A DNA stretch of 64,000 bases from Gallionella sp. (GCA_028689145.1 JAQTWT010000007.1:62001-126000); one strand, 5' to 3'. Counted from the stretch's first letter, positions 1 to 64,000 are shown. A program made the numbers and translations. The notes: generated from the letters alone by a model not told the origin.

Positions 1-1053
1 CGCGTGCTGCGTCTTGAGCAGTTGCGCCGCGAGCGCGCCGCGCGCCGCGAGAAAGTCGGCAAGGTCGAAATGAGCGTGGAGACCGGGGAGCGTTCCGGAA
101 AACTGGTCGCCGAGCTGGAGCATGTCTGCAAAGCATACGGTGAACGGACGCTGGTGGACGATTTTTCCTGCCGCATTCAGCGCGGCGACAAAATCGGACT
201 GCTCGGTCCGAACGGCGCTGGCAAGAGCACACTGCTGAAAATGATTCTGGGTAATCTGGAGCCGGATTCCGGGACGGTGAAGCTCGGTACCAAAATATCG
301 GTGGCGTATTTCGACCAGTTGCGCGAGCAGCTCGATGACAATGCCACGCTGGCCGACACCATCAGCCAGGGTTCTGATTTCGTGGATATCGGCGGACAGA
401 AAAAACACGTCATCAGCTATCTCGGCGATTTCCTGTTTCCGCCGGAGCGTGCCCGTTCGCCGGTCAAGAGCTGTTCTGGCGGCGAGCGCAACCGTTTGTT
501 GCTGGCAAGGCTGTTCACCCAACCTGCCAATGTACTGGTGCTTGACGAACCGACCAACGACCTCGATATCGAGACGTTGGAACTCCTCGAAGAACTGCTG
601 GCGCAATATGACGGTACGCTGTTTCTGGTCAGCCATGACCGCGCGTTTCTCGACAATGTGGTCACACAGGTGATCGCCTTCGAGGGTGACGGCAAACTGA
701 TCGAATATGTCGGCGGTTACGAGGATTGGGTGCGGGTGAAAAAATATCAGGCCACGGCAGCTTCCGCCAAGCCGCCTGTTTCAACACCGCCGCGTGCAGT
801 TGCCGCACCTCTGGAAAAAGCGAAAGCCGTCAATAAACTTAATTTCAAGGAACAGCGCGAGCTGGACGAATTGCCCAAACGTGTCGAAGCACTGGAGCGC
901 GAGCAAAGCGATATTGCAGCGCACCTTGCCGATGGCACAATCTACCGTAACGATGCCAAGCGCGCCAAACAATTGCAAACGCGCAGCGAAGAGATTGAGG
1001 CGGAAGTGACGGCGGCGATGGGACGCTGGGAAGAGCTGGAACGGCGTTCTTAA
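1..1053 (+). CDS. ABC-F family ATPase (Uup-like), 5'-truncated by window edge
   Basis: Walker A GPNGAGKST, signature CSGGERNR, Walker B VLVLDEPTNDLD, C-terminal coiled coil; frame is open to the window start. Confidence 0.85.
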   Translation, partial: RVLRLEQLRRERAARREKVGKVEMSVETGERSGKLVAELEHVCKAYGERTLVDDFSCRIQRGDKIGLLGPNGAGKSTLLKMILGNLEPDSGTVKLGTKISVAYFDQLREQLDDNATLADTISQGSDFVDIGGQKKHVISYLGDFLFPPERARSPVKSCSGGERNRLLLARLFTQPANVLVLDEPTNDLDIETLELLEELLAQYDGTLFLVSHDRAFLDNVVTQVIAFEGDGKLIEYVGGYEDWVRVKKYQATAASAKPPVSTPPRAVAAPLEKAKAVNKLNFKEQRELDELPKRVEALEREQSDIAAHLADGTIYRNDAKRAKQLQTRSEEIEAEVTAAMGRWEELERRS

Positions 1054-1101
1054 ACCGGTGACGGTGAGCTGTCACCATGCGTTTATTTTCCGTACTTGCC
1101 G

Positions 1102-1431
1102 TTATTCCTGTGTTGCTGTATCTGGTTCTTGGCGCCGTTCCGTGCCTGTCGAAGCGCGTCTTGGATTGCCGGGCAGTGTTTGATCCGATTTGGTGGCAGT
1201 GCTTCTTGCGCCACGGCGCGGCGATGGCGGGATAGCATCGAGCTTTAGCTGTCTGGCATCATGATTACTCGCTTTGTTGAACAGTCGTTGTCTGCCGAGT
1301 GATTTTGACAGGCGCGCTTTATTGGCAGCTCTCTGTCTGTCCAGCGTGGCTGCATCGATCTTGGCGGAAACTTCGGGTGGAATTGCCATGCCGATCGCCA
1401 ACAGCATGATGGCCAGTGTCAGATTTTTCAT
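1102..1431 (-). CDS. small secreted hypothetical protein
   Basis: N-terminal signal-like MKNLTLAIMLLAIGMAIPPEVSA; no recognised domain. Confidence 0.45.
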   Translation of the reverse strand: MKNLTLAIMLLAIGMAIPPEVSAKIDAATLDRQRAANKARLSKSLGRQRLFNKASNHDARQLKLDAIPPSPRRGARSTATKSDQTLPGNPRRASTGTERRQEPDTATQE

Positions 1432-1586
1432 ATTTGGATATCCGTTAAGTTTTGGCTAAGATGCGCTGAAACCGCCACATCGCTGACCATATGATAATGG
1501 CAAACCGGACAGATTGAAAATGGGCGTGGAATCAGCACTGCTGGCCGGGGTTGCCCGTCGCTGGCGGTGAGTTCCCGTCTCCGCGA

Positions 1587-2420
1587 TCAAAGCGGAGGGT
1601 TGTTAATTATAGGCAGCAGCGTACTTAGCGGCATATCCAGACGGGTGATATTCATCTCTTTCATAAAACGCGTTTCGTTTTTGGTCAGTTCACCCTCGAT
1701 GAGCGCCCAATGTTTTGCAGACGAGCGTTTTATGATCTGGCTCGCGAAGATGCGGTCGAGCTGGTAGGCGAAGCGGCAGCCGAGGAACAGAAAATTCCTG
1801 CCGGTGCGGCGCTGTTGCACGATCTCCGGGATCGGGGTCTGGATGTCGATTTCGGTCAGTATCTCGACATAATCGGAGTCCGATACGATGTAGTTGTTGG
1901 ACGGGCTGGCTGAACCCAGCGGGCGGTACAGCAGCGTCTGCCATTGCTGTGCGGATGCGGCATCGGTCAACTCGCCTTGGGCGCTGTAGTAGCGTACCCA
2001 TTCGCCGTGATGCTCGGACTGGCTCACGCCCTGCACTTGTCCCCAGCTTTGATTTTTCGCCAGCGCCAGTTGCATGGCATCGTCATACCAGGTATCCACG
2101 ATCAGCGGCAGCTGGTGCAGCGAGGCGATGAATCGGTGCAATTCGCCGGGTGAAGATTTACCCTCAAAGGCGGTCTTCATCAGCCCGACCAGCGTCTTGC
2201 GGTGCTTGAAATTCTCGATGTATTGCGCCGCCGCCGTCAGATTTTTGCGTATCCTGTGCGGCACGGTCACGCGCTCGGTCAGCTTGGCGACCAGCTCCAG
2301 ATGGTCGGCAGGATGGGAGGGCGGGGTGGCAGCCTGCGCCCAAACGCCGGGGCCAAGATAGGGAATGACTTGCCCGCTTTTCAGCCCGGCTAGAATTTCG
2401 TTAATCGCGTTATCGCTCAT
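1587..2420 (-). CDS. SIR2-like domain protein in nif accessory operon
   Basis: MSDNAINEILAGLKSGQVIPYLGPGVWA..., ATGA overlap with upstream gene; start chosen at ATG 2420. Confidence 0.65.
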   Translation of the reverse strand: MSDNAINEILAGLKSGQVIPYLGPGVWAQAATPPSHPADHLELVAKLTERVTVPHRIRKNLTAAAQYIENFKHRKTLVGLMKTAFEGKSSPGELHRFIASLHQLPLIVDTWYDDAMQLALAKNQSWGQVQGVSQSEHHGEWVRYYSAQGELTDAASAQQWQTLLYRPLGSASPSNNYIVSDSDYVEILTEIDIQTPIPEIVQQRRTGRNFLFLGCRFAYQLDRIFASQIIKRSSAKHWALIEGELTKNETRFMKEMNITRLDMPLSTLLPIINNPPL

Positions 2421-2710
2421 GCGAGTTCCACTTCCGCGACGATCACGCCGTCCGCGCATTCCAGCCGGTCGGTCAGGCGGATGCAGGCTTCGCTGCGATC
2501 CATCAGGTAGAGCTGATATTTGTCGCTGGTACGGAATGGCTGCGCATCCATGTCCGTGGCGCTGCAACGCACAAAAGAGATATCCGGAAACAGTTTGCGT
2601 AAGCCGGGAGTCAACGGATCGCCGATGGCCTGCAATGCCTTGATCGTGGTTTCGATGGAATTAATCTGTGATTCGTCCAGGGACATGATGGCCTCACTCG
2701 CGGTTGACAT
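2417..2710 (-). CDS. small nif-cluster hypothetical protein (DUF6129-like)
   Basis: ORF coupled to nifT upstream and the SIR2-like gene downstream. Confidence 0.55.
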   Translation of the reverse strand: MSTASEAIMSLDESQINSIETTIKALQAIGDPLTPGLRKLFPDISFVRCSATDMDAQPFRTSDKYQLYLMDRSEACIRLTDRLECADGVIVAEVELA

Positions 2711-2906
2711 GGCGCGCTTCGACGGTGATCGGCAGGCGGGTGTCCGCAGCCATCTCCGGCAGTTCGAGTTGCCAGCCGTTGCCCAGCGTTACGATGCTGC
2801 CCCACATCTCCGGTTTGCTCATCGAGACGATGGGTTCTTCCAGATCTTTTTTCGGCACATAGACGGATGCTTCGCCCTTGGCATTCTTGCGGATCATGAT
2901 TTTCAT
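2694..2906 (-). CDS. nifT: NifT/FixU
   Basis: MKIMIRKNAKGEASVYVPKKDLEEPIVSMSKPEMWGSIVTLGNGWQLELPE...LPITVEARHV matches the NifT family pattern. Confidence 0.9.
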   Translation of the reverse strand: MKIMIRKNAKGEASVYVPKKDLEEPIVSMSKPEMWGSIVTLGNGWQLELPEMAADTRLPITVEARHVNRE

Positions 2907-2945
2907 GGTTGCTTCCTTGTTGTGTCGTTTAATTGCAAAAAACTA

Positions 2946-3269
2946 TCACGGCCAGAACACCCGTTCCTCGTCCGGCAGCAGAATTTCCAGCGCGGCACTC
3001 AGCGTATCCGCCACGCTGTGCAGCACCCAAGTGCTGTACTGGTGATCCTTGCGGTACAGCAGCCAGTGCGGCTTGAGGTATTTCAGCAGCGCGATGTCGA
3101 TGATGCCGCCCGCCGGTTCCACGTTGCGCGAACAGCACGGGCTTTCGATGCGGTAGCCGTGTTCCTCCTCGTCGGCAATGACCTGCGGCGTGACGTAGCG
3201 GTAACGTTCGCGCTGCGCCAGCGTGCGTTCGATGCGCTTGTGGTCGAGCTGGTTGGGATGGTCGGCCAT
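2946..3269 (-). CDS. DUF3024-like nif-associated protein
   Basis: MADHPNQLDHKRIERTLAQRERYRYVTPQV...; operon position; start chosen at ATG 3269. Confidence 0.55.
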   Translation of the reverse strand: MADHPNQLDHKRIERTLAQRERYRYVTPQVIADEEEHGYRIESPCCSRNVEPAGGIIDIALLKYLKPHWLLYRKDHQYSTWVLHSVADTLSAALEILLPDEERVFWP

Positions 3270-3286
3270 GAAGGCTGCCCCTCTCC

Positions 3287-3562
3287 CTAACCCTCTCCCC
3301 GCAAGCGGGGAGAGGGGATATTTTCGGAAGGCGCGATCTCGTCTTCCAGACAGCCGACTACCTTGCCGTCCGGGAATTCGACCAGATACACCGGCGTGCC
3401 GGATTCCTGGTGCATACCGGTTTGCACGATCTCGCCGTGCGTGCCGTTGGCGGCCAGCAGCGCATCCGCATCCATTTCCGGATAGCTGCCGTCGTTGACC
3501 AGATCTATCAGGGCGACCACAGACTGACCCCATTGGTACTTCGGCTGTTGTATATCAAGCAT
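3287..3562 (-). CDS. nifZ: NifZ family protein (copy 1; C-terminus runs into a repeat)
   Basis: YQWGQSVVALIDLVNDGSYPEMDADALLAANGTHGEIVQTGMHQESGTPVYLVEFPDGKVVGC; C-terminal PSPRLRGEG is repeat-encoded. Confidence 0.8.
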   Translation of the reverse strand: MLDIQQPKYQWGQSVVALIDLVNDGSYPEMDADALLAANGTHGEIVQTGMHQESGTPVYLVEFPDGKVVGCLEDEIAPSENIPSPRLRGEG

Positions 3563-3857
3563 GTTCGTCCTCGCTTTCCGCCATTTCCTCGAGCGCCCGC
3601 AATTCGCGCGAGCGCATCCCCACCAGCGTGCCGCGTTCGTAAAAATCCACGCCGTAGATGTAGTACTGCTGCAGGAAGGTGCCGATGCTGGCGACATAGC
3701 CGACATCGCCTTTCTTCACCAGCAGGTCGCCGATGTCCCGGCCCCGGTAGGTACCGTCGTTGCGGATGTTGAAGCGCGCCACCACCTTGTCGCCGTAGTC
3801 GTACAGCGGTGGGCCGTCGAGTTCGACGATGTCGCTGTCGCGGCTAATTTTTGACAT
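3555..3857 (-). CDS. nifZ: NifZ family protein (copy 2)
   Basis: PPLYDYGDKVVARFNIRNDGTYRGRDIGDLLVKKGDVGYVASIGTFLQQYYIYGVDF is typical NifZ. Confidence 0.85.
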   Translation of the reverse strand: MSKISRDSDIVELDGPPLYDYGDKVVARFNIRNDGTYRGRDIGDLLVKKGDVGYVASIGTFLQQYYIYGVDFYERGTLVGMRSRELRALEEMAESEDEHA

Positions 3858-4629
3858 ATGTCCTCCTGTTGCCGTCCTCGTGTATCGAGCCTTCCAGTCG
3901 GCGCATCAGCACCATCTCCTGCACCATCGTGTCTTCGTCCAGCGCCATCTCGCTCAGGTAGCAGGCATCGATGCGTTGCGCCACTTCATAGCGCACCCGC
4001 CAGTCGGCATCGTGGCGCAGCAATACCAACTGCTGTTCCGACAGGCGTTTGGCAACGGCGAGGCGCACCGCACCATCGGGGTCGTTGATCATCGCCGGCA
4101 GCAGGCTCTCGTCTATCCGGCCGACCACCACAACTCTGACACTGCTGTCCGGGTCGCGCATCATCAGCGCCAGCATCCCTTTGGGCAGCCGTTTGGCCAC
4201 CATGTTGCGCACGAAATAATCGTCATCGTGCATCATCGGTTCCAGATCGTGCGGCGGTAGCTTCGATGCCACGCGGATGCGCACTTCGCGATCCGGATCG
4301 AGGCGCATTTCCATCAGTTGCCGCAGCGGCAGCCGCGACACCACCGTACTGCGCACCGTCCCGTCCGGGTCGTGGCGCAACCGCGCCAGGTGGAACACGT
4401 CCAGATATCTGGCTGCGACCGCGCGCACTTCAAAATACGGATGAGCGGCATATTGCCGCGCCAACTCCGGATGCTGCGCAAAAAAGCGGTCGATGCGCTT
4501 CGCGTAGCGGTCATGCACGCAAGCATGCATCGGTTTGCAGCCGCCGCTGGCGAGCAGGGCATGATTCTCGCAGGCGGCACAGTTCACCTCGTTGCCTTGC
4601 CAGTCCAGCGTTTCGAGCGGATCGGTCAT
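3844..4629 (-). CDS. 4Fe-4S-binding leucine-rich variant (LRV) repeat protein
   Basis: N-terminal Cys cluster (CAACENHALLASGGCKPMHAC) followed by HEAT/LRV-like repeats; nif operon context. Confidence 0.85.
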   Translation of the reverse strand: MTDPLETLDWQGNEVNCAACENHALLASGGCKPMHACVHDRYAKRIDRFFAQHPELARQYAAHPYFEVRAVAARYLDVFHLARLRHDPDGTVRSTVVSRLPLRQLMEMRLDPDREVRIRVASKLPPHDLEPMMHDDDYFVRNMVAKRLPKGMLALMMRDPDSSVRVVVVGRIDESLLPAMINDPDGAVRLAVAKRLSEQQLVLLRHDADWRVRYEVAQRIDACYLSEMALDEDTMVQEMVLMRRLEGSIHEDGNRRTYVKN

Positions 4630-4647
4630 GGCGGCATGGTAGTTAGT

Positions 4648-5019
4648 TCAATGCTTGCGCTGAATGCTGGCGATGCTCACCGTGACCGCCTTGGGCGGAG
4701 CACCGGAAGTTTTGCACGCGCAGGGATCGGCATTCGGGTTGGTGAAACTCAGCCCGGTGGACATCGCGCTATCGGCGAAATCCACGGTTACGCCGTCGAG
4801 CAGGATGCGGCTTTCGGCGGGCAGGAATATTTTTACACCGTTGCTGTCCAGTGTTGTATCGCCGTCCAGCGGCGCGGTTTCTACCGTGAAGCTGGAGTTG
4901 AAGCCGGAACAGCCGCCGGGCGTAACCACCAGCCGGAAACCGGCACCCGCCGCGCCGCCGTTGAAGCGGATCATGCGGCTCATGTATTTGGCGGCTTGCT
5001 CGGTGATGGTGATGTTCAT
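4648..5019 (-). CDS. HesB/IscA-like Fe-S assembly protein
   Basis: RLVVTPGGCSGFNSSF and C-terminal CAC motif. Confidence 0.9.
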   Translation of the reverse strand: MNITITEQAAKYMSRMIRFNGGAAGAGFRLVVTPGGCSGFNSSFTVETAPLDGDTTLDSNGVKIFLPAESRILLDGVTVDFADSAMSTGLSFTNPNADPCACKTSGAPPKAVTVSIASIQRKH

Positions 5020-5028
5020 GGTTTTTCC

Positions 5029-5250
5029 TCAGGCTGCGACGTAGCGCGGATATTTGGTATCGATGATGCAAGTGTCGTCCACCGGACAGACGGCCACGCA
5101 CTGGGGCTCGTCGAAGCTGCCGATGCACTCGGTGCATTTCTCCGGCTTGATGTAGAACATGCCGCTTTTTTCATAGATGGCCTGGTTGGGGCATTCCGTT
5201 TCGCAGGCGGAACAGCCGGTGCAGAAAGTGTCGTCGATTTTGTATGCCAT
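5029..5250 (-). CDS. 2x[4Fe-4S] ferredoxin (nif-type)
   Basis: [12 protein letters not shown] and [18 protein letters not shown]. Confidence 0.93.
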
Positions 5251-5289
5251 GGTGTTGCTCCTTGTGTATTAAATTTGCTGATTGCTCTG

Positions 5290-5390
5290 TGGGTTCTACC
5301 CCCTCCCTAGCCCTCCCCCTGCAAGGGGGAGGGGACTAAGCTCCTTCCCCCTTGCAGGGGGAAGGTAGGGATGGGGGTAGAAACGCCAAC
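5290..5390. repeat. palindromic intergenic repeat (CCCTCCCCCTGCAAGGGGGAGGG type)
   Basis: ctaccccctccctagccctccccctgcaagggggaggggact...cttcccccttgcagggggaaggtagggatgggggtag; related copy near 57920-58080. Confidence 0.75.
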
Positions 5391-5407
5391 ATCCGGTTGT
5401 TGCTAAT

Positions 5408-6958
5408 TTACGCCGCCAGATAAGCCCCTTGCCGTATTGACGCATCGCCGCGCGTTTGATGCACGATCTCGCCGTTTGCCACGCGCTCGCGGTATTCGGC
5501 GAACCAGCTCAGCGCGGCCTGTTCGATGAACTCGTGCGCGTATTTTTCCACCGGGTCGATGCCGGCTTCCTTTAATTCATCGCGTGGACAGGCGCCGATC
5601 TTGGCGACCAGCACCGCGTGGCAATCGTTGATCGCGGTGACGATGGACGGCAACACATCGTCCTCGCCCCAGCCGCCTTGGCAGTAGTGATCCACGCGGC
5701 GGTGGCCGACGAAAGCGGTGCGGTTGGCCGACACTTCGTAAATCTGGAATTCGTGCGCGTGGCCGAAATGTTCGTTGACGCGCCCCTTGCCCTTGGTGGC
5801 GACCGCTACCAGCACCTTGATGCCGTCGTCGGCCTGCTGCGCAGCCTGTGCCGCCTGTTTGGCCGCGACCTGTGCGGCGCGTTGTGCCTCGACTCCGGCC
5901 TGATAGGCGCGGCGTTTGTCGAGGTCGTACACCACCTCCATTTGTTCCACCTTCTCCAGCGTGAATTCGTCGCTGCGGTCTTCACCCAGCAGCCCCACCG
6001 CGTCGGCACGGCACTGGCGGCAATGGCGCATCAGGTTCGCGCCGCCCATGCAGGCATCCTGCACTTCCTTGAGTTCCTGTGCCGACGGCGCGCGCTGGCC
6101 GGTGAGGCCGAACACCGTGCCGTGCTCCGCTTCCGAGATCAGCGGCATGATGTTGTGCAGGAACGCGCCGCGCGCTTTCACCGCGCGGTTCACTTCGATC
6201 AGATGCTGGTCGTTGATGCCGGGGATCAGCACCGAATTAACCTTGGTCAGCACGCCACGCGCGGTCAGCATCTCCAGCCCGAGCATCTGGCGCTCGGTGA
6301 GTATCTGCGCGGCTTCGCGTCCGTGGATGCGCTTGTGCTGGTAGAAAATCCACGGATAGATTTGTGCGCCGATGTCGGGGTCGATCATGTTGATGGTGAT
6401 GGTCACATGGTCGATGTTGTACTTGCAGATTTCATCCACATAGTCCGGCAGCATCAGCCCGTTGGTGGACAGGCACAGCTTGATGTCCGGCGCTTTTTCC
6501 TGCAACTGGCGAAACGTCTCGAAGGTCTTGTGCGGACTGGCCAGCGCGTCGCCCGGCCCGGCGATGCCCAGCACCGTCATCTGCGGAATCGTGGAAGCCA
6601 CCGCCAGCACCTTTTTTACCGCCTGATCCGGCGTGAGCTTCTGCGACACCACGCCGGGGCGCGATTCGTTGGAGCAGTCGTACTTGCGGTTGCAATAATT
6701 GCACTGGATGTTGCAGGCGGGTGCCACCGCGACATGCATGCGCGCAAAATGGTGGTGCGCCTCCTCGGAATAGCAGGGATGGTTCTTCACCTTCTCCCAG
6801 ATTTCCGGCGGCATGTCGGCAGGCCCTGCGGACGAGCCGCAGCCGGACTTGCCCGCGCCGCCTGTCGTGCCGCAGCCGGACGATCCGGCCAGTTCGACCT
6901 TGATGCCGCCCAGCGGCTTGAGCCGGGGTGCGGTATCGCTTTTAAGCAGGGATAGCAT
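5408..6958 (-). CDS. nifB: nitrogenase cofactor biosynthesis protein NifB (radical SAM plus NifX-like domain)
   Basis: [29 protein letters not shown] radical SAM motif; C-terminal FeMo-co domain [24 protein letters not shown]. Confidence 0.97.
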
Positions 6959-6997
6959 GCTGACCTCGATGATTTAGTTTTGTCTTGCATGATGGTT

Positions 6998-7013
6998 AGC
7001 AAGGCTCGTGCCA
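6998..7013 (-). promoter_or_regulatory. sigma54 -24/-12 promoter for nifB operon
   Basis: Reverse complement TGGCACG-AGCC-TTGCT matches the sigma54 consensus; 40 bp upstream of the nifB ATG. Confidence 0.9.
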
Positions 7014-7064
7014 CGAGATAAAAATACATTAAATCATCATGATGGAAGTAACGGGTGAGGCGGC

Positions 7065-7080
7065 TGTCAGTATTGCGACA
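7065..7080 (-). promoter_or_regulatory. NifA upstream activator sequence (TGT-N10-ACA)
   Basis: tgt-cagtattgcg-aca upstream of the sigma54 element. Confidence 0.75.
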
Positions 7081-7137
7081 GCGTTATGGGAGATTTGCTA
7101 CATGGTGCGCTATTGATTCGGTATTGCACCAAATGAA

Positions 7138-7168
7138 AAGCACCCGTCCGGAGGAGCGGGTGCTTTAT
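7138..7168. terminator. Rho-independent-like terminator downstream of sqr
   Basis: aagcacccg-tccggaggag-cgggtgcttt hairpin. Confidence 0.65.
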
Positions 7169-7203
7169 GAGTCAGCTTGATATAGAGGCAGGAAGGTTGC
7201 CGG

Positions 7204-8475
7204 TTATTTCAGCTTTTCAATGCCCAGCATCTTGAGAATGCTGCCTTCGTAGAACGGTTCGGAAGTACCTTTCTTCATTTTGCGAATGAAGTATTTTTCG
7301 AACGCGACCTTGGCGAGATGTACCCATTTGCCTTCCGAGAACCAGTTCACGTTGCGCGGTGGAATTTGCGGTATTGCCACGAACGCCACGCCGCTTTCGC
7401 CGAAGTCGGCCAGACACACCGCATTCCAGGTGGCCTCTTTATCTGCCGGTTCACCCACCAGATCGGCATGGATGTTATGCACAGTAGCAGTCACCATCGA
7501 CTCGATCATGTAACCGGTCTTGGGCGTACCGACGGGGATCGGCGTTGCTTCGACCGGCGGGATGGCGACGCATACGCCGACCGCGAAGATGTTCTTGTAC
7601 TTCTGGTTACGCTGGTGCTTGTCTACCGTGACGAATCCGCGCGCCTGAACTAGCCCCTCGATGCCGAATACCGCATCCACGCCCTTGAAGGCGGGCAGCA
7701 TCATGCTGTAGTTGAACGGCAGTTCGTGTTTTTTCTTCTCCACGCCCATGTCGTCATGTTCGGTGACGTACATCTTGCCCGCTTCGACCTTGGTAACCTT
7801 GGCATTGCAGATCCACTTGATGTGCTTGTCGCGCATGCCGGATTCGAGGATGCCGTTTGAATCGCCCACACCGCCCAAACCGAGGTGGCCGATGTATGGC
7901 TCGGAGGTCACGAAAGTCATCGGTACTTTGCTGCGAATCTTGCGTTTGCGCAGATCGGTATCCATGATGAACGCGTATTCGTAAGCCGGGCCGAAGCATG
8001 AAGCGCCTTGCACTGCGCCGACCACAATGGGGCCCGGGTTCTTGCAGAAATTTTCCCATTCGTCGTGGGATTTCATCGCGTGATCCACATGGCAGACGGA
8101 GTAAGTATGTCCGCCGTGCGGGCCCAGCCCCTCGACTTCGTCAAAAGCCAGTTTTGGGCCGGTCGCGATCACCAGATAATCGTAATGGAGGTTTTGGCCA
8201 TCGTTCAGTTCGAGCTGGTTCTGCTCGGGATGCACGCGCTTCACACCGGTAGAGATGAACTCGATGCCTTTGCGTTCCAGATAGCTGCGCGCCGGGAACT
8301 CGATCTGCTTGCGCTCGCGCCACTTAACGCCTACCCATGGGTTGGAGGGGACAAAATGGAAATTTTCGCTGTTGGAGACGACAGTGACTTTGTGTTTCTT
8401 GTCCAGTTTGTCGCGCATTTCATATGCTGCCGGCATGCCGCCGATACCAGCTCCCATGATTACAATATGTGCCAT
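7204..8475 (-). CDS. sqr: sulfide:quinone oxidoreductase (FAD/NAD(P)-binding)
   Basis: MAHIVIMGAGIGGMPAAYEMRD...FVPSNPWVGV; SQR-like length and C-terminal amphipathic region (EKYFIRKMKKG). Confidence 0.9.
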   Translation of the reverse strand: MAHIVIMGAGIGGMPAAYEMRDKLDKKHKVTVVSNSENFHFVPSNPWVGVKWRERKQIEFPARSYLERKGIEFISTGVKRVHPEQNQLELNDGQNLHYDYLVIATGPKLAFDEVEGLGPHGGHTYSVCHVDHAMKSHDEWENFCKNPGPIVVGAVQGASCFGPAYEYAFIMDTDLRKRKIRSKVPMTFVTSEPYIGHLGLGGVGDSNGILESGMRDKHIKWICNAKVTKVEAGKMYVTEHDDMGVEKKKHELPFNYSMMLPAFKGVDAVFGIEGLVQARGFVTVDKHQRNQKYKNIFAVGVCVAIPPVEATPIPVGTPKTGYMIESMVTATVHNIHADLVGEPADKEATWNAVCLADFGESGVAFVAIPQIPPRNVNWFSEGKWVHLAKVAFEKYFIRKMKKGTSEPFYEGSILKMLGIEKLK

Positions 8476-8560
8476 GTTGCCCCCTTGCTGTTTTGGTTGA
8501 TAACGCTGTCCGGATGAGTTGCGTAAGCCCTGCTATTAGGCGCAATCGTCCCCCAAAGTG

Positions 8561-8608
8561 TCTATAACCATATCGGGTGGGGGTGAATATAACCCTGATG
8601 GGGTGGCA
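8561..8608 (-). promoter_or_regulatory. candidate sulfur-regulon motif, site A (upstream sqr)
   Basis: Revcomp ccaccccatcaGGGTTATattcacccccacccGATATGGttataga. Confidence 0.5.
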
Positions 8609-8618
8609 GTGAGTTGTG

Positions 8619-9293
8619 TTAGCAACGCGGCGGGGTATCGTCGTCGGCGTTGCCCTGCTCCTTGGCAAACAGGACGGCGGCTTTTACCCGTGAAGACAGA
8701 TTGAGCTTGTTCAGGATGTGGCGAACATGCTGTTTTACGGTGTCGTAGCTGATTTTCAAGGTGAGTGCGATGGCCTTGTTGCTTTCGCCGCGCGACAGTA
8801 ATTGCAGGATTTCCCGCTCGCGCTCGGTGAGCAGTTTGAGCGAGTTCTTCGGGTCTTGCCCGGATTGTTCGTCGCGCAACATTTCGATCATTTTTACCGT
8901 CATGGTGGGCGCGACCACCAGTTCGCCGGCGGCGACGCGGCGGATCGCATCAACCACATCATCCGGTGCCATGTCCTTGAGCAAATAACCGCGCACGCCG
9001 GCACGTATCGCATTCTTCAAATCGACTTCCGAATCGCTCATGGTGAGCATGATGGCGGGCGTCAAATAACCTGCTTTGCGCAGCTGTTCGAGCATGGAAA
9101 TGCCGTCCAGCGGTTTCATGCGCAGATCAATGATGAGCAGATCGGGTTTTTCATCCAGCAATTTGCGCAGTTCGGCGATGTTGTCGGTTGCGCCGAGTAC
9201 GGAGAAGTCATAGCAATTGGCCAGCAGTTCACTCAACCCCCTGCGGCACAGTCCCTGATCGTCGACCAGCACTACCTTCAACTTGTCACTCAT
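8619..9293 (-). CDS. NarL/LuxR-family response regulator
   Basis: REC domain (VVLVDDQGLCRRG..LLIIDLRM..) plus LuxR HTH (LTEREREILQLLSRGESNKAIALTLKISYDTVKQHVRHIL); start at ATG 9293. Confidence 0.93.
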   Translation of the reverse strand: MSDKLKVVLVDDQGLCRRGLSELLANCYDFSVLGATDNIAELRKLLDEKPDLLIIDLRMKPLDGISMLEQLRKAGYLTPAIMLTMSDSEVDLKNAIRAGVRGYLLKDMAPDDVVDAIRRVAAGELVVAPTMTVKMIEMLRDEQSGQDPKNSLKLLTEREREILQLLSRGESNKAIALTLKISYDTVKQHVRHILNKLNLSSRVKAAVLFAKEQGNADDDTPPRC

Positions 9294-10521
9294 TTGCCGC
9301 TCTCCAGTCCAACGATGGTTCGGGAAAAAATAACTGCACCTGTGTGCCCAGCCCCGCGGCACTTTCAGTTTTGATTTTACCTCCTATCCGGTGCGCACGC
9401 TCGCGCATGATTATCATGCCGTAATGGCCTTCTACCGGTGTGAAAGTGCAGGCACCGCTACCGTTGTCTTCAATGGTGAAAATGTAGTAGCCGAAGCGTT
9501 CGTCGACAAAGACCCGCGCATGGGTGGCACCGGAATGTTTTGCGATGTTGTTTAGTGCCTCATGCACAATGTGGTAAACCTGAATCTCGTGTTCCAGCGG
9601 CAATTCGAGATCGACCAGCCGGTTGTGATATTCGAGCAGGATATTGTTGCGTTTGCGGAACTCGGCGGTGATGTCGTTCAGTGCCGCCAGCAATCCCCCC
9701 TTGTTCATTTCACAGCGAAAGTCGGTGATGAGCTCGCGCACGCTCTTTTGCCCGGTCTCCAGCGCCTCATCCAAATCGCAGGCATATTCGGTGGCCATTG
9801 ATTCGTTGCCGGAGCGGATAGCCTCAAGTAGCAGGCTGACGCGCATGCGGGTGTAGGTCAGCGTTTGCGCCAGCGAGTCGTGGATATCGTTGGCGATCAC
9901 CTGGCGCGCAGCCAGTCGTTCGATGCGCCGGGCTTCGCGATTGATATGGGTGTGGTCGATGGTGGCGCTCATCACTTCGGCAAAAGCCGCTACGGTATTC
10001 ATGGCTTGGCTTGCCGCTTCGCGCGGCACGTCGAAGAAGACGGTTAAAATACCCAGCGGGGTATCGGACGAATTGGCGACATCCAGCGGGGCGGCTATCA
10101 GGGACTGGAAACGGCAGCTGGCATAGCGGCAACTCTGCCGCGAGTTGCACGCACTGATGTCGGAGGCGTGGACAATATGGTCGAAGGCGGCGTTTTCGCT
10201 GGCTTCGCATTCCAGTTCGATAAAGCTTTCCGCTTCTTCCTGCAGTTCTGCGGAGAGTCCCGCCGAGCTGATGATTTGCAGGGTGCGCCCATCCGGGGAA
10301 AGTAGCCGCACTACGCCTGCGGTCGCATTGACCGTGCCGATAATACTTTCCAGAAAAGTTTCCAGCAGCGTCCTAAGTTCGCCAGTACGCTGAGCGGTAA
10401 ATTCATGCGACAGGCAAACATTTACGCCGCCATCATTGCCGGGGGGAATGAAGTCCGGATCGCGTACCCACGAAAAGCCGTTGTGGCTGGTATCGGGGAT
10501 GGGAATCGTTTTCTTTTTCAT
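9286..10521 (-). CDS. NarX-like sensor histidine kinase with GAF-type module and Cys cluster
   Basis: HisKA_3 box (IANDIHDSLAQTLTYTRMRVSLL), HATPase N box, GAF-like segment with CNSRQSCRYASC; RBS AGGAGC before ATG 10521. Confidence 0.9.
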   Translation of the reverse strand: MKKKTIPIPDTSHNGFSWVRDPDFIPPGNDGGVNVCLSHEFTAQRTGELRTLLETFLESIIGTVNATAGVVRLLSPDGRTLQIISSAGLSAELQEEAESFIELECEASENAAFDHIVHASDISACNSRQSCRYASCRFQSLIAAPLDVANSSDTPLGILTVFFDVPREAASQAMNTVAAFAEVMSATIDHTHINREARRIERLAARQVIANDIHDSLAQTLTYTRMRVSLLLEAIRSGNESMATEYACDLDEALETGQKSVRELITDFRCEMNKGGLLAALNDITAEFRKRNNILLEYHNRLVDLELPLEHEIQVYHIVHEALNNIAKHSGATHARVFVDERFGYYIFTIEDNGSGACTFTPVEGHYGMIIMRERAHRIGGKIKTESAAGLGTQVQLFFPEPSLDWRAANE

Positions 10522-10623
10522 TAACTTTGGTGCTCCTTTCACCCAAAACATTCCGCAGACTAAGTCGAATTCCTTAAAATATCAACAAGCTAAATCGCTG
10601 AGACGGAATAAATCAGGTTTTGT

Positions 10624-10670
10624 CACCCGTCGGGGTTATAGCGCCACTTACCCGATATGGCTATAGACAA
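10624..10670 (+). promoter_or_regulatory. candidate sulfur-regulon motif, site E (between kinase and phosphoesterase genes)
   Basis: cacccgtcgGGGTTATagcgccacttacccGATATGGctatagaca, nearly superimposable on site A. Confidence 0.5.
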
Positions 10671-10725
10671 TGCGCGCGCGAATTCTGCCTAATACAGCGC
10701 AATATTTCGGCACGTACCAAACAAG

Positions 10726-11268
10726 ATGAAGATATGCATCGTTTCCGATAGCCATGACCGTTCCGATCAGTTGGTGGCTGCAATCGTGGAGGCGCAGGCT
10801 TCCGGTGCGCAAGCCGTTATCCACTGTGGCGACCTGATTGGTGTCAACACGCTGCGTTCTTCCTTCAAACTCGGCATTCCGATCCATGCCGTGCATGGCA
10901 ACAACATTGGCGACGTTGCTGCGTTATACCGCATGATGGCAAAGACGGGTGGGCAGTTTACTTATCACGGGCAGGAAGCCTTGCTGGAACTCGGCGGGCG
11001 CAGGATTTTTGTCACCCACATGCCGCATCACGGCCAGGCTTTCGCCTGTACGGGAGATTACGATTTGGTTTGCCACGGTCATAGCCATGTTGCACAGGTC
11101 GGCAAGCAAACTACTGTCAAAGGCAGCGAATGCTGGCTGGTCAACCCGGGTTCTGTGGCAGGCATTGACGCGCCCGGCGTGGATGCCATACCGACCTGGA
11201 TACTTGGCGATCTGGAAAAGATGACTTTCGAAATACGTACTTTGCAGTATGCTGAACCGGAGGCTTGA
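10726..11268 (+). CDS. YfcE-like metallophosphoesterase
   Basis: SDSHDR...IHCGD...VHGNN...GHSHVAQ motifs. Confidence 0.88.
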   Translation: MKICIVSDSHDRSDQLVAAIVEAQASGAQAVIHCGDLIGVNTLRSSFKLGIPIHAVHGNNIGDVAALYRMMAKTGGQFTYHGQEALLELGGRRIFVTHMPHHGQAFACTGDYDLVCHGHSHVAQVGKQTTVKGSECWLVNPGSVAGIDAPGVDAIPTWILGDLEKMTFEIRTLQYAEPEA

Positions 11269-11422
11269 TGAGCGCTTCTATCGCAACAAACCGGGGGCAA
11301 CGCCGAAATCTACCCGTCCGGGATCAACAAGAAGCAAGGCACCAAATTTGCCATTCCGGTGGTGTACTATTCGCAACTTCCGTCAGAATCAGATCAAGCG
11401 TATATCAAGAAGGAGAATGACC

Positions 11423-11809
11423 ATGCAACACCTGAATCCGAAAGAAGCCTTCGACTTCCTGCAAGCCAATCCGGAGGCCGTGTTTATCGACGTGCGCAGC
11501 GAAATGGAATATATGTTCGTCGGCCATCCGCGCGGCTCCATTCATATTCCCTGGGTGGACGGCCCGGAGTGGGAAGTTAACCCGATGTTTGTCTCGCATG
11601 TACGCAAGGCATCCAGCGTCAACCGCCCTGTCGTGCTCATCTGCCGCTCGGGAAGGCGCTCTGCCGATGCGGGAGAAGCGCTGGAAAAAGCCGGATTGAA
11701 TGACGTGTACAACGTCGCGCATGGCTTCGAAGGCGACCTCGACGATAGCCACCACCGCAATTCGCACAATGGCTGGCGCTTTGACGGCCTGCCTTGGGCG
11801 CAGACCTGA
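11423..11809 (+). CDS. rhodanese-like domain protein
   Basis: FIDVRSEMEYMFVGHPRGSIHIPW and active-site loop CRSGRRS; start at ATG 11423 after AGGAGA. Confidence 0.9.
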   Translation: MQHLNPKEAFDFLQANPEAVFIDVRSEMEYMFVGHPRGSIHIPWVDGPEWEVNPMFVSHVRKASSVNRPVVLICRSGRRSADAGEALEKAGLNDVYNVAHGFEGDLDDSHHRNSHNGWRFDGLPWAQT

Positions 11810-11852
11810 TACACACCCGCCTGTTATTCCCCCTTTATTTCAGGGGGGAGGG

Positions 11853-11998
11853 CTAGTGTAGTGTTGCATTCCGCATGGAACTTATGCCATTGGTTAGCGC
11901 TGCATTGTAGGTCGGGTTTCAACCCGATATGTCGGGCTAAAGCCCGACCTACAAGGGTTTGCTCATAAGTACCATCAAGAATGATGCACTACACTAGT
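11853..11998. mobile_element. MITE-like element, family A copy 1 (TIR CTAGTGTAGTG)
   Basis: Ends ctagtgtagtgttgcatt / aatgatgcactacactag are inverted; interior palindrome gtaggtcgggtttcaacccg...cgggctaaagcccgacctac. Confidence 0.8.
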
Positions 11999-12011
11999 GA
12001 GGGAATAAAGC

Positions 12012-13178
12012 ATGCAGTCCGGCCCGCGTGAAATCGTCACCCCCTTCCGCTCCATTCCCCTTGAAGTACCGGAGGGGCTCAAGCACAACGAGTTCTTCAA
12101 CAGTACCGAGAACCTCAATGACTTGGTGAACAACAACGGCTTGCTGACGAACCCGGAAAGCCTGTTGCTGTATCGCAAGGCATTGGGTCACAGCACCGAG
12201 TTCGATTGCTCCATCATCTACAACACCTCCAAGAGCATCCTCAATCCGCTGGGTCGCCCCGTGCGGCGCACTCAAGTTGCAGACAATGTGAAGCAGGTGT
12301 GGAATCGCATGAATCAGATCATCATTGACTACATGCTGGAGCAATACCCCAATCCGGATGAGGCGCTGATCTTGGCGGGCGAAGCGAGTCTGGATGCGAC
12401 CTGGCCGCTCACCTCCCCCGGTGTGCCGAGCATCCGCATGCTGCACAACCATTTCGTCGTATTCCCCAAAGAAACGCTGCGCAACGCCAAACTGGCCGAT
12501 GCCGCCAATCCCAACCTCACCGATGGCGGACAACACAGCTTGTTCCAAGCCTACATGCGCGACGTGTATCGCGATTTTTTCGACAAGGCACTGCACCTGA
12601 AGATACTCAAACCCGCCAGCGAAGCCGATGCATGCATCGCACTCACCGGCTATCCGCAGGGCTTGCCTAGTTGGGAAGTACAAGGTGGAGCGGCCGCACT
12701 TAAAGACGTGCATTTCTGGAAAGAGTACGACGAAGTGCTGAAGGGTTTCATCGACTTCTACCGCACCTTCTTCTCGCAGGTCTCCACCCACAACGCGCCC
12801 ATGCTGCCGGATGTGTATTTCCCGGAGCAAGTGGAGAGCGTGCTGCTGTTCAATAACGACTTCATGAAGACCGCCAAGAAAGTGCGCGACCATTGCATCG
12901 TCGATGCGAAATATGCCAACGCCATCCGCTGGCAACCCGCTTTCAAACAACTCATTTACCGCAACGATGCGGGCAAACTCATCGTCACCATCAGCCAGAA
13001 CTCCATCGGCAACGCCATCACCGAACTGCTCGGTGTCGTGGTGAATCGCATTGCCGATGCCGAAACGTATGCCAAACACGAACCCGCATTGATAGCCCGT
13101 TTACTGGAGGTGCGCCGCCGCCTGATCGAGGCCGACCTGGGCGAGGGGATAGCGACGGCTTATTGGGACAAGGGGTGA
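12012..13178 (+). CDS. conserved hypothetical protein
   Basis: 388-aa ORF, clean codon usage, no family recognised. Confidence 0.7.
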   Translation: MQSGPREIVTPFRSIPLEVPEGLKHNEFFNSTENLNDLVNNNGLLTNPESLLLYRKALGHSTEFDCSIIYNTSKSILNPLGRPVRRTQVADNVKQVWNRMNQIIIDYMLEQYPNPDEALILAGEASLDATWPLTSPGVPSIRMLHNHFVVFPKETLRNAKLADAANPNLTDGGQHSLFQAYMRDVYRDFFDKALHLKILKPASEADACIALTGYPQGLPSWEVQGGAAALKDVHFWKEYDEVLKGFIDFYRTFFSQVSTHNAPMLPDVYFPEQVESVLLFNNDFMKTAKKVRDHCIVDAKYANAIRWQPAFKQLIYRNDAGKLIVTISQNSIGNAITELLGVVVNRIADAETYAKHEPALIARLLEVRRRLIEADLGEGIATAYWDKG

Positions 13179-13274
13179 GCTCTGATTAAGTGAGGTAAAC
13201 CCCCGGCTCTGCCGGGGGACTCAATAAGGTTTGACCTATGCAGCGGTCATGCGGAATGAGAAGGAGATGCGGAA

Positions 13275-13371
13275 TTCCCCCCTTTGTAAAAGGGGGGCGA
13301 GGGGGGATTTGAGAGAGGATGATGTGCCACGATTTTTAAATCCCCCTTACTCCCCCTTTTTCAAAGGGGGA
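13275..13371. repeat. palindromic repeat (CCCCCCTTTGTAAAAGGGGGG...CCCCCTTTTTCAAAGGGGG)
   Basis: Same family as 28859-28958. Confidence 0.8.
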
Positions 13372-13551
13372 AACTGTTGGCGATGCCGCCTTGGGCGGCT
13401 CACGGTTTTATCGGCCCCTTTAGTCCTCATTCGGGCGGGAAAGCAAGTAGAACTCAAGCTGGCGGCATAAAGCCGTGGCCTGAGTATTTGATTTGATATA
13501 ATTCACCGCAACGATGTTCGCCATACGGCAAGTTGCGATAGGGAGAAAACG

Positions 13552-13710
13552 ATGCAAGTCAGCGCCAGCCTGAACCAGAAGATCGCCCAAGCTGTCCGTA
13601 CCTCAATGCGGATCGAAGGCTGCAAGCCGGTACAATCCGATACCGTCAAAAAGCAGGCTCAAGCCCTGATGGAACAGCACCGTGTCCAAGTATCAGTTCG
13701 CAGAAAGTGA
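13552..13710 (+). CDS. VbhA-like Fic antitoxin (52 aa)
   Basis: MQVSASLNQKIAQAVRTSMRIEGCKPVQSDTVKKQAQALMEQHRVQVSVRRK; SMRIEG fits the class I Fic inhibitory motif [ST]xxxE[GN]; overlaps the fic start. Confidence 0.75.
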   Translation: MQVSASLNQKIAQAVRTSMRIEGCKPVQSDTVKKQAQALMEQHRVQVSVRRK

Positions 13711-14311
13711 CATCTACCTGCCCGGCACCGGCATTCCCAGAAACCATCCGGGAATAGAAACGCCGGACTTGTTGCACGAAGTTGAGGCAACGCTGCTGCA
13801 ACAAGCCTACACCCGCTTCATCACCGAACTCGATCCCTCCGTCCGCTTCGACGAGAATTATTTCAACGCGCTGCATCGCGACACCTTCGACTCCCTGTAC
13901 GAATGGGCGGGCCTGTACCGCACGGTGGACATGAGCAAAGGCGGTTCACTATTTTGTCGCGCGGTCTACCTCGAACAGGAAGCCCGCCGCATCTTCGGCG
14001 AACTGGAACAAGAGCAATACCTGAAACAGACCGCAGCCGGAACAGTAGAGAAATTTGCCGAACGCCTCGCCCATTACCAGTCCGAACTGATCGCACTGCA
14101 CCCATTTTACGAACTCAACGGCCGCATCACCCGTTTGTTCTTCGACCTCATTGCCGTATACAACGGCTACGAACCCATCGACTACAGCCAAGCGCTGGCA
14201 GAAGGCCCCTCCGGCCAAAACGCCTACATCGAAGCCTCCATCCTGTGCGTGCAGCGCGCCGACAGCAGCAAGTTGCAGCAGATCATTCAGCAAGGGTTGC
14301 GGCGCGCATGA
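13682..14311 (+). CDS. Fic family protein (toxin/AMPylase-like)
   Basis: HPFYELNGRITR Fic motif (GTG start). Confidence 0.9.
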   Translation: MSKYQFAESDIYLPGTGIPRNHPGIETPDLLHEVEATLLQQAYTRFITELDPSVRFDENYFNALHRDTFDSLYEWAGLYRTVDMSKGGSLFCRAVYLEQEARRIFGELEQEQYLKQTAAGTVEKFAERLAHYQSELIALHPFYELNGRITRLFFDLIAVYNGYEPIDYSQALAEGPSGQNAYIEASILCVQRADSSKLQQIIQQGLRRA

Positions 14312-14418
14312 CCCAACCCATCAACCCCCTCTCCGCCAGCGAACCCTGGAACCTCGTCGCCGACGGCTACTCCGAGACCACCATGCAAGTGGAGAAACGA
14401 AATGAACGCACCTACTAA
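14308..14418 (+). pseudogene. possible N-terminal remnant of a SAM-dependent methyltransferase
   Basis: 36-aa ORF MTQPINPLSASEPWNLVADGYSETTMQVEKRNERTY resembles a methyltransferase N-terminus, then truncated. Confidence 0.35.
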
Positions 14419-14731
14419 CATCCAGATACTGAAAGACACGAAAGGCAAACCCGCCTTCGTCGTGATTCCCTACCCGGAATACATGAGCCTGACCAAACAT
14501 AACGCGCCAACCATCCCCAACGCCGTGGTCAACAAAGTCATCAATAAAGACATGACACCCATCCGCGCTTGGCGCGAACACCTCGGCCTCACGCAGACAG
14601 AAGTCGCGCGCCGTCTCGGCATTTCGCAGAGCGCCTACGCCCAGCAGGAGGCCAAAGAACCTGTGAGAAAGGCCACGCGCGAGAAAATTGCCGAAGCGCT
14701 TGGCATTGCGCCTGAGCAATTGGTGGTTTGA
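14402..14731 (+). CDS. XRE-family HTH antitoxin-like protein
   Basis: HTH LTQTEVARRLGISQSAYAQQE preceded by a Phd/prevent-host-death-like segment. Confidence 0.85.
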   Translation: MNAPTNIQILKDTKGKPAFVVIPYPEYMSLTKHNAPTIPNAVVNKVINKDMTPIRAWREHLGLTQTEVARRLGISQSAYAQQEAKEPVRKATREKIAEALGIAPEQLVV

Positions 14732-14782
14732 GAAATCAATTGCGATGCTGACCCCATATCACTACTACTTAGGAGTTATCAA

Positions 14783-16897
14783 GTGAATCTTAAAAAGTTT
14801 GCACGTATTGCAGAATCACTTCGACAATATCGCCGTGCAGAGCTAAAGGACTTTGAAGATGATTTGGGCGGCAAGCCAGTTTCCACTCTCTATGTGGATC
14901 CACTTCCCAATGATGCGGTTTTAAATTCAGTCCTTTCTAGCAATACAACTTTCTTACTGGGTCGCAAGGGCACTGGGAAAAGTACTGTTTTTGCGAAAGC
15001 TCAAAGTGTTTTCCGAGAAAGGAAGGACCTGCTATCTACTTACTTGGATGTAAAGAGTCTCTGCGACATGCTGAACGCAGACGAAATTCCAGTTCATACC
15101 ACTGAAAATATTGAAGTTGATCCAGGCATTTACCGAGCTCATATGATCCGCAAAGCTTTTTTAGGGCAGGTGATTGCCGAGCTTCTTAAAGAGATAAATA
15201 GTCGCTGCAATACTATGTCGCTTTGGGATACATGGAAGGGCAAGAAGAAATCATTTATAGATTTGGGGAAAAGCCTGAATTCACTCCAGTCAAAAGTCAG
15301 AGATGTAACCCTTCATGAGCAAGAACTGCCCATTCTCCAGAAAATCACTCGCCGCTGGAAATCCCAGCACAAAACAGAATCCGGATCTGGATCAAGCATT
15401 GGATCAAATTTCAGCGCATCACCTGCCAGTGTTAGCGCAGGAGCCAATGCCTCACTAAATGATTTTGAGAGATCGCTCGATGATAGCGAAATCTATAACG
15501 AATATTCCGATGTGGTTCTTCGCACTTTTCCGTTTAATGAAATTATTTCTGAGATACAAGATATCTTGGCCGAGAGTAATCTTAAGAGACTTGTCGTATT
15601 CTTCGACGATTTCTCCGAGTTAAACTTTATTGATCAACGATTGTTTGTAGATGTAGTTCTTTCACCATTGAACAACTCCAGCAATGAGGCAGTTAAGCTT
15701 AAAGTTGCTGGGTACCCAGGTAGGGTTTACTACGGAAAAATTGACCCAACTAAGGTCGACACAATTTGCCTTGATTTTGCATCCATTTATGAGGCTGCCG
15801 ATGTTCAATCAATGGAACGTGCTGCCATTGATTACGCACAGAGACTACTTAGAAGAAGATTTGAAGCGTTTGGAGAAAACATCGAAGAGTATTTCGATCT
15901 ATCGACTCCGTTGGATCAGCACTTTAGATTATTATTTGAAACCACCTTTAACGTCCCCCGTCTTATGGGGACGCTTCTTCATATTTGCTATCTCGACAAA
16001 GTTTCAAAAAATCAAACAATCACTCTTCCAAGCATACGACTTGCCGCTCAGAAACACTATGAATCCACAATTTCTCAGTACTTCGACAGGCTAAACAGAT
16101 TTGCTCTCGAGCCATTTGAAAACAAACTGGATCGTCATAATCAGCATGAACTTCTGAAGCACATTATCAATGAAGCGCGCGAAATACGGCGGAAGATCAA
16201 TGAGAAATCAATAGGTGGGAGTTATTTTGACAAGCTCAGAAATCCACCAGTGAGTCACTTCGTCGTAAGCCCAAGCCTTACTGGTGTCTTCAGATCACTA
16301 GAGTCGAATTTTTTACTTTCAAAATATAAGGACACACGTGATAAAAACGGTAAGCCAGTAACGGTGTATGCCCTCTATTATGGCCTGACGGAATCCGAAC
16401 GACTAGCTTGGGGCTATCCTTCCGGTAGCGAGTATCGAAATTATTTTGTTCAGCGCTGCTTCGACTATACCGCGGCTGTACATGAGTTTCTTTCCAAGAA
16501 TCAGACTATCAGATGTGGCAGTTGTGGCAGCTGCTTTCCATTGGATCAAGAAAGCAGTTTTACATTATTCAAGTGGAGATGCCCTGAGTGTCAGGACGGC
16601 GTATGCTCAACCGTTAATCTTGCAGAAGATTACGTGATTGAGATGACGAAATTGCGTGATGAAATCATGTTAGACCCAGTTGAGCTGGAAATCTTAGGCA
16701 CTTTGAATACAGAACAGACCTTAATGCGCGCAGGTGAAATATCAGCACTCATTGACGAAACATATCAACTTGTTGGTAGGCGAACTTCAAAACTGAAAGA
16801 AATGGGTCTTGTTGAAAAAGAATGCGATGCAACTGATGGGAAAATGAAAAGCAAAATTACCGAGCGCGCGGAATCGACTTACTTCCGTCCACTTTGA
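14783..16897 (+). CDS. large P-loop NTPase (ORC/STAND-like) with zinc ribbon and C-terminal wHTH
   Basis: GRKGTGKST Walker A, LKRLVVFFDDFSEL Walker B, CGSCGSCF...CPEC zinc ribbon; AT-rich relative to neighbours. Confidence 0.75.
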   Translation: MNLKKFARIAESLRQYRRAELKDFEDDLGGKPVSTLYVDPLPNDAVLNSVLSSNTTFLLGRKGTGKSTVFAKAQSVFRERKDLLSTYLDVKSLCDMLNADEIPVHTTENIEVDPGIYRAHMIRKAFLGQVIAELLKEINSRCNTMSLWDTWKGKKKSFIDLGKSLNSLQSKVRDVTLHEQELPILQKITRRWKSQHKTESGSGSSIGSNFSASPASVSAGANASLNDFERSLDDSEIYNEYSDVVLRTFPFNEIISEIQDILAESNLKRLVVFFDDFSELNFIDQRLFVDVVLSPLNNSSNEAVKLKVAGYPGRVYYGKIDPTKVDTICLDFASIYEAADVQSMERAAIDYAQRLLRRRFEAFGENIEEYFDLSTPLDQHFRLLFETTFNVPRLMGTLLHICYLDKVSKNQTITLPSIRLAAQKHYESTISQYFDRLNRFALEPFENKLDRHNQHELLKHIINEAREIRRKINEKSIGGSYFDKLRNPPVSHFVVSPSLTGVFRSLESNFLLSKYKDTRDKNGKPVTVYALYYGLTESERLAWGYPSGSEYRNYFVQRCFDYTAAVHEFLSKNQTIRCGSCGSCFPLDQESSFTLFKWRCPECQDGVCSTVNLAEDYVIEMTKLRDEIMLDPVELEILGTLNTEQTLMRAGEISALIDETYQLVGRRTSKLKEMGLVEKECDATDGKMKSKITERAESTYFRPL

Positions 16898-17302
16898 ATT
16901 GAGCGATATAAGTAACCCAAAAGTACCGGAGTCGAAATAACTTTTAAAGTTTCCAGAATATTTAAGGGGTCAAAGGGGTCAGCGTCACAATAGTTTTGAC
17001 GGCAACCCTCTTCCCCTCCACCCCGTTTTCCCTTGTCATGCAATTTGAAGTTTATACCTTCAAATTGTAAACATGCTAACCCGATCCGCATTTTCTACCG
17101 TTGAACTAAAATGGTCAGCATCGCAATAGTTTTGAGCAACGACCGCTTCGGGGGTGAGAACAAACTGAGTTCGTGTATCACTCAGCCGTCCGCAAGCCGA
17201 TGAACAGCCATTACATAGCTAACAAAGCGTGCGAACCACAAAATAAATCAGCCGCATGACCGGTTAGGCTCGTGCGGCTGAATACTTTTTGCTGCTTACT
17301 GT

Positions 17303-17488
17303 AACGTGAAACTCGCGCAGCGATTCGTTCGCTCCCTCGCCCGCTTGCGGGATAACCAGCGACTTGGCTGCGGTTTTTTGCAGCCTAGTCGAATGGCTAG
17401 TTGTTTCACTCAGAGGGTTGGGGAGAGGGAAACGGGCATGGCAAGTTTCATTATCAGGGGTGGCAACTTGCCATGCCCGTTAGGGCTT
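17303..17488. repeat. R1 repeat (gtgaaactcgcgcagcgattcgtt...aacgggcatggcaag...cttgccatgcccgttag) carrying a 60-bp nested insert
   Basis: Closely similar to 19605-19728 and 48241-48362. Confidence 0.85.
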
Positions 17489-17650
17489 CTTGGGTATGGT
17501 GTAAGGCACTTCTTTCTGGAACGGTTCCCAAGTGGTTTCATAGCCGACAAAAAACTGCCCCGGCACGATTTCTTTCTGACGGGTGGTTACGCGGAATGCG
17601 TGTCCGTCTGGAATCTTGGGGCGGCAAAAGGGTTTCTTTTCTTCACTCAT
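17480..17650 (-). CDS. small hypothetical protein
   Basis: MSEEKKPFCRPKIPDGHAFRVTTRQKEIVPGQFFVGYETTWEPFQKEVPYTIPKKP; 3' end abuts the R1 repeat. Confidence 0.5.
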   Translation of the reverse strand: MSEEKKPFCRPKIPDGHAFRVTTRQKEIVPGQFFVGYETTWEPFQKEVPYTIPKKP

Positions 17651-17739
17651 GATGCTATCTCCTTTGGTTGTAGAAAACAGATGCTCGAAAGCGGGAGGTT
17701 CATCGTAGCTGGCCCCTCCCATGTGGCCGTGGAACTGTA

Positions 17740-18156
17740 TTATTTGCGCGTGTAATGTGCCTTCTTTGGAATCACATGCCGCACGCCCCCCTGCGGGTTT
17801 TCAACGTCCCCTTTGTAGCGGGGGATGATGTGAATATGGACGTGCAAGATGCTTTGCCCGGCCGCCGGTCCGACATTGATGCCGATGTTGTAACCATCCG
17901 GTCTAAACTCGTCGTCGATGAGTTTTTTTTCCTCTTTGATGAGGCCCATGCAGGCAGCCACTTCTTCCAGCGTCAGGTCGAAAAAGCTGGCAACATGCCG
18001 ACGCGGGATGACCAGAGTGTGCCCCGGACTCGTCGGGTAGGTGTCACGGGCACTGTAAGCCAGTTCATGCTGTATCGATACCCCGCGCGGATCCGTGCAA
18101 AACAGGCACGGGTCATTGGGGTCTCTTTTCTTTTCTTGTGTGGCTTCAGACGACAA
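17740..18156 (-). CDS. HIT family protein
   Basis: CLFC...SILHVHIHIIPRY histidine triad. Confidence 0.93.
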   Translation of the reverse strand: MSSEATQEKKRDPNDPCLFCTDPRGVSIQHELAYSARDTYPTSPGHTLVIPRRHVASFFDLTLEEVAACMGLIKEEKKLIDDEFRPDGYNIGINVGPAAGQSILHVHIHIIPRYKGDVENPQGGVRHVIPKKAHYTRK

Positions 18157-18223
18157 CAGAATACCTCCGGTTCAATCTATACTTTATACTTAGACACATA
18201 ATCTTGTTAACGAGGAAACTATC

Positions 18224-18640
18224 TTGGCATCGAATAAAGGACGGGCTTACTTTGCATTGCTTGGTTATCATTTTAACCCCGACGACATTACGCGCCTGCT
18301 TGGGATAGAACCCACCTCCGTCAATGCCGCCGGCGCATACAGCGGCCTGGAAAAACCTGTATTAAGTTCCTGGGAGTTATCCACGGAGACTCTTTCCGGA
18401 GAGGTGGACGTATTTGCTTTGACCGACATCATCGTTAAGCAACTTGAACCCGTTAAAGAAAAAATCGTTGAAGTCTGTAAAAGTCACAATGTATCTCCAA
18501 GGTTGGGCGTGGTGCTGACTTTGTCCATTGATAAAAATGAATCCAGTCCGGAAGTCGGCTTCGGTGCCAGAACGATTCGTTTCCTGGCGGATACCGGTTC
18601 ATTCATCGAGGTGGAAAATAAACTTTCCGAGCGGGTTTGA
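18224..18640 (+). CDS. DUF4279-like protein
   Basis: ALLGYHFNPDDITRLLGIEPTSVNAAG...LGVVLTLSI; TTG start. Confidence 0.6.
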   Translation: MASNKGRAYFALLGYHFNPDDITRLLGIEPTSVNAAGAYSGLEKPVLSSWELSTETLSGEVDVFALTDIIVKQLEPVKEKIVEVCKSHNVSPRLGVVLTLSIDKNESSPEVGFGARTIRFLADTGSFIEVENKLSERV

Positions 18641-18661
18641 TTCATTCTCATCTCAATAACT

Positions 18662-18784
18662 TAGTGTAGTGTATCGCCCTTGACAGCACTTATGCGCGAA
18701 CCCTTGTAGGTCGGGTTTCAACCCGACCTACAAAGTCGTTCTGCACGTTGGCATAAATTCCAGATAGCGTGCGCACCACACTAG
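18662..18784. mobile_element. MITE-like element, family A copy 2
   Basis: tagtgtagtg...caccacacta TIRs and interior ttgtaggtcgggtttcaacccgacctacaa; right TIR supplies the stop codon of the adjacent TPR gene. Confidence 0.75.
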
Positions 18785-19959
18785 CTGTTAATCACTTGTA
18801 GTTGCGTCTGCGCCATTTTCAGTTGCTCCTCGCAATGTTTAAAACAGAGTGGTTGTAGCGCGTGAGGAAAACATTCCATGATCACTTCGAATTCATCCGC
18901 GATTTCTTCTGCAAGCACAGCGTCATTTGTTAATTGAGCGAGTGCATTTTGTGCGGTCGCTTTGTTCACCCGGCAGATGACTGCCACATGGATAGGCAAC
19001 TGCTGCTCCATGCTGACCGTTAATGCCTTTTCGTAGGAAAAGATCGCTTCTTTTAAGCGATCAGGGTTTTCTTCCGACTCGCCGAGATGATGCAAAGCGG
19101 CAGCCCGATTGTTATGGGTGGCAGTCAGCTCCAATGCGTAATTGTCCGCGTCGAGTGCGGGCAGGGCATTCTTATAGGCAACAACGGACTTTTGAAATTG
19201 ACGGTTGCCTTTAAGCAGTTTGCCGAACGCATGCAAGGTGGCCCCCAGTTGATGCATGGTGTACATCCAATCTTCCGGTGACTTTTCACGTGTCCAAACC
19301 AGCAAAGCGTTGGTGTAAGCATCTACAGCGATCTTTAACGGCGGCGTGGCTTCAAGTAGCCGACCAAGCGCCTGGTTGGCCGTGCCCAGGTTGTATTGCG
19401 TAGCGGCCCATTCCAGGGGAGAGCTTTCCTGGCTGAACTCCTCCAATGCCTTGCCAAAACACAGGATGGCCCGTTCAAACAATGTTGCATCTCTGCGCTG
19501 CTGCCCAAGCGCGGCAAGAATGTTTCCGAGATTGTTCTGCGTCTCCGCCCAGACCAATGGCTCCCGCGCACGGCTGATCTTTGCGGCAAGATCGGTTGTA
19601 TCGTTAACGTGAAATTCGCGTAGCGATTCGTTTGCCTCCTCGCCCGCTTGCGGGAGAGGATTGAGGTGAGGGAAACGGTCATGGTAAGTTTCATCATTAG
19701 GGGTGGCACACTTGCCATGACCGTTAGTGTCTGCCAGCGCTGCCTCAAGCGCCTCGCGCAAACTCTCATAGATCCGGGCGCTGAAACGGTGCTGCTCATA
19801 ATTTCCCCGCGCGTAACGATAATTATCCGCTACTGTAACTTGGGTATCCGGGGCCGCCGCTGCGGCCATCTCTGCACTCAGCATGCCGATAGAATTCGCG
19901 ATGGCACGTTCCAGCACCCTGTTCGGCGGGAAAATGATGTAATTGGTTGAGAAATTCAT
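18781..19959 (-). CDS. TPR-repeat protein with in-frame R1 repeat insertion
   Basis: TPR-like repeats (NLGNILAALGQQRRDATLFERAILCFGKALEEF); GHGKCATPNDETYHDRFPHLNPLPQAGEEANESLREFHVN is encoded by the R1 repeat. Confidence 0.75.
   Translation of the reverse strand: MNFSTNYIIFPPNRVLERAIANSIGMLSAEMAAAAAPDTQVTVADNYRYARGNYEQHRFSARIYESLREALEAALADTNGHGKCATPNDETYHDRFPHLNPLPQAGEEANESLREFHVNDTTDLAAKISRAREPLVWAETQNNLGNILAALGQQRRDATLFERAILCFGKALEEFSQESSPLEWAATQYNLGTANQALGRLLEATPPLKIAVDAYTNALLVWTREKSPEDWMYTMHQLGATLHAFGKLLKGNRQFQKSVVAYKNALPALDADNYALELTATHNNRAAALHHLGESEENPDRLKEAIFSYEKALTVSMEQQLPIHVAVICRVNKATAQNALAQLTNDAVLAEEIADEFEVIMECFPHALQPLCFKHCEEQLKMAQTQLQVINS
19605..19728. repeat. R1 repeat copy inside the TPR ORF
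   Basis: aacgtgaaattcgcgtagcgattcgtttgcctcctcgcccgcttgcgggagagg...acggtcatggtaag...cttgccatgaccgtta. Confidence 0.85.
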
Positions 19960-20465
19960 TTTGCCCGGTCGAGTATTTCGTTCAGGTCTGGATCGGCACC
20001 GACCGCTCCGCCAAGCTCGATCTCTTCCTCGGTAGCTTCACGTATAGACAGCACTTCCAGCATGAAAGTGACTTCTCTGCCGCACAGGGGGTTGTTGCCG
20101 TCCACAGTCAGTGTCTTGTCGTCGAATCGGGTAACGATAAAGTTTCTGGGCTCACCCTTGTCATTTTCCATGGTGATGGTCATGCCGATCTCCCGGTATT
20201 CTTCCGGGACATTTTCTATATGATCGGTAAATACCAGTGATTCATCCCGCTCGCCGTATAACTTGGTAGTGTCTATCGGCACCTCGATGATGTCGCCGAC
20301 TTTTTTGCCATACAGCTCTTTTGTCACTTCCTCGGACATCACATCATTCACGCCGTGAACATAAGCCAGCGGATAATCCACAGTAACGAGTATGTCGCCG
20401 GTTTTGTTATCGACGACCTTGTAATTCAGTTCAACGAATTTTTCGTCTTCAATCGTATCTGACAT
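19956..20465 (-). CDS. SlyD-like FKBP-type peptidyl-prolyl isomerase
   Basis: VELNYKVVDNKTGDIL...YGKKVGD...VDGNNPLCGREVTF; start at ATG 20465. Confidence 0.85.
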   Translation of the reverse strand: MSDTIEDEKFVELNYKVVDNKTGDILVTVDYPLAYVHGVNDVMSEEVTKELYGKKVGDIIEVPIDTTKLYGERDESLVFTDHIENVPEEYREIGMTITMENDKGEPRNFIVTRFDDKTLTVDGNNPLCGREVTFMLEVLSIREATEEEIELGGAVGADPDLNEILDRAK

Positions 20466-20557
20466 GAATAGAACGCCCAATAAATCCAAAATATTCAATG
20501 TTACTAAAAGCCCTTCGACAAGCTCAGGGCGAACGGTTTGATTTAATCAGCGTTTCC

Positions 20558-20908
20558 TTAGAACAGCGTAGCGCCGAAAATTCTCACCTTGTCTTTTTCA
20601 TAACCCAGCACCAGTCTTCCCAGCCATTCACTGTTGTTCTTTTTGTTTATCACTTTATATAAAACAGTGACATATTCTCCGCGGCGTATCATGCCGAGAT
20701 ACGAATAATCTTCCGACAGGTTCTTCGCAAGGTCGCTTCTCGCAAACTGCTTGCCCATTTCAACCTCATTGGCACCCGTAATAAAAGAGCTCGAAAAATT
20801 ACGCGTGAAAGCACCGTAATTTCCTTCATTGGAGTACTTGATAAGATCGGCCCACATCGGGTGTGCCAACGCTAAAATCTCTTCGTCTGTTTTTTCAATA
20901 ATGTTCAT
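20558..20908 (-). CDS. hypothetical protein
   Basis: 116-aa ORF with coding-like composition. Confidence 0.55.
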   Translation of the reverse strand: MNIIEKTDEEILALAHPMWADLIKYSNEGNYGAFTRNFSSSFITGANEVEMGKQFARSDLAKNLSEDYSYLGMIRRGEYVTVLYKVINKKNNSEWLGRLVLGYEKDKVRIFGATLF

Positions 20909-20996
20909 AAAATATCTCGCCTACCGATAAAAAAGGACCAACAAAAATATGCCGGTCCTTTCTAACATACTAACAAGTTATGGCAAATATTTTTTC

Positions 20997-21034
20997 GCAG
21001 GCCTGATTTTACAAAACCGGTAAATCAGGCCTGC
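20997..21034. terminator. strong hairpin downstream of aprA
   Basis: gcaggcctgattt ... aaatcaggcctgc, 13-bp perfect stem. Confidence 0.55.
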
Positions 21035-21040
21035 ATTTGC

Positions 21041-22933
21041 TTAGTGGTGGTCTGTTGGCGCCGCTTTCTCTACGTCACCTACCAGATGGTAGAGCGGTGC
21101 TTTTTCCATCGTGTACTCACCCGTCTTGGGATCGCGACGGGAAACGGTCAACACGTGCCAGTTCTGGTCATCCAGCTTCATGACATCACCACGGTAGTAG
21201 TATCCCGGCCAGCGTGTTTCCTTACGGAACAGCGTATGTTGGAATACGCTTTCAGAAGTCAGGAAACGATGCTTCAGCTCCCATGCACGCAGCAATTCAT
21301 GGATATCTGATGCGGCAACCTTTTCCAGATCTTCACCCAGAATCGACATCTTCTTCAGACCGATGTTCAGGAGCTTGTCGTTGGTCATGTAGTTAACACC
21401 AAAACCACCACAGTACTCATCCATCATCTTCTGCAAACGATCAAGACCCTGTCTCGGATTGATGAAGTTGGGATTGACGGTACCGGCAACCACTTCATTG
21501 CTGAAAACACGGTAAGTTTCCAAGGGCTTGTAGACCTGTTCCCTGCGACGATTGATCTGGTCGTCGGAAACACGGATGCCCTCTGCTTTGCCATCATCGA
21601 TATATTTACAGGCAGCCTTGGCAGCCAGACGACCTTCGGTGAAAGAACCTGACGAGAAGGCGTGCGGTGTGCCGCCTACCGCATCACCTGCACCGAACAG
21701 ACCTTCAATAGTCGTCATGCGGTTATAGCCCCAGTAGTATTCCGGCGGAGATAAATCTTCCGGACCCGAACACCATGCACCGCAACCGGTAGCATGTGAA
21801 CCCATGACATAGGGCTCGGAGGTGGTCAGCTCGGGGTTTTCGTACTTGGGATCAACGTCTGTGGCTGCCCAAAGTACCGCCTGACCAACGGTCATACCCA
21901 GGAAGTTGTGCCAACCGATTTCTTCAAGATGAGGGTCTTGGAAGGCTTCCATGGTGACCATGTGAATCGGGCCGCGACCGGCATTCACCTCGTTGATGAT
22001 TGCATGGTTACGCAGGCAGGTCGGGATGGGCCTGTGTGTTCTGTGCGAGACTTCCGGGTCCAGGTATTCCTTGCCTACCATTTGCTGAAGTGCCGGGAAC
22101 CACTTTGACTCATACTCTTCACCGTAGCCATTCTGGGTATAGGTCTTGAGGTGCAGGAAGTAGGCACCGACCGGGCCGTAACCATCCTTGAAGCGGGCCA
22201 GCACGATACGGTTTTCCATTTGTGTCATCTTTGCACCGGCTTCGATCATCAGGCCATATGCAGAACCCGAAGACCACGGTGCATACCAGACACGCCCCGC
22301 ACCTTCACCGATAGAACGCGGCTTAAAGATGTTGGAAGCGCCACCGGCACCACAGATGACGGTCTTGGACTTGAACACGTGGTAGTTACCCGTGCGGACA
22401 TTAAAGCCCACGGCACCGGCAACACGGTTCTCTTTGGATTCATCCATCAGCAGGTGAGTCACGCAGATGCGGTTGAAAACCTTGTCCGCTGATTTCTTGG
22501 CTGCATCAGCAACGATAGGCTTATAGGATTCACCATGAATCATGATCTGCCAACGCCCTTCACGCAGATACGAACCCTTCTTCTCGTTGCGCATGATGGG
22601 CAGCCCCCACTCTTCAAAGTTATGCACAGTGGAGTCAACGTGGCGCGCCATGTCAAACAGCAAGTCTTCGCGCACCATCCCCATCAGGTCGATACGTGCA
22701 TAGCGCACATGATCTTCGGGATTGTTCTCGCCAAAGCGTGTGCCCATGTAACAGTTGATCGCATACAGGCCCTGGGCTACCGCACCGGAACGCATGATGT
22801 TTGCCTTTTCGGCGATGACGATCTTCTTGTTCTGCCCCCAATATCTTGCCTCGAAAGCCGCACCCGTACCGCCCAAGCCCGCACCTACAACCAGGATGTC
22901 GATATTGTCTTCAATAATTGTCGAGTAGCTCAT
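21041..22933 (-). CDS. aprA: adenylylsulfate reductase subunit alpha
   Basis: FAD-binding VGAGLGGTGAAFEARYW...NCYMGTRFGENNPEDHVRYARIDLMG typical AprA. Confidence 0.97.
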   Translation of the reverse strand: MSYSTIIEDNIDILVVGAGLGGTGAAFEARYWGQNKKIVIAEKANIMRSGAVAQGLYAINCYMGTRFGENNPEDHVRYARIDLMGMVREDLLFDMARHVDSTVHNFEEWGLPIMRNEKKGSYLREGRWQIMIHGESYKPIVADAAKKSADKVFNRICVTHLLMDESKENRVAGAVGFNVRTGNYHVFKSKTVICGAGGASNIFKPRSIGEGAGRVWYAPWSSGSAYGLMIEAGAKMTQMENRIVLARFKDGYGPVGAYFLHLKTYTQNGYGEEYESKWFPALQQMVGKEYLDPEVSHRTHRPIPTCLRNHAIINEVNAGRGPIHMVTMEAFQDPHLEEIGWHNFLGMTVGQAVLWAATDVDPKYENPELTTSEPYVMGSHATGCGAWCSGPEDLSPPEYYWGYNRMTTIEGLFGAGDAVGGTPHAFSSGSFTEGRLAAKAACKYIDDGKAEGIRVSDDQINRRREQVYKPLETYRVFSNEVVAGTVNPNFINPRQGLDRLQKMMDEYCGGFGVNYMTNDKLLNIGLKKMSILGEDLEKVAASDIHELLRAWELKHRFLTSESVFQHTLFRKETRWPGYYYRGDVMKLDDQNWHVLTVSRRDPKTGEYTMEKAPLYHLVGDVEKAAPTDHH

Positions 22934-23415
22934 CAGTATTGCACTCCCTTTTTGATTTCCAGGCCATTGGATTGCAGTGTATGCAGGCCACCTTCATCCA
23001 TGCGTATATATTTCGGCTCGTTGAACAGCAGTTGGCTGTCGCGCATCTCCTTGCTTGGAGCCGGCACCTCTGCGAGCTTCGGTGTCGCCGAACCCCAGGG
23101 CTTGGTCGTGATAGGCGCCAGCAGCTCCATATCTTTTTTGCCGTTGCGGAACTTGATGCGCCACGCAATCGTGCCTTTCTCTTCATCGCGGATCACGCGA
23201 ACACTGTGTCCCAGTGGTGCAAAGTCGGCATAGCCGCGTACATCAATCGCCTGATGCGGACATGCTTTCACACAGGAATAGCATTCCCAGCACATGCTGG
23301 GTTCGATGTTGTAAGCACGGCGCAGCTTCTTGTCGATGTGCATGATGTCGGACGGGCAGATGTCTACGCACTCTCCACAACCATCACAACGCGTCATATA
23401 TACAAAGGTTGGCAT
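22933..23415 (-). CDS. aprB: adenylylsulfate reductase subunit beta
   Basis: MPTFVYMTRCDGCGECVDICPSDIMHIDKKLRRAYNIEPSMCWECYSCVKACPHQAIDVRGYADFAPLG. Confidence 0.97.
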   Translation of the reverse strand: MPTFVYMTRCDGCGECVDICPSDIMHIDKKLRRAYNIEPSMCWECYSCVKACPHQAIDVRGYADFAPLGHSVRVIRDEEKGTIAWRIKFRNGKKDMELLAPITTKPWGSATPKLAEVPAPSKEMRDSQLLFNEPKYIRMDEGGLHTLQSNGLEIKKGVQY

Positions 23416-23458
23416 AAGTTACTCCTCAATTTCTTATCGAAAATTAGTCAAGACAGCA

Positions 23459-24295
23459 TTAGTAGTGGTTTGGTCTTTCAGCCTTGATACAAAGCCCCAT
23501 GTTTGGCGGGTTCTTGCCCATATACATGGGGATATCCGGAAACTTGCGCTGTACTTCAGGATCAGTCAGGTCATAGTCGGGCGGCAGATTCTCCCGGGAA
23601 CCATCGGCCATAGTGATTTTTTTCTGGTGGGCCGCTGCAGGCTTGAAGAACATATGGGCAAATTTGGAAAAATATACGCCGCCAAAGAGAACGGTACTTG
23701 CCAGGATGAACAAGGCAAAGAACACGGTTAATCCACCGCCGGTAAACGACCAGATCAATGCGAAAGTCGAGGTGGCAAGCAGCGAAAGAATAAACAAATC
23801 AGCACGCTCGAAGCGAAACCATGGCAGCCCTTCCGCGGACACATCCACGCGGATAAAAATCCAGAACCAGTATCCGCCAACGGCCAGCATCAGTGCGCCG
23901 ATATGCCATAGCTGTGGCAGCAGGGCGGGCGTGGGCATTTCCGGTGTCGGATAGCCAAAAATCATGATTGCGGTAGTCGCAATAAAAATAATGGTCCCGT
24001 ACATGGTCAACAGATGGGAAAGCCTGCGTCTTGGATTGCTGAATTCGCCGGAAGTTAATACTTCGTTCACCAGCACCGAAGCGGCAATCGATACTTTTTC
24101 TCCGCCGCTGACTGACCGTTTTGCGCTCTTCTTCGCTTTTTTCGCATTCTCGAAAAAGTACTGCGCGCTTTTCTTATGCATCATGTCAAGTATCGTCCCG
24201 CCCATGACCAGCAGAACCATAAGAACGACATATCCTTGCATCATTGCGGGCGATATAACTTCTGAAAGTGCTGCAAAGTGGTTGATCGTAAACAT
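23459..24295 (-). CDS. aprM: APS reductase membrane anchor AprM-like
   Basis: Multi-TM protein between sat and aprBA. Confidence 0.75.
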   Translation of the reverse strand: MFTINHFAALSEVISPAMMQGYVVLMVLLVMGGTILDMMHKKSAQYFFENAKKAKKSAKRSVSGGEKVSIAASVLVNEVLTSGEFSNPRRRLSHLLTMYGTIIFIATTAIMIFGYPTPEMPTPALLPQLWHIGALMLAVGGYWFWIFIRVDVSAEGLPWFRFERADLFILSLLATSTFALIWSFTGGGLTVFFALFILASTVLFGGVYFSKFAHMFFKPAAAHQKKITMADGSRENLPPDYDLTDPEVQRKFPDIPMYMGKNPPNMGLCIKAERPNHY

Positions 24296-24348
24296 CGGTT
24301 CCTCCTCAAAAATATTAGTGGCAAATTATCTGTCCAACGATTGGTGAT

Positions 24349-25524
24349 TTATCCGCTATTCAATCCTACGTAATACTTGCGCAATACCTCCAGCACTTCG
24401 GGGCGACTGAATTCCGGCGGCACGTCGGAACCTTCCGATAGCATTTTGCGTAACTGTGTGCCCGAGACCTGGAGGCGATCAGCGTCGTCGTGCGGGCAGG
24501 TGCGCCCCGAGGCCATGCCGCCGCATTTGTAGCACCAGAATGAGATGTCTATTTTCATCGCTTCCGTCTGCAATGCGCCTTTGGGCAGCAGATCGAAAAT
24601 ACGATGAGCATCGAACGGCCCGTAGTAGCTGCCGACACCGGCGTGGTCGCGCCCCACAATTTGGTGCGAGCAGCCGTAGTTCTGCCGGAACAGCGCGTGC
24701 AGCAAGGCTTCGCGCGGCCCGGCATAGCGCATGTCGAGCGGGTATCCGCCTTGCACCACGGTTTTGGCAACAAAGTAATTTTTGGTCAGCGCAATGATGG
24801 CGTGGGTGCGTACCTCGGCCGGGATGTCGCCGGGTTTGAGGTTGCCTAACAGCGAGTGGATAAGCACCCCATCGCAGACCTCGATCGCCACCTTGGCGAG
24901 ATATTCGTGCGAGCGGTGCATGGGATTGCGCGTTTGGAACGCGGCGACTTTGCTCCAGCCCAGGCTTTCAAACAACGCACGCGTTTCGCTCGGAGTCATG
25001 AACAGCGCGCCGTATTTTTGCGGGAAACCGCCTTGCGACAGCACTTTCACCGGGCCGGCGAGATTCACTGCACCTTGCTCCATGACCATTTTTACGCCGG
25101 GGTGCTTGATGTCGGTGGTGCCGAACACGGTGGCGCATTCATGCGCTTTGTCGATGCTGTACTTTTCAGTGACCATCATCGTGGCGATGATGCTATCGTC
25201 GTCCGGATCGGTCAGCGCAACGGTTGTACCGGTGCTGATCGCGTCCGCAGTGCTTTGGTCGGTGGAGAGGGTGATGGGGATCGGCCAAAACAGGCCGTTG
25301 GTCATGGTCATGCCGTCGCAGACACCCTGCCAGTCGGCGTGTGTCATGAAGCCGCCGAGCGGGGTGAAACCGCCGATGCCGAGCATGATGAGGTCGCCTT
25401 TTTCGCGCGAACTTACGCGAACTTTGGTGAATGCTTTGGCGCGACGGAGTTCCGCGATCAGCTCTTCGCCCGTTAGCAACAGTGGTTTGAGATTGCCCCC
25501 GCCGTGCGGAGTCACCAATGCCAT
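24349..25524 (-). CDS. sat: sulfate adenylyltransferase (dissimilatory type)
   Basis: [30 protein letters not shown] motifs. Confidence 0.96.
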
Positions 25525-25555
25525 GCTTGTCTCCCTTTTTCAGTCAGCTACTTAC

Positions 25556-25696
25556 GGGAACCTCTATAAATCCAAACTTCGTCGCGATGCTGCGTTGCTC
25601 AAAAAATTTTAACGCTTACATATAAAACATATGCGGCGCCCTAAAATTTATTTCGCGCCTTGCCTCGCTTAGAATTTTGAATTTATAAAGGCTCCC
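25556..25696. mobile_element. MITE-like element with ~22-bp TIRs (GGGAACCTCTATAAATCCAAA)
   Basis: Left gggaacctctataaatccaaac and right revcomp agggagcctttataaattcaaaa are imperfect inverted repeats. Confidence 0.75.
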
Positions 25697-25769
25697 TTAT
25701 GAGATTTCAGGCTTGGCACAATAGAGTAACAGCGTCGAGTCAGCGATAGCTCTGATGGGTTGAGGGTTG

Positions 25770-25818
25770 CCCCCCTCTTACGGGTTATGTTGCCACCCCC
25801 TCATCACGGTTATGGAAG
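25770..25818 (+). promoter_or_regulatory. candidate sulfur-regulon motif, site B (sat/soeA divergent region)
   Basis: ccccctcttacGGGTTATgttgccaccccctcatcacGGTTATGG. Confidence 0.4.
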
Positions 25819-25914
25819 CCGTGGCGTGCGATACGCATACTTACGCACCTGAAAAGCTGACCATTTTGGTATGGCTGTTGCATCTCGATAATTACACAAA
25901 TAACCCAGCCTCCC

Positions 25915-28830
25915 ATGTCATCAACACCACTGCACGATCCATTTGCCAATCCTGTCGCGGATGCGAAGACCGAAGTTCGCAATACCACCTGCTACATGTG
26001 TGCTTGCCGTTGCGGTATTCGTGTGCATCTGCGCAACGGTGAGGTGCGCTATATCGACGGCAATCCCAACCATCCGCTGAATAACGGTGTGATCTGTGCC
26101 AAGGGTTCATCCGGCATCATGAAGCAGTATTCACCGGCGCGCTTGACCAAGCCGTTGCGCCGCAAGCCGGGCAGCGAGCGCGGTGCGGGCGATTTCGAGG
26201 AAATCAGCTGGGAAGAGACCTTCTCCATCCTGACCGAGCGCTTGGGCAAGCTGCGCGCCACCGATCCGAAGAAGTTCGCATTGTTCACCGGCCGCGACCA
26301 GATGCAGGCGCTGACCGGCCTGTTCGCACGCCAGTTCGGCACGCCAAACTATGCGGCGCACGGCGGCTTCTGTTCGGTGAATATGGCGGCGGGCATGATC
26401 TATACCATCGGCGGTTCCTTCTGGGAATTCGGTGGCCCCGATCTGGAGCGCTCCAAGCTGTTCATCATGATCGGCACTGCGGAAGACCATCACTCCAATC
26501 CGATGAAGGTCGCACTGTCCAAGTTCAAGCGCGAAGGCGGGCGTTTCATCTCCATCAACCCGGTGCGCACCGGCTATTCCGCCATCGCCGACGAGTGGGT
26601 GCCGATTCGTCCCGGCACCGACGGCGCATTGTTCCTCGCATTGATCCACGAGATCATCGCGCTCGGCCTGTATGACCGCGATTTTCTGGTGCGCTATACC
26701 AACTCCGGCCAACTGGTGAATCTCGATGCCGCACACGACGAGTTCGGCATGTTCGTGCGCACCGAGGTGCCAGAAGAAGAGGGTTGCTACGATCCGCAGA
26801 ATAAACTGTGGTGGGATCGCAATACCGACAAGGCCGTCATCACCCACACCGAAGGCGCGGATCCCTTTCTGCTCGGCGAGTTCAAGTTGCCCGACGGTGT
26901 CGCGGTCAAGCCCGCGTTCCAGTTGCTGCAGGATCGCGTCAAGGATTACACGCCGGAATGGGCGGAGCAGATCACCGGCATTCCGGCCGACACCATCAAG
27001 CGTCTGGCGCATGAAATGGGCATCACCGCGCGCGACCAGAAGATCGAGCTGCCGATTGCCTGGACGGATAGCTGGGGCAAGGAACACGACACTGTCACCG
27101 GCAACCCGGTGGCCTTCCACGCGATGCGCGGACTCGCGGCGCATTCCAACGGTTTTCAGACGATCCGCGCGTTGTCGATTCTGATGACGCTGCTGGGCAC
27201 CATCGACCGGCCCGGCGGTTTCCGCCACAAGGCACCGTTCCCGCGTCCCATCCCGCCTTGCGCGCGCACGCCGAACGACCCGCGCGCGGTGCAGCCAAAT
27301 CAGCCGCTGGACGGCATGCCGCTGGGCTGGCCGTCCGACCCGGACGACCTGTTCGTCAATGCCGACGGCAGTCCGGTGCGTATCGATAAGGCGTTCTCGT
27401 GGGAGTATCCGCTGTCGGTGCACGGCCTGATGCACAACGCCATCACCAACGCATGGCGCGGCGACCCGTACAAGATCGACACCCTGCTGATGTTCATGGC
27501 CAACATGGCGTGGAACTCGAGCATGAACACCAGTGAAGTGCGCAAGATGCTGGTCGACAAGGAAGAGGACGGCACATACAAGATTCCGTTCATCGTGGTG
27601 TGCGATGCCTTCCATTCCGAGACCACCGCATTTGCCGATTTGATCCTGCCGGACACGACTTACCTTGAGCGCCATGACGTGATGTCCATGCTCGACCGCC
27701 CGATTTCGGAATTCGACGGCCCGGTGGATTCGGTGCGCATTCCGGTGCTGCCGCCGACCGGCGAATGCAAGCCGTTCCAGGAAGTATTGATCGAACTCGG
27801 TACGCGATTGAAGTTGCCGGCGTTCGTCACGCCGGACGGTACGCGCAAATATAAAAACTATCCCGACTTCATCGTCAACTGGGAGACCGCGCCGGGTTCC
27901 GGCATCGGCTTCCTGTCCGGCTGGCGCGGCAAGGGCGGCGAAAAGTCCATCAAGGGCGAGCCGAACCCGAACCAGTGGGAGATGTACGCCAAGAACGATT
28001 GCGTGCATCACCATGTGCTGCCGCGCTCCTACCAGTTTATGCGCAACTGGAACAAGGGCTATCTTGAATGGTCGCAGCGCAGCGGCATCACGCGCTATTC
28101 CGAACCTATCCTGATTCATCTCTATTCCGAGGTGTTGCAGAAATTCCGTCTGGCCGCGCAGGGCAAGAGCATCACGCGCCAGCCGCCCAAGCATCTGGCG
28201 AAACGCATCGAGACCTATTTCGACCCGCTGCCGTTCTACTACGAGCCGCTGGAAGTGCAGACCAGCGACAAACTGAAATATCCTCTGTCGGCGCTGACGC
28301 AGCGCCCAATGGCGATGTATCACTCGTGGGATTCGCAGAATGCCTGGTTGCGCCAGATCCACGCGCACAACTATCTCTACGTCAACTCGCAGACCGCAAA
28401 GGATGCGGGTATCGCCGACGGCGACTGGATATGGTGCGAATCGCAATGGGGCAAGGTGCGCTGCATGGCGCGCTACAGCGAGTCGGTGGAGCCGGGTACG
28501 GTGTGGACTTGGAATGCCATCGGCAAAGCGGCGGGTGCATGGAATCTGTCGCCCGATGCGAACGAATCGCAGCAGGGCTTTTTGCTCAATCATCTAATCT
28601 CGGAAGAGTTGCCGCCGCAAGCTGACGGCAAGCGCTTCTCCAACTCCGATCCGATCACCGGACAGGCGGCGTGGTACGACGTGCGCGTGCGCATCTACAA
28701 AGCGGAGGAGGGCGAGCCTGAGCAGACCTCGCCGCAATTTGCACCCATGAAGAAATATCCCGGTATGAAGCAACATCCAGCTTGGTTGAGGTATTTCGGC
28801 GGCGGCAAGCAGAAGGGCGGTGCGAAATGA
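25915..28830 (+). CDS. soeA: sulfite dehydrogenase molybdopterin subunit SoeA
   Basis: Mo-bisPGD oxidoreductase: CYMCACRCGIRVHLRNGEVRYIDGNPNHPLNNGVICAKG; followed by FeS and membrane subunits. Confidence 0.93.
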   Translation: MSSTPLHDPFANPVADAKTEVRNTTCYMCACRCGIRVHLRNGEVRYIDGNPNHPLNNGVICAKGSSGIMKQYSPARLTKPLRRKPGSERGAGDFEEISWEETFSILTERLGKLRATDPKKFALFTGRDQMQALTGLFARQFGTPNYAAHGGFCSVNMAAGMIYTIGGSFWEFGGPDLERSKLFIMIGTAEDHHSNPMKVALSKFKREGGRFISINPVRTGYSAIADEWVPIRPGTDGALFLALIHEIIALGLYDRDFLVRYTNSGQLVNLDAAHDEFGMFVRTEVPEEEGCYDPQNKLWWDRNTDKAVITHTEGADPFLLGEFKLPDGVAVKPAFQLLQDRVKDYTPEWAEQITGIPADTIKRLAHEMGITARDQKIELPIAWTDSWGKEHDTVTGNPVAFHAMRGLAAHSNGFQTIRALSILMTLLGTIDRPGGFRHKAPFPRPIPPCARTPNDPRAVQPNQPLDGMPLGWPSDPDDLFVNADGSPVRIDKAFSWEYPLSVHGLMHNAITNAWRGDPYKIDTLLMFMANMAWNSSMNTSEVRKMLVDKEEDGTYKIPFIVVCDAFHSETTAFADLILPDTTYLERHDVMSMLDRPISEFDGPVDSVRIPVLPPTGECKPFQEVLIELGTRLKLPAFVTPDGTRKYKNYPDFIVNWETAPGSGIGFLSGWRGKGGEKSIKGEPNPNQWEMYAKNDCVHHHVLPRSYQFMRNWNKGYLEWSQRSGITRYSEPILIHLYSEVLQKFRLAAQGKSITRQPPKHLAKRIETYFDPLPFYYEPLEVQTSDKLKYPLSALTQRPMAMYHSWDSQNAWLRQIHAHNYLYVNSQTAKDAGIADGDWIWCESQWGKVRCMARYSESVEPGTVWTWNAIGKAAGAWNLSPDANESQQGFLLNHLISEELPPQADGKRFSNSDPITGQAAWYDVRVRIYKAEEGEPEQTSPQFAPMKKYPGMKQHPAWLRYFGGGKQKGGAK

Positions 28831-28858
28831 ACTGCCCGCTGAATCAACACCAAACTGT

Positions 28859-28958
28859 CCCCCCCTTTGCAAAAGGGGGGGTAGGGGGGATTTTTGCGCA
28901 CCAGGGGCTTGCAGCAAAAGGAAAATCCCCCTCAGTCCCCCTTTTGCAAAGGGGGAAG
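28859..28958. repeat. palindromic repeat between soeA and soeB (same family as 13275-13371)
   Basis: cccccccctttgcaaaaggggggg...cccccttttgcaaaggggg. Confidence 0.85.
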
Positions 28959-29011
28959 CTGATTGCAGCGCATGAGTTATCGTTTGAAGATATGAAATTG
29001 AAAGGCGCGCT

Positions 29012-29743
29012 ATGACCCAACTCGCCTTGGTAATTGATTTGAATGTCTGCGTCGGCTGCCATGCCTGCGTGACCAGCTGCAAAGAGTGGAACACCTCAGG
29101 CTCCGCCGGGCCGTTATGCGACGAACGACCCTACGATGCAAACCCGACCGGTACCTTCTTCAACCGTGTGCAGACTTTCGAGATCGGCCAGTATCCGCAC
29201 AGCGAGACGTTGCACTTCCCCAAATCATGCCTGCATTGCGAAGACCCGCCGTGCGTGCCGGTTTGCCCGACCGGCGCATCATACAAGCGCAAGGAAGACG
29301 GTATCGTGCTGGTGGATTACGACAAGTGTATCGGCTGTAAATATTGCTCGTGGGCGTGTCCGTACGGCGTGCGCGAGTTTGACGAGAAGCAGAAGGTGAT
29401 GAAGAAATGCACCCTGTGCGTGGATCGCATCTACGATGAGTCCATGTCCGAGGCTGACCGCAAGCCTTCCTGCGTGAAAGCTTGCCCGACCAGCGCGCGT
29501 CTGTTCGGCGATATCCACGATCCAGAATCGGCGGTATCGCAGGCAATCCGCGAGGATGGCGGTTATGCCCTGATGCCGGAATGGGGTACGCATCCCTCCA
29601 ACCACTATTTGCCTCGTCGCAAAACCAAACTCAAAATCCATAAGGATGAGTTGGAACGCGCGGATAATCCGCTCAAGGTGGACGGCCAGTTGCCCAAACC
29701 GGGCAAGGGCGATCCGTCCATGGATGATGTTTCTGCCTGGTAA
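29012..29743 (+). CDS. soeB: sulfite dehydrogenase FeS subunit SoeB
   Basis: Multiple 4Fe-4S motifs CVGCHACVTSCKEWN, CLHCEDPPCVPVCP, CIGCKYCSWACPYG. Confidence 0.93.
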   Translation: MTQLALVIDLNVCVGCHACVTSCKEWNTSGSAGPLCDERPYDANPTGTFFNRVQTFEIGQYPHSETLHFPKSCLHCEDPPCVPVCPTGASYKRKEDGIVLVDYDKCIGCKYCSWACPYGVREFDEKQKVMKKCTLCVDRIYDESMSEADRKPSCVKACPTSARLFGDIHDPESAVSQAIREDGGYALMPEWGTHPSNHYLPRRKTKLKIHKDELERADNPLKVDGQLPKPGKGDPSMDDVSAW

Positions 29744-29752
29744 CCAAGAACT

Positions 29753-30724
29753 ATGAAACCTGCTTTTTCTGTAATTTTTCTGACTACGCTCATCGGGGCA
29801 GCGCAGGGTTTGTTCCTTGCCTTGTTCACGCATCAATCCTATGCACTGTTGGGGCTGCTGCCAATGCAGTCCGATGCCTTCTACGGCTATGGCAGTGTCT
29901 TGGCCTTGCTGCTGCTGGTGGGCGGGTTGGTCTCGTCCTTCTTCCATTTGGGACGCCCGGAACGCGCCTGGCGTTCGGCCACGCAATGGCGCACCTCATG
30001 GTTGTCGCGCGAGGTCATTGTGCTGCCGGCATTCATGGCTGTGGTGTTTCTGTTCGGGGTGTCGCACCTGTCCGGATATCGCCCCGAGGTGGTGTCTTTG
30101 CCCGACGGTTCGATTGTTGATTTGTCCAGTGTGCTCGGTGTTATCGGCACCTTACTGGCCTTCGCCCTGTTCATCTGCACGGCGATGATCTATGCCTGTT
30201 TGCGCTTTTTGCGCGAATGGAATTCACCGCTGACGGTGATTAACTATATCCTGATGGGCGGTGCCTCCGGCTTCGTGCTGGCGGCGTTCTATGCCGCTTC
30301 GGCAGCGCCGGATCAGGCGGATTTCTTTGCCGGCTGGGCGATTATTATCACCTTGCTGGCATTTGCCGGGCGCTGGGCATCTCTGGTGCGCAACGCGCGC
30401 CTCAAGCCGAAATCGACCATGCAGACCGCCATCGGCATCAAGCATCCTCGCATCGAGCAGCGTTCGATGGGCGCTATGGGGGGTACGTTCAATACCCGCG
30501 AGTTTTTCCATGGCAAGAGCGCGGCCTTCATGCGCGCCATCAAGCCGGCTTTTCTGATTCTGGCCTTCGTGTTGCCGCTGGCTTTGCTGGCGCTCGGTAT
30601 GTTTACGCCCGGTTTGCTGGGTCTTGCCTTTATACTTCAATACATCGGCTTGCTGGCGGAGCGCTGGTTCTTCTTCGCGCAGGCCAACCACCCGCAAAAT
30701 CTCTATTACCAGACTATAGGCTGA
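29753..30724 (+). CDS. soeC: sulfite dehydrogenase membrane subunit SoeC (DmsC-like)
   Basis: Multi-TM DmsC-like protein in operon with soeAB. Confidence 0.9.
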   Translation: MKPAFSVIFLTTLIGAAQGLFLALFTHQSYALLGLLPMQSDAFYGYGSVLALLLLVGGLVSSFFHLGRPERAWRSATQWRTSWLSREVIVLPAFMAVVFLFGVSHLSGYRPEVVSLPDGSIVDLSSVLGVIGTLLAFALFICTAMIYACLRFLREWNSPLTVINYILMGGASGFVLAAFYAASAAPDQADFFAGWAIIITLLAFAGRWASLVRNARLKPKSTMQTAIGIKHPRIEQRSMGAMGGTFNTREFFHGKSAAFMRAIKPAFLILAFVLPLALLALGMFTPGLLGLAFILQYIGLLAERWFFFAQANHPQNLYYQTIG

Positions 30725-30850
30725 ACGATGCAATGCGCGTTTCAATCCCTTGATAAGTTCAGCGTGATGGCAATGCAGTTTGTTTCATCGCTGTTACCCG
30801 CTTTGTTTGCCGAAGCCCACTATCTACAAAATCTTTAAGGGTAAATACTG

Positions 30851-31831
30851 ATGTTGAACGAAGTCGTTTCCAGGCTGCAGAATACCGGTACCTTGCTCAG
30901 GGCAAACGCACTGTTGCTCCTGCTTGTTCTGTCATTGTTTACAGCAGGCGCGTATGCCGCCGAAAGTCTGCCGGACGGAAGCAGCATGCCGTGGTGGGGG
31001 TGGGCATTGGCGCTGTTCATTACCTGTTTCTTCCTGGGTATCGTCGCGGTGCCTTCCGGCGTGGGCGGCGGTGTGTTGTTCGTGCCTATCGTAGGCGGAT
31101 TTTTCCCGTTTCATCTGGACTTCGTGCGCGGAGCAGGTTTGCTGGTTGCATTGGCTAGCGCGTTGGCGGCAGGCCCTTCACTGCTGCGCGGCGGACTCGC
31201 CAACCTGCGTCTGGCTTTACCCTTGGCGGTGCTGGCTTCGGCCAGTGCCATTGCCGGTGCGATGATAGGTCTCGCTATTCCGGCAAATCTGGTGCAGATC
31301 GCACTCGGCATCACTATTCTCGGTATCGTGGTGTTGATGGCAATGGCGAAGAAATCCGAGTTCCCTGAAGTCGCCGCACCGGATCGCTTATCCAGCGCGC
31401 TGTCGATGAACGGTATCTTCCACGATGCTGCACGCAACCAGAAAATCAACTGGCAAGTGCATCGCACGCCACTCGGTTTGGCGCTGTTCGTCGGCATCGG
31501 TTTTCTTGCCGGTTTGTTCGGCATGGGTGCGGGCTGGGCCAACGTGCCGGTGCTGAACCTGCTGATGGGGGCGCCGCTCAAGGTTTCTGCCGGGACTTCC
31601 AGTTTTATCCTGACGCTGGTGGATTCCTCGGCGGCATGGATTTATCTGAACAAGGGGGCGGTGCTGGCAATCATCGCCGTGCCGTCGGTGATCGGCATGA
31701 TGCTGGGTGCATTTATCGGCGCGCGTCTGTTGCATGTGCTGAAAGCTTCTGTGGTGCGCCGGTTGGTTATTTCATTGCTGTTGTTTGCAGGGCTGCGCGC
31801 CTTGCTTAAAGGATTGGGAATTTGGCCATGA
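30851..31831 (+). CDS. TauE/SafE family sulfite exporter-like permease
   Basis: VPSGVGGGVLFVPIVGGFFPFHLDFVRGAGLLVALASALAAGPSLL, multiple TMs. Confidence 0.88.
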   Translation: MLNEVVSRLQNTGTLLRANALLLLLVLSLFTAGAYAAESLPDGSSMPWWGWALALFITCFFLGIVAVPSGVGGGVLFVPIVGGFFPFHLDFVRGAGLLVALASALAAGPSLLRGGLANLRLALPLAVLASASAIAGAMIGLAIPANLVQIALGITILGIVVLMAMAKKSEFPEVAAPDRLSSALSMNGIFHDAARNQKINWQVHRTPLGLALFVGIGFLAGLFGMGAGWANVPVLNLLMGAPLKVSAGTSSFILTLVDSSAAWIYLNKGAVLAIIAVPSVIGMMLGAFIGARLLHVLKASVVRRLVISLLLFAGLRALLKGLGIWP

Positions 31832-32250
31832 ATACTCAAAATACCGATTCGCATATCTCGGTTGAGCAGCGGCGCTACGCAACCTGGCTAAGTTGGGGCG
31901 CGCGCTCCGGTTTGATGATTCTTGCCGTGACCTTTTTGGCTTATGTATTTGGCTGGCTACCCGCGCGTATTCCGCTGGAACAAATGCCGAGCGTGTGGAA
32001 TTTATCCTCGCATGAATATCTGCAACAAACCGGTGCGCCGACCGGCTGGCACTGGTTAAGTCTGGTCAATCAGGGCGACTTCGCCGGATTGGTTGGCATT
32101 GCCTGGCTATCGGGTTGTTCGCTATTGTGCCTATTGGCGGTGATGCCGATCTATGCACGCCGAAAAGACTGGGTATTCGTGGCGTTATGTATCATCGCCC
32201 TGCTGGTGCAGTTGCTGGCGGCATCGGGTATTCTGACTGCCGGACATTAA
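31828..32250 (+). CDS. three-TM hypothetical membrane protein
   Basis: Hydrophobic segments, overlaps permease end; DUF1634-like partner position. Confidence 0.65.
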   Translation: MNTQNTDSHISVEQRRYATWLSWGARSGLMILAVTFLAYVFGWLPARIPLEQMPSVWNLSSHEYLQQTGAPTGWHWLSLVNQGDFAGLVGIAWLSGCSLLCLLAVMPIYARRKDWVFVALCIIALLVQLLAASGILTAGH

Positions 32251-32261
32251 GGACACTCATC

Positions 32262-33089
32262 ATGAGCAATTACCCATTCAATCGCATCCTGCTGGCGACA
32301 GAACATACCGAATTCGATGCGGGGGCCGAGCGCCTCGCATTTGCGATGGCCAAACGCTGCGGCTTGCCGCTGCGCGTGGTCGTTCCGTTACTCACTAATC
32401 CGGAATACGAGGCTGAAATGCCCGAGCTGGCGTTGCGCGCGGAACAGGACGCGGGTAACAAGATCGCCGCGTTGCGCAAGCAGGCCGACGCGCAGGGGGT
32501 GCAACTGGACGTGCGTGTGCGGCGCGGCGCGGAGATACATGCAGAAATCGTGGCCGAAGCCGTCGAATCTGAAACCGACCTGATCATCGTGCGCCGGCGC
32601 GGCAAACCCGGTTTTCTGGCACGCTTGATGGTGGGAGAAATGGTCAGCAAGGTAATCCGCGATACTGCTTGCAGCGTATTGCTGGTGCCGCGCGCGGCGG
32701 AATTCTGGAGTACGCGCGTGCTGGCGGCGGTGGGTGAGACACCGGCAGCGCAGAGCATCGCCAAAATCGCCGGAACCATTGCCGGAATATGCGAATTACC
32801 GCTGACAGTGCTCAGCGTGGCGACGGATTCCGATCCGGAGTCGCTGTCCAGAACGCAAAGCCTCAACATCCTGAACGTCGCGCTGGCTTCCGCTTCGTCC
32901 GATAAAGTGACCGGCGAAGTGCGGGTCGGCAAACTGCTGGAACAGACCATTGCAGCGGTGAAAGAATCCGGAGCCGACCTTGTGGTGATCGGGCGGCAAC
33001 GTTATCACCTGATGCCATTCGGCAGCCACGGCATCATGCAGAATATCGCCGGCAATATGGACGTGCCCACACTGGTGATACCCGCGTAG
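32262..33089 (+). CDS. tandem universal stress protein
   Basis: Two Usp halves, FNRILLATEHTEFD...VVIGRQRYHLMPFGSHGIMQNIAGNMDVPTLVI. Confidence 0.88.
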   Translation: MSNYPFNRILLATEHTEFDAGAERLAFAMAKRCGLPLRVVVPLLTNPEYEAEMPELALRAEQDAGNKIAALRKQADAQGVQLDVRVRRGAEIHAEIVAEAVESETDLIIVRRRGKPGFLARLMVGEMVSKVIRDTACSVLLVPRAAEFWSTRVLAAVGETPAAQSIAKIAGTIAGICELPLTVLSVATDSDPESLSRTQSLNILNVALASASSDKVTGEVRVGKLLEQTIAAVKESGADLVVIGRQRYHLMPFGSHGIMQNIAGNMDVPTLVIPA

Positions 33090-33096
33090 CCTGTAA

Positions 33097-33137
33097 CACT
33101 ATCGGGTTATTTTTCTACACCCTTTGTGGGGATGGAC
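33097..33137 (+). promoter_or_regulatory. candidate sulfur-regulon motif, site D (upstream soxYZ)
   Basis: acactatcGGGTTATttttctacaccctttgtgGGGATGGac. Confidence 0.4.
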
Positions 33138-33199
33138 GCGGGAGGTGCTGTGGCAGACGATGCGATAATTGTTTCAACATACATCCAAGAGGATTCGCT

Positions 33200-33676
33200 G
33201 TGCATAAATCTGAAGTTGATCTGGAGCGGCGAAAGGCTCTTAAAGCCGGTGGCGGTATTGGCTTGCTCGGCTTGCTGGTCGCTGCAGGATTGATCCGTCC
33301 GGGTATCGCGAGCGCAGCATCGAATAGAGCGGCGTTTGAAGCCAAGACCATGGATGAAGCGTTGAACGCGCTCGGTGTCGTTATTTCTGAAAACAGCTTA
33401 GCCATCCAGCTCGGCGCTCCCGAGGTAGCCGAAAACGGTGCGGTGGTTCCGATCACAGTGGAAAGCACGCTATCCCGCACGGAGCAAATCTGCATTTTGG
33501 TAAACAAGAATCCCACCATACTCGCTGCCAATTTTCTTGTTCCGGAAGGCACTGAAGGATTCATCACCACCCGTATCAGGATGGCGGAAACCTCTTCCGT
33601 CATCGCGCTGGTCAAGGCGAATGGCAAGTTTTACCGGGCTTCACGGGAAGTTAAAGTCACGGCGGGAGGCTGCTGA
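33200..33676 (+). CDS. soxY: thiosulfate oxidation carrier SoxY
   Basis: Tat-like N-terminus and C-terminal ...VKVTAGGC swinging-arm cysteine. Confidence 0.95.
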   Translation: MHKSEVDLERRKALKAGGGIGLLGLLVAAGLIRPGIASAASNRAAFEAKTMDEALNALGVVISENSLAIQLGAPEVAENGAVVPITVESTLSRTEQICILVNKNPTILAANFLVPEGTEGFITTRIRMAETSSVIALVKANGKFYRASREVKVTAGGC

Positions 33677-33987
33677 TGTCGAATCCAACCAAAATGCGCG
33701 CCGCCGTTGTCGATGGCATCACCGAACTGAAGGTGATGATGCAGCACGAGATGGAAAACGGCCGGCGCAAGGATGAAGCCGGCAATCTTGTACCCGCTTG
33801 GTACATCACCGATGTCAAGGTTCAGCATGCCAATCGCACGATACTGGAAGCACAGTTCGGCACGTCCGTCTCGAAAAATCCCTATCTGGTGTTTCATTTC
33901 AGGGGCGGCAAAGTTGGCGACAAGATCACCTTGTCGTGGACGGATAACCGGGGCGAGTCGCGCTCGGACGATGTGGCAATCAGTTGA
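33676..33987 (+). CDS. soxZ: thiosulfate oxidation carrier SoxZ
   Basis: ELKVMMQHEMENGRRKDEAGNLVPAWYITDVKV typical SoxZ. Confidence 0.95.
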   Translation: MSNPTKMRAAVVDGITELKVMMQHEMENGRRKDEAGNLVPAWYITDVKVQHANRTILEAQFGTSVSKNPYLVFHFRGGKVGDKITLSWTDNRGESRSDDVAIS

Positions 33988-34045
33988 TCGAAAAAGCACC
34001 GGAATTCTGAATTTATAAATATATAACGGCAGGGGATGGGCGGTA

Positions 34046-34684
34046 ATGGTTGATGAAATGCAAAATGAAAAGAAGTTTGCCGCCAAGGAAGGTTTGTTGG
34101 CAAAACTGAAGAAACCATCCCCGCTTTCCATGCTTACGCTGTTGTTGATCGGCACCGTGCTGGGCATCGTGATGTGGGGCGGCATCAACATGGGGATGGA
34201 ATATACCAACCGTTCCGAGTTCTGCACTTCCTGCCATGAAATGACCATTCCTTACAGCGAGCTCAAGGAAACCGTCCACTACAAGAATCGCAGCGGTACG
34301 ACGGTGAACTGTTCCGACTGTCACGTAGCTAGCAGCAAGACGCCGACTGATTACGCCTACAAGTCGTTGCAGAAGATTTTTGCCGCGCGAGACATAGTCG
34401 GACATATTACCGGTGCGATCGACACGCCTGAAAAATATGAAGCACACCGTCTGGAAATGGCCAAGCGTGTTTGGACGCGCATGAAGGAGCGCGATTCAAA
34501 GGAGTGCCGCAACTGCCACAGTTTCGCCACCATGGATCCGGACAAGCAGAAAGCACGCTCGCAGATCAAGCATGAAGAGGCGCAGGAAGACAAGCTGACC
34601 TGTATCGATTGCCATAAGGGCATTGCGCACAAGCCGATTCATCACCTGCTGGAAGATGAGGAAGCGGCAAATGCGGCACAGTAA
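34046..34684 (+). CDS. NapC/NirT-family tetraheme cytochrome c
   Basis: N-terminal TM and four CXXCH (CTSCH, CSDCH, CRNCH, CIDCH). Confidence 0.92.
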   Translation: MVDEMQNEKKFAAKEGLLAKLKKPSPLSMLTLLLIGTVLGIVMWGGINMGMEYTNRSEFCTSCHEMTIPYSELKETVHYKNRSGTTVNCSDCHVASSKTPTDYAYKSLQKIFAARDIVGHITGAIDTPEKYEAHRLEMAKRVWTRMKERDSKECRNCHSFATMDPDKQKARSQIKHEEAQEDKLTCIDCHKGIAHKPIHHLLEDEEAANAAQ

Positions 34685-34748
34685 ATTTTGAACGCGGGAT
34701 TGGTTGGTAGGCCGGTTCTGTTTTTTTGATCGTAGCGGGAGTGATGCA

Positions 34749-35753
34749 ATGAAAAAATTAGCGTTGATGGTGGCAGGTGTGTTGGCGGCGGGCGCAGCGG
34801 GTGCGGCGCCGAACTGGAGCAAGGTTCCTGTAGCCAATGTCCCGGTTTTCTATCCCGGTCAAGCCGGACTGGAGTGGGTGCTGGTCAAGAAAGACCATTC
34901 CGCATCTAATCAGATTCTGGACAAGAAGCGAGCTTGCACAAAGTGCCATGACACGGACGCGACCGAGATTGGCGATAAGATCGTGGCGGGCAAGCCGGTG
35001 GGCAACATGCGTCAGCCTCTGGACAGCGCCGCCCCCAAGGGTAAGGCGGGCTCCATTCCGGTATCCGTGCAGGCCGCGCATGACGGCAACAAGATTTATC
35101 TGCGCTTCGAATGGGATACGCCCAAGAGCGGCGGCGACAAGAAGATGGATCCGAAGAACGATATGAAACTGACTGTCATGTTCGAGGACAACAAGGTCGA
35201 ATACGCCGACCGCGGCGGTTGCTGGGCAACCTGTCACGAAGACATGCGCGGCATGCCGGATGCCAGCGATGCATCCAAGACCCATCCAAAAGCCAAGGTT
35301 ATGGGCTGGTCTGACGGTGTCACCAAGTACCTTAAGGAGTCCCGTACCGGCCTGGAAATGTCGGGCAAGGCGCGCGGCGGTTGGGATAAGCTCAAGTCCG
35401 ATGCCGAGATCGAAGCCGCCCTCAAGGAAGGCAAGTTCATGGATCTGATCCAGTTCAACAGCGGCAAGGGCGAGGCGGTCGACGGCTACGTGCTTGATGC
35501 TCGCCATATGGGCGGAGGCAAGAGCCTGGTCAAGGTCGACGGCAAGAAGAGCGGCAATCACTGGACGGTGGTCTTCGAACGCAAGCTTGCCGCAGGCGGC
35601 AAGGGCGATCACACCATTGCGCCGGGCAAGCTATACAACATCGGTTTTGCCATCCATGACGACAATGCCGACGGTCGCTATCACCAGGTGTCGCTGGGTT
35701 ACACCCTGGGGCTGGATAACGCCAAGGCCGATTTCAACGCAGTCAAGCAATAA
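34749..35753 (+). CDS. ethylbenzene-dehydrogenase-like heme-binding cytochrome
   Basis: Signal peptide, CTKCHD motif, CWATCHED, VYLRFEWDTP-like fold segment. Confidence 0.8.
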   Translation: MKKLALMVAGVLAAGAAGAAPNWSKVPVANVPVFYPGQAGLEWVLVKKDHSASNQILDKKRACTKCHDTDATEIGDKIVAGKPVGNMRQPLDSAAPKGKAGSIPVSVQAAHDGNKIYLRFEWDTPKSGGDKKMDPKNDMKLTVMFEDNKVEYADRGGCWATCHEDMRGMPDASDASKTHPKAKVMGWSDGVTKYLKESRTGLEMSGKARGGWDKLKSDAEIEAALKEGKFMDLIQFNSGKGEAVDGYVLDARHMGGGKSLVKVDGKKSGNHWTVVFERKLAAGGKGDHTIAPGKLYNIGFAIHDDNADGRYHQVSLGYTLGLDNAKADFNAVKQ

Positions 35754-35830
35754 GGTAGCACCGCAGTGCAGGCAGTGGTAGCAGATACACCCGTTTCGGG
35801 AAGCGTTATTCACACAGAGAGGAGTAGAAA

Positions 35831-36418
35831 ATGAGAAGAAAATGGAGTGGGATGGCCTTGGCACTCGGTGCGCTGGTCATGTCGGCTGCGGCACATGCAG
35901 CGCCGCCCAGCGCGGAGATGCTGTCCAATGCCTGCGGCGGGTGCCACGGTGTTAATGGTGCCAGTGCCGGTCCAAGCATGCCCAGCCTGGCCGGACAGAA
36001 CAAGGACTTCTTTATCGACGCGATGAAAAAATTCAAGAGCGGCGAACGTCCGGGTACGGTGATGAGCCGTTTGGCCAAGGGCTACTCCGACGAGCAAGTC
36101 GTCGCGATGGCCGAATTCTTCGCCCACCAGAAGTCGTCACCGGCAGCACAGAAGTCCTCGATTGATCGCGCTAAGGTTGCCAAGGGCAAGTCGGTCTACA
36201 ACAGCGCCTGCAAGCGCTGCCACTTGGAGAACGGCAAGGATTTTGAGGAGGATACCCCCGTCGTGGCCGGTCAGTGGCTGAAGTATCTGCAGATACAGAT
36301 GGCCGAGTTCCAGAGTGGCGCTCGCAAGATGTCGGAGAAGAAGACGGAGAAGGTGAAGTCGTTAACTGCCGCCGACTGGGATGCCGTCGCCCACTTTTAT
36401 GCCAGCCAGAAACAATAA
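35831..36418 (+). CDS. fccA: c4-like diheme cytochrome (FccA-type subunit)
   Basis: CGGCHG and CKRCHL; immediately upstream of FccB-like flavoprotein. Confidence 0.85.
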   Translation: MRRKWSGMALALGALVMSAAAHAAPPSAEMLSNACGGCHGVNGASAGPSMPSLAGQNKDFFIDAMKKFKSGERPGTVMSRLAKGYSDEQVVAMAEFFAHQKSSPAAQKSSIDRAKVAKGKSVYNSACKRCHLENGKDFEEDTPVVAGQWLKYLQIQMAEFQSGARKMSEKKTEKVKSLTAADWDAVAHFYASQKQ

Positions 36419-36430
36419 GGAGAAAATAAC

Positions 36431-37705
36431 ATGACTATGGAACGCAGAAATTTCCTTAAGCTCCTCGGCGCCGGCGCGGCAGCAACCGCATCCGTAGGCC
36501 TGTCGGGTTACGCAAACGCCGCAACGTCGGCGGGTGGCAAACACAAAGTAGTGGTGATCGGCGGCGGCTACGGCGGCACGATAGCCGCCAAATATATTCG
36601 CATGATGGATGCCAGCATCGAAGTGACCCTGATCGAGCGCAACGACCATTACGTTTCCTGCCCGTTCAGCAACCTGTATCTCGGCGGCATCCTGCCGGAT
36701 CTGTCGTCGCTGACCATCAAGTACGACAAACTGGCCAAAAATCACGGCATCAAGGTGGTCCAGGCCGAAGTCACCGGCATCGATGCCGAGAACCACAGCG
36801 TGACGACCAGCAAAGGCGTATTCAAATACGACCGTCTGGTAGTTTCTCCCGGTGTCGAATTTCGCACCGACGAGATCAAAGGCTACGATCAGGAAGTCAT
36901 GCCTCATGCCTGGAAGGCCGGTCCTCAGACCGTGCTGTTACGCAAGCAGCTTGAAGCGATGAAGCCGGGCGGCACCGTCGTGCTGTCCATTCCGTTGGCC
37001 CCGTTCCGCTGCCCGCCAGGACCGTACGAGCGCACCAGCATGATCGCCATGTACCTCAAGCAGCACAAACCCGGATCGAAGATCATCGTGCTGGACGCCA
37101 ATCCGGACATCGTCTCCAAGAAGGGATTGTTCCTGAAGGGCTGGAAGAAGCACTACGAGGGCATCATCGATTACCGTCCGGCCAAGAAGGTCACGGACGT
37201 GGACAACAAGAACATGTCGGTGCTGATCGAGGGCATCGAGGAGGTCAAGGGCGATGTCATCAACATCATCCCGCCGCAGAAGGCAGGTCATATCGCCCAT
37301 GTGGCCGGCCTGGTTGGTACCGACGGCAAGTGGTGTCCAGTCAATCCAACGACATTTGAGTCCACGCTGCACAAGGACATCCACGTCATCGGCGACTCGT
37401 CGATTGCAGGCGCGATGCCCAAGTCCGGCTATTCGGCCAATTCGGAAGCCAAGGTCTGCGCCGCCAACATCGTGGCATTGATGAACGGCAGGGAAACCAC
37501 CGATATGTCCGGCGTCAACACTTGCTACAGCTTCCTGTCTGAAAAGGAAGCGGTCAGCGTGACCGGCGTCTATCAGGTGGACAAGGAGAAGAATGCCATC
37601 GTGGTCGTTGCTGGTTCGTTTGGCGTGTCTCCTGATCTTTCCGAGCTGGAAGCGGTGTATGCCCAAAGCTGGGTCAAGAACATACTCACCGAGATGTCTT
37701 CCTGA
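36431..37705 (+). CDS. fccB: flavocytochrome c sulfide dehydrogenase flavoprotein
   Basis: Tat signal ERRNFLKLLGAGAAATA; VVVIGGGYGGTIAAKYIR; VSCPFSNLYLGG. Confidence 0.93.
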   Translation: MTMERRNFLKLLGAGAAATASVGLSGYANAATSAGGKHKVVVIGGGYGGTIAAKYIRMMDASIEVTLIERNDHYVSCPFSNLYLGGILPDLSSLTIKYDKLAKNHGIKVVQAEVTGIDAENHSVTTSKGVFKYDRLVVSPGVEFRTDEIKGYDQEVMPHAWKAGPQTVLLRKQLEAMKPGGTVVLSIPLAPFRCPPGPYERTSMIAMYLKQHKPGSKIIVLDANPDIVSKKGLFLKGWKKHYEGIIDYRPAKKVTDVDNKNMSVLIEGIEEVKGDVINIIPPQKAGHIAHVAGLVGTDGKWCPVNPTTFESTLHKDIHVIGDSSIAGAMPKSGYSANSEAKVCAANIVALMNGRETTDMSGVNTCYSFLSEKEAVSVTGVYQVDKEKNAIVVVAGSFGVSPDLSELEAVYAQSWVKNILTEMSS

Positions 37706-37729
37706 TACGGGCAGTTCTGCAATCAAAAT

Positions 37730-37760
37730 AAACCCGGCTCAGGCTGGGTTTGTTTTGTCG
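37730..37760 (+). terminator. terminator after fccB
   Basis: aaacccggctcaggctgggtttgttttg. Confidence 0.7.
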
Positions 37761-37843
37761 ATACGATGGGCAGGCTTTTCAAGTTTTTCAGGTGATGGAC
37801 ACAGGTTTTACTTGCTGGCTCAATAGATAATCTGGAGATAAAC

Positions 37844-38344
37844 TTGCGCAAGTTATATTTCATTTTCGCGATATTGTTACTCATCGGCTCTACTGTTCAG
37901 GCAGCGCCTGTGAGCAAACTTTCCTATACCGCCATGAAGGTGCAGATTGCTCGGGTGGAAATACAGCCTGGTGTCAGTTTCGAGGATGCGGTGGAATCTC
38001 TCAAGCTGCGGGCAAATCAGCACAATCTCAAATTTGTCGGCAGTAGCCCGCTCTACAAAGAGATCGAAGCATTGACCGGCAAGCCCGCCAAACGCATGGA
38101 GATATTCAGCTTTTGCGACGGCTTGGTGGCACAGCAAATGATCGCTGCCGATTCACTGATGATTTCCTTTATGCCATGCCGTATCTCCTTGTTGGAAGAT
38201 GAGCAAGGCGCACGCTGGGTCATTTCCATGATGATAGATCGCAAAACCATCCGGGCCTTGCCTGCCGAAATGCGCAGCAAGGCGCAACGTATCATGGACG
38301 CGATGAAAGATAGTATGTTGGCAGCGAGCAGGGGTGATTTGTAG
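37844..38344 (+). CDS. DUF302 family secreted protein
   Basis: Signal peptide, DUF302-like core FEDAVESLKLRANQHNLKFVG. Confidence 0.75.
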   Translation: MRKLYFIFAILLLIGSTVQAAPVSKLSYTAMKVQIARVEIQPGVSFEDAVESLKLRANQHNLKFVGSSPLYKEIEALTGKPAKRMEIFSFCDGLVAQQMIAADSLMISFMPCRISLLEDEQGARWVISMMIDRKTIRALPAEMRSKAQRIMDAMKDSMLAASRGDL

Positions 38345-38429
38345 CGCTCAAGAATTGATTCCGGTTCTGAACCTTTGTCTTGTCCGGTATGGCGGTTGTT
38401 TGGCACTCGCCGCGCATGAAATGGCGTAA

Positions 38430-38470
38430 CTCTAACGGGTTATTCACTTTACCCGTCAAGGGTATGGACG
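38430..38470 (+). promoter_or_regulatory. candidate sulfur-regulon motif, site F (upstream tusA-dsrE2)
   Basis: ctctaacGGGTTATtcactttacccgtcaaGGGTATGGac. Confidence 0.4.
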
Positions 38471-38566
38471 CAATTTGGTGGTGCGTTCCTAATGACGAGT
38501 CCACAACCTGATCGTTGGCCCCGCTTAATTTGTAACTGTAATTTATTAACCAGTAGGAGATGAAGA

Positions 38567-38794
38567 ATGAATTTTGATAAAGAGTTTGATGCCAGTGGAA
38601 TGTCCTGCCCGTTGCCTATCGTAAAGACCAAGAAGGCGTTGACCGACATGGAATCCGGGCAGGTACTCAAGGTTACTGCCACCGACTGCGGCGCGGTGAA
38701 GGATATGCAGGCTTTTGCCGACCAGACCGGCAATACCTTGCTGTCTTCCACGGAAGAAGGCGGCAAGTACATTTTCTTCATGAAGAAGAAATAA
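38567..38794 (+). CDS. tusA: TusA family sulfurtransferase
   Basis: FDASGMSCPLPIVKTKKAL. Confidence 0.95.
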   Translation: MNFDKEFDASGMSCPLPIVKTKKALTDMESGQVLKVTATDCGAVKDMQAFADQTGNTLLSSTEEGGKYIFFMKKK

Positions 38795-38824
38795 CGCTTC
38801 CAGTATCCATTCAGAGGGAAAGAT

Positions 38825-39295
38825 ATGACTACCAAGAAAATGGCGATTATCGCCACCAAGGGCACACTGGATATGGCGTATCCGCCGTTTATTCTGGCAT
38901 CCACCGCCGCCGCGCTCGGTTATGACGTGCAAATTTTCTTCACCTTTTACGGATTGCAGCTGCTGCGCAAGGATCTGTCCGACGTGAAGATCAGCCCGCT
39001 GGCCAATCCGGCAATGCCGATGCCGGTGCCGATGCCGGTGATGGTGCAGATGCTGCCAGGCATGGAGAGCATGGCGACCATGATGATGAAACAGAAGCTC
39101 AAGAAGCACGGTGTCGCCCCGCTGGAAGAGCTGCGCGATCTGTGTCTGGAAGCCGATGTCAAATTCATCGCCTGCCAGATGACCGTCGATCTGTTTGAAT
39201 TCGACAAGAGCGAATTCATTGATCAGGTCGAATACGGCGGTGCATCGATGTTCTTCGGCTTTGCGGGTGAAACTGACATTTGCCTGTTTGTTTAA
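38825..39295 (+). CDS. dsrE2: DsrE2 family protein
   Basis: NPAMPMPVPMPVMVQMLPGMESMATMMMKQKLKKHGV...VKFIACQMTVDLF. Confidence 0.92.
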   Translation: MTTKKMAIIATKGTLDMAYPPFILASTAAALGYDVQIFFTFYGLQLLRKDLSDVKISPLANPAMPMPVPMPVMVQMLPGMESMATMMMKQKLKKHGVAPLEELRDLCLEADVKFIACQMTVDLFEFDKSEFIDQVEYGGASMFFGFAGETDICLFV

Positions 39296-39367
39296 GGCGG
39301 TAATTGGCTTCAACCGTGCAGTTGCAGTACCGGTAATTTTTAAATAAAAATATTCAGGGAGAATTGC

Positions 39368-40669
39368 ATGAAGATGAAAAAGCTTGTTGTTTTATTGTTC
39401 GCCGCAGGTGTAATGGCATCGCCGCTGGCGAATGCAACCAACGGTTATTTTTCGCACGGTTACGGCATGAAGGCCAAGGGCATGGGCGGCGCCGCTACTG
39501 CGATGGCTAGCGATACTTATGGCGGGGCGAATAACCCGGCCAGCATGGTATGGGTCGGTGATCGTCTGGATGTTGGTGTTGACTGGTTTAGCCCGATTCG
39601 TAGCGCAAGCCGCACGGGCAGTGCGGCAGGAGGAAATGTAGATTTTGTAGAGGATAGCGGCAGCAACAATTTTTTTGTTCCTGAATTTGGCTATAACCAC
39701 ATGATAAACAGCAATATGTCGCTGGGTATCACGGTGTATGGCAATGGCGGTATGAATACCAGTTACAAGAGCGGAACTTCAGTTGCGAGCTGTGCCAGGA
39801 TGGGCGGTGCGCCAGCACCAAGCAACCCTCTGTGCGGAGGCGGCGAACTGGGTGTCAACCTGGAACAATTGATCATTGCGCCGACACTTGCCTACAAGTT
39901 CAATGACAGCCACTCCATTGGCGTAACTCCAATGTATGTTTTCCAGCATTTTCGTGCAAATGGCCTTCAGGCGTTCGGCGCAATTTCAGCCAATGGCGCA
40001 GCCCTGACAAATATGGGGCATGACCGGTCTACCGGTTTCGGAGTCAGGCTGGGTTGGCAGGGTAAAGTGACCAATGCTGTGACGCTGGGTGCAACTTATT
40101 CACCCAAAATTAACATGAGCAAATTCAGTAAATATGCCGGTCTGTTTGCCGAGCAAGGCGACTTCGATATTCCGATGAACTGGAATCTGGGCGTGGCGTT
40201 TGATGCCACACCGGCGGTGAAAGTCGCTTTGGATTATGAACACATTGCCTACGGTGGGGTCAAGTCGATCAGCAATAGTTCGGTTAATCCATCCATGCCG
40301 GCAGCTTTGATGGGTAATAACGCCGGTTTGGGTTTCGGCTGGAGCGATGTCAATGTCATCAAGCTGGGCATGGAGTACAAATACAGTGATGCACTGACGT
40401 TACGGGCCGGCATCAATCACGGTTCCAACCCCATCCAGTCGGCCGACGTGACGTTTAATATTCTGGCTCCCGGCGTGATTACGGATCATTACACCTTGGG
40501 GGCGACTTATGGTTTGGGCAAGGATTCTGAAATCACGGTTGCCTATATGCATGCACAGGAGAAGTCTGTTTCAGGTACAACCAATCCGCTTTATTTCCCG
40601 GCCGGTGGTACCGACAGCATCAAAATGTACCAGAACTCGCTGGGCATTGCCTACGGCGTGAAGTTTTAA
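39368..40669 (+). CDS. FadL/OMPP1-family outer-membrane transport protein
   Basis: Signal peptide, NGYFSHGYGMKAKGMGGAATAMASDTYGGANNPA, C-terminal aromatic. Confidence 0.9.
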   Translation: MKMKKLVVLLFAAGVMASPLANATNGYFSHGYGMKAKGMGGAATAMASDTYGGANNPASMVWVGDRLDVGVDWFSPIRSASRTGSAAGGNVDFVEDSGSNNFFVPEFGYNHMINSNMSLGITVYGNGGMNTSYKSGTSVASCARMGGAPAPSNPLCGGGELGVNLEQLIIAPTLAYKFNDSHSIGVTPMYVFQHFRANGLQAFGAISANGAALTNMGHDRSTGFGVRLGWQGKVTNAVTLGATYSPKINMSKFSKYAGLFAEQGDFDIPMNWNLGVAFDATPAVKVALDYEHIAYGGVKSISNSSVNPSMPAALMGNNAGLGFGWSDVNVIKLGMEYKYSDALTLRAGINHGSNPIQSADVTFNILAPGVITDHYTLGATYGLGKDSEITVAYMHAQEKSVSGTTNPLYFPAGGTDSIKMYQNSLGIAYGVKF

Positions 40670-40690
40670 ATAGCATAGCAGCACAATACA

Positions 40691-40724
40691 AAGCCCGTCA
40701 CTTGGGAAAGTGACGGGCTTTTTT
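40691..40724 (+). terminator. Rho-independent terminator
   Basis: aagcccgtcacttgggaaagtgacgggctttttt. Confidence 0.9.
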
Positions 40725-40777
40725 GCGTCTGGAGGAAGGGTGTTTAGCCGGTACTCCATCCTCTCGGACGTTTCATC

Positions 40778-40916
40778 CTAAAAAACGCAGTTGGCGGCGT
40801 GGTAGGTGCGAATTCATTCGCCCGGACAATAGGTTGCGTGCGAATGAATTCGCACCTACAAGAGTAGCCCAACGCGTTGAAGCACAATGACATTGTCCGA
40901 CAACTGCGTTTTTTAA
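40778..40916. mobile_element. nested palindromic/MITE-like element
   Basis: Outer IR taaaaaacgcagttg / caactgcgttttttaa; inner perfect 19-bp IR gtaggtgcgaattcattcg / cgaatgaattcgcacctac. Confidence 0.75.
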
Positions 40917-40967
40917 GTTCATGCCTGCGGTTCGGTGAGAAAATAATTGCCATGAATTCGCCGATCG

Positions 40968-41843
40968 TCATGCTGATTCAGCGATCTTGTCCAGATAACG
41001 CGCACGATACATCAAACGCGGGCTGGTCGGATTATCGTTAAAAGCGGCACGGTCATGCAGCACGTTGTTGCACAACAAGCCCATGCCGGGTTCGAGGCTG
41101 GACTGAAAGATGTAGGGGGTGCCGGATGCCAGCAGGCGTTCCAATGCCGAGACTGCCGCTAATGTTGCTGCATCCTGTTTCCATTCGATGCTGCGGGTGC
41201 GCGCGGTGTAGCGCATGTGCAAATTTCCGGATATATCCAGCGAGAACACCGGGCCGCACTGCGCGGGACGCACGCCGTCTGTCTCGTCCAGTCGTTCCGG
41301 GATGGTCATTGCATCCGCTTGCATCAGCGCTTTTATGTGTTGCGGATCTTCGTCGCGCAGCAGCAAGTAAGCCATCTCGTGATCCATCAGGCGATTCTCA
41401 CCGCCGTCGGCAGCGTTGCGCACACAATGCAACACCATGCCGCGTATCTGGCGCTGCGGCGGGTTGTAATAGCCGTCGGTGTGCCATTTGATCGGTCGGT
41501 CGGTGTAGGGGATGTAAAATTTGCGTGTGCCGCCGTCGAACACGCGAATTTCGGAAACCCCGTCTTCGCCGGACAACCAGTTGGCATCGAGCTGTTTCAG
41601 ACCGAATTGTGCGCCCAGCAGACGCGGGATGTCGGTGTCCTCCGCCTGTATTGTGCCGGCATAGATCGCCATGTTGCAGCGGCGGATACATGCTGCCAGT
41701 GCGGAACGTTCGTTTGGCTTCAGTGCGCGCGGGTCGCGAACTTCGACGATCAATTCATCTGCTGAAGCGGGGGCCGCAGCGAGTTTTTGTTCGCGCCAGC
41801 GCAGGTAACTTGTACTATCGTTAAGATCGAACGGGTTGTTCAT
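40968..41843 (-). CDS. TauD/TfdA-like dioxygenase
   Basis: IKWHTDGYYNPP...LHCVRNAADGGENRLMDHE; C-terminal LLCNNVLHDRAAFNDN. Confidence 0.85.
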   Translation of the reverse strand: MNNPFDLNDSTSYLRWREQKLAAAPASADELIVEVRDPRALKPNERSALAACIRRCNMAIYAGTIQAEDTDIPRLLGAQFGLKQLDANWLSGEDGVSEIRVFDGGTRKFYIPYTDRPIKWHTDGYYNPPQRQIRGMVLHCVRNAADGGENRLMDHEMAYLLLRDEDPQHIKALMQADAMTIPERLDETDGVRPAQCGPVFSLDISGNLHMRYTARTRSIEWKQDAATLAAVSALERLLASGTPYIFQSSLEPGMGLLCNNVLHDRAAFNDNPTSPRLMYRARYLDKIAESA

Positions 41844-42440
41844 TTACTCTCCGCCAGCAGAGGCATGACGGCGCGGTTTTCTTGGTTCGGTTTCGTTAAG
41901 GTCGCGCAGGGTTTTTTCGACCATTTCCACCGCTTCCGGTGCTTCAAAGCTGATTATCTGGTCGATGATCCAGCGGCTGTCCGCATCGGTCATGATTTCA
42001 CCGATGCACCAGGCGAGGTAGCGATAGAAGCCGTAATCCGGGCCGTTTTCGTCGTAGTCGAACTCGGCATATTCGCCCGAGCGCTGGTTGAGCAAGTCGA
42101 TGAAGCGTTTTTTGCATTCCTTCAGGTCATCGGCGAGCAGACGGCTGCGGTTTTCGGCGTAGGTTTCTGCGACGCGATTCCCCAGATTCGCGGTGAATAT
42201 GAGCCGGTCTTCAGCGGAAAGTTGGCGGTAAGCAATACGGTCGGCAACCAGAATGAGAAACAGCAGGAACTCGGCAAGGAAATCGAAATACTGTGCGCCG
42301 GCTTCGATTTCGAAATTTGCCTGGCGTGTATTTTTTAGCGCGTTGTAGGCGATGCGCGAAACGACAAACGATAACGCATCCGAGATTTCCTGCGGAGAGT
42401 GTTCGCGGCCATCCTTGAACCAGTGACTTTTGATGCGCAA
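41844..42440 (-). CDS. hypothetical protein
   Basis: 198-aa ORF between TauD-like and TusA-tandem genes. Confidence 0.65.
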   Translation of the reverse strand: MRIKSHWFKDGREHSPQEISDALSFVVSRIAYNALKNTRQANFEIEAGAQYFDFLAEFLLFLILVADRIAYRQLSAEDRLIFTANLGNRVAETYAENRSRLLADDLKECKKRFIDLLNQRSGEYAEFDYDENGPDYGFYRYLAWCIGEIMTDADSRWIIDQIISFEAPEAVEMVEKTLRDLNETEPRKPRRHASAGGE

Positions 42441-42443
42441 CGC

Positions 42444-42917
42444 TCAGCCTTTTCGGATATAAAATTCGTGCACATTCGGCGCGGCCTCAACGGTTTCCAG
42501 CACGGTCATGCCCGTGGCGGAAGCCCAGCCGCCGATGTCTGACTGCACACCGGGACAATCGCTGATCAGTTTCAACACCTCGCCGGTTTGCATTCCATTC
42601 AGCAGTTTTTTTGCCTCAACAATGGGGCCAGGGCAGACTGCACCGCGTATATCCAGTGTGACATTGGCATTGTGGGCATGCCCTTTGCCTTTCTGGATGT
42701 GAAAGCCGGTTCCGCCGTCGGGCATTCTTTCGGTCTTCAGTATCCGGTTGCCGGTCTGTTGTGCCCATGCGAAAAGGTCGTCCTCTGTACCGGGACAATC
42801 CGATACCAGCAAGAGCACTTGTCCAGCGACAAGTTCATCCACCATGCGTTTTGCGCCGATGAGCGGTCTGGGGCAGGAGAGCCCCTTCATATCGAGTACT
42901 ACGTTAACCATATCCAT
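42444..42917 (-). CDS. tandem TusA-domain protein
   Basis: Two TusA motifs: DMKGLSCPRPLIGAKRMVDEL and DIRGAVCPGPIVEAKKLLNGM. Confidence 0.92.
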   Translation of the reverse strand: MDMVNVVLDMKGLSCPRPLIGAKRMVDELVAGQVLLLVSDCPGTEDDLFAWAQQTGNRILKTERMPDGGTGFHIQKGKGHAHNANVTLDIRGAVCPGPIVEAKKLLNGMQTGEVLKLISDCPGVQSDIGGWASATGMTVLETVEAAPNVHEFYIRKG

Positions 42918-43058
42918 TGTTTTATCTCCTTAAATCCTGAAAAAAGTAGTTGTCTGCGCAATGAATGGGCGTACCGGTGAAAGTATCAGTATAACAATGC
43001 AACTTAATTTACCGGTTCGTGCCATTTGTATTTTTGCGGATCAATCGGTTTTTTGGGG

Positions 43059-43388
43059 TTAATACCCGCCCTTGCCCAGCGGTTGCGGCAACCCGGCCAC
43101 TTTTGCGGCCTGCTTCGCTGGGCCTATCGGAAACAGGTCATACAACGCCTTGCTGTCCGCTTCCGGCCAGAACTCGTTGATGCCTTTCAGCATATTGCGG
43201 AAGTTCGGCGTGTGCCCGTGTTCGCGGTGTTGCTCGCGCATGTAATTGATGACTTCCCAGTGTTTTGGGGTCAGTTCGATGCCTTCCGCAGCGGCGATCA
43301 CGCCGACTACTTCTTCGCTGTAATCCGGCTCCAGCAGATAGCCTTCCGCATCGGTCTCGAGTTCATTGCCTGCCACTGTGTATCCCAT
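43059..43388 (-). CDS. DsrC/TusE-like paralog lacking C-terminal cysteines
   Basis: LTPKHWEVINYMREQHREHGHTPNFRNMLKGI...FPIGPAKQAAKVAGLPQPLGKGGY. Confidence 0.92.
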   Translation of the reverse strand: MGYTVAGNELETDAEGYLLEPDYSEEVVGVIAAAEGIELTPKHWEVINYMREQHREHGHTPNFRNMLKGINEFWPEADSKALYDLFPIGPAKQAAKVAGLPQPLGKGGY

Positions 43389-43427
43389 TCTCTTCCTCCA
43401 TCGGTTAATGAAAATTTCGCAGTGCCA

Positions 43428-44030
43428 TCAGTCCAGATCGGAGATGACTTTGTAGGGTATAAAAATACCGCAACCGAATCGGCGCTCGCCCCCCAATCCG
43501 GTGTATTGCAAACGCAGTGAAGCGTCCGGCTTGAGGTCATGGATCACCAGGCTATAGCCATGAATTGCGCGATCCGCGGTTGCCACGCAGTTGCGCATGC
43601 CGCAGATGAGTTTCCCGGCGATAGCCAGATCGGCCAATCTGGCTCCGATGTCCTGCAGAAATCCCGCTTCATTTTCGATGCCGGTCACCAGTTGCGCATG
43701 CAGTGTGGAATACGGCGTGATCGGGCGCAGCTTGCAGCTGCCGAGTTGAAGTGTGCCGCCACCGAGGTCGAGCCGCTGGCCGGATAGGGCTGCGATGTGG
43801 GCGGCGAGTGCGGCGGGCAGACGTAGCGTTAGTTTGGCGCGCTTCGGCAGCAGCATCCCCGCCGCGCTGGCAGAGGTGCGCAGCGGTATGACACCGACGC
43901 TGGCATCCGCTGCGAGCGTCGGAACATGGAGTACCAGCGCATCCCACAGCGCAAAGGGGTAGCTGGCGGGCAACATGTCGCCGCTGATATCGAAAACAGC
44001 GTCGATCATCTCGGGGATGGTATCGGTCAT
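43428..44030 (-). CDS. Cas6/Cmx6-like RAMP-fold protein (standalone)
   Basis: ALWDALVLHVP..., LRLQYTGLGGERRFGCGIFIPYK glycine-rich C-terminal loop; start at ATG 44030. Confidence 0.65.
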   Translation of the reverse strand: MTDTIPEMIDAVFDISGDMLPASYPFALWDALVLHVPTLAADASVGVIPLRTSASAAGMLLPKRAKLTLRLPAALAAHIAALSGQRLDLGGGTLQLGSCKLRPITPYSTLHAQLVTGIENEAGFLQDIGARLADLAIAGKLICGMRNCVATADRAIHGYSLVIHDLKPDASLRLQYTGLGGERRFGCGIFIPYKVISDLD

Positions 44031-44263
44031 TTTGATACTGCATCCGGCATAATGGTGTCCTGTGTGGCGGCCCAGTCTTGCATGGCATGAGCCCATTGTT
44101 CGGCGGTAGCGGGGTCGATGTCGAAGATGGTGAAGCGTTTGCCCTCGCGGATGCGGATGCGCAACAGGCTCATGCCGCCTTCGGCATGGTCGATTTGCTG
44201 CAACTCGATCTCTTGTCCTCCCAGAGGAACTTTGAATTTCGCCAACCCGCTAATTTGCGCCAT
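44027..44263 (-). CDS. small hypothetical protein (DUF6967-like)
   Basis: MAQISGLAKFKVPLGGQEIELQQIDHAEGGMSLLRIRIREGKRFTIFDIDPATAEQWAHAM; ATGA-coupled to the Cas6-like gene. Confidence 0.6.
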   Translation of the reverse strand: MAQISGLAKFKVPLGGQEIELQQIDHAEGGMSLLRIRIREGKRFTIFDIDPATAEQWAHAMQDWAATQDTIMPDAVSK

Positions 44264-44357
44264 GATGACTCTCTTCTATGTCTGTTAGCCTGAGGTACGG
44301 GGCGGAAGTCTATCTCCAATTGGGCCGGCTTTGGAATACTGCTGGGGGACGCTGTGA

Positions 44358-44406
44358 CACCACCCGTTAGGGTTATAAAAAATAGCCGCTACGGGTGATG
44401 GTTAGC
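44358..44406 (+). promoter_or_regulatory. candidate sulfur-regulon motif, site C (dsrA / Cas6-like divergent region)
   Basis: accacccgttaGGGTTATaaaaaatagccgctacGGGTGATGG. Confidence 0.4.
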
Positions 44407-44583
44407 TTGATTGATGCACCGTAGTATGCCTATCCATCAAGAAACTTGGGCATGCCGGATTGTCACAGTGGCAGAATCCAGTTGGATCAAATGTTTGAAT
44501 CACCAGCCCCAGTCTTTAATACCGGGTCGTTGAAACTAGTTGTCGGCGTATAGCTGTTGGCAAGTCGACTGAAAGGAAAAATT

Positions 44584-45879
44584 ATGGCGAAGAAACTGCA
44601 TGACACTCCCAACCTCGATCAGCTTGAGGGCGGCCCGTGGCCCAGTTTTGTGACCGGTCTGAAGGCCTTGGCCAAGGACAAGGATTACGTGGTGGATCTG
44701 TTGGGCCAGCTGGAAGAGTCCTATAAAACCCGCAAAGGATACTGGAAGGGCGGCACGGTCGGCGTGTTCGGCTACGGCGGCGGGGTGATCCCGCGTTTTA
44801 CCGAACTCAAGGATGAAGACGGCAAGCCTGTTTACAAGGATTGTGCGGAGTTTCATACCCTGCGCATTATGCCTCCGCCTGGCATGCACTACGATACCGC
44901 TACATTGCGCCAATTCTGCGACATTTGGGAAAAACACGGCTCCGGGTTGATTGCGTTGCATGGTCAGTCCGGCGACATCATGTTTCAGGGCGCGACTACC
45001 GAGAACGTGCAAACTGCCTTCGATGAATTTAACGAAATGGGTTTCGATCTCGGCGGAGCGGGGCCGGCAGTGCGTACTTCGATGTCCTGCGTGGGCGCTG
45101 CGCGCTGCGAGCAGTCCTGCTACGACGAAGCACAAGCGCATCGCGCAGTGCTGAATACCTTCCTGGACGACATTCACCGCCCTTCGCTGCCGTACAAATT
45201 TAAGTTCAAGTTTTCCGGTTGCCCGAACGACTGCATGAACTCGGTGCAACGCGCCGACATGGCGGTGATCGGCACATGGCGCGACAACATCCGCACCGAC
45301 GAGGCGCTGGCGAAAAAGTGGTTTGTCAAACACGGCATGGACGAGCTGGTGAACGACGTGGTGGCACGCTGCCCGACCAAGACCTTCCAGGTCAAGGAGA
45401 TCAAGAAGATCAAGGCTGGTGAGCATATCTCCAGCGTGGCGGTGAGCGACACCCATGCGGTCGAGATCAACAACCAGGACTGCGTGCGCTGCATGCACTG
45501 CATCAACGTGATGACCGGCGCTTTGGCAACCGGCACCGACAAGGGCGCGACCGTGCTGGTCGGAGGCAAGAGCCACCTGAAAATCGGCGGCCTGATGGGT
45601 ACCGTGGTCATTCCGTTTATCAAACTGGATACCGAAGAGAACGTCGAAAAGCTGGTCGATTTCGCCCAGCGCACCATCGACTTTTTTGCCGAGAACGCGC
45701 TGGAGCATGAACGCACCGGCGAGATGATCGAGCGTATCGGTCTGTCCAACTTCCTCGATGCGATGGAAATCGACGTCGATCCCGCGATGGTCAATTCGCC
45801 GCGCATGAATCCCTATGTCCGTACCGACGGCTGGGATGACGAAGTTGCCAAGATTAATGCCAAGAAGCAAGCCGCCTGA
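44584..45879 (+). CDS. dsrA: reverse dissimilatory sulfite reductase alpha
   Basis: CxxxxxC siroheme motif CVGAARCEQSCYDE, GCPNDCMNSVQRADMAVIGTW, ferredoxin CVRCMHCINVM. Confidence 0.97.
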   Translation: MAKKLHDTPNLDQLEGGPWPSFVTGLKALAKDKDYVVDLLGQLEESYKTRKGYWKGGTVGVFGYGGGVIPRFTELKDEDGKPVYKDCAEFHTLRIMPPPGMHYDTATLRQFCDIWEKHGSGLIALHGQSGDIMFQGATTENVQTAFDEFNEMGFDLGGAGPAVRTSMSCVGAARCEQSCYDEAQAHRAVLNTFLDDIHRPSLPYKFKFKFSGCPNDCMNSVQRADMAVIGTWRDNIRTDEALAKKWFVKHGMDELVNDVVARCPTKTFQVKEIKKIKAGEHISSVAVSDTHAVEINNQDCVRCMHCINVMTGALATGTDKGATVLVGGKSHLKIGGLMGTVVIPFIKLDTEENVEKLVDFAQRTIDFFAENALEHERTGEMIERIGLSNFLDAMEIDVDPAMVNSPRMNPYVRTDGWDDEVAKINAKKQAA

Positions 45880-45890
45880 GGAGACCGATA

Positions 45891-46988
45891 ATGAATCAAG
45901 CAGTCCAAGCAGCAGCGCCCGTACAAAAGCGCAAGCCAAAAGAAACCGGCGTGCCGGACAACAAGAAGTATCTGCACCCGTTGCTGGCGAAGAACTACGG
46001 CAACTGGAAATACCACGACCGTCCGCGTCCCGGTGTATTGCACCATGTCTCGCACACCGGTGATGAGGTGTGGTCGGTGCGCGCCGGTACGCAGCGTCAG
46101 ATGGACGTGCATACCATTCGCAAACTGTGCGATATCGCCGACAAGTTCGCCGAGAGCAGGGTGCGTTTCACCATCCGCTCCAACATTGAATTCATGGTGT
46201 CGGACGAGAAGAAAGTCGCGCCGCTGATCGCCGAGCTGGAAAAGAGCGGCTTCCCGGTCGGTGGTACCGGCAATTCCGTATCGATGATCGCGCACACCCA
46301 GGGATGGCTGCATTGCGATATTCCCGGCACCGATGCATCCGGCGTGGTGAAGGCGCTGATGGACGAACTGTACGACGAATTCCGGCGCGAAGAGATGCCG
46401 AATCGCGTGCACCTTTCGACTTCCTGCTGCGAGATCAATTGCGGCGGTCAGGCCGACATCGCCATTATTGTGCAGCACACCAAACCGCCGGTAATCAATC
46501 ATGATCTGGTCGCCAACGTGTGCGAGCGCCCGACCGTGGTGGCGCGTTGCCCGGTAGCGGCGATCCGTCCCGCGATGGTGAACGGCAAGCCTTCGCTGGA
46601 GATCGACGAAGCCAAATGCATGTGTTGCGGTGCCTGCTATCCACCCTGCCCGCCGATGCAGATCAACGACCCGGAGAATTCCAAGCTGGCGATCTGGGTC
46701 GGCGGCAAGAATTCCAACGCACGCGGCAAGCCGACCTTCATGAAGATGGTTGCCTCCGGTCTGCCGAACAACGCGCCGCGCTGGCCCGAAGTTGCCGAAG
46801 CGGTGAAGAACATCATTCACGTGTACAAGGAAGATGCCCGTCCGTGGGAGCGTATGGCCGACTGGATTGAACGCATCGGCTGGCCGCGCTTCTTCGAGAA
46901 GACCGGGCTGCCGTTCACCAAGTACCTGATTGACGATTGGCGCGGTTCGCGTGCCAACCTGAACGCTTCGACGCATATCCGTTTCTGA
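45891..46988 (+). CDS. dsrB: reverse dissimilatory sulfite reductase beta
   Basis: HLSTSCCEINCGGQADIAIIVQHTKPP; CMCCGACYPPCPPMQ. Confidence 0.97.
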   Translation: MNQAVQAAAPVQKRKPKETGVPDNKKYLHPLLAKNYGNWKYHDRPRPGVLHHVSHTGDEVWSVRAGTQRQMDVHTIRKLCDIADKFAESRVRFTIRSNIEFMVSDEKKVAPLIAELEKSGFPVGGTGNSVSMIAHTQGWLHCDIPGTDASGVVKALMDELYDEFRREEMPNRVHLSTSCCEINCGGQADIAIIVQHTKPPVINHDLVANVCERPTVVARCPVAAIRPAMVNGKPSLEIDEAKCMCCGACYPPCPPMQINDPENSKLAIWVGGKNSNARGKPTFMKMVASGLPNNAPRWPEVAEAVKNIIHVYKEDARPWERMADWIERIGWPRFFEKTGLPFTKYLIDDWRGSRANLNASTHIRF

Positions 46989-47009
46989 TCGGAAGGAAAG
47001 AGCTTGCGA

Positions 47010-47456
47010 ATGAACCGGGTTGCAATCGCGTTACTGATGTTCTTTTTCATCGGCTCGTGTCTTGCTGACGAGCACATGCAAATGCATATGCATCACGGCG
47101 ATGCAGGGGGTGACAAGAGAATATCGCTTGCCCTTGCGCCGGAAATGAAACAGCACCAGTTATCCAACATGCGGGAGCATGTTGAAGCTATCCGCTCGAT
47201 TGTCGGTCTTATTGCGGGGAATGATTTTGCGAAGGCATCTGAAATAGCGCATCTCAAACTCGGCTTGACGGAAGAGACCAGGAAAATGTGCGAGATGTTT
47301 GGTAACGAGAAATTCAGGAAACTGGGGCTGGCGTTCCATAAGAGCGGCGATGATTTGGGTGATGTATTGCTGAAGAAGAATGTTACGCAGTCTTTGGAGG
47401 CGCTATCCAGAACCATGGGATATTGTGTGGAATGCCATGCAACATATCGCCAATAA
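47010..47456 (+). CDS. cytochrome c'-like monoheme protein
   Basis: Signal peptide, helical protein, C-terminal CVECHATYRQ. Confidence 0.75.
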   Translation: MNRVAIALLMFFFIGSCLADEHMQMHMHHGDAGGDKRISLALAPEMKQHQLSNMREHVEAIRSIVGLIAGNDFAKASEIAHLKLGLTEETRKMCEMFGNEKFRKLGLAFHKSGDDLGDVLLKKNVTQSLEALSRTMGYCVECHATYRQ

Positions 47457-47499
47457 ATTGAGAGCAATTTAACAAACTACCACTCAATCAGAGGGAAAT

Positions 47500-47859
47500 A
47501 TGAAATTTGGAATCGTAGTCAACGAGGGGCCGTACCAGCATCAGGCCAGTGACTCGGCCTATCTGTTTGCCAAGGCGGCCATCGAGAAGGGGCATGAAGT
47601 ATGGCGCGTGTTCTTCTACCACGATGGTGTGCATAACGCGTCAAAGCTCACCGAGCCACCTCAGGACGATCGCCACATCGTCAACCGCTGGACCAAGCTG
47701 GCCGAGGAGCACAAGGTCGATCTGGTGGTGTGTGTGGCCGCCGCATTGCGCCGGGGTATCAAGGAAGAAAATCTGGCACAGGGTTTTCGCATCTCGGGGC
47801 TGGGGCAACTGGTTGAAGCCGGTACCAAATGTGACCGTTTGGTCACCTTCGGCGATTGA
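47500..47859 (+). CDS. dsrE: DsrE sulfurtransferase subunit
   Basis: GIVVNEGPYQHQASDSAYLFAKAAIEKGHEVWRVFFYHDGVHNA; catalytic-type VCVAAALRRG. Confidence 0.95.
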   Translation: MKFGIVVNEGPYQHQASDSAYLFAKAAIEKGHEVWRVFFYHDGVHNASKLTEPPQDDRHIVNRWTKLAEEHKVDLVVCVAAALRRGIKEENLAQGFRISGLGQLVEAGTKCDRLVTFGD

Positions 47860-47870
47860 GGAGAAATGGA

Positions 47871-48242
47871 ATGAGTGATGCAGTGGTAAAAAAATTCATG
47901 TTCGTTAACCGCAAGGCGCCATACGGCACGATCTACGCGCTGGAGTCGCTGGAAGTGGTGTTGATCACTGCTGCGTTCGATCAGGATGTGTCACTGGTGT
48001 TCATGGATGACGGTGTATACCAGTTGAAGAAGGGGCAACAAACCAAGGGGATTGAGACCAAGAATTTCTCGCCTGCTTACCGTGCTCTCGAAGGCTATGA
48101 TATTGAGAAGCTATATGTCGATAAAGAGTCGCTGGCAGTGCGCGGATTGACCGAGGATGATCTGTTGGTGGATGTTGCCGTGCTCAGCCGCGCCGAGATG
48201 GGGGCGCTGATGGACGAGCAGGACGTGGTCTTGAGCTTTTAA
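47871..48242 (+). CDS. dsrF: DsrF
   Basis: KFMFVNRKAPYGTIYALESLEVVLITAAFDQDVSLVFMDDGVYQLKKGQ. Confidence 0.95.
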   Translation: MSDAVVKKFMFVNRKAPYGTIYALESLEVVLITAAFDQDVSLVFMDDGVYQLKKGQQTKGIETKNFSPAYRALEGYDIEKLYVDKESLAVRGLTEDDLLVDVAVLSRAEMGALMDEQDVVLSF

Positions 48243-48362
48243 TGTGAAACTCGCGCAGCGATTCGTTTGCCCTTTCTCCCGCTTGCGGGGGAAAGTTGGA
48301 TAGGGGGAAACGGGCTGGCGGGTTTAATTATCAGGGGTGGCAACTTGCCATGCCCGTTAGGG
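48241..48362. repeat. R1 repeat between dsrF and dsrH
   Basis: gtgaaactcgcgcagcgattcgtttgcc...aacgggctggcgggtttaattatcaggggtggcaacttgccatgcccgtta. Confidence 0.85.
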
Positions 48363-48370
48363 GGAAGCCG

Positions 48371-48667
48371 ATGTTGCATATCATTAATAAATCGCCGTTG
48401 ACCGGCACCACGCTGGATAGCTGTCTGAATACCGCCGCCGGCGGGGATATTCTGCTGATCGAAGACGCGGTGTATGCCGCTACCTCCGGAAATGTATTCG
48501 AGGAAAAGCTGCGTGCAGCGATGGGGCGTTTCAGGATCAGTGTGTTGCGCCCGGATCTGGAAGCGCGCGGACTGGCCGATAAAATTGTCGACGGGGTATC
48601 CCAGGTCGATTACGCCGGTTTCGTCGATCTGGCAGCAAATAACAAAACCTGCCAATCTTGGCTGTAA
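48371..48667 (+). CDS. dsrH: DsrH
   Basis: MLHIINKSPLTGTTLDSCLNTAAGGDILLIEDAVYAAT. Confidence 0.93.
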   Translation: MLHIINKSPLTGTTLDSCLNTAAGGDILLIEDAVYAATSGNVFEEKLRAAMGRFRISVLRPDLEARGLADKIVDGVSQVDYAGFVDLAANNKTCQSWL

Positions 48668-48775
48668 AGCAAATTTGCCTTTCTCGTTCGCTTCCTCGCC
48701 CGCTTGAGGGAGAGGATTGAGGAGAGGGTAGAGAGATTCAGTAATTAGTTGGCAATACCTAAAAGGAGAAATAGC

Positions 48776-49111
48776 ATGGCAAATATCGAAGTCGGCGGCA
48801 AAAGCTACGAGACGGACGAAGAAGGTTATCTGGTCGACCTTTCGGACTGGAACACGGATGTCGCGAATTTCATCGCGCAGACCGAGAGCATCAACATGAC
48901 CGAGCAGCACTGGGAGGTCATCAACTTTTTGCGCGAGTATTTCGAGGAATACCAGATCGCTCCGGCGGTGCGCGTGCTGACCAAGGCCATTGGCAAGAAA
49001 CTCGGTGCGGACAAGGGCAACAGCGAATACCTGTACGGCCTGTTTCCTTATGGTCCGGGCAAGCAGGCATGCAAGATTGCCGGACTGCCTAAGCCAACCG
49101 GTTGCGTTTGA
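48776..49111 (+). CDS. dsrC: DsrC with both conserved C-terminal cysteines
   Basis: EQHWEVINFLREYFEEYQIAPAVRVLTKAIGKKLG...KQACKIAGLPKPTGCV. Confidence 0.97.
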   Translation: MANIEVGGKSYETDEEGYLVDLSDWNTDVANFIAQTESINMTEQHWEVINFLREYFEEYQIAPAVRVLTKAIGKKLGADKGNSEYLYGLFPYGPGKQACKIAGLPKPTGCV

Positions 49112-49135
49112 TCCGTTGACGATTAGGGCGTTACG

Positions 49136-49861
49136 ATGAATGCGCTGTTTGCTGTTCTTTTTTATCTTGCGACCCTGCTGTTTGTCGTCGGGTTGCTGCA
49201 GCGCATCCGCACCTACGCCGTCACACCTGCCCCGCTAAAGATACCTACCACGCCTGCACCGACCACTAGCGGCGGCGTGGTATTACGCATGGCGCGCGAG
49301 GTGGTGTTCTTCGAGAGCCTGTTCAAAGCGAACCTGTGGATATGGAGCATGGGCTGGCTGTTTCATGCCAGCATGGCACTGGTGCTGGTGCGTCACCTGC
49401 GTTATTTCACCGAGCCGGTCTGGGGTTGGGTGGTGTTCCTCCAGCCGTTCGGCATTTATGCCGGCATCGCCATGCTGTTCGGCCTGTGCGGGCTGTGGGC
49501 GCGCCGTCTGTTCGTCGAGCGCATCCGCTATATTTCCACGCCGTCCGATCACCTGATGTTGTTGTTGCTCATCGGCATTGCCGTCTCCGGCCTGTTGATG
49601 CAGTTCGCCGCGCATACCGATGTAGTCGCGGTCAAAAGTTTTTTTCTGGGCTGGATGCAATTCAGCATTCAGCCATTGCCTGCCGATACCTTGCTGGTGT
49701 TGCATCTGGCAGCGGTTGCCGCACTCCTGGCGATATTCCCCTTCAGTAAATTGTTGCATGCGCCGGGAGTATTTTTTTCGCCGAGCCGCAACCAGACCGA
49801 CAACCCGCGCGAGAAACGTCACCTGAGTGCTTGGGCCGCCAAGCTGGAATCGGAGAAATAG
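49136..49861 (+). CDS. dsrM: DsrM membrane subunit
   Basis: Multi-TM NarI-like, operon position. Confidence 0.92.
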   Translation: MNALFAVLFYLATLLFVVGLLQRIRTYAVTPAPLKIPTTPAPTTSGGVVLRMAREVVFFESLFKANLWIWSMGWLFHASMALVLVRHLRYFTEPVWGWVVFLQPFGIYAGIAMLFGLCGLWARRLFVERIRYISTPSDHLMLLLLIGIAVSGLLMQFAAHTDVVAVKSFFLGWMQFSIQPLPADTLLVLHLAAVAALLAIFPFSKLLHAPGVFFSPSRNQTDNPREKRHLSAWAAKLESEK

Positions 49862-49862
49862 C

Positions 49863-51392
49863 GTGGCAGATATTACCGCTCCGGCCTACCGCATCATTCC
49901 GATCATTCCCGTGTTGAAGCCGGGCGCGATGGAAGGGAAGGGGCCGTTCGTCGCCAGCGACAAAATCAACGAGGCGATCGGCTTCCCCGGCCAACTGGTG
50001 GATGACTGGCATGACCGCGCCATTGCCAAAATGGCTGAACTGCTGTCGAAGTACCGCTCGCTCAAGGTGTATATGGATGCCTGCGTGCATTGCGGTGCCT
50101 GCTCCGATAAATGCCATTATTTCATCGGCACGCAAGACCCTAAGAATATGCCGGTGGCGCGCCAAGACTTGATGCGCAGCGTGTACCGCCGCTATTTCAC
50201 CCTGCCGGGTAAATTGTTCCCCAAACTGGTCGGCGCGCGCGACCTGACGCGCGAAGTGCTGGACGAGTGGTACAACTATTTCAACCAGTGTTCCGAATGC
50301 CGCCGCTGCTCGGTGTTCTGCCCCTACGGTATCGACACCGCCGAAGTCACTATGGCGGCGCGCGAGATCCTCGATTCGGTCGGCTACGGGCAGAAGTATT
50401 CCAACGAGATTATCGGCAAGGTGCACAAGATCGGCAACAACCTCGGTCTGCCCGCACCGGCGCTGCTGGATACCCTGGAAGGGCTGGAAGAGGATGTCAA
50501 GGAGGATACCGGCATCGACGTGCGCTTCCCGATCGACGTGAAGGGCGCGGAAGTGCTGCTGATCACGCCGTCCGCCGACTTCTTTGCCGAACCGCATATC
50601 GACAGCCTGATCGGTTACGCCAAGGTGTTCCATGCCAGCGGCACCAGTTGGACGCTGTCGTCGATGGCTTCCGAGGCCGGAAATTTCGGCATGTTCATCG
50701 GTAATTACGACCAGTTGCGCAAGATTGCGCTGCGCATCCGCGAGGCGGCGCTGGAACTAGGCGTGAAGCGCATCGTGGTCGGTGAGTGCGGCCATGCCTG
50801 GCGCGTGGCCTACAGTTTCTGGAATACCCTGAGCGGGGTGGGCGAAGGCGCTGACGAGACCGACCGTTTCGCGATGATGCTGCAGAAACAGCTCGACCAT
50901 CGCTACCGGCAACCGACGCATATCTGCGAATTCACCTGGGATCTGATTGAACGCAACGCGCTGACGTTCGACAAGTCGGCCAACGACAAGCACATTATCA
51001 CTTTCCACGATTCGTGCAACGTGGCGCGCGGTTCGCGCATGGGCGATCTGCCCGGCGGACAGTTCGAGATACCGCGCAACATCATCAGGGCGGTTGCCAA
51101 CAACTTCGTCGAGATGGCACCGAACACCACCCGCGAGCAGACCTTCTGCTGCGGCGGCGGCGGCGGCCTGCTGACCGACGATCTGCTCGATCTGCGCGTC
51201 AAGGGAGCGCTGCCGCGCATGGAGGTGTTGCAGAACGCGGTGGACGAACACGGTGTCAATTTCATGGCGACCATCTGCGCGATCTGCAAGGCACAATTTA
51301 CCAAGGTCATGCCCATCTACGGATTCGACCGCAAGATGGTGGGCGGCGTGCATCAACTGGTCAGCAACGCGATCCAGCTGAGTGCGAAATAA
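49863..51392 (+). CDS. dsrK: DsrK HdrD-like FeS protein
   Basis: CVHCGACSDKCHYF, CSECRRCSVFCPYG, CCG-type CCGGGGG; GTG start. Confidence 0.94.
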   Translation: MADITAPAYRIIPIIPVLKPGAMEGKGPFVASDKINEAIGFPGQLVDDWHDRAIAKMAELLSKYRSLKVYMDACVHCGACSDKCHYFIGTQDPKNMPVARQDLMRSVYRRYFTLPGKLFPKLVGARDLTREVLDEWYNYFNQCSECRRCSVFCPYGIDTAEVTMAAREILDSVGYGQKYSNEIIGKVHKIGNNLGLPAPALLDTLEGLEEDVKEDTGIDVRFPIDVKGAEVLLITPSADFFAEPHIDSLIGYAKVFHASGTSWTLSSMASEAGNFGMFIGNYDQLRKIALRIREAALELGVKRIVVGECGHAWRVAYSFWNTLSGVGEGADETDRFAMMLQKQLDHRYRQPTHICEFTWDLIERNALTFDKSANDKHIITFHDSCNVARGSRMGDLPGGQFEIPRNIIRAVANNFVEMAPNTTREQTFCCGGGGGLLTDDLLDLRVKGALPRMEVLQNAVDEHGVNFMATICAICKAQFTKVMPIYGFDRKMVGGVHQLVSNAIQLSAK

Positions 51393-51407
51393 CGAGGAGA
51401 AGAAGAG

Positions 51408-53378
51408 ATGTCAGCAACAACCGTAACCCCGCAAAAGATCACCTTCCGCCGTTACAAGGATGGCGACAATAAAGTCCGCCGCCTGAACGAAAAGATTTTT
51501 CAGGCCGGTTACTCCTACAAGTGTCCGACCTACATCCAGTCCACTCCGCCCTGTCAGGGCAGTTGCCCGGCCGGGGAAGACATACGCGGCTATCTGTCCA
51601 TCGTGCGCGGCACCGAGAAGGTGCCGAACGGAGCCGACGGCAAGCCGGTCATGCCATGGCAGGAATACGCTTGGCGCCGCCTGACCGAAGCCAACCCGTT
51701 CCCGTCGGTGATGGGGCGCGTGTGTCCGGCTCCCTGCGAGAGCGGCTGTAACCGCAACGAAGTGGAAGACCACGTCGGTATCAATTCGGTCGAGCACTTC
51801 CTCGGCGAATACGCGATTGCCAACCAGCTCAAATTCAACAAGCCTGCGGTTGCACCGACCGGCAAGAAAGTCGCCATCCTCGGCGGCGGGCCGGCGGGCC
51901 TGTCCTGCGCCTACCAGTTGACGCTGAAGGGGCATGAAGTCACGGTGTTTGACGAGCACGAGTTTCTCGGCGGCATGATGCGCTACGGCATTCCCGGTTT
52001 CCGTACCCCGCGCGACGTGCTGGATGCGGAGATCCAGCGCATCCTCGACCTCGGGGTGAAGACCCGCATGAAGACCCGCGTCGGCACCGATATCACGATG
52101 GAACAGATTCGCAAGGAGTTCGATGCGGTTTTCCTCGGCATGGGTGCGCAGGCCGGCCGTGCATTGCCGATTGCTGACAGCTCCGCGCCGAACGTAGTAA
52201 CCGCGACCGCGTTCCTGAAAGCATTCAACGACGGGCGTTTGCAGCATGTAGGCAAACGCGTGGTGGTGGTCGGAGGCGGTGATACCTCGATTGACGTGGC
52301 GACCGTGGCGCGCCGTCTGGGCCACATCAAACATGCCAAGCCGACCGATGCCGAACACGCCATCGCCGGACGCATGGCGCAGGATGTCGCCGATATTTCC
52401 GCCAAGCAAGGCGCGGAAGTGACGCTAACTTCGGTATTCAATATCGATAAGATGCAAGCCAGCAAGCATGAGATCGAACAGGCACTGGCCGAAGGTATTC
52501 ACATTCAAGGCAGTCTGGCACCGGTCGGTATCGTGCGCGACGCGAACGGACGCGCCACGGCGCTGCGTGTCATCAAGTGCGAAGCCAAGATGAATGGCCC
52601 CAAGCTGGAAATCAACAACATCGAGGGCAGCGAGCATGACCTCGAAGCCGACCTGATCGTTTCGGCGATCGGTCAGGCGGTGGATTTCACCGGGCTGGAA
52701 CAATTCAACAATGGCAAGGGAGCGGTATCCACCGACCGCAACTATGTGGTGAACGGGCAGCAAGGCGTGTTTGCAGGCGGCGACGTGATCCGTCCGCATC
52801 TGCTGACCACCGCGGTAGGGCACGGTTCCATCGCCGCCGACGGCATCCATAACTATCTGCTCGGACGCGATCTGGAGAAACGTCCCAAGATCGACGCGCA
52901 CCAGTTCGATCTGATGCGCAAGCTGGCGGAGAAGGGCATCGAGATCAAGTCGGCGCACGAGCCGATGCGCGGCACCTGCAACTCCAACGTCGCGGTGCAC
53001 AATTTCGACAACCGCTCCGACCGCTACGTCATCCCGCACGACAAGCTGTTTCTCGGGCATTTTTCCTATGTGCCGCGCAATCACCGCGACATCGTCACTC
53101 TCAGCAAGGAAACCGCGCTGGGTAACTTTGACGAACGTCTGGGTGTGCTCAGCCAGGAGCGGGCTGTCGCCGAGGCCAAGCGCTGCATGAGCTGCGGCAT
53201 GTGCTTCGAGTGCGACAACTGCGTGGTGTATTGCCCGCAGACCGCCGTGTATCGCGTCAAGAAAAATCAGGCGACTACCGGCCGTTATGTGGATACCGAT
53301 TACAACAAGTGCATCGGTTGCCACATCTGCGCGGATGTTTGCCCGACCGGATATATTCAAATGGGGCTGGGTGAGTAA
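51408..53378 (+). CDS. dsrL: DsrL (GltD-like FAD/NAD oxidoreductase)
   Basis: GGGPAGLSCAYQLTLKGHEVTVFDEHEFLGGMM; C-terminal ferredoxin domain CMSCGMCFECDNCVVYCP. Confidence 0.95.
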   Translation: MSATTVTPQKITFRRYKDGDNKVRRLNEKIFQAGYSYKCPTYIQSTPPCQGSCPAGEDIRGYLSIVRGTEKVPNGADGKPVMPWQEYAWRRLTEANPFPSVMGRVCPAPCESGCNRNEVEDHVGINSVEHFLGEYAIANQLKFNKPAVAPTGKKVAILGGGPAGLSCAYQLTLKGHEVTVFDEHEFLGGMMRYGIPGFRTPRDVLDAEIQRILDLGVKTRMKTRVGTDITMEQIRKEFDAVFLGMGAQAGRALPIADSSAPNVVTATAFLKAFNDGRLQHVGKRVVVVGGGDTSIDVATVARRLGHIKHAKPTDAEHAIAGRMAQDVADISAKQGAEVTLTSVFNIDKMQASKHEIEQALAEGIHIQGSLAPVGIVRDANGRATALRVIKCEAKMNGPKLEINNIEGSEHDLEADLIVSAIGQAVDFTGLEQFNNGKGAVSTDRNYVVNGQQGVFAGGDVIRPHLLTTAVGHGSIAADGIHNYLLGRDLEKRPKIDAHQFDLMRKLAEKGIEIKSAHEPMRGTCNSNVAVHNFDNRSDRYVIPHDKLFLGHFSYVPRNHRDIVTLSKETALGNFDERLGVLSQERAVAEAKRCMSCGMCFECDNCVVYCPQTAVYRVKKNQATTGRYVDTDYNKCIGCHICADVCPTGYIQMGLGE

Positions 53379-53747
53379 ATGAAGCTGTTGGCATCCCTGC
53401 TGCTTTGCCTGTGCATTCCCGCCGTCTGGGCTGCCGGGGCGGATATGCCCAAGATCGACATCGGCAAGGGCGGGCAATGCGTGAAAGATCCGCAGTGGAT
53501 GCGCAAGAACCATATGCGCCTGCTCAAGCATCAGCGCGACGAGACGGTGCGTAACGGCGTGCGCGATGAAAAGTCCAGTCTGAAGAACTGCATCGAATGC
53601 CATGCCAGCATAAAGGACGACAGCGTGATCGCGCGCGACGATAGCTTCTGTGTCGCGTGCCATCGTTACGAGGCGGTCAAGGTTGATTGCTTCGAGTGCC
53701 ATTCCGGCGAGCGCAAGAGCGCCTGGTTGCAGAGGAACGCGAAATGA
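53379..53747 (+). CDS. dsrJ: DsrJ triheme cytochrome c
   Basis: Signal peptide plus CIECH, CVACH, CFECH. Confidence 0.94.
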   Translation: MKLLASLLLCLCIPAVWAAGADMPKIDIGKGGQCVKDPQWMRKNHMRLLKHQRDETVRNGVRDEKSSLKNCIECHASIKDDSVIARDDSFCVACHRYEAVKVDCFECHSGERKSAWLQRNAK

Positions 53748-54490
53748 GCGACTGCAAAATAAATCCCACAGAAATCAATATGGTCGACCTCAAGCGCAGA
53801 AGCTTTCTGAAGACTTCGCTCGGTGTCGTGGCGGTCGCGATTGCGCCGGGCATGCTGCTGTTCGACGTGGCGCACGGCAAATCCGAACCGGCCAGTGGCA
53901 AGGTGCGCTGGGGGATGTTGATCGACACGAATCAGTGCAAGGACGGCTGTAACGACTGTGTGGGCGCATGCAACAAGGAAAACGGCTTGTCCGACAAGAC
54001 CGGGGCTACTGACCCGCAATGGATACGCAAGATCGAACTCAAGGACAGCAGCAGCGGGCGCGCATTGTCGCTGCCGATGATGTGCCAGCATTGCGAGCAT
54101 CCGCCCTGCGTGGATGTCTGCCCGACTACCGCCTCGTTTAAACGCGCCGACGGCATCGTGCTGGTGGACAAGCATCGCTGCATCGGTTGCCGCTACTGCA
54201 TGATGGCCTGCCCGTACAAGGCGCGCTCCTTTGTGCATGAGCCATTGCACGATCAGAATCCGGATGTGCCGCGCGGCAAGGGAACGGTTGAGAGCTGCAC
54301 GCTGTGCGTGCATCGTGTCGATCAGGGGCAGCGCCCGGCCTGTGCCGAAGCCTGTCCGAATAAGGCTATCCTGTTCGGCGACCTGAACGATGCGAACAGC
54401 GAGATCGCCATGAAGATACGCAGCGTGGCTTCCGCGCAGGTACGCGCTGATCTGCAACTGAATCCCGGCATCCGCTATCAGGGACTGTGA
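53744..54490 (+). CDS. dsrO: DsrO periplasmic FeS protein
   Basis: Tat-like KRRSFLKTSLG and four 4Fe-4S motifs. Confidence 0.94.
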   Translation: MSDCKINPTEINMVDLKRRSFLKTSLGVVAVAIAPGMLLFDVAHGKSEPASGKVRWGMLIDTNQCKDGCNDCVGACNKENGLSDKTGATDPQWIRKIELKDSSSGRALSLPMMCQHCEHPPCVDVCPTTASFKRADGIVLVDKHRCIGCRYCMMACPYKARSFVHEPLHDQNPDVPRGKGTVESCTLCVHRVDQGQRPACAEACPNKAILFGDLNDANSEIAMKIRSVASAQVRADLQLNPGIRYQGL

Positions 54491-54492
54491 TC

Positions 54493-55674
54493 ATGCCTAC
54501 ACTCGCCTCATTGCACTTCAAGAACCGCCTGTACTGGGTGTTGCTCTCCGCTGGCATGCTGGTCGCACTGGCAGGTCTTTACGCCGTGCATCTGATGGAG
54601 CATCACGGCCATATAATCACCGGCATGAACAACCAAATCGTGTGGGGTCTGCCGCATGTGTTCGCGATCTTCCTGATCGTCGCCGCATCCGGCGTACTTA
54701 ACGTTGCCTCGATCGGTTCGGTGTTCGGCAAGGCAATCTACAAGGCGCGCGCGCCGCTGGCCAGCTTGCTGTCCATCGCCATGCTGGCAGGCGGCCTGAC
54801 CGTGCTGATGCTCGACCTCGGCCGACCGGATCGCATCATGGTCGCCGCGACCAACTACAACCTCACCTCGGTGTTCGCGTGGAACGTGGTGCTGTATTCC
54901 GGCATGTTCGCGCTGGTGATCGTTTACCTGTGGACGATGATGGAGCGGCGCATGAACCCGTGGAACAAACCGGCCGGGCTGGCGGTGTTCGTCTGGCGCT
55001 TCGTGCTCACCACCGGCACCGGCCTGATCTTCGCTTTCCTGACTGCGCGGCAGGCCTACGGCTCGGCGCTGTTGCCGCCGATGTTCATCGTGCTGTCGTT
55101 CGCCTGGGGGTTGGCAGTGTTCCATCTGGTGCAAACGTCGATCTATATGTGGAACGAGAAGACCATTGATTCGGCGATCCTGCAACGCAAGAAGCATCTG
55201 CTCGGCATATTCGTCATCGGCTCGCTGTACATGGTCGCCACCTATCATTTGACCAACCTGTATTTTGCGCACCAGACCGGCTTCGAGCATTTCATCCTGT
55301 TCGATGGCGGTATCTATCCGGCGCTGTTCTGGTGGGGCTATGTGGTGTTGGGCAACCTGCTGCCGCTGTTGTTGCTCTACCTGCCGGGGATACAACGTGA
55401 TCGCTGGGCAGCATTGGCCTCGCTGCTGATCATTATCGGCGGCTTCGCGTTGCTGTATGTGTTCATCATCGGCGGGCAGGCATATCCGCTCAATATTTTC
55501 CCCGGTTATGAGGTGAGCAGCAGTTTTGCGGACGGACAGATCGCTGCCTACCGTCCCTCGCTGTACGAATTCCTGCTGGGCTTCGGAGGGTTGGCGATTG
55601 CCTTTATCATTACCACCGTCAGCGTGCGCGTGCTGAATTTCATGCCGCAAGACAAACCGTATATCGCAGATTAA
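54493..55674 (+). CDS. dsrP: DsrP NrfD-like membrane protein
   Basis: NrfD-type multi-TM protein after dsrO. Confidence 0.93.
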   Translation: MPTLASLHFKNRLYWVLLSAGMLVALAGLYAVHLMEHHGHIITGMNNQIVWGLPHVFAIFLIVAASGVLNVASIGSVFGKAIYKARAPLASLLSIAMLAGGLTVLMLDLGRPDRIMVAATNYNLTSVFAWNVVLYSGMFALVIVYLWTMMERRMNPWNKPAGLAVFVWRFVLTTGTGLIFAFLTARQAYGSALLPPMFIVLSFAWGLAVFHLVQTSIYMWNEKTIDSAILQRKKHLLGIFVIGSLYMVATYHLTNLYFAHQTGFEHFILFDGGIYPALFWWGYVVLGNLLPLLLLYLPGIQRDRWAALASLLIIIGGFALLYVFIIGGQAYPLNIFPGYEVSSSFADGQIAAYRPSLYEFLLGFGGLAIAFIITTVSVRVLNFMPQDKPYIAD

Positions 55675-55688
55675 TTTGCGGCAAATGC

Positions 55689-55771
55689 GTAGGATGGGTT
55701 GAGCGTAGCGATACCCATCATCATTCATCAATTACGCGGGCGATGGGTATCGCAAGCTCAACCCATCCTAC
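55689..55771. repeat. inverted repeat between dsrP and dsrN
   Basis: gtaggatgggttgagcgtagcgatacccatc / gatgggtatcgcaagctcaacccatcctac. Confidence 0.85.
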
Positions 55772-55792
55772 AAGACTTAACCTAGGGTTTGC

Positions 55793-57307
55793 ATGAATCG
55801 TTTTCTTGTCTCGGCGGCGCACAAATCATCCGGTAAAACCACGGTCAGCATCGGCCTGTGCGCCGCGTTGGCCGCGTGCGGCCATGTCGTGCAGCCGTTC
55901 AAGAAAGGCCCGGACTATATCGACCCGATGTGGCTCAGCTTGGCATCCGGCAACGGGGTCGCCGGGCGCGCCTGCCGTAACCTTGATCTGTACCTGATGG
56001 AAAACGACGATATCGTCGCCACCTTCGCGCGTCACAGTGCCGAAGTAAATCTGGTGGAAGGCAACAAGGGTTTGTATGACGGCCTCGCGCTGGACGGCAG
56101 CAACAGCAACGCCGCGCTGGCGAAGTTGCTCGACCTGCCGGTGATGCTGGTGATCGATGCGCGCGGCATGACGCGCGGCATCGCGCCGCTGATCCTCGGC
56201 TATCAGGCATTCGACCGCGACATCAACATCGCCGGGGTGATCCTCAACAACCTCGGCGGTTCGCGGCACGAATCCAAGTTGCGTGCAGTCATCGAACATT
56301 ACACCGACGTGCCGGTGATCGGCGCGATCCACCACGACGAGCGGCTCAGCATCGTCGAGCGCCATCTCGGGCTAATGCCCAGCAATGAGTCGCATGTCGC
56401 CACGGCGAAGATAAAACAAATCGGCACGGCTATCGCGGAGCAGGTTGATCTGGATAAATTGCTCGCGCTGTCGCAAAAAGAACCGCTGAATATTCCGCAC
56501 AAGGCTGAGGTCAGCCCGCTGCGTTGCGGCGGAAAGGTGCGCATCGGCATTGCGCGCGACCGCGCCTTCGGTTTCTATTATGCCGATGACCTCGATGCGC
56601 TGGAAGCGGCGGGAGCGGAGCTGGTGCCGTTCGATGCGTTGCGCGACACGCAGCTGCCGCAAGTGGATGGCCTGTATATCGGCGGTGGATTTCCAGAGAC
56701 CTGCGCCGCCGAGCTGGAAGCCAACAGCACGCTGCGTTCAGAGATCAGGCAGGCCATCGAAAACGGTATGCCGGCCTACGCCGAATGCGGCGGGTTGATG
56801 TACCTGTCGCGCGGCATCGATTATCAGGGGCGTGTTTATCAGATGGTCGGCGCGATTCCCGGCGATGTGACGATGCATGACAAGCCGGTAGGGCGCGGTT
56901 ATGTGCATCTCAAGGAAGACGAAGCGCATCCGTGGCCGCGTCCGAAACCTCTGTCAGAGAAATCTCCCTCTCCCCAACCCTCTCCCGCAAGCGGGAGAGG
57001 GAGCGAACGAGAAAAGCAACCTATGATCCTTGAACGAGAAAATCAACCTTTGATTTTTGCGCACGAGTTCCACTATTCCAGTCTGGAGAATCTTCCGCCG
57101 GACTCGCGATTCGCTTACCATGTCGAGCGCGGTTACGGCATCGACGGGAAACAGGACGGACTCATCGTGCATAACCTGCTGGCTTCCTATACCCATCTGC
57201 GCACCATCGGCAGTTGCTACTGGGCCACCCGTTTTGTCGCGTTTATCCGGCGGCAGCGGGAACAACACAATTCGGAACCAATACATTTCAGCGAGCAAAC
57301 ACTATGA
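55793..57307 (+). CDS. dsrN: DsrN (cobyrinate a,c-diamide synthase-like) with in-frame repeat insertion
   Basis: KSSGKTTVSIGLCAAL, KKGPDYIDPMW, HEFHYSS; insert SEKSPSPQPSPASGRGSEREKQPMILEREN. Confidence 0.92.
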   Translation: MNRFLVSAAHKSSGKTTVSIGLCAALAACGHVVQPFKKGPDYIDPMWLSLASGNGVAGRACRNLDLYLMENDDIVATFARHSAEVNLVEGNKGLYDGLALDGSNSNAALAKLLDLPVMLVIDARGMTRGIAPLILGYQAFDRDINIAGVILNNLGGSRHESKLRAVIEHYTDVPVIGAIHHDERLSIVERHLGLMPSNESHVATAKIKQIGTAIAEQVDLDKLLALSQKEPLNIPHKAEVSPLRCGGKVRIGIARDRAFGFYYADDLDALEAAGAELVPFDALRDTQLPQVDGLYIGGGFPETCAAELEANSTLRSEIRQAIENGMPAYAECGGLMYLSRGIDYQGRVYQMVGAIPGDVTMHDKPVGRGYVHLKEDEAHPWPRPKPLSEKSPSPQPSPASGRGSEREKQPMILERENQPLIFAHEFHYSSLENLPPDSRFAYHVERGYGIDGKQDGLIVHNLLASYTHLRTIGSCYWATRFVAFIRRQREQHNSEPIHFSEQTL

Positions 57308-57906
57308 ATCAGCAACACTATCAGGCGGCCATCGCCGCCTTCGACAAGGCCAATGCCGAAGACCGGAATATTGCAACGGCCGACGGCAAGGAATATCCCA
57401 AGGAGTTGCTCTATGCGCATCGCATGACCGAAATGCAGCAGCGTTATGCGCCCGAGGCTTCGGAGGCGGTACAACTCGCGGTCCGCGCCCAGCACATTCA
57501 GCGCTGGAAGATTCCGCGCAGCGACTATTCGATGGATCGGCAGGGCTATCTGCAATGGCGCGTTGCGCTGTACAAGTTTCACGCCGATGTCGCCGGGCAG
57601 CTCATGCAGGATGTCGGCTATGACGACGAGATGGTCGCCCGCGTCAAAACCATCGTCAGCAAGAAAGGCCTGAAGGTCAACCCGGAGACGCAGCTGATGG
57701 AAGACGTGGCCGACCTGGTATTCATCGAGCACTACATGATCGGATTCGCCACCAGTCATCCGGAATACGACGAAGCGAAATGGATCGAGATCATCAGGAA
57801 GACCTGGCAGAAGATGTCACAGCGCGCGCATGAATTCGCCCTTGCCGGCAAGATCAAGCTGCCGGAAGCGCTGGTGCCGCTGATTCTCAAGGCGGTGAAA
57901 GAATAA
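57304..57906 (+). CDS. DUF4202-like protein
   Basis: AIAAFDKANAEDRN...RAQHIQRWKIPRSDYSMDRQGYLQWR; start at ATG 57304. Confidence 0.8.
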   Translation: MNQQHYQAAIAAFDKANAEDRNIATADGKEYPKELLYAHRMTEMQQRYAPEASEAVQLAVRAQHIQRWKIPRSDYSMDRQGYLQWRVALYKFHADVAGQLMQDVGYDDEMVARVKTIVSKKGLKVNPETQLMEDVADLVFIEHYMIGFATSHPEYDEAKWIEIIRKTWQKMSQRAHEFALAGKIKLPEALVPLILKAVKE

Positions 57907-57919
57907 ATATTTGCTGTAA

Positions 57920-58080
57920 CGTCCCCTCCCCCATGCAGGGGGAGGGCTAGGGAGGGGGTAGAAATTTTGGCATTCCGCGTCTCTACCCCCTAGGTGAAAC
58001 AACTAGCCATTCGACTAGGCTGCAAGCAACCGCAGCCAAGTCGCTGGTTAATCCTAACCTTCCCCCTGCAAGGGTGAAGG
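57920..58080. repeat. composite palindromic repeat carrying a 60-bp nested insert (57994-58053)
   Basis: cccctcccccatgcagggggagggctagggagggggta...ccttccccctgcaagggtgaagg; insert is inverted copy of 17351-17410. Confidence 0.8.
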
Positions 58081-58116
58081 AATCAAATGTCACAACTTTA
58101 TTGAACTGAACTTAAA

Positions 58117-59493
58117 ATGGATTTTTTGCCGGTTTTTCATAACGTCAAAGGCAGACTGTGCCTCGTGGTGGGCGGCGGTGCTGTCGCCACGCGCAAGGCG
58201 GGCGTGCTGCTGGAGGCGGGTGCAAAAGTGCGCGTGGTCGCGCCGGAGATCGATCCAGAATTGGCCAAGCAGCAGGGTGTCGAAACGGTCGCGGCGCGAT
58301 TCGAGCCGTCGCATCTCGACGGCGCGATGCTAGTCATCGCCGCGACCAGTGACCGCAGTGTCAATCAACAGGTTTCCGAACTGGCGCAGGCGCGCAATAT
58401 TCCGGTGAACGTGGTGGACGATCCGGAACTGTGCTCGTTCATCATGCCCGCCATCCTCGACCGCTCGCCGCTGATGGTGGCCTTCTCCAGCGGCGGCGCA
58501 TCGCCGGTTCTGACGCGCATGCTGCGCGGCAAGCTGGAGACGCTTATTCCGCAGAATTACAGCCGTCTGGCGGCGTTCGCCGAGCGCTTCCGCAAGCAGG
58601 TCAAGACCCGCGTTACCGATTCGGCCAAGCGCCGTATCTTCTGGGAGAACGTGTTCGAGGGCGTGGTCGCCGAGAAGGTGCTGACCGGCGATGAGAGCAG
58701 TGCGGATGCCATGCTGCAGCGGATGCTGCAGGACGAGGACAACATCCGGCGCGGCGAAGTGTATCTGGTCGGTGCCGGGCCCGGCGATCCCGATCTACTG
58801 ACCTTCCGCGCGCTGCGTTTGATGCAGAAGGCCGACGTGGTGGTGTACGACAACCTGGTTGCCAAACCCATCGTCGAGATGACGCGGCGCGATGCCGAGC
58901 GCATCTATGTCGGCAAAAAGCGCGATGACCATACCCTGCCCCAGGAAGAGATCAATGCACTGCTGGTGCGTCTCGCCAAGGAAGGCAAACGCGTGCTGCG
59001 CCTCAAGGGCGGCGACCCGTTCATCTTCGGGCGCGGCGGCGAGGAGATCGAGACGCTGGCGGCGGAAGGTATCCCGTTCCAGGTGGTGCCCGGCATCACC
59101 GCAGCTTCAGGCGTGGCATCCTACGCGGGCATCCCGCTGACCCACCGCGACCATGCGCAGTCCTGTCTGTTCGTCACCGGCCACCTGAAGGACGGCACGA
59201 TGAACCTCGACTGGGATGCGCTGGCGCGGCCGAAGCAGACCGTGGTGGTGTACATGGGGCTGCACGGGCTGGACACGCTGTGCGCCGAACTGGTCAAACA
59301 CGGGCTGCCGGACACCACGCCGATTGCCATCGTGCAGCAGGGCACCACGCGCAACCAGCGCGTCATCACCGGCACGCTGGCGACGTTGCCGGGCATCGCT
59401 GAACGTGAAAAACCGCAGGCACCGACGCTGATCATCGTCGGCGGCGTGGTCACGTTGCGCGAAAAGCTGGCATGGTTTCATCCGCAGAACTAA
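58117..59493 (+). CDS. cysG: siroheme synthase CysG
   Basis: Cys[28 protein letters not shown] plus SUMT domain [23 protein letters not shown]. Confidence 0.96.
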
Positions 59494-59525
59494 ACCGCAG
59501 TCCTCAACACACAGGGAGAATAATA

Positions 59526-60425
59526 ATGGTACGAATGACGCTCAAGACTGTATTGCTGTCCGCTTTATTTTTGTTTTGCAGTACGGTATCGGCTGCCGAT
59601 GCAATTCTCAAACCGTTCGTGCTGGCATCCAAAGGAGCGGGAACCGTGGCGGAGAAGTCTGCGCAGGTGAAAGCCGCGCTGACTTCGGCGGGTTTTACCG
59701 TGGCCGGAGAATATGCACCGTATGCCGGGGCGCATATCATCATTGTTACCAACGATGAATTGAAGAAGAATGCGGCCGCTTCCGAATTCGGCGGCTACGG
59801 TGCAGTGCAGCGCGTGTCGATTACTGAAGCCGGTAATGCGGTGCAGGTCAGCTATGTCAATCCGGTCTACATGTCGAACGTGTACCGCATGCAAGGCGAT
59901 CTGAGCGGTGTGGCGGCATCGTTGGCAAGCGCGCTGGGTAGCTTGGAAGAATTTGGCGCGCAGGGCATGACGGCAAAACAGGCGCGCAAATACCATTATA
60001 TGATTGGTATGGAGTATTTTGACGAACCCAGCGTGCTGGCCGAATACGGCAGCTACGAAGAGGCACTGCTAGCGGTCGATACCAAGCTGGCGAACAACAA
60101 AAACGGCGTGTCCAAAGTCTATCGCGTCGATGTTCCGGGCAAACAGGAAAGCGTATTTGGCGTGGCGATGAAGGGCAGCGGCGACGGCAAATACATGGAC
60201 GATCAGTTCATCATGTCGGAGATCGATTTCCGCGATGTGAAATCCACCGCGCATTTACCGTATGAGGTGCTGGTCTCGGGCAACAAGGTTTACGCGCTAT
60301 ACGCCCGGTTCCGTATCGCGATCAACTTTCCAGACCTCAGTATGATGGGGCAGAACAGCTTTATGAACATCATGAAGGCTCCCGAGGCAATCCGTCTTGC
60401 TTTGCAAAAGACGGTGCAGAAATAG
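59526..60425 (+). CDS. secreted hypothetical protein (possible DUF302-like N-terminus)
   Basis: Signal peptide LLSALFLFCSTVSAADA; operon-like position after cysG. Confidence 0.65.
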   Translation: MVRMTLKTVLLSALFLFCSTVSAADAILKPFVLASKGAGTVAEKSAQVKAALTSAGFTVAGEYAPYAGAHIIIVTNDELKKNAAASEFGGYGAVQRVSITEAGNAVQVSYVNPVYMSNVYRMQGDLSGVAASLASALGSLEEFGAQGMTAKQARKYHYMIGMEYFDEPSVLAEYGSYEEALLAVDTKLANNKNGVSKVYRVDVPGKQESVFGVAMKGSGDGKYMDDQFIMSEIDFRDVKSTAHLPYEVLVSGNKVYALYARFRIAINFPDLSMMGQNSFMNIMKAPEAIRLALQKTVQK

Positions 60426-60438
60426 AACGCCGGATTTC

Positions 60439-60663
60439 ATGCCCTATTTTTTGTACAAGATATCCGAGCACCCGATCCGCCGGCTGGAAAAACTGGAGCA
60501 GCACGAGGCTTATCGTGACGCTTCAGCGAGTGCCAAAAAACGACGCAGCGAATTGCCGGAAGATGCGGCATACCGCATCAAAGTGATTTTCGGCGAGACC
60601 GAGCTGCATGCCGAGGATGCGCTAAACCAGCTGCGCGAACCCGATCTTGCGCCGGACGAGTAA
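60439..60663 (+). CDS. small hypothetical protein
   Basis: MPYFLYKISEHPIRRLEKLEQHEAYRDASASAKKRRSEL. Confidence 0.6.
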   Translation: MPYFLYKISEHPIRRLEKLEQHEAYRDASASAKKRRSELPEDAAYRIKVIFGETELHAEDALNQLREPDLAPDE

Positions 60664-60734
60664 CCACTACAAAGACACCTTCATTGATACACGTTCCGTT
60701 TTGGCTTGTAGGGGCGGTCAACAAATTGATAGCA

Positions 60735-60890
60735 AATCCGTTCGCCCTGAGCTTGTCGAAGGGTTGTGTGGTTCGACAGGCTCACCACGAACGGATTAAT
60801 CTGCGGTTATTTAGTATCGTAGGGTGGGCTCAGCCCACCATGCCTGTCCTGAGCCTGTCGAAGCGGTCGGGCAGAGCCCGACCTACAAAT
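60735..60890. repeat. cluster of REP-like palindromes
   Basis: gttcgccctgagcttgtcgaaggg / ggttcgacaggctcaccacgaac / gtagggtgggctcagcccacc; related to the short copy at 20511-20536. Confidence 0.75.
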
Positions 60891-60915
60891 GTTGACTATG
60901 GCGTGATGCGGATTT

Positions 60916-61893
60916 TTAGCCGCCGGTTTTGGTCATGATGCGCACGGTCTTGTGTGGCTGTTCCTTAAATTCGTGGCGTTCCGGCTTTCGGGAAATAGCA
61001 TCGCAAAGCGCGGTTTCCAGTCCGGTATCGTCGATTCCGGCGCGCAGCAGGGCGCGCAGATCAAGCCGGTCTTCCTGCCCCAGGCACAGGTACAGCATGC
61101 CGTCAGCCGCGAGGCGCACGCGGTTGCAGGTGTCGCAGAAGTGCTGCGAGATCGGGGTGATGAAGCCCAGTGAAAACGAACCGTCGGCAGACTGCAAATA
61201 GCGCGCCGGCCCGCCGCCGGACACCACGCCGTCGATCAGCCTGAAGCGTTGTTGCAGGCGCTGGCGCACCGCTTGCAGATCGACATAGCGGGCGCTACGT
61301 CCGCTGTCGCCCATCGGCATGGTTTCAATCAGGCGCAGGATGAAACCGTGCGCCATACAGAATTCGACCATGCTCTCGACCTCATGCTCGTTCTCCCCGC
61401 CGAGCACCACCATGTTGATTTTGATCGGGGAGAAACCGGCCTGTTTGGCTGCGATCAGTCCGTCCAGTATCTGTTGCAGGCAATCGCTGCCGGTGATGCA
61501 GGCCAGCCGTGCAGCGTCGAGCGAGTCCAGGCTGACGTTCAGGCGCGACACACCGGCCTGGCGGAGTCCTGTGGCATAACGTGCCAGCAACGTGGCATTG
61601 GTGGACAGCGACAGGTCGGTGACACCGGGCAGCGCGCACAGGCGTTGCGCCAGTCCGGCGATGCCGGAGCGCGTCAGCGGCTCGCCGCCGGTCAGGCGGA
61701 TGCGCGCCACGCCGAGCCGTGCGAACGCGCCAACCACCCGCTCGATCTCGTCGAAGGACAGCCAGTGTTGCGGCGCATCGAAACCGTGAAAACCTTTCGG
61801 GATGCAATACGAGCAGCGCAGGTCGCAACGATCCGTCACCGACAGGCGCAGGTATTCGATGTTGCGTCCGAAACGATCTTGCAGAGTGGTCAT
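60916..61893 (-). CDS. moaA: GTP 3',8-cyclase MoaA
   Basis: Radical SAM DRCDLRCSYCIPKG; C-terminal CDTCNRVRLAADGMLYLCLG; start at ATG 61893. Confidence 0.96.
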   Translation of the reverse strand: MTTLQDRFGRNIEYLRLSVTDRCDLRCSYCIPKGFHGFDAPQHWLSFDEIERVVGAFARLGVARIRLTGGEPLTRSGIAGLAQRLCALPGVTDLSLSTNATLLARYATGLRQAGVSRLNVSLDSLDAARLACITGSDCLQQILDGLIAAKQAGFSPIKINMVVLGGENEHEVESMVEFCMAHGFILRLIETMPMGDSGRSARYVDLQAVRQRLQQRFRLIDGVVSGGGPARYLQSADGSFSLGFITPISQHFCDTCNRVRLAADGMLYLCLGQEDRLDLRALLRAGIDDTGLETALCDAISRKPERHEFKEQPHKTVRIMTKTGG

Positions 61894-62042
61894 GGTTTTC
61901 AATTTTTTCACGCCAAACAACAGGAAAAATCTGTTAATGTCGGCACTTGAATTGTACCGGTGCGGCGCGCGATTGCAATGCATCTTAAGGGTTATACGGC
62001 CAAGCCGGCAGGATTTTAAAAGGCTGACAGGATTAGCAAAAC

Positions 62043-62540
62043 ATGGACGAACTGACACATTTTTCCGAGAACGGACGCGCCCGCATGGTGGACGTGTCGG
62101 ACAAGCCGGACACGCAGCGCGCGGCGGTCGCCAGCGGGGTGATCCGCATGCAGCCCGCCACGCTTGAGCGCATCCGCGCCGGTACTATTGCCAAAGGCAA
62201 CGTGCTGGCGGTGGCCGATGTCGCCGCAGTGATGGCGGCGAAGCGCACCGCCGAGCTGATCCCGATGTGCCACAGCCTGCCGCTCAGCGGCGTTGAAGTC
62301 GCCTTCGATGAAATCGACGCGCCGGATGCGGGCGGCTGCGTCGGCTTGCGCGTCATCGTCACCGCCAAGTGCGTCGGCCAGACCGGCGTGGAGATGGAAG
62401 CCATGTGTGCCGCCAGCGCGGCCTTGCTCACCGTGTACGACATGTGCAAAGCGATGGATAGAGGTATGCGCATCGAGCAGATTCAGCTCGAAGAGAAACG
62501 CGGCGGCAAGAGCGGTATCTGGCGCAGGGACGCAACATGA
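62043..62540 (+). CDS. moaC: cyclic pyranopterin monophosphate synthase MoaC
   Basis: RMVDVSDKPDTQRAAVASG...PMCHSLPL...EMEAMCAASAALLTVYDM. Confidence 0.96.
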   Translation: MDELTHFSENGRARMVDVSDKPDTQRAAVASGVIRMQPATLERIRAGTIAKGNVLAVADVAAVMAAKRTAELIPMCHSLPLSGVEVAFDEIDAPDAGGCVGLRVIVTAKCVGQTGVEMEAMCAASAALLTVYDMCKAMDRGMRIEQIQLEEKRGGKSGIWRRDAT

Positions 62541-62776
62541 TCCGCGTGCTGTTCTTCGGCCCGGTAGCCGAACAGGTGCCGGCACGCGAGATGCAGCTGC
62601 CATTCAGCGCCGGGATGAAATTGCAGGATGTCGTCGCCGAACTGAGCGCGCGCCACCCGCAGGCTTTCGAGTTCGTCAGCTTCACCGCGGTGAACCAGAC
62701 TCAGGTTCGCGATCTGCAATTGCCGCTGGCCGACGGCGACGAGATCGCGTTCATGGCGAAATTCTCAGGTGGCTAG
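62537..62776 (+). CDS. moaD: molybdopterin synthase small subunit MoaD
   Basis: ThiS-like fold, C-terminal FSGG. Confidence 0.93.
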   Translation: MIRVLFFGPVAEQVPAREMQLPFSAGMKLQDVVAELSARHPQAFEFVSFTAVNQTQVRDLQLPLADGDEIAFMAKFSGG

Positions 62777-62777
62777 G

Positions 62778-63203
62778 ATGAGCGAACCAGTACGCATTCA
62801 AGAAGAGGACTTCTCTCAGGAAGCAGAAATTGCCGAGCTGAAAGCCAGCTCGAAACGCATCGGCGGCATCGCCACCTTCGTCGGTTGTGCGCGCGATTTC
62901 TCGGAAGGGCGCGCGGTCAGCGAGATCAGCTTCGAAGCCTACGGCAGCATGGCTCTGGCCGAGATGCGCAAACTGCGCGACGAGGCCATCGAGAAATTCG
63001 CCCTACTGGAGGCGCGCATCGTGCATCGCGTGGCGACCGTCACGGCGGGCGACAACATCGTGTTCATCGCTGCCGCCGCCGAGCATCGCGCCGCCGCGTT
63101 CGATGCCTGCCGCTGGATGATCGACGAACTGAAACAGCGCGTGCCGATCTGGAAGAAAGAAATTACCCCGCTGGGTGAGTCGTGGGTTACGCCGCATCCA
63201 TAA
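62778..63203 (+). CDS. moaE: molybdopterin synthase catalytic subunit MoaE
   Basis: GGIATFVGCARDFSEGR...HRVATVTAGDNIVFIAAAAEHRAAAFDAC. Confidence 0.94.
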   Translation: MSEPVRIQEEDFSQEAEIAELKASSKRIGGIATFVGCARDFSEGRAVSEISFEAYGSMALAEMRKLRDEAIEKFALLEARIVHRVATVTAGDNIVFIAAAAEHRAAAFDACRWMIDELKQRVPIWKKEITPLGESWVTPHP

Positions 63204-63359
63204 ATAATTGATAGGGTGGGTAAGCTGGAATGGCTATGTGTCAGAAATAGCTAGTTTGTTTAAGATCGAACGAGACAGGTATTGGCGAGCGAGAATGTTG
63301 TCTTGCAAGCCGACACCCCAATCGGCCAATATACATTGTGTGCAAATCGAGGAGATTTC

Positions 63360-63953
63360 ATGGGGGAAGGGCTGCTACGACAACGCCGAAACTTAATAAC
63401 TGCGTGTGTACTTTTATGGTTCATGAAGTACGCTGGTATTACTTTCACAAAAATAAGTATCACCGGCTTTGATATTGCTTTCGCAAATCCGGTCGCAGTA
63501 ACTACAGCTATTTGGATTTCATTCACATACTTCCTTTATAGATACTATCAATACTTTTCAGATGAAGGAGTATTAAAATTAAGCAGAGTATTTGAAGATG
63601 CACTTGAGAATAACTGTAGACCAATAATTCAGGAGCTTGTGATAAATTTTCCGACAACATTCGGCGGTAATTATAGCTATAGGTCTTTGAAGACCAATGG
63701 TTGGATGTATCAGTGGAATAAGATGGAACAATACGATACGTCGACAGGAACTGTGAATAGTACAAATATGGAAGATAAAATCACTCGATGGATGCTGCGA
63801 AAGGGGATATTCAATGCTTACGCAGATTCCATTTTCAGAAACAGTGTGGTCACAGATTACCTTTTACCTTTTGCTCTTGCTGGATGGGTAATTTATTACT
63901 GTGGAAGCGATGATTGGCAGGGTAGTTTTATACGCTTGTGGTTTGATGCCTAA
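63360..63953 (+). CDS. hypothetical membrane protein, AT-rich
   Basis: RBS gaggag before ATG 63360; several hydrophobic segments; low GC compared with neighbours. Confidence 0.6.
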   Translation: MGEGLLRQRRNLITACVLLWFMKYAGITFTKISITGFDIAFANPVAVTTAIWISFTYFLYRYYQYFSDEGVLKLSRVFEDALENNCRPIIQELVINFPTTFGGNYSYRSLKTNGWMYQWNKMEQYDTSTGTVNSTNMEDKITRWMLRKGIFNAYADSIFRNSVVTDYLLPFALAGWVIYYCGSDDWQGSFIRLWFDA

Positions 63954-64000
63954 CCCAGCGTTTAAGCGCGCACCTCTGAGACCGCTACACTCGCTGTGTA

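Follow-up and report, generated by a model that had tools for sequence, protein, structure and literature searches.

A Cas6-fold protein in an accessory gene module of oxidative dsr, outside CRISPR

Background

Cas6 normally cuts CRISPR RNA. That Cas proteins can be recruited away from CRISPR is, in general, known. The protein described here is a Cas6-like protein encoded beside dsrA. Together with its relatives at other dsrA loci (referred to below as dsr-type Cas6), it is closest to the Cas6/Cmx6 protein of type I-MYXAN CRISPR, with which it shares the profile family, the fold and a glycine-rich loop. However, the dsr-type proteins occur without a cas operon and with no array found nearby, are acidic or neutral rather than basic, carry residues of their own and form a separate group in the protein tree. 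The closest solved structure is the Cas6 of a type I-B CRISPR-associated transposon (CAST; PDB 8fcj/8fcu), with which identity is about 25%. That protein is part of a Cascade complex, whereas the present locus contains no Cascade genes.

On the side of sulfur metabolism, the closest described system is the oxidative dsr cluster (dsrABEFHCMKLJOPN) of the Allochromatium/Thiobacillus type. Oxidative dsr is a main sulfur oxidation route in sediments, aquifers and animal symbioses. The genes considered here form a module that is the divergent neighbour of this cluster and co-occurs with dsrA. Among them is a paralogue of the DsrC/TusE sulfur relay proteins, which belongs to the same family (PF04358) but has neither of the two C-terminal cysteines by which DsrC function is defined, and ends in KGGY. 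The descriptions of dsr clusters that were searched mention no Cas6 protein (PMC3368242, PMC5944118, PMC11406059, PMC10504309). Searches for a linkage of Cas6 with dsr, DsrC or TusA, for DUF6967 and for orphan Cas6 found no description of this linkage in the open full-text literature, subscription journals being mostly outside the search. Cas6 thus appears to be undescribed in dissimilatory sulfur metabolism.

Gene content of the locus

The window is the whole stretch of 64,000 nucleotides analysed here, from a Gallionella sp. genome of 2.74 Mb that is 96.7% complete. A reading made from the window's sequence alone (the sequence-only reading) had described a minus-strand run of genes divergent from dsrA, the first two of which overlap by ATGA. 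All six genes of this run are present between 40968 and 44263 (Table 1), and dsrA begins on the opposite strand with an ATG at 44587. The overlap is also confirmed, with the ATG of the Cas6 gene at 44030-44028 and the TGA of the DUF6967 gene at 44029-44027. A search of the window from 36 to 50 kb against Rfam gave no match near threshold.

Table 1. Features of the window discussed in the text, with positions counted from its first nucleotide
Feature	Position	Strand	Profile matches and remarks
LuxR/NarL-type response regulator	8619..9362	-	PF00072, PF00196; candidate dsr regulator
Histidine kinase (HisKA_3)	9286..10551	-	PF07730, PF02518; candidate partner of an operator-binding regulator
ACCC-N4-GGGTTATA, second and only other genomic copy	10625..10640		upstream of the histidine kinase
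TauD-family (Fe/2OG) dioxygenase	40968..41843	-	PF02668, 66.9 bits
All-helical protein, 198 aa (hyp198)	41844..42440	-	no Pfam or NCBIfam match; AF2 pLDDT 87
Tandem two-domain TusA protein	42444..42917	-	PF01206 in two stretches, 127.6 bits
DsrC-family paralogue without cysteines	43059..43388	-	PF04358, 112.7 bits; ends in GKGGY; presumed redox-inactive
Cas6-fold (RAMP) protein, 200 aa	43428..44030	-	dsr-linked branch of PF09559/TIGR02807
DUF6967 small protein, 78 aa	44027..44263	-	PF22295, 109.6 bits; first gene of the divergent operon
Palindromic element ACCC-N4-GGGTTATA	44362..44377		between the divergent promoters; putative DNA operator
dsrA	44587..45879	+	TIGR02064, 488 bits
dsrB	45891..46988	+	open reading frame 3' of dsrA; 75/80 order loci have a homologue at this position

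The neighbourhood was examined at 80 loci from the window's order, over about 8 kb on each side where the contig permitted. A member of the DsrC family is encoded at all 80, hyp198 at 77 and dsrA at 76, followed by DUF6967 (69/80), TauD (62/80) and TusA2 (32/80). At the class loci dsrA is usually divergent from TauD, which is followed by Cas6, the DsrC paralogue and hyp198; TauD is the first divergent gene in most cases. Conservation of the neighbourhood, which had been proposed as a check on the sequence-only reading, is found at the 80 order loci and at most of 80 class loci, far above chance. Module loci without Cas6 are few, and comprise three sampled genomes of one genus and two other genomes.

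The DsrC paralogue had been placed in a sulfur-relay cluster on the basis of the window sequence. Its membership of the family stands, but the protein has no cysteine and therefore cannot be an ordinary sulfur carrier. The same applies widely: 125 of 136 module paralogues have no cysteine in the last 16 residues, and these proteins often end in KGGY, whereas 128 of 131 DsrC proteins from the dsr operon have two C-terminal cysteines. The model of hyp198 has no fold match in the PDB at E<=0.001.

Two smaller features vary among the loci. A rhodanese-like protein, as read from the sequence, is encoded 3' of Cas6 in some order loci. In 64 class loci an open reading frame of 64 aa precedes Cas6; a comparison of the small frame of the gamma loci with DUF6967 did not establish homology, hhalign giving a probability of 5%.

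Fold and conserved residues of the Cas6-like protein

The Cas6-like protein of the window matches Pfam PF09559 (Cas6) with 176.7 bits, against a curated cut-off of 26.7, and NCBIfam TIGR02807 (Cas6/Cmx6) with 140.9 bits, against a curated cut-off of 98.85. Because both scores exceed the cut-offs, its automatic name would be that of a type I-MYXAN CRISPR protein; for dsr-type Cas6, annotation of this kind misleads at scale. The AlphaFold (AF2) model, based on an alignment of 38 relatives, has a mean pLDDT of 90.7. When the model is compared with the PDB by Foldseek, CRISPR proteins, almost all of them Cas6, take the first 46 places, the best match being the type I-B CAST Cas6 (8fcu/8fcj; TM 0.85). 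Model, structural matches and alignment indicate that both the RAMP fold, with its two ferredoxin-like domains, and the glycine-rich loop are present. The Cas6-like fold suspected from the sequence is thus also the fold that is predicted.

Arg70, Gln175 and the loop residues G178-G180-R183-G186-C187-G188 are common to dsr-type and CRISPR-type Cas6. A second set (R64, E121, G144 and H193-K194) is found only in the dsr type and is absent from the CRISPR relatives; at position 193 the window protein has Tyr, where most relatives have His. At position 24, 131 of 160 dsr-type proteins and all seven CRISPR relatives have His, whereas the window protein and 20 further members of the order have Tyr. 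Its placement at the start of helix 1 makes His24 a candidate catalytic residue. This role is only a guess, because the residue aligned with it in the type I-B CAST Cas6 is Asn. Since His24 has been lost in 29 of the 160 dsr-type proteins, cutting cannot be the function that they share.

The two types also differ in charge. Net charge falls from +7 in CRISPR-type Cas6 to -1 (beta) and -2 (gamma) in the dsr type, and the pI is 9.4 in the former (9.6 in E. coli CasE) versus 6.75 (beta) and 6.4 (gamma) in the latter. This drop makes strong, general RNA binding by dsr-type Cas6 doubtful. In the region of the glycine-rich loop and the tail, the local charge of the dsr type is +2 to +3, versus +3 in the CRISPR type, and local binding of one particular RNA is conceivable.

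The loss of net positive charge would also be expected if RNA binding had been given up and the Cas6 fold had become a protein-binding scaffold, or an unrelated sulfur-trafficking enzyme, that binds DUF6967, the Cys-free DsrC paralogue, TusA or DsrAB/DsrC. The sulfur carriers encoded next to Cas6 point in this direction, as do the invariant residues specific to the dsr type and the retention of the gene in lineages where His24 has been lost. However, the glycine-rich RAMP loop and the local positive charge have been retained, and the fold is still near that of a Cas6 from a Cascade complex. Such a change of function is a serious possibility, if some way short of probable.

Separation from CRISPR and association with dsrA

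The host genome contains no Cas1, no Cas6 of the PF10040 family and no Cas3 above the cut-off. Every genome has weaker matches to the Cas3 profile (<54 bits, where the cut-off is 102), which other helicases would be expected to give. A simple array finder, which recovered the arrays of two cyanobacterial controls, found no CRISPR array in the window and no convincing array at 160 dsr-type loci with flanks of ~8 kb; its sole match near these loci is weak, with three copies at the edge of one locus. In tblastn searches, none of the neighbours at the 160 loci matched cas3, cas8/cmx8, cas7, cas5, cas1 or cas2 of type I-MYXAN. Matches to these genes were obtained only in the cyanobacterial controls, where six of the seven relatives adjoin cas3. 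The absence of a CRISPR array or other cas gene from the locus, as noted in the sequence-only reading, is therefore upheld by both searches. No dsr-type Cas6 was found in the viral contigs or phages searched.

By comparison, the association with dsrA is close. PF09559 was found in 80 of 399 genomes of the order, always as a single copy. Strong matches to dsrA (TIGR02064) were found in 87, including all 80 carriers of PF09559, so that Cas6 is present in 80 of 87 dsrA-positive genomes (Fisher p 2e-76, the genomes being related). Among 369 genomes of the class, PF09559 was found in 118, dsrA in 118 and both in 111 (Fisher p 5e-76, again among related genomes). As the genomes are kin, fewer independent events underlie these p-values than they suggest. 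A draw of 299 genomes from the phylum contained four with PF09559, all from the window's order. Carriers of the locus that have names include Thiobacillus, Sulfuricella, Sulfurimicrobium, Sulfuriferula and Hydrogenophilus. As sequence and structure prediction show, dsr-type Cas6 has become a fixed accessory to the oxidative dsr genes of many sulfur-oxidising Beta- and Gammaproteobacteria. It belongs to a module that consists of DUF6967 (in beta lineages), the Cys-free DsrC paralogue, TauD and the helical protein, with TusA or rhodanese in some lineages.

Cas1 is present in 27 of 79 order carriers of Cas6 and absent from the other 52; in the class it is present in 19 of 40 genomes tested, 39 of which are Cas6 carriers. 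None of 19 Cas1-less carriers has Cas3 above the cut-off. The Cas1-less carriers include at least twelve genomes that consist of a single contig, and five of 1.0-1.1 Mb, presumably of symbionts, in which the Cas6 gene adjoins dsrA. Retention of the gene in genomes of this size argues for a useful function.

The presence of Cas1 somewhere in a third of the order carriers (27/79), together with the CRISPR origin of the family, could indicate that the gene is an orphan whose product acts in trans for a CRISPR array, or that it is what is left of a decaying CRISPR system. However, the presence of Cas6 tracks dsrA and not Cas1, convincing arrays and type I-MYXAN cas genes are missing near 160 loci, the gene is kept in the 1.0-1.1 Mb genomes without Cas1, and the reading frame is intact at nearly all matches in both order and class genomes. 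A continuing or decaying role in CRISPR is thus extremely improbable.

In a tree of 60 proteins, dsr-linked and CRISPR-linked Cas6 are split with support of 100/99, the CRISPR side consisting of seven cyanobacterial plasmid proteins and not of a full survey. The split is consistent with a single exaptation, and the exit of dsr-type Cas6 from CRISPR probably took place once, long ago. Fold, synteny, co-occurrence and phylogeny all bear out the earlier suggestion that a RAMP/Cas6 protein was recruited to dsr-linked sulfur genes outside CRISPR, and it is nearly certain that Cas6 was exapted from CRISPR into a dsr accessory module. In many families the distribution of Cas6 follows dsrA and not Cas1, and the gene persists in genomes of ~1 Mb, which indicates a CRISPR protein domesticated for energy metabolism.

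Cas6 is the fastest changing protein of the module, with 47-61% identity among near relatives versus about 90% for DsrA. This rapid change, and the loss of Cas6 from a few modules, suggest that it is probably modulatory, and not indispensable, in free-living hosts. Both features would also fit a gene that is carried under weak selection as a passenger of the divergent operon. However, the glycine-rich loop and R64, R70 and E121 are invariant across divergent lineages, and many families, as well as reduced genomes, have kept the gene, which makes passenger status very improbable.

Possible function of dsr-type Cas6

Thiolation or processing of RNA and control of dsr expression, the roles proposed in the sequence-only reading, are candidate functions. 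Binding of RNA by dsr-type Cas6 within the module is plausible, at slightly less than an even chance. The glycine-rich RAMP loop would still bind a cellular RNA. In lineages with the candidate residue His24 the bound RNA may be cut, while in those with Tyr24, including the lineage of the window, it would be bound and left uncut. The partners of Cas6 are guessed to be DUF6967, whose gene overlaps that of Cas6, and the Cys-free DsrC paralogue, and sulfur oxidation would in this way be tuned post-transcriptionally. A fuller proposal is that Cas6 was exapted once, early in the sulfur-oxidising Proteobacteria, and became part of a regulatory or maturation complex of RNA and protein that also contains the redox-dead DsrC and DUF6967. 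The output of dissimilatory sulfur oxidation would be set by this complex. In this complete form the proposal is tentative and on the whole unlikely.

A palindrome between dsrA and the divergent operon

The intergenic regions between dsrA and the divergent genes carry a palindrome, which takes the form ACCC-N4-GGGT(AG) in beta and TATCCC-N4-GGGATA in gamma. It is found at 37 of 79 beta loci, where 0.4 would be expected from dinucleotide shuffles, and at 25 of 61 gamma loci, where 1.0 would be expected. The type I-MYXAN CRISPR repeats of the relatives have a short GC stem with a four-base loop. Because the palindrome resembles this stem-loop, it was tested as an RNA target of Cas6, which would then control dsr by binding the hairpin in the way that a CRISPR repeat hairpin is bound.

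The strong conservation of the element in both beta and gamma, and its absence from 9 of 11 standalone second copies of dsrA, are compatible with such control. However, a promoter-like TAnnAT box, read from the sequence in the dsrA sense, follows ~75 nt downstream of the palindrome. Mismatches within the palindrome do not clearly favour an RNA strand in gamma (GU 26, AC 19); the bias seen in beta derives largely from one flanking column. The element is also kept at four of the five module loci that lack Cas6, and the only other copy in the host genome is upstream of a NarL-type two-component operon. Based on its position, its mismatch pattern, the Cas6-less loci and the second genomic copy, the hairpin was rejected as an RNA target, and control of dsr by this route is very unlikely. 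No RNA target of dsr-type Cas6 was found, this hairpin being the candidate tested.

The palindrome is best read as a DNA operator of the NarL-type two-component system, which would control both dsr and itself. In the host genome ACCCNNNNGGGTTATA occurs in exactly two copies, one beside dsrA and the other at 10625, upstream of the kinase/regulator operon. Homologues of the response regulator occupy the neighbourhood of the module in other species.

Conserved palindrome upstream of dsrA

The intergenic regions divergent from dsrA, compared at 140 loci from the order and class sets, carry a conserved palindrome. It takes the form ACCC-N4-GGGT in the dsr-type loci of Betaproteobacteria and TCCC-N4-GGGA in those of Gammaproteobacteria. 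Standalone second copies of dsrA mostly lack it (9 of 11). The host genome contains only two copies of ACCCNNNNGGGTTATA, one at dsr and the other at a NarL-type two-component system. Their placement suggests that the two-component system directly controls both dsr and its own genes. In other species, response regulators homologous to the NarL-type one are found close to the module.

Features of the module and of the two-component locus in the window
Feature	Position (strand)	Observation
Response regulator, LuxR/NarL-type	8619-9362 (-)	
Histidine kinase	9286-10551 (-)	
Palindrome copy, two-component locus	10625-10640	
Conserved all-helical protein, 198 aa	41844-42440 (-)	at 77 of 80 order loci
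DsrC paralogue of the module	43059-43388 (-)	lacks both C-terminal cysteines; also in related loci
Palindrome copy, dsr	44362-44377	

Other components of the module

The all-helical protein has no match among Pfam families or PDB folds, and is a new dsr-linked family. The DsrC paralogue, which could be a competitor or sensor of DsrC, frequently ends in KGGY.

The dsr-type Cas6 gene lies away from dsrA in two genomes of 1.4-1.5 Mb (G506, locus L275; G720, locus L273). There it is flanked by a conserved gene and a gene whose product, as read from sequence, resembles RNase III; an era-like gene follows this stretch. On the Gloeobacter morelensis plasmid pGMOR1 (locus L113), the neighbours of a Cas6/Cmx6 protein are hypothetical proteins, a cupin protein and a member of the PAPS-reductase family. 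Neither cas3 nor any other cas gene is annotated in this stretch, possibly another non-CRISPR use of the protein. Three loci (L277-L279; genomes G217, G277 and G306) naturally lack Cas6 and the DsrC paralogue while retaining DUF6967, the all-helical protein, TauD and tusA, and provide a helpful comparison set for the module without these two components.
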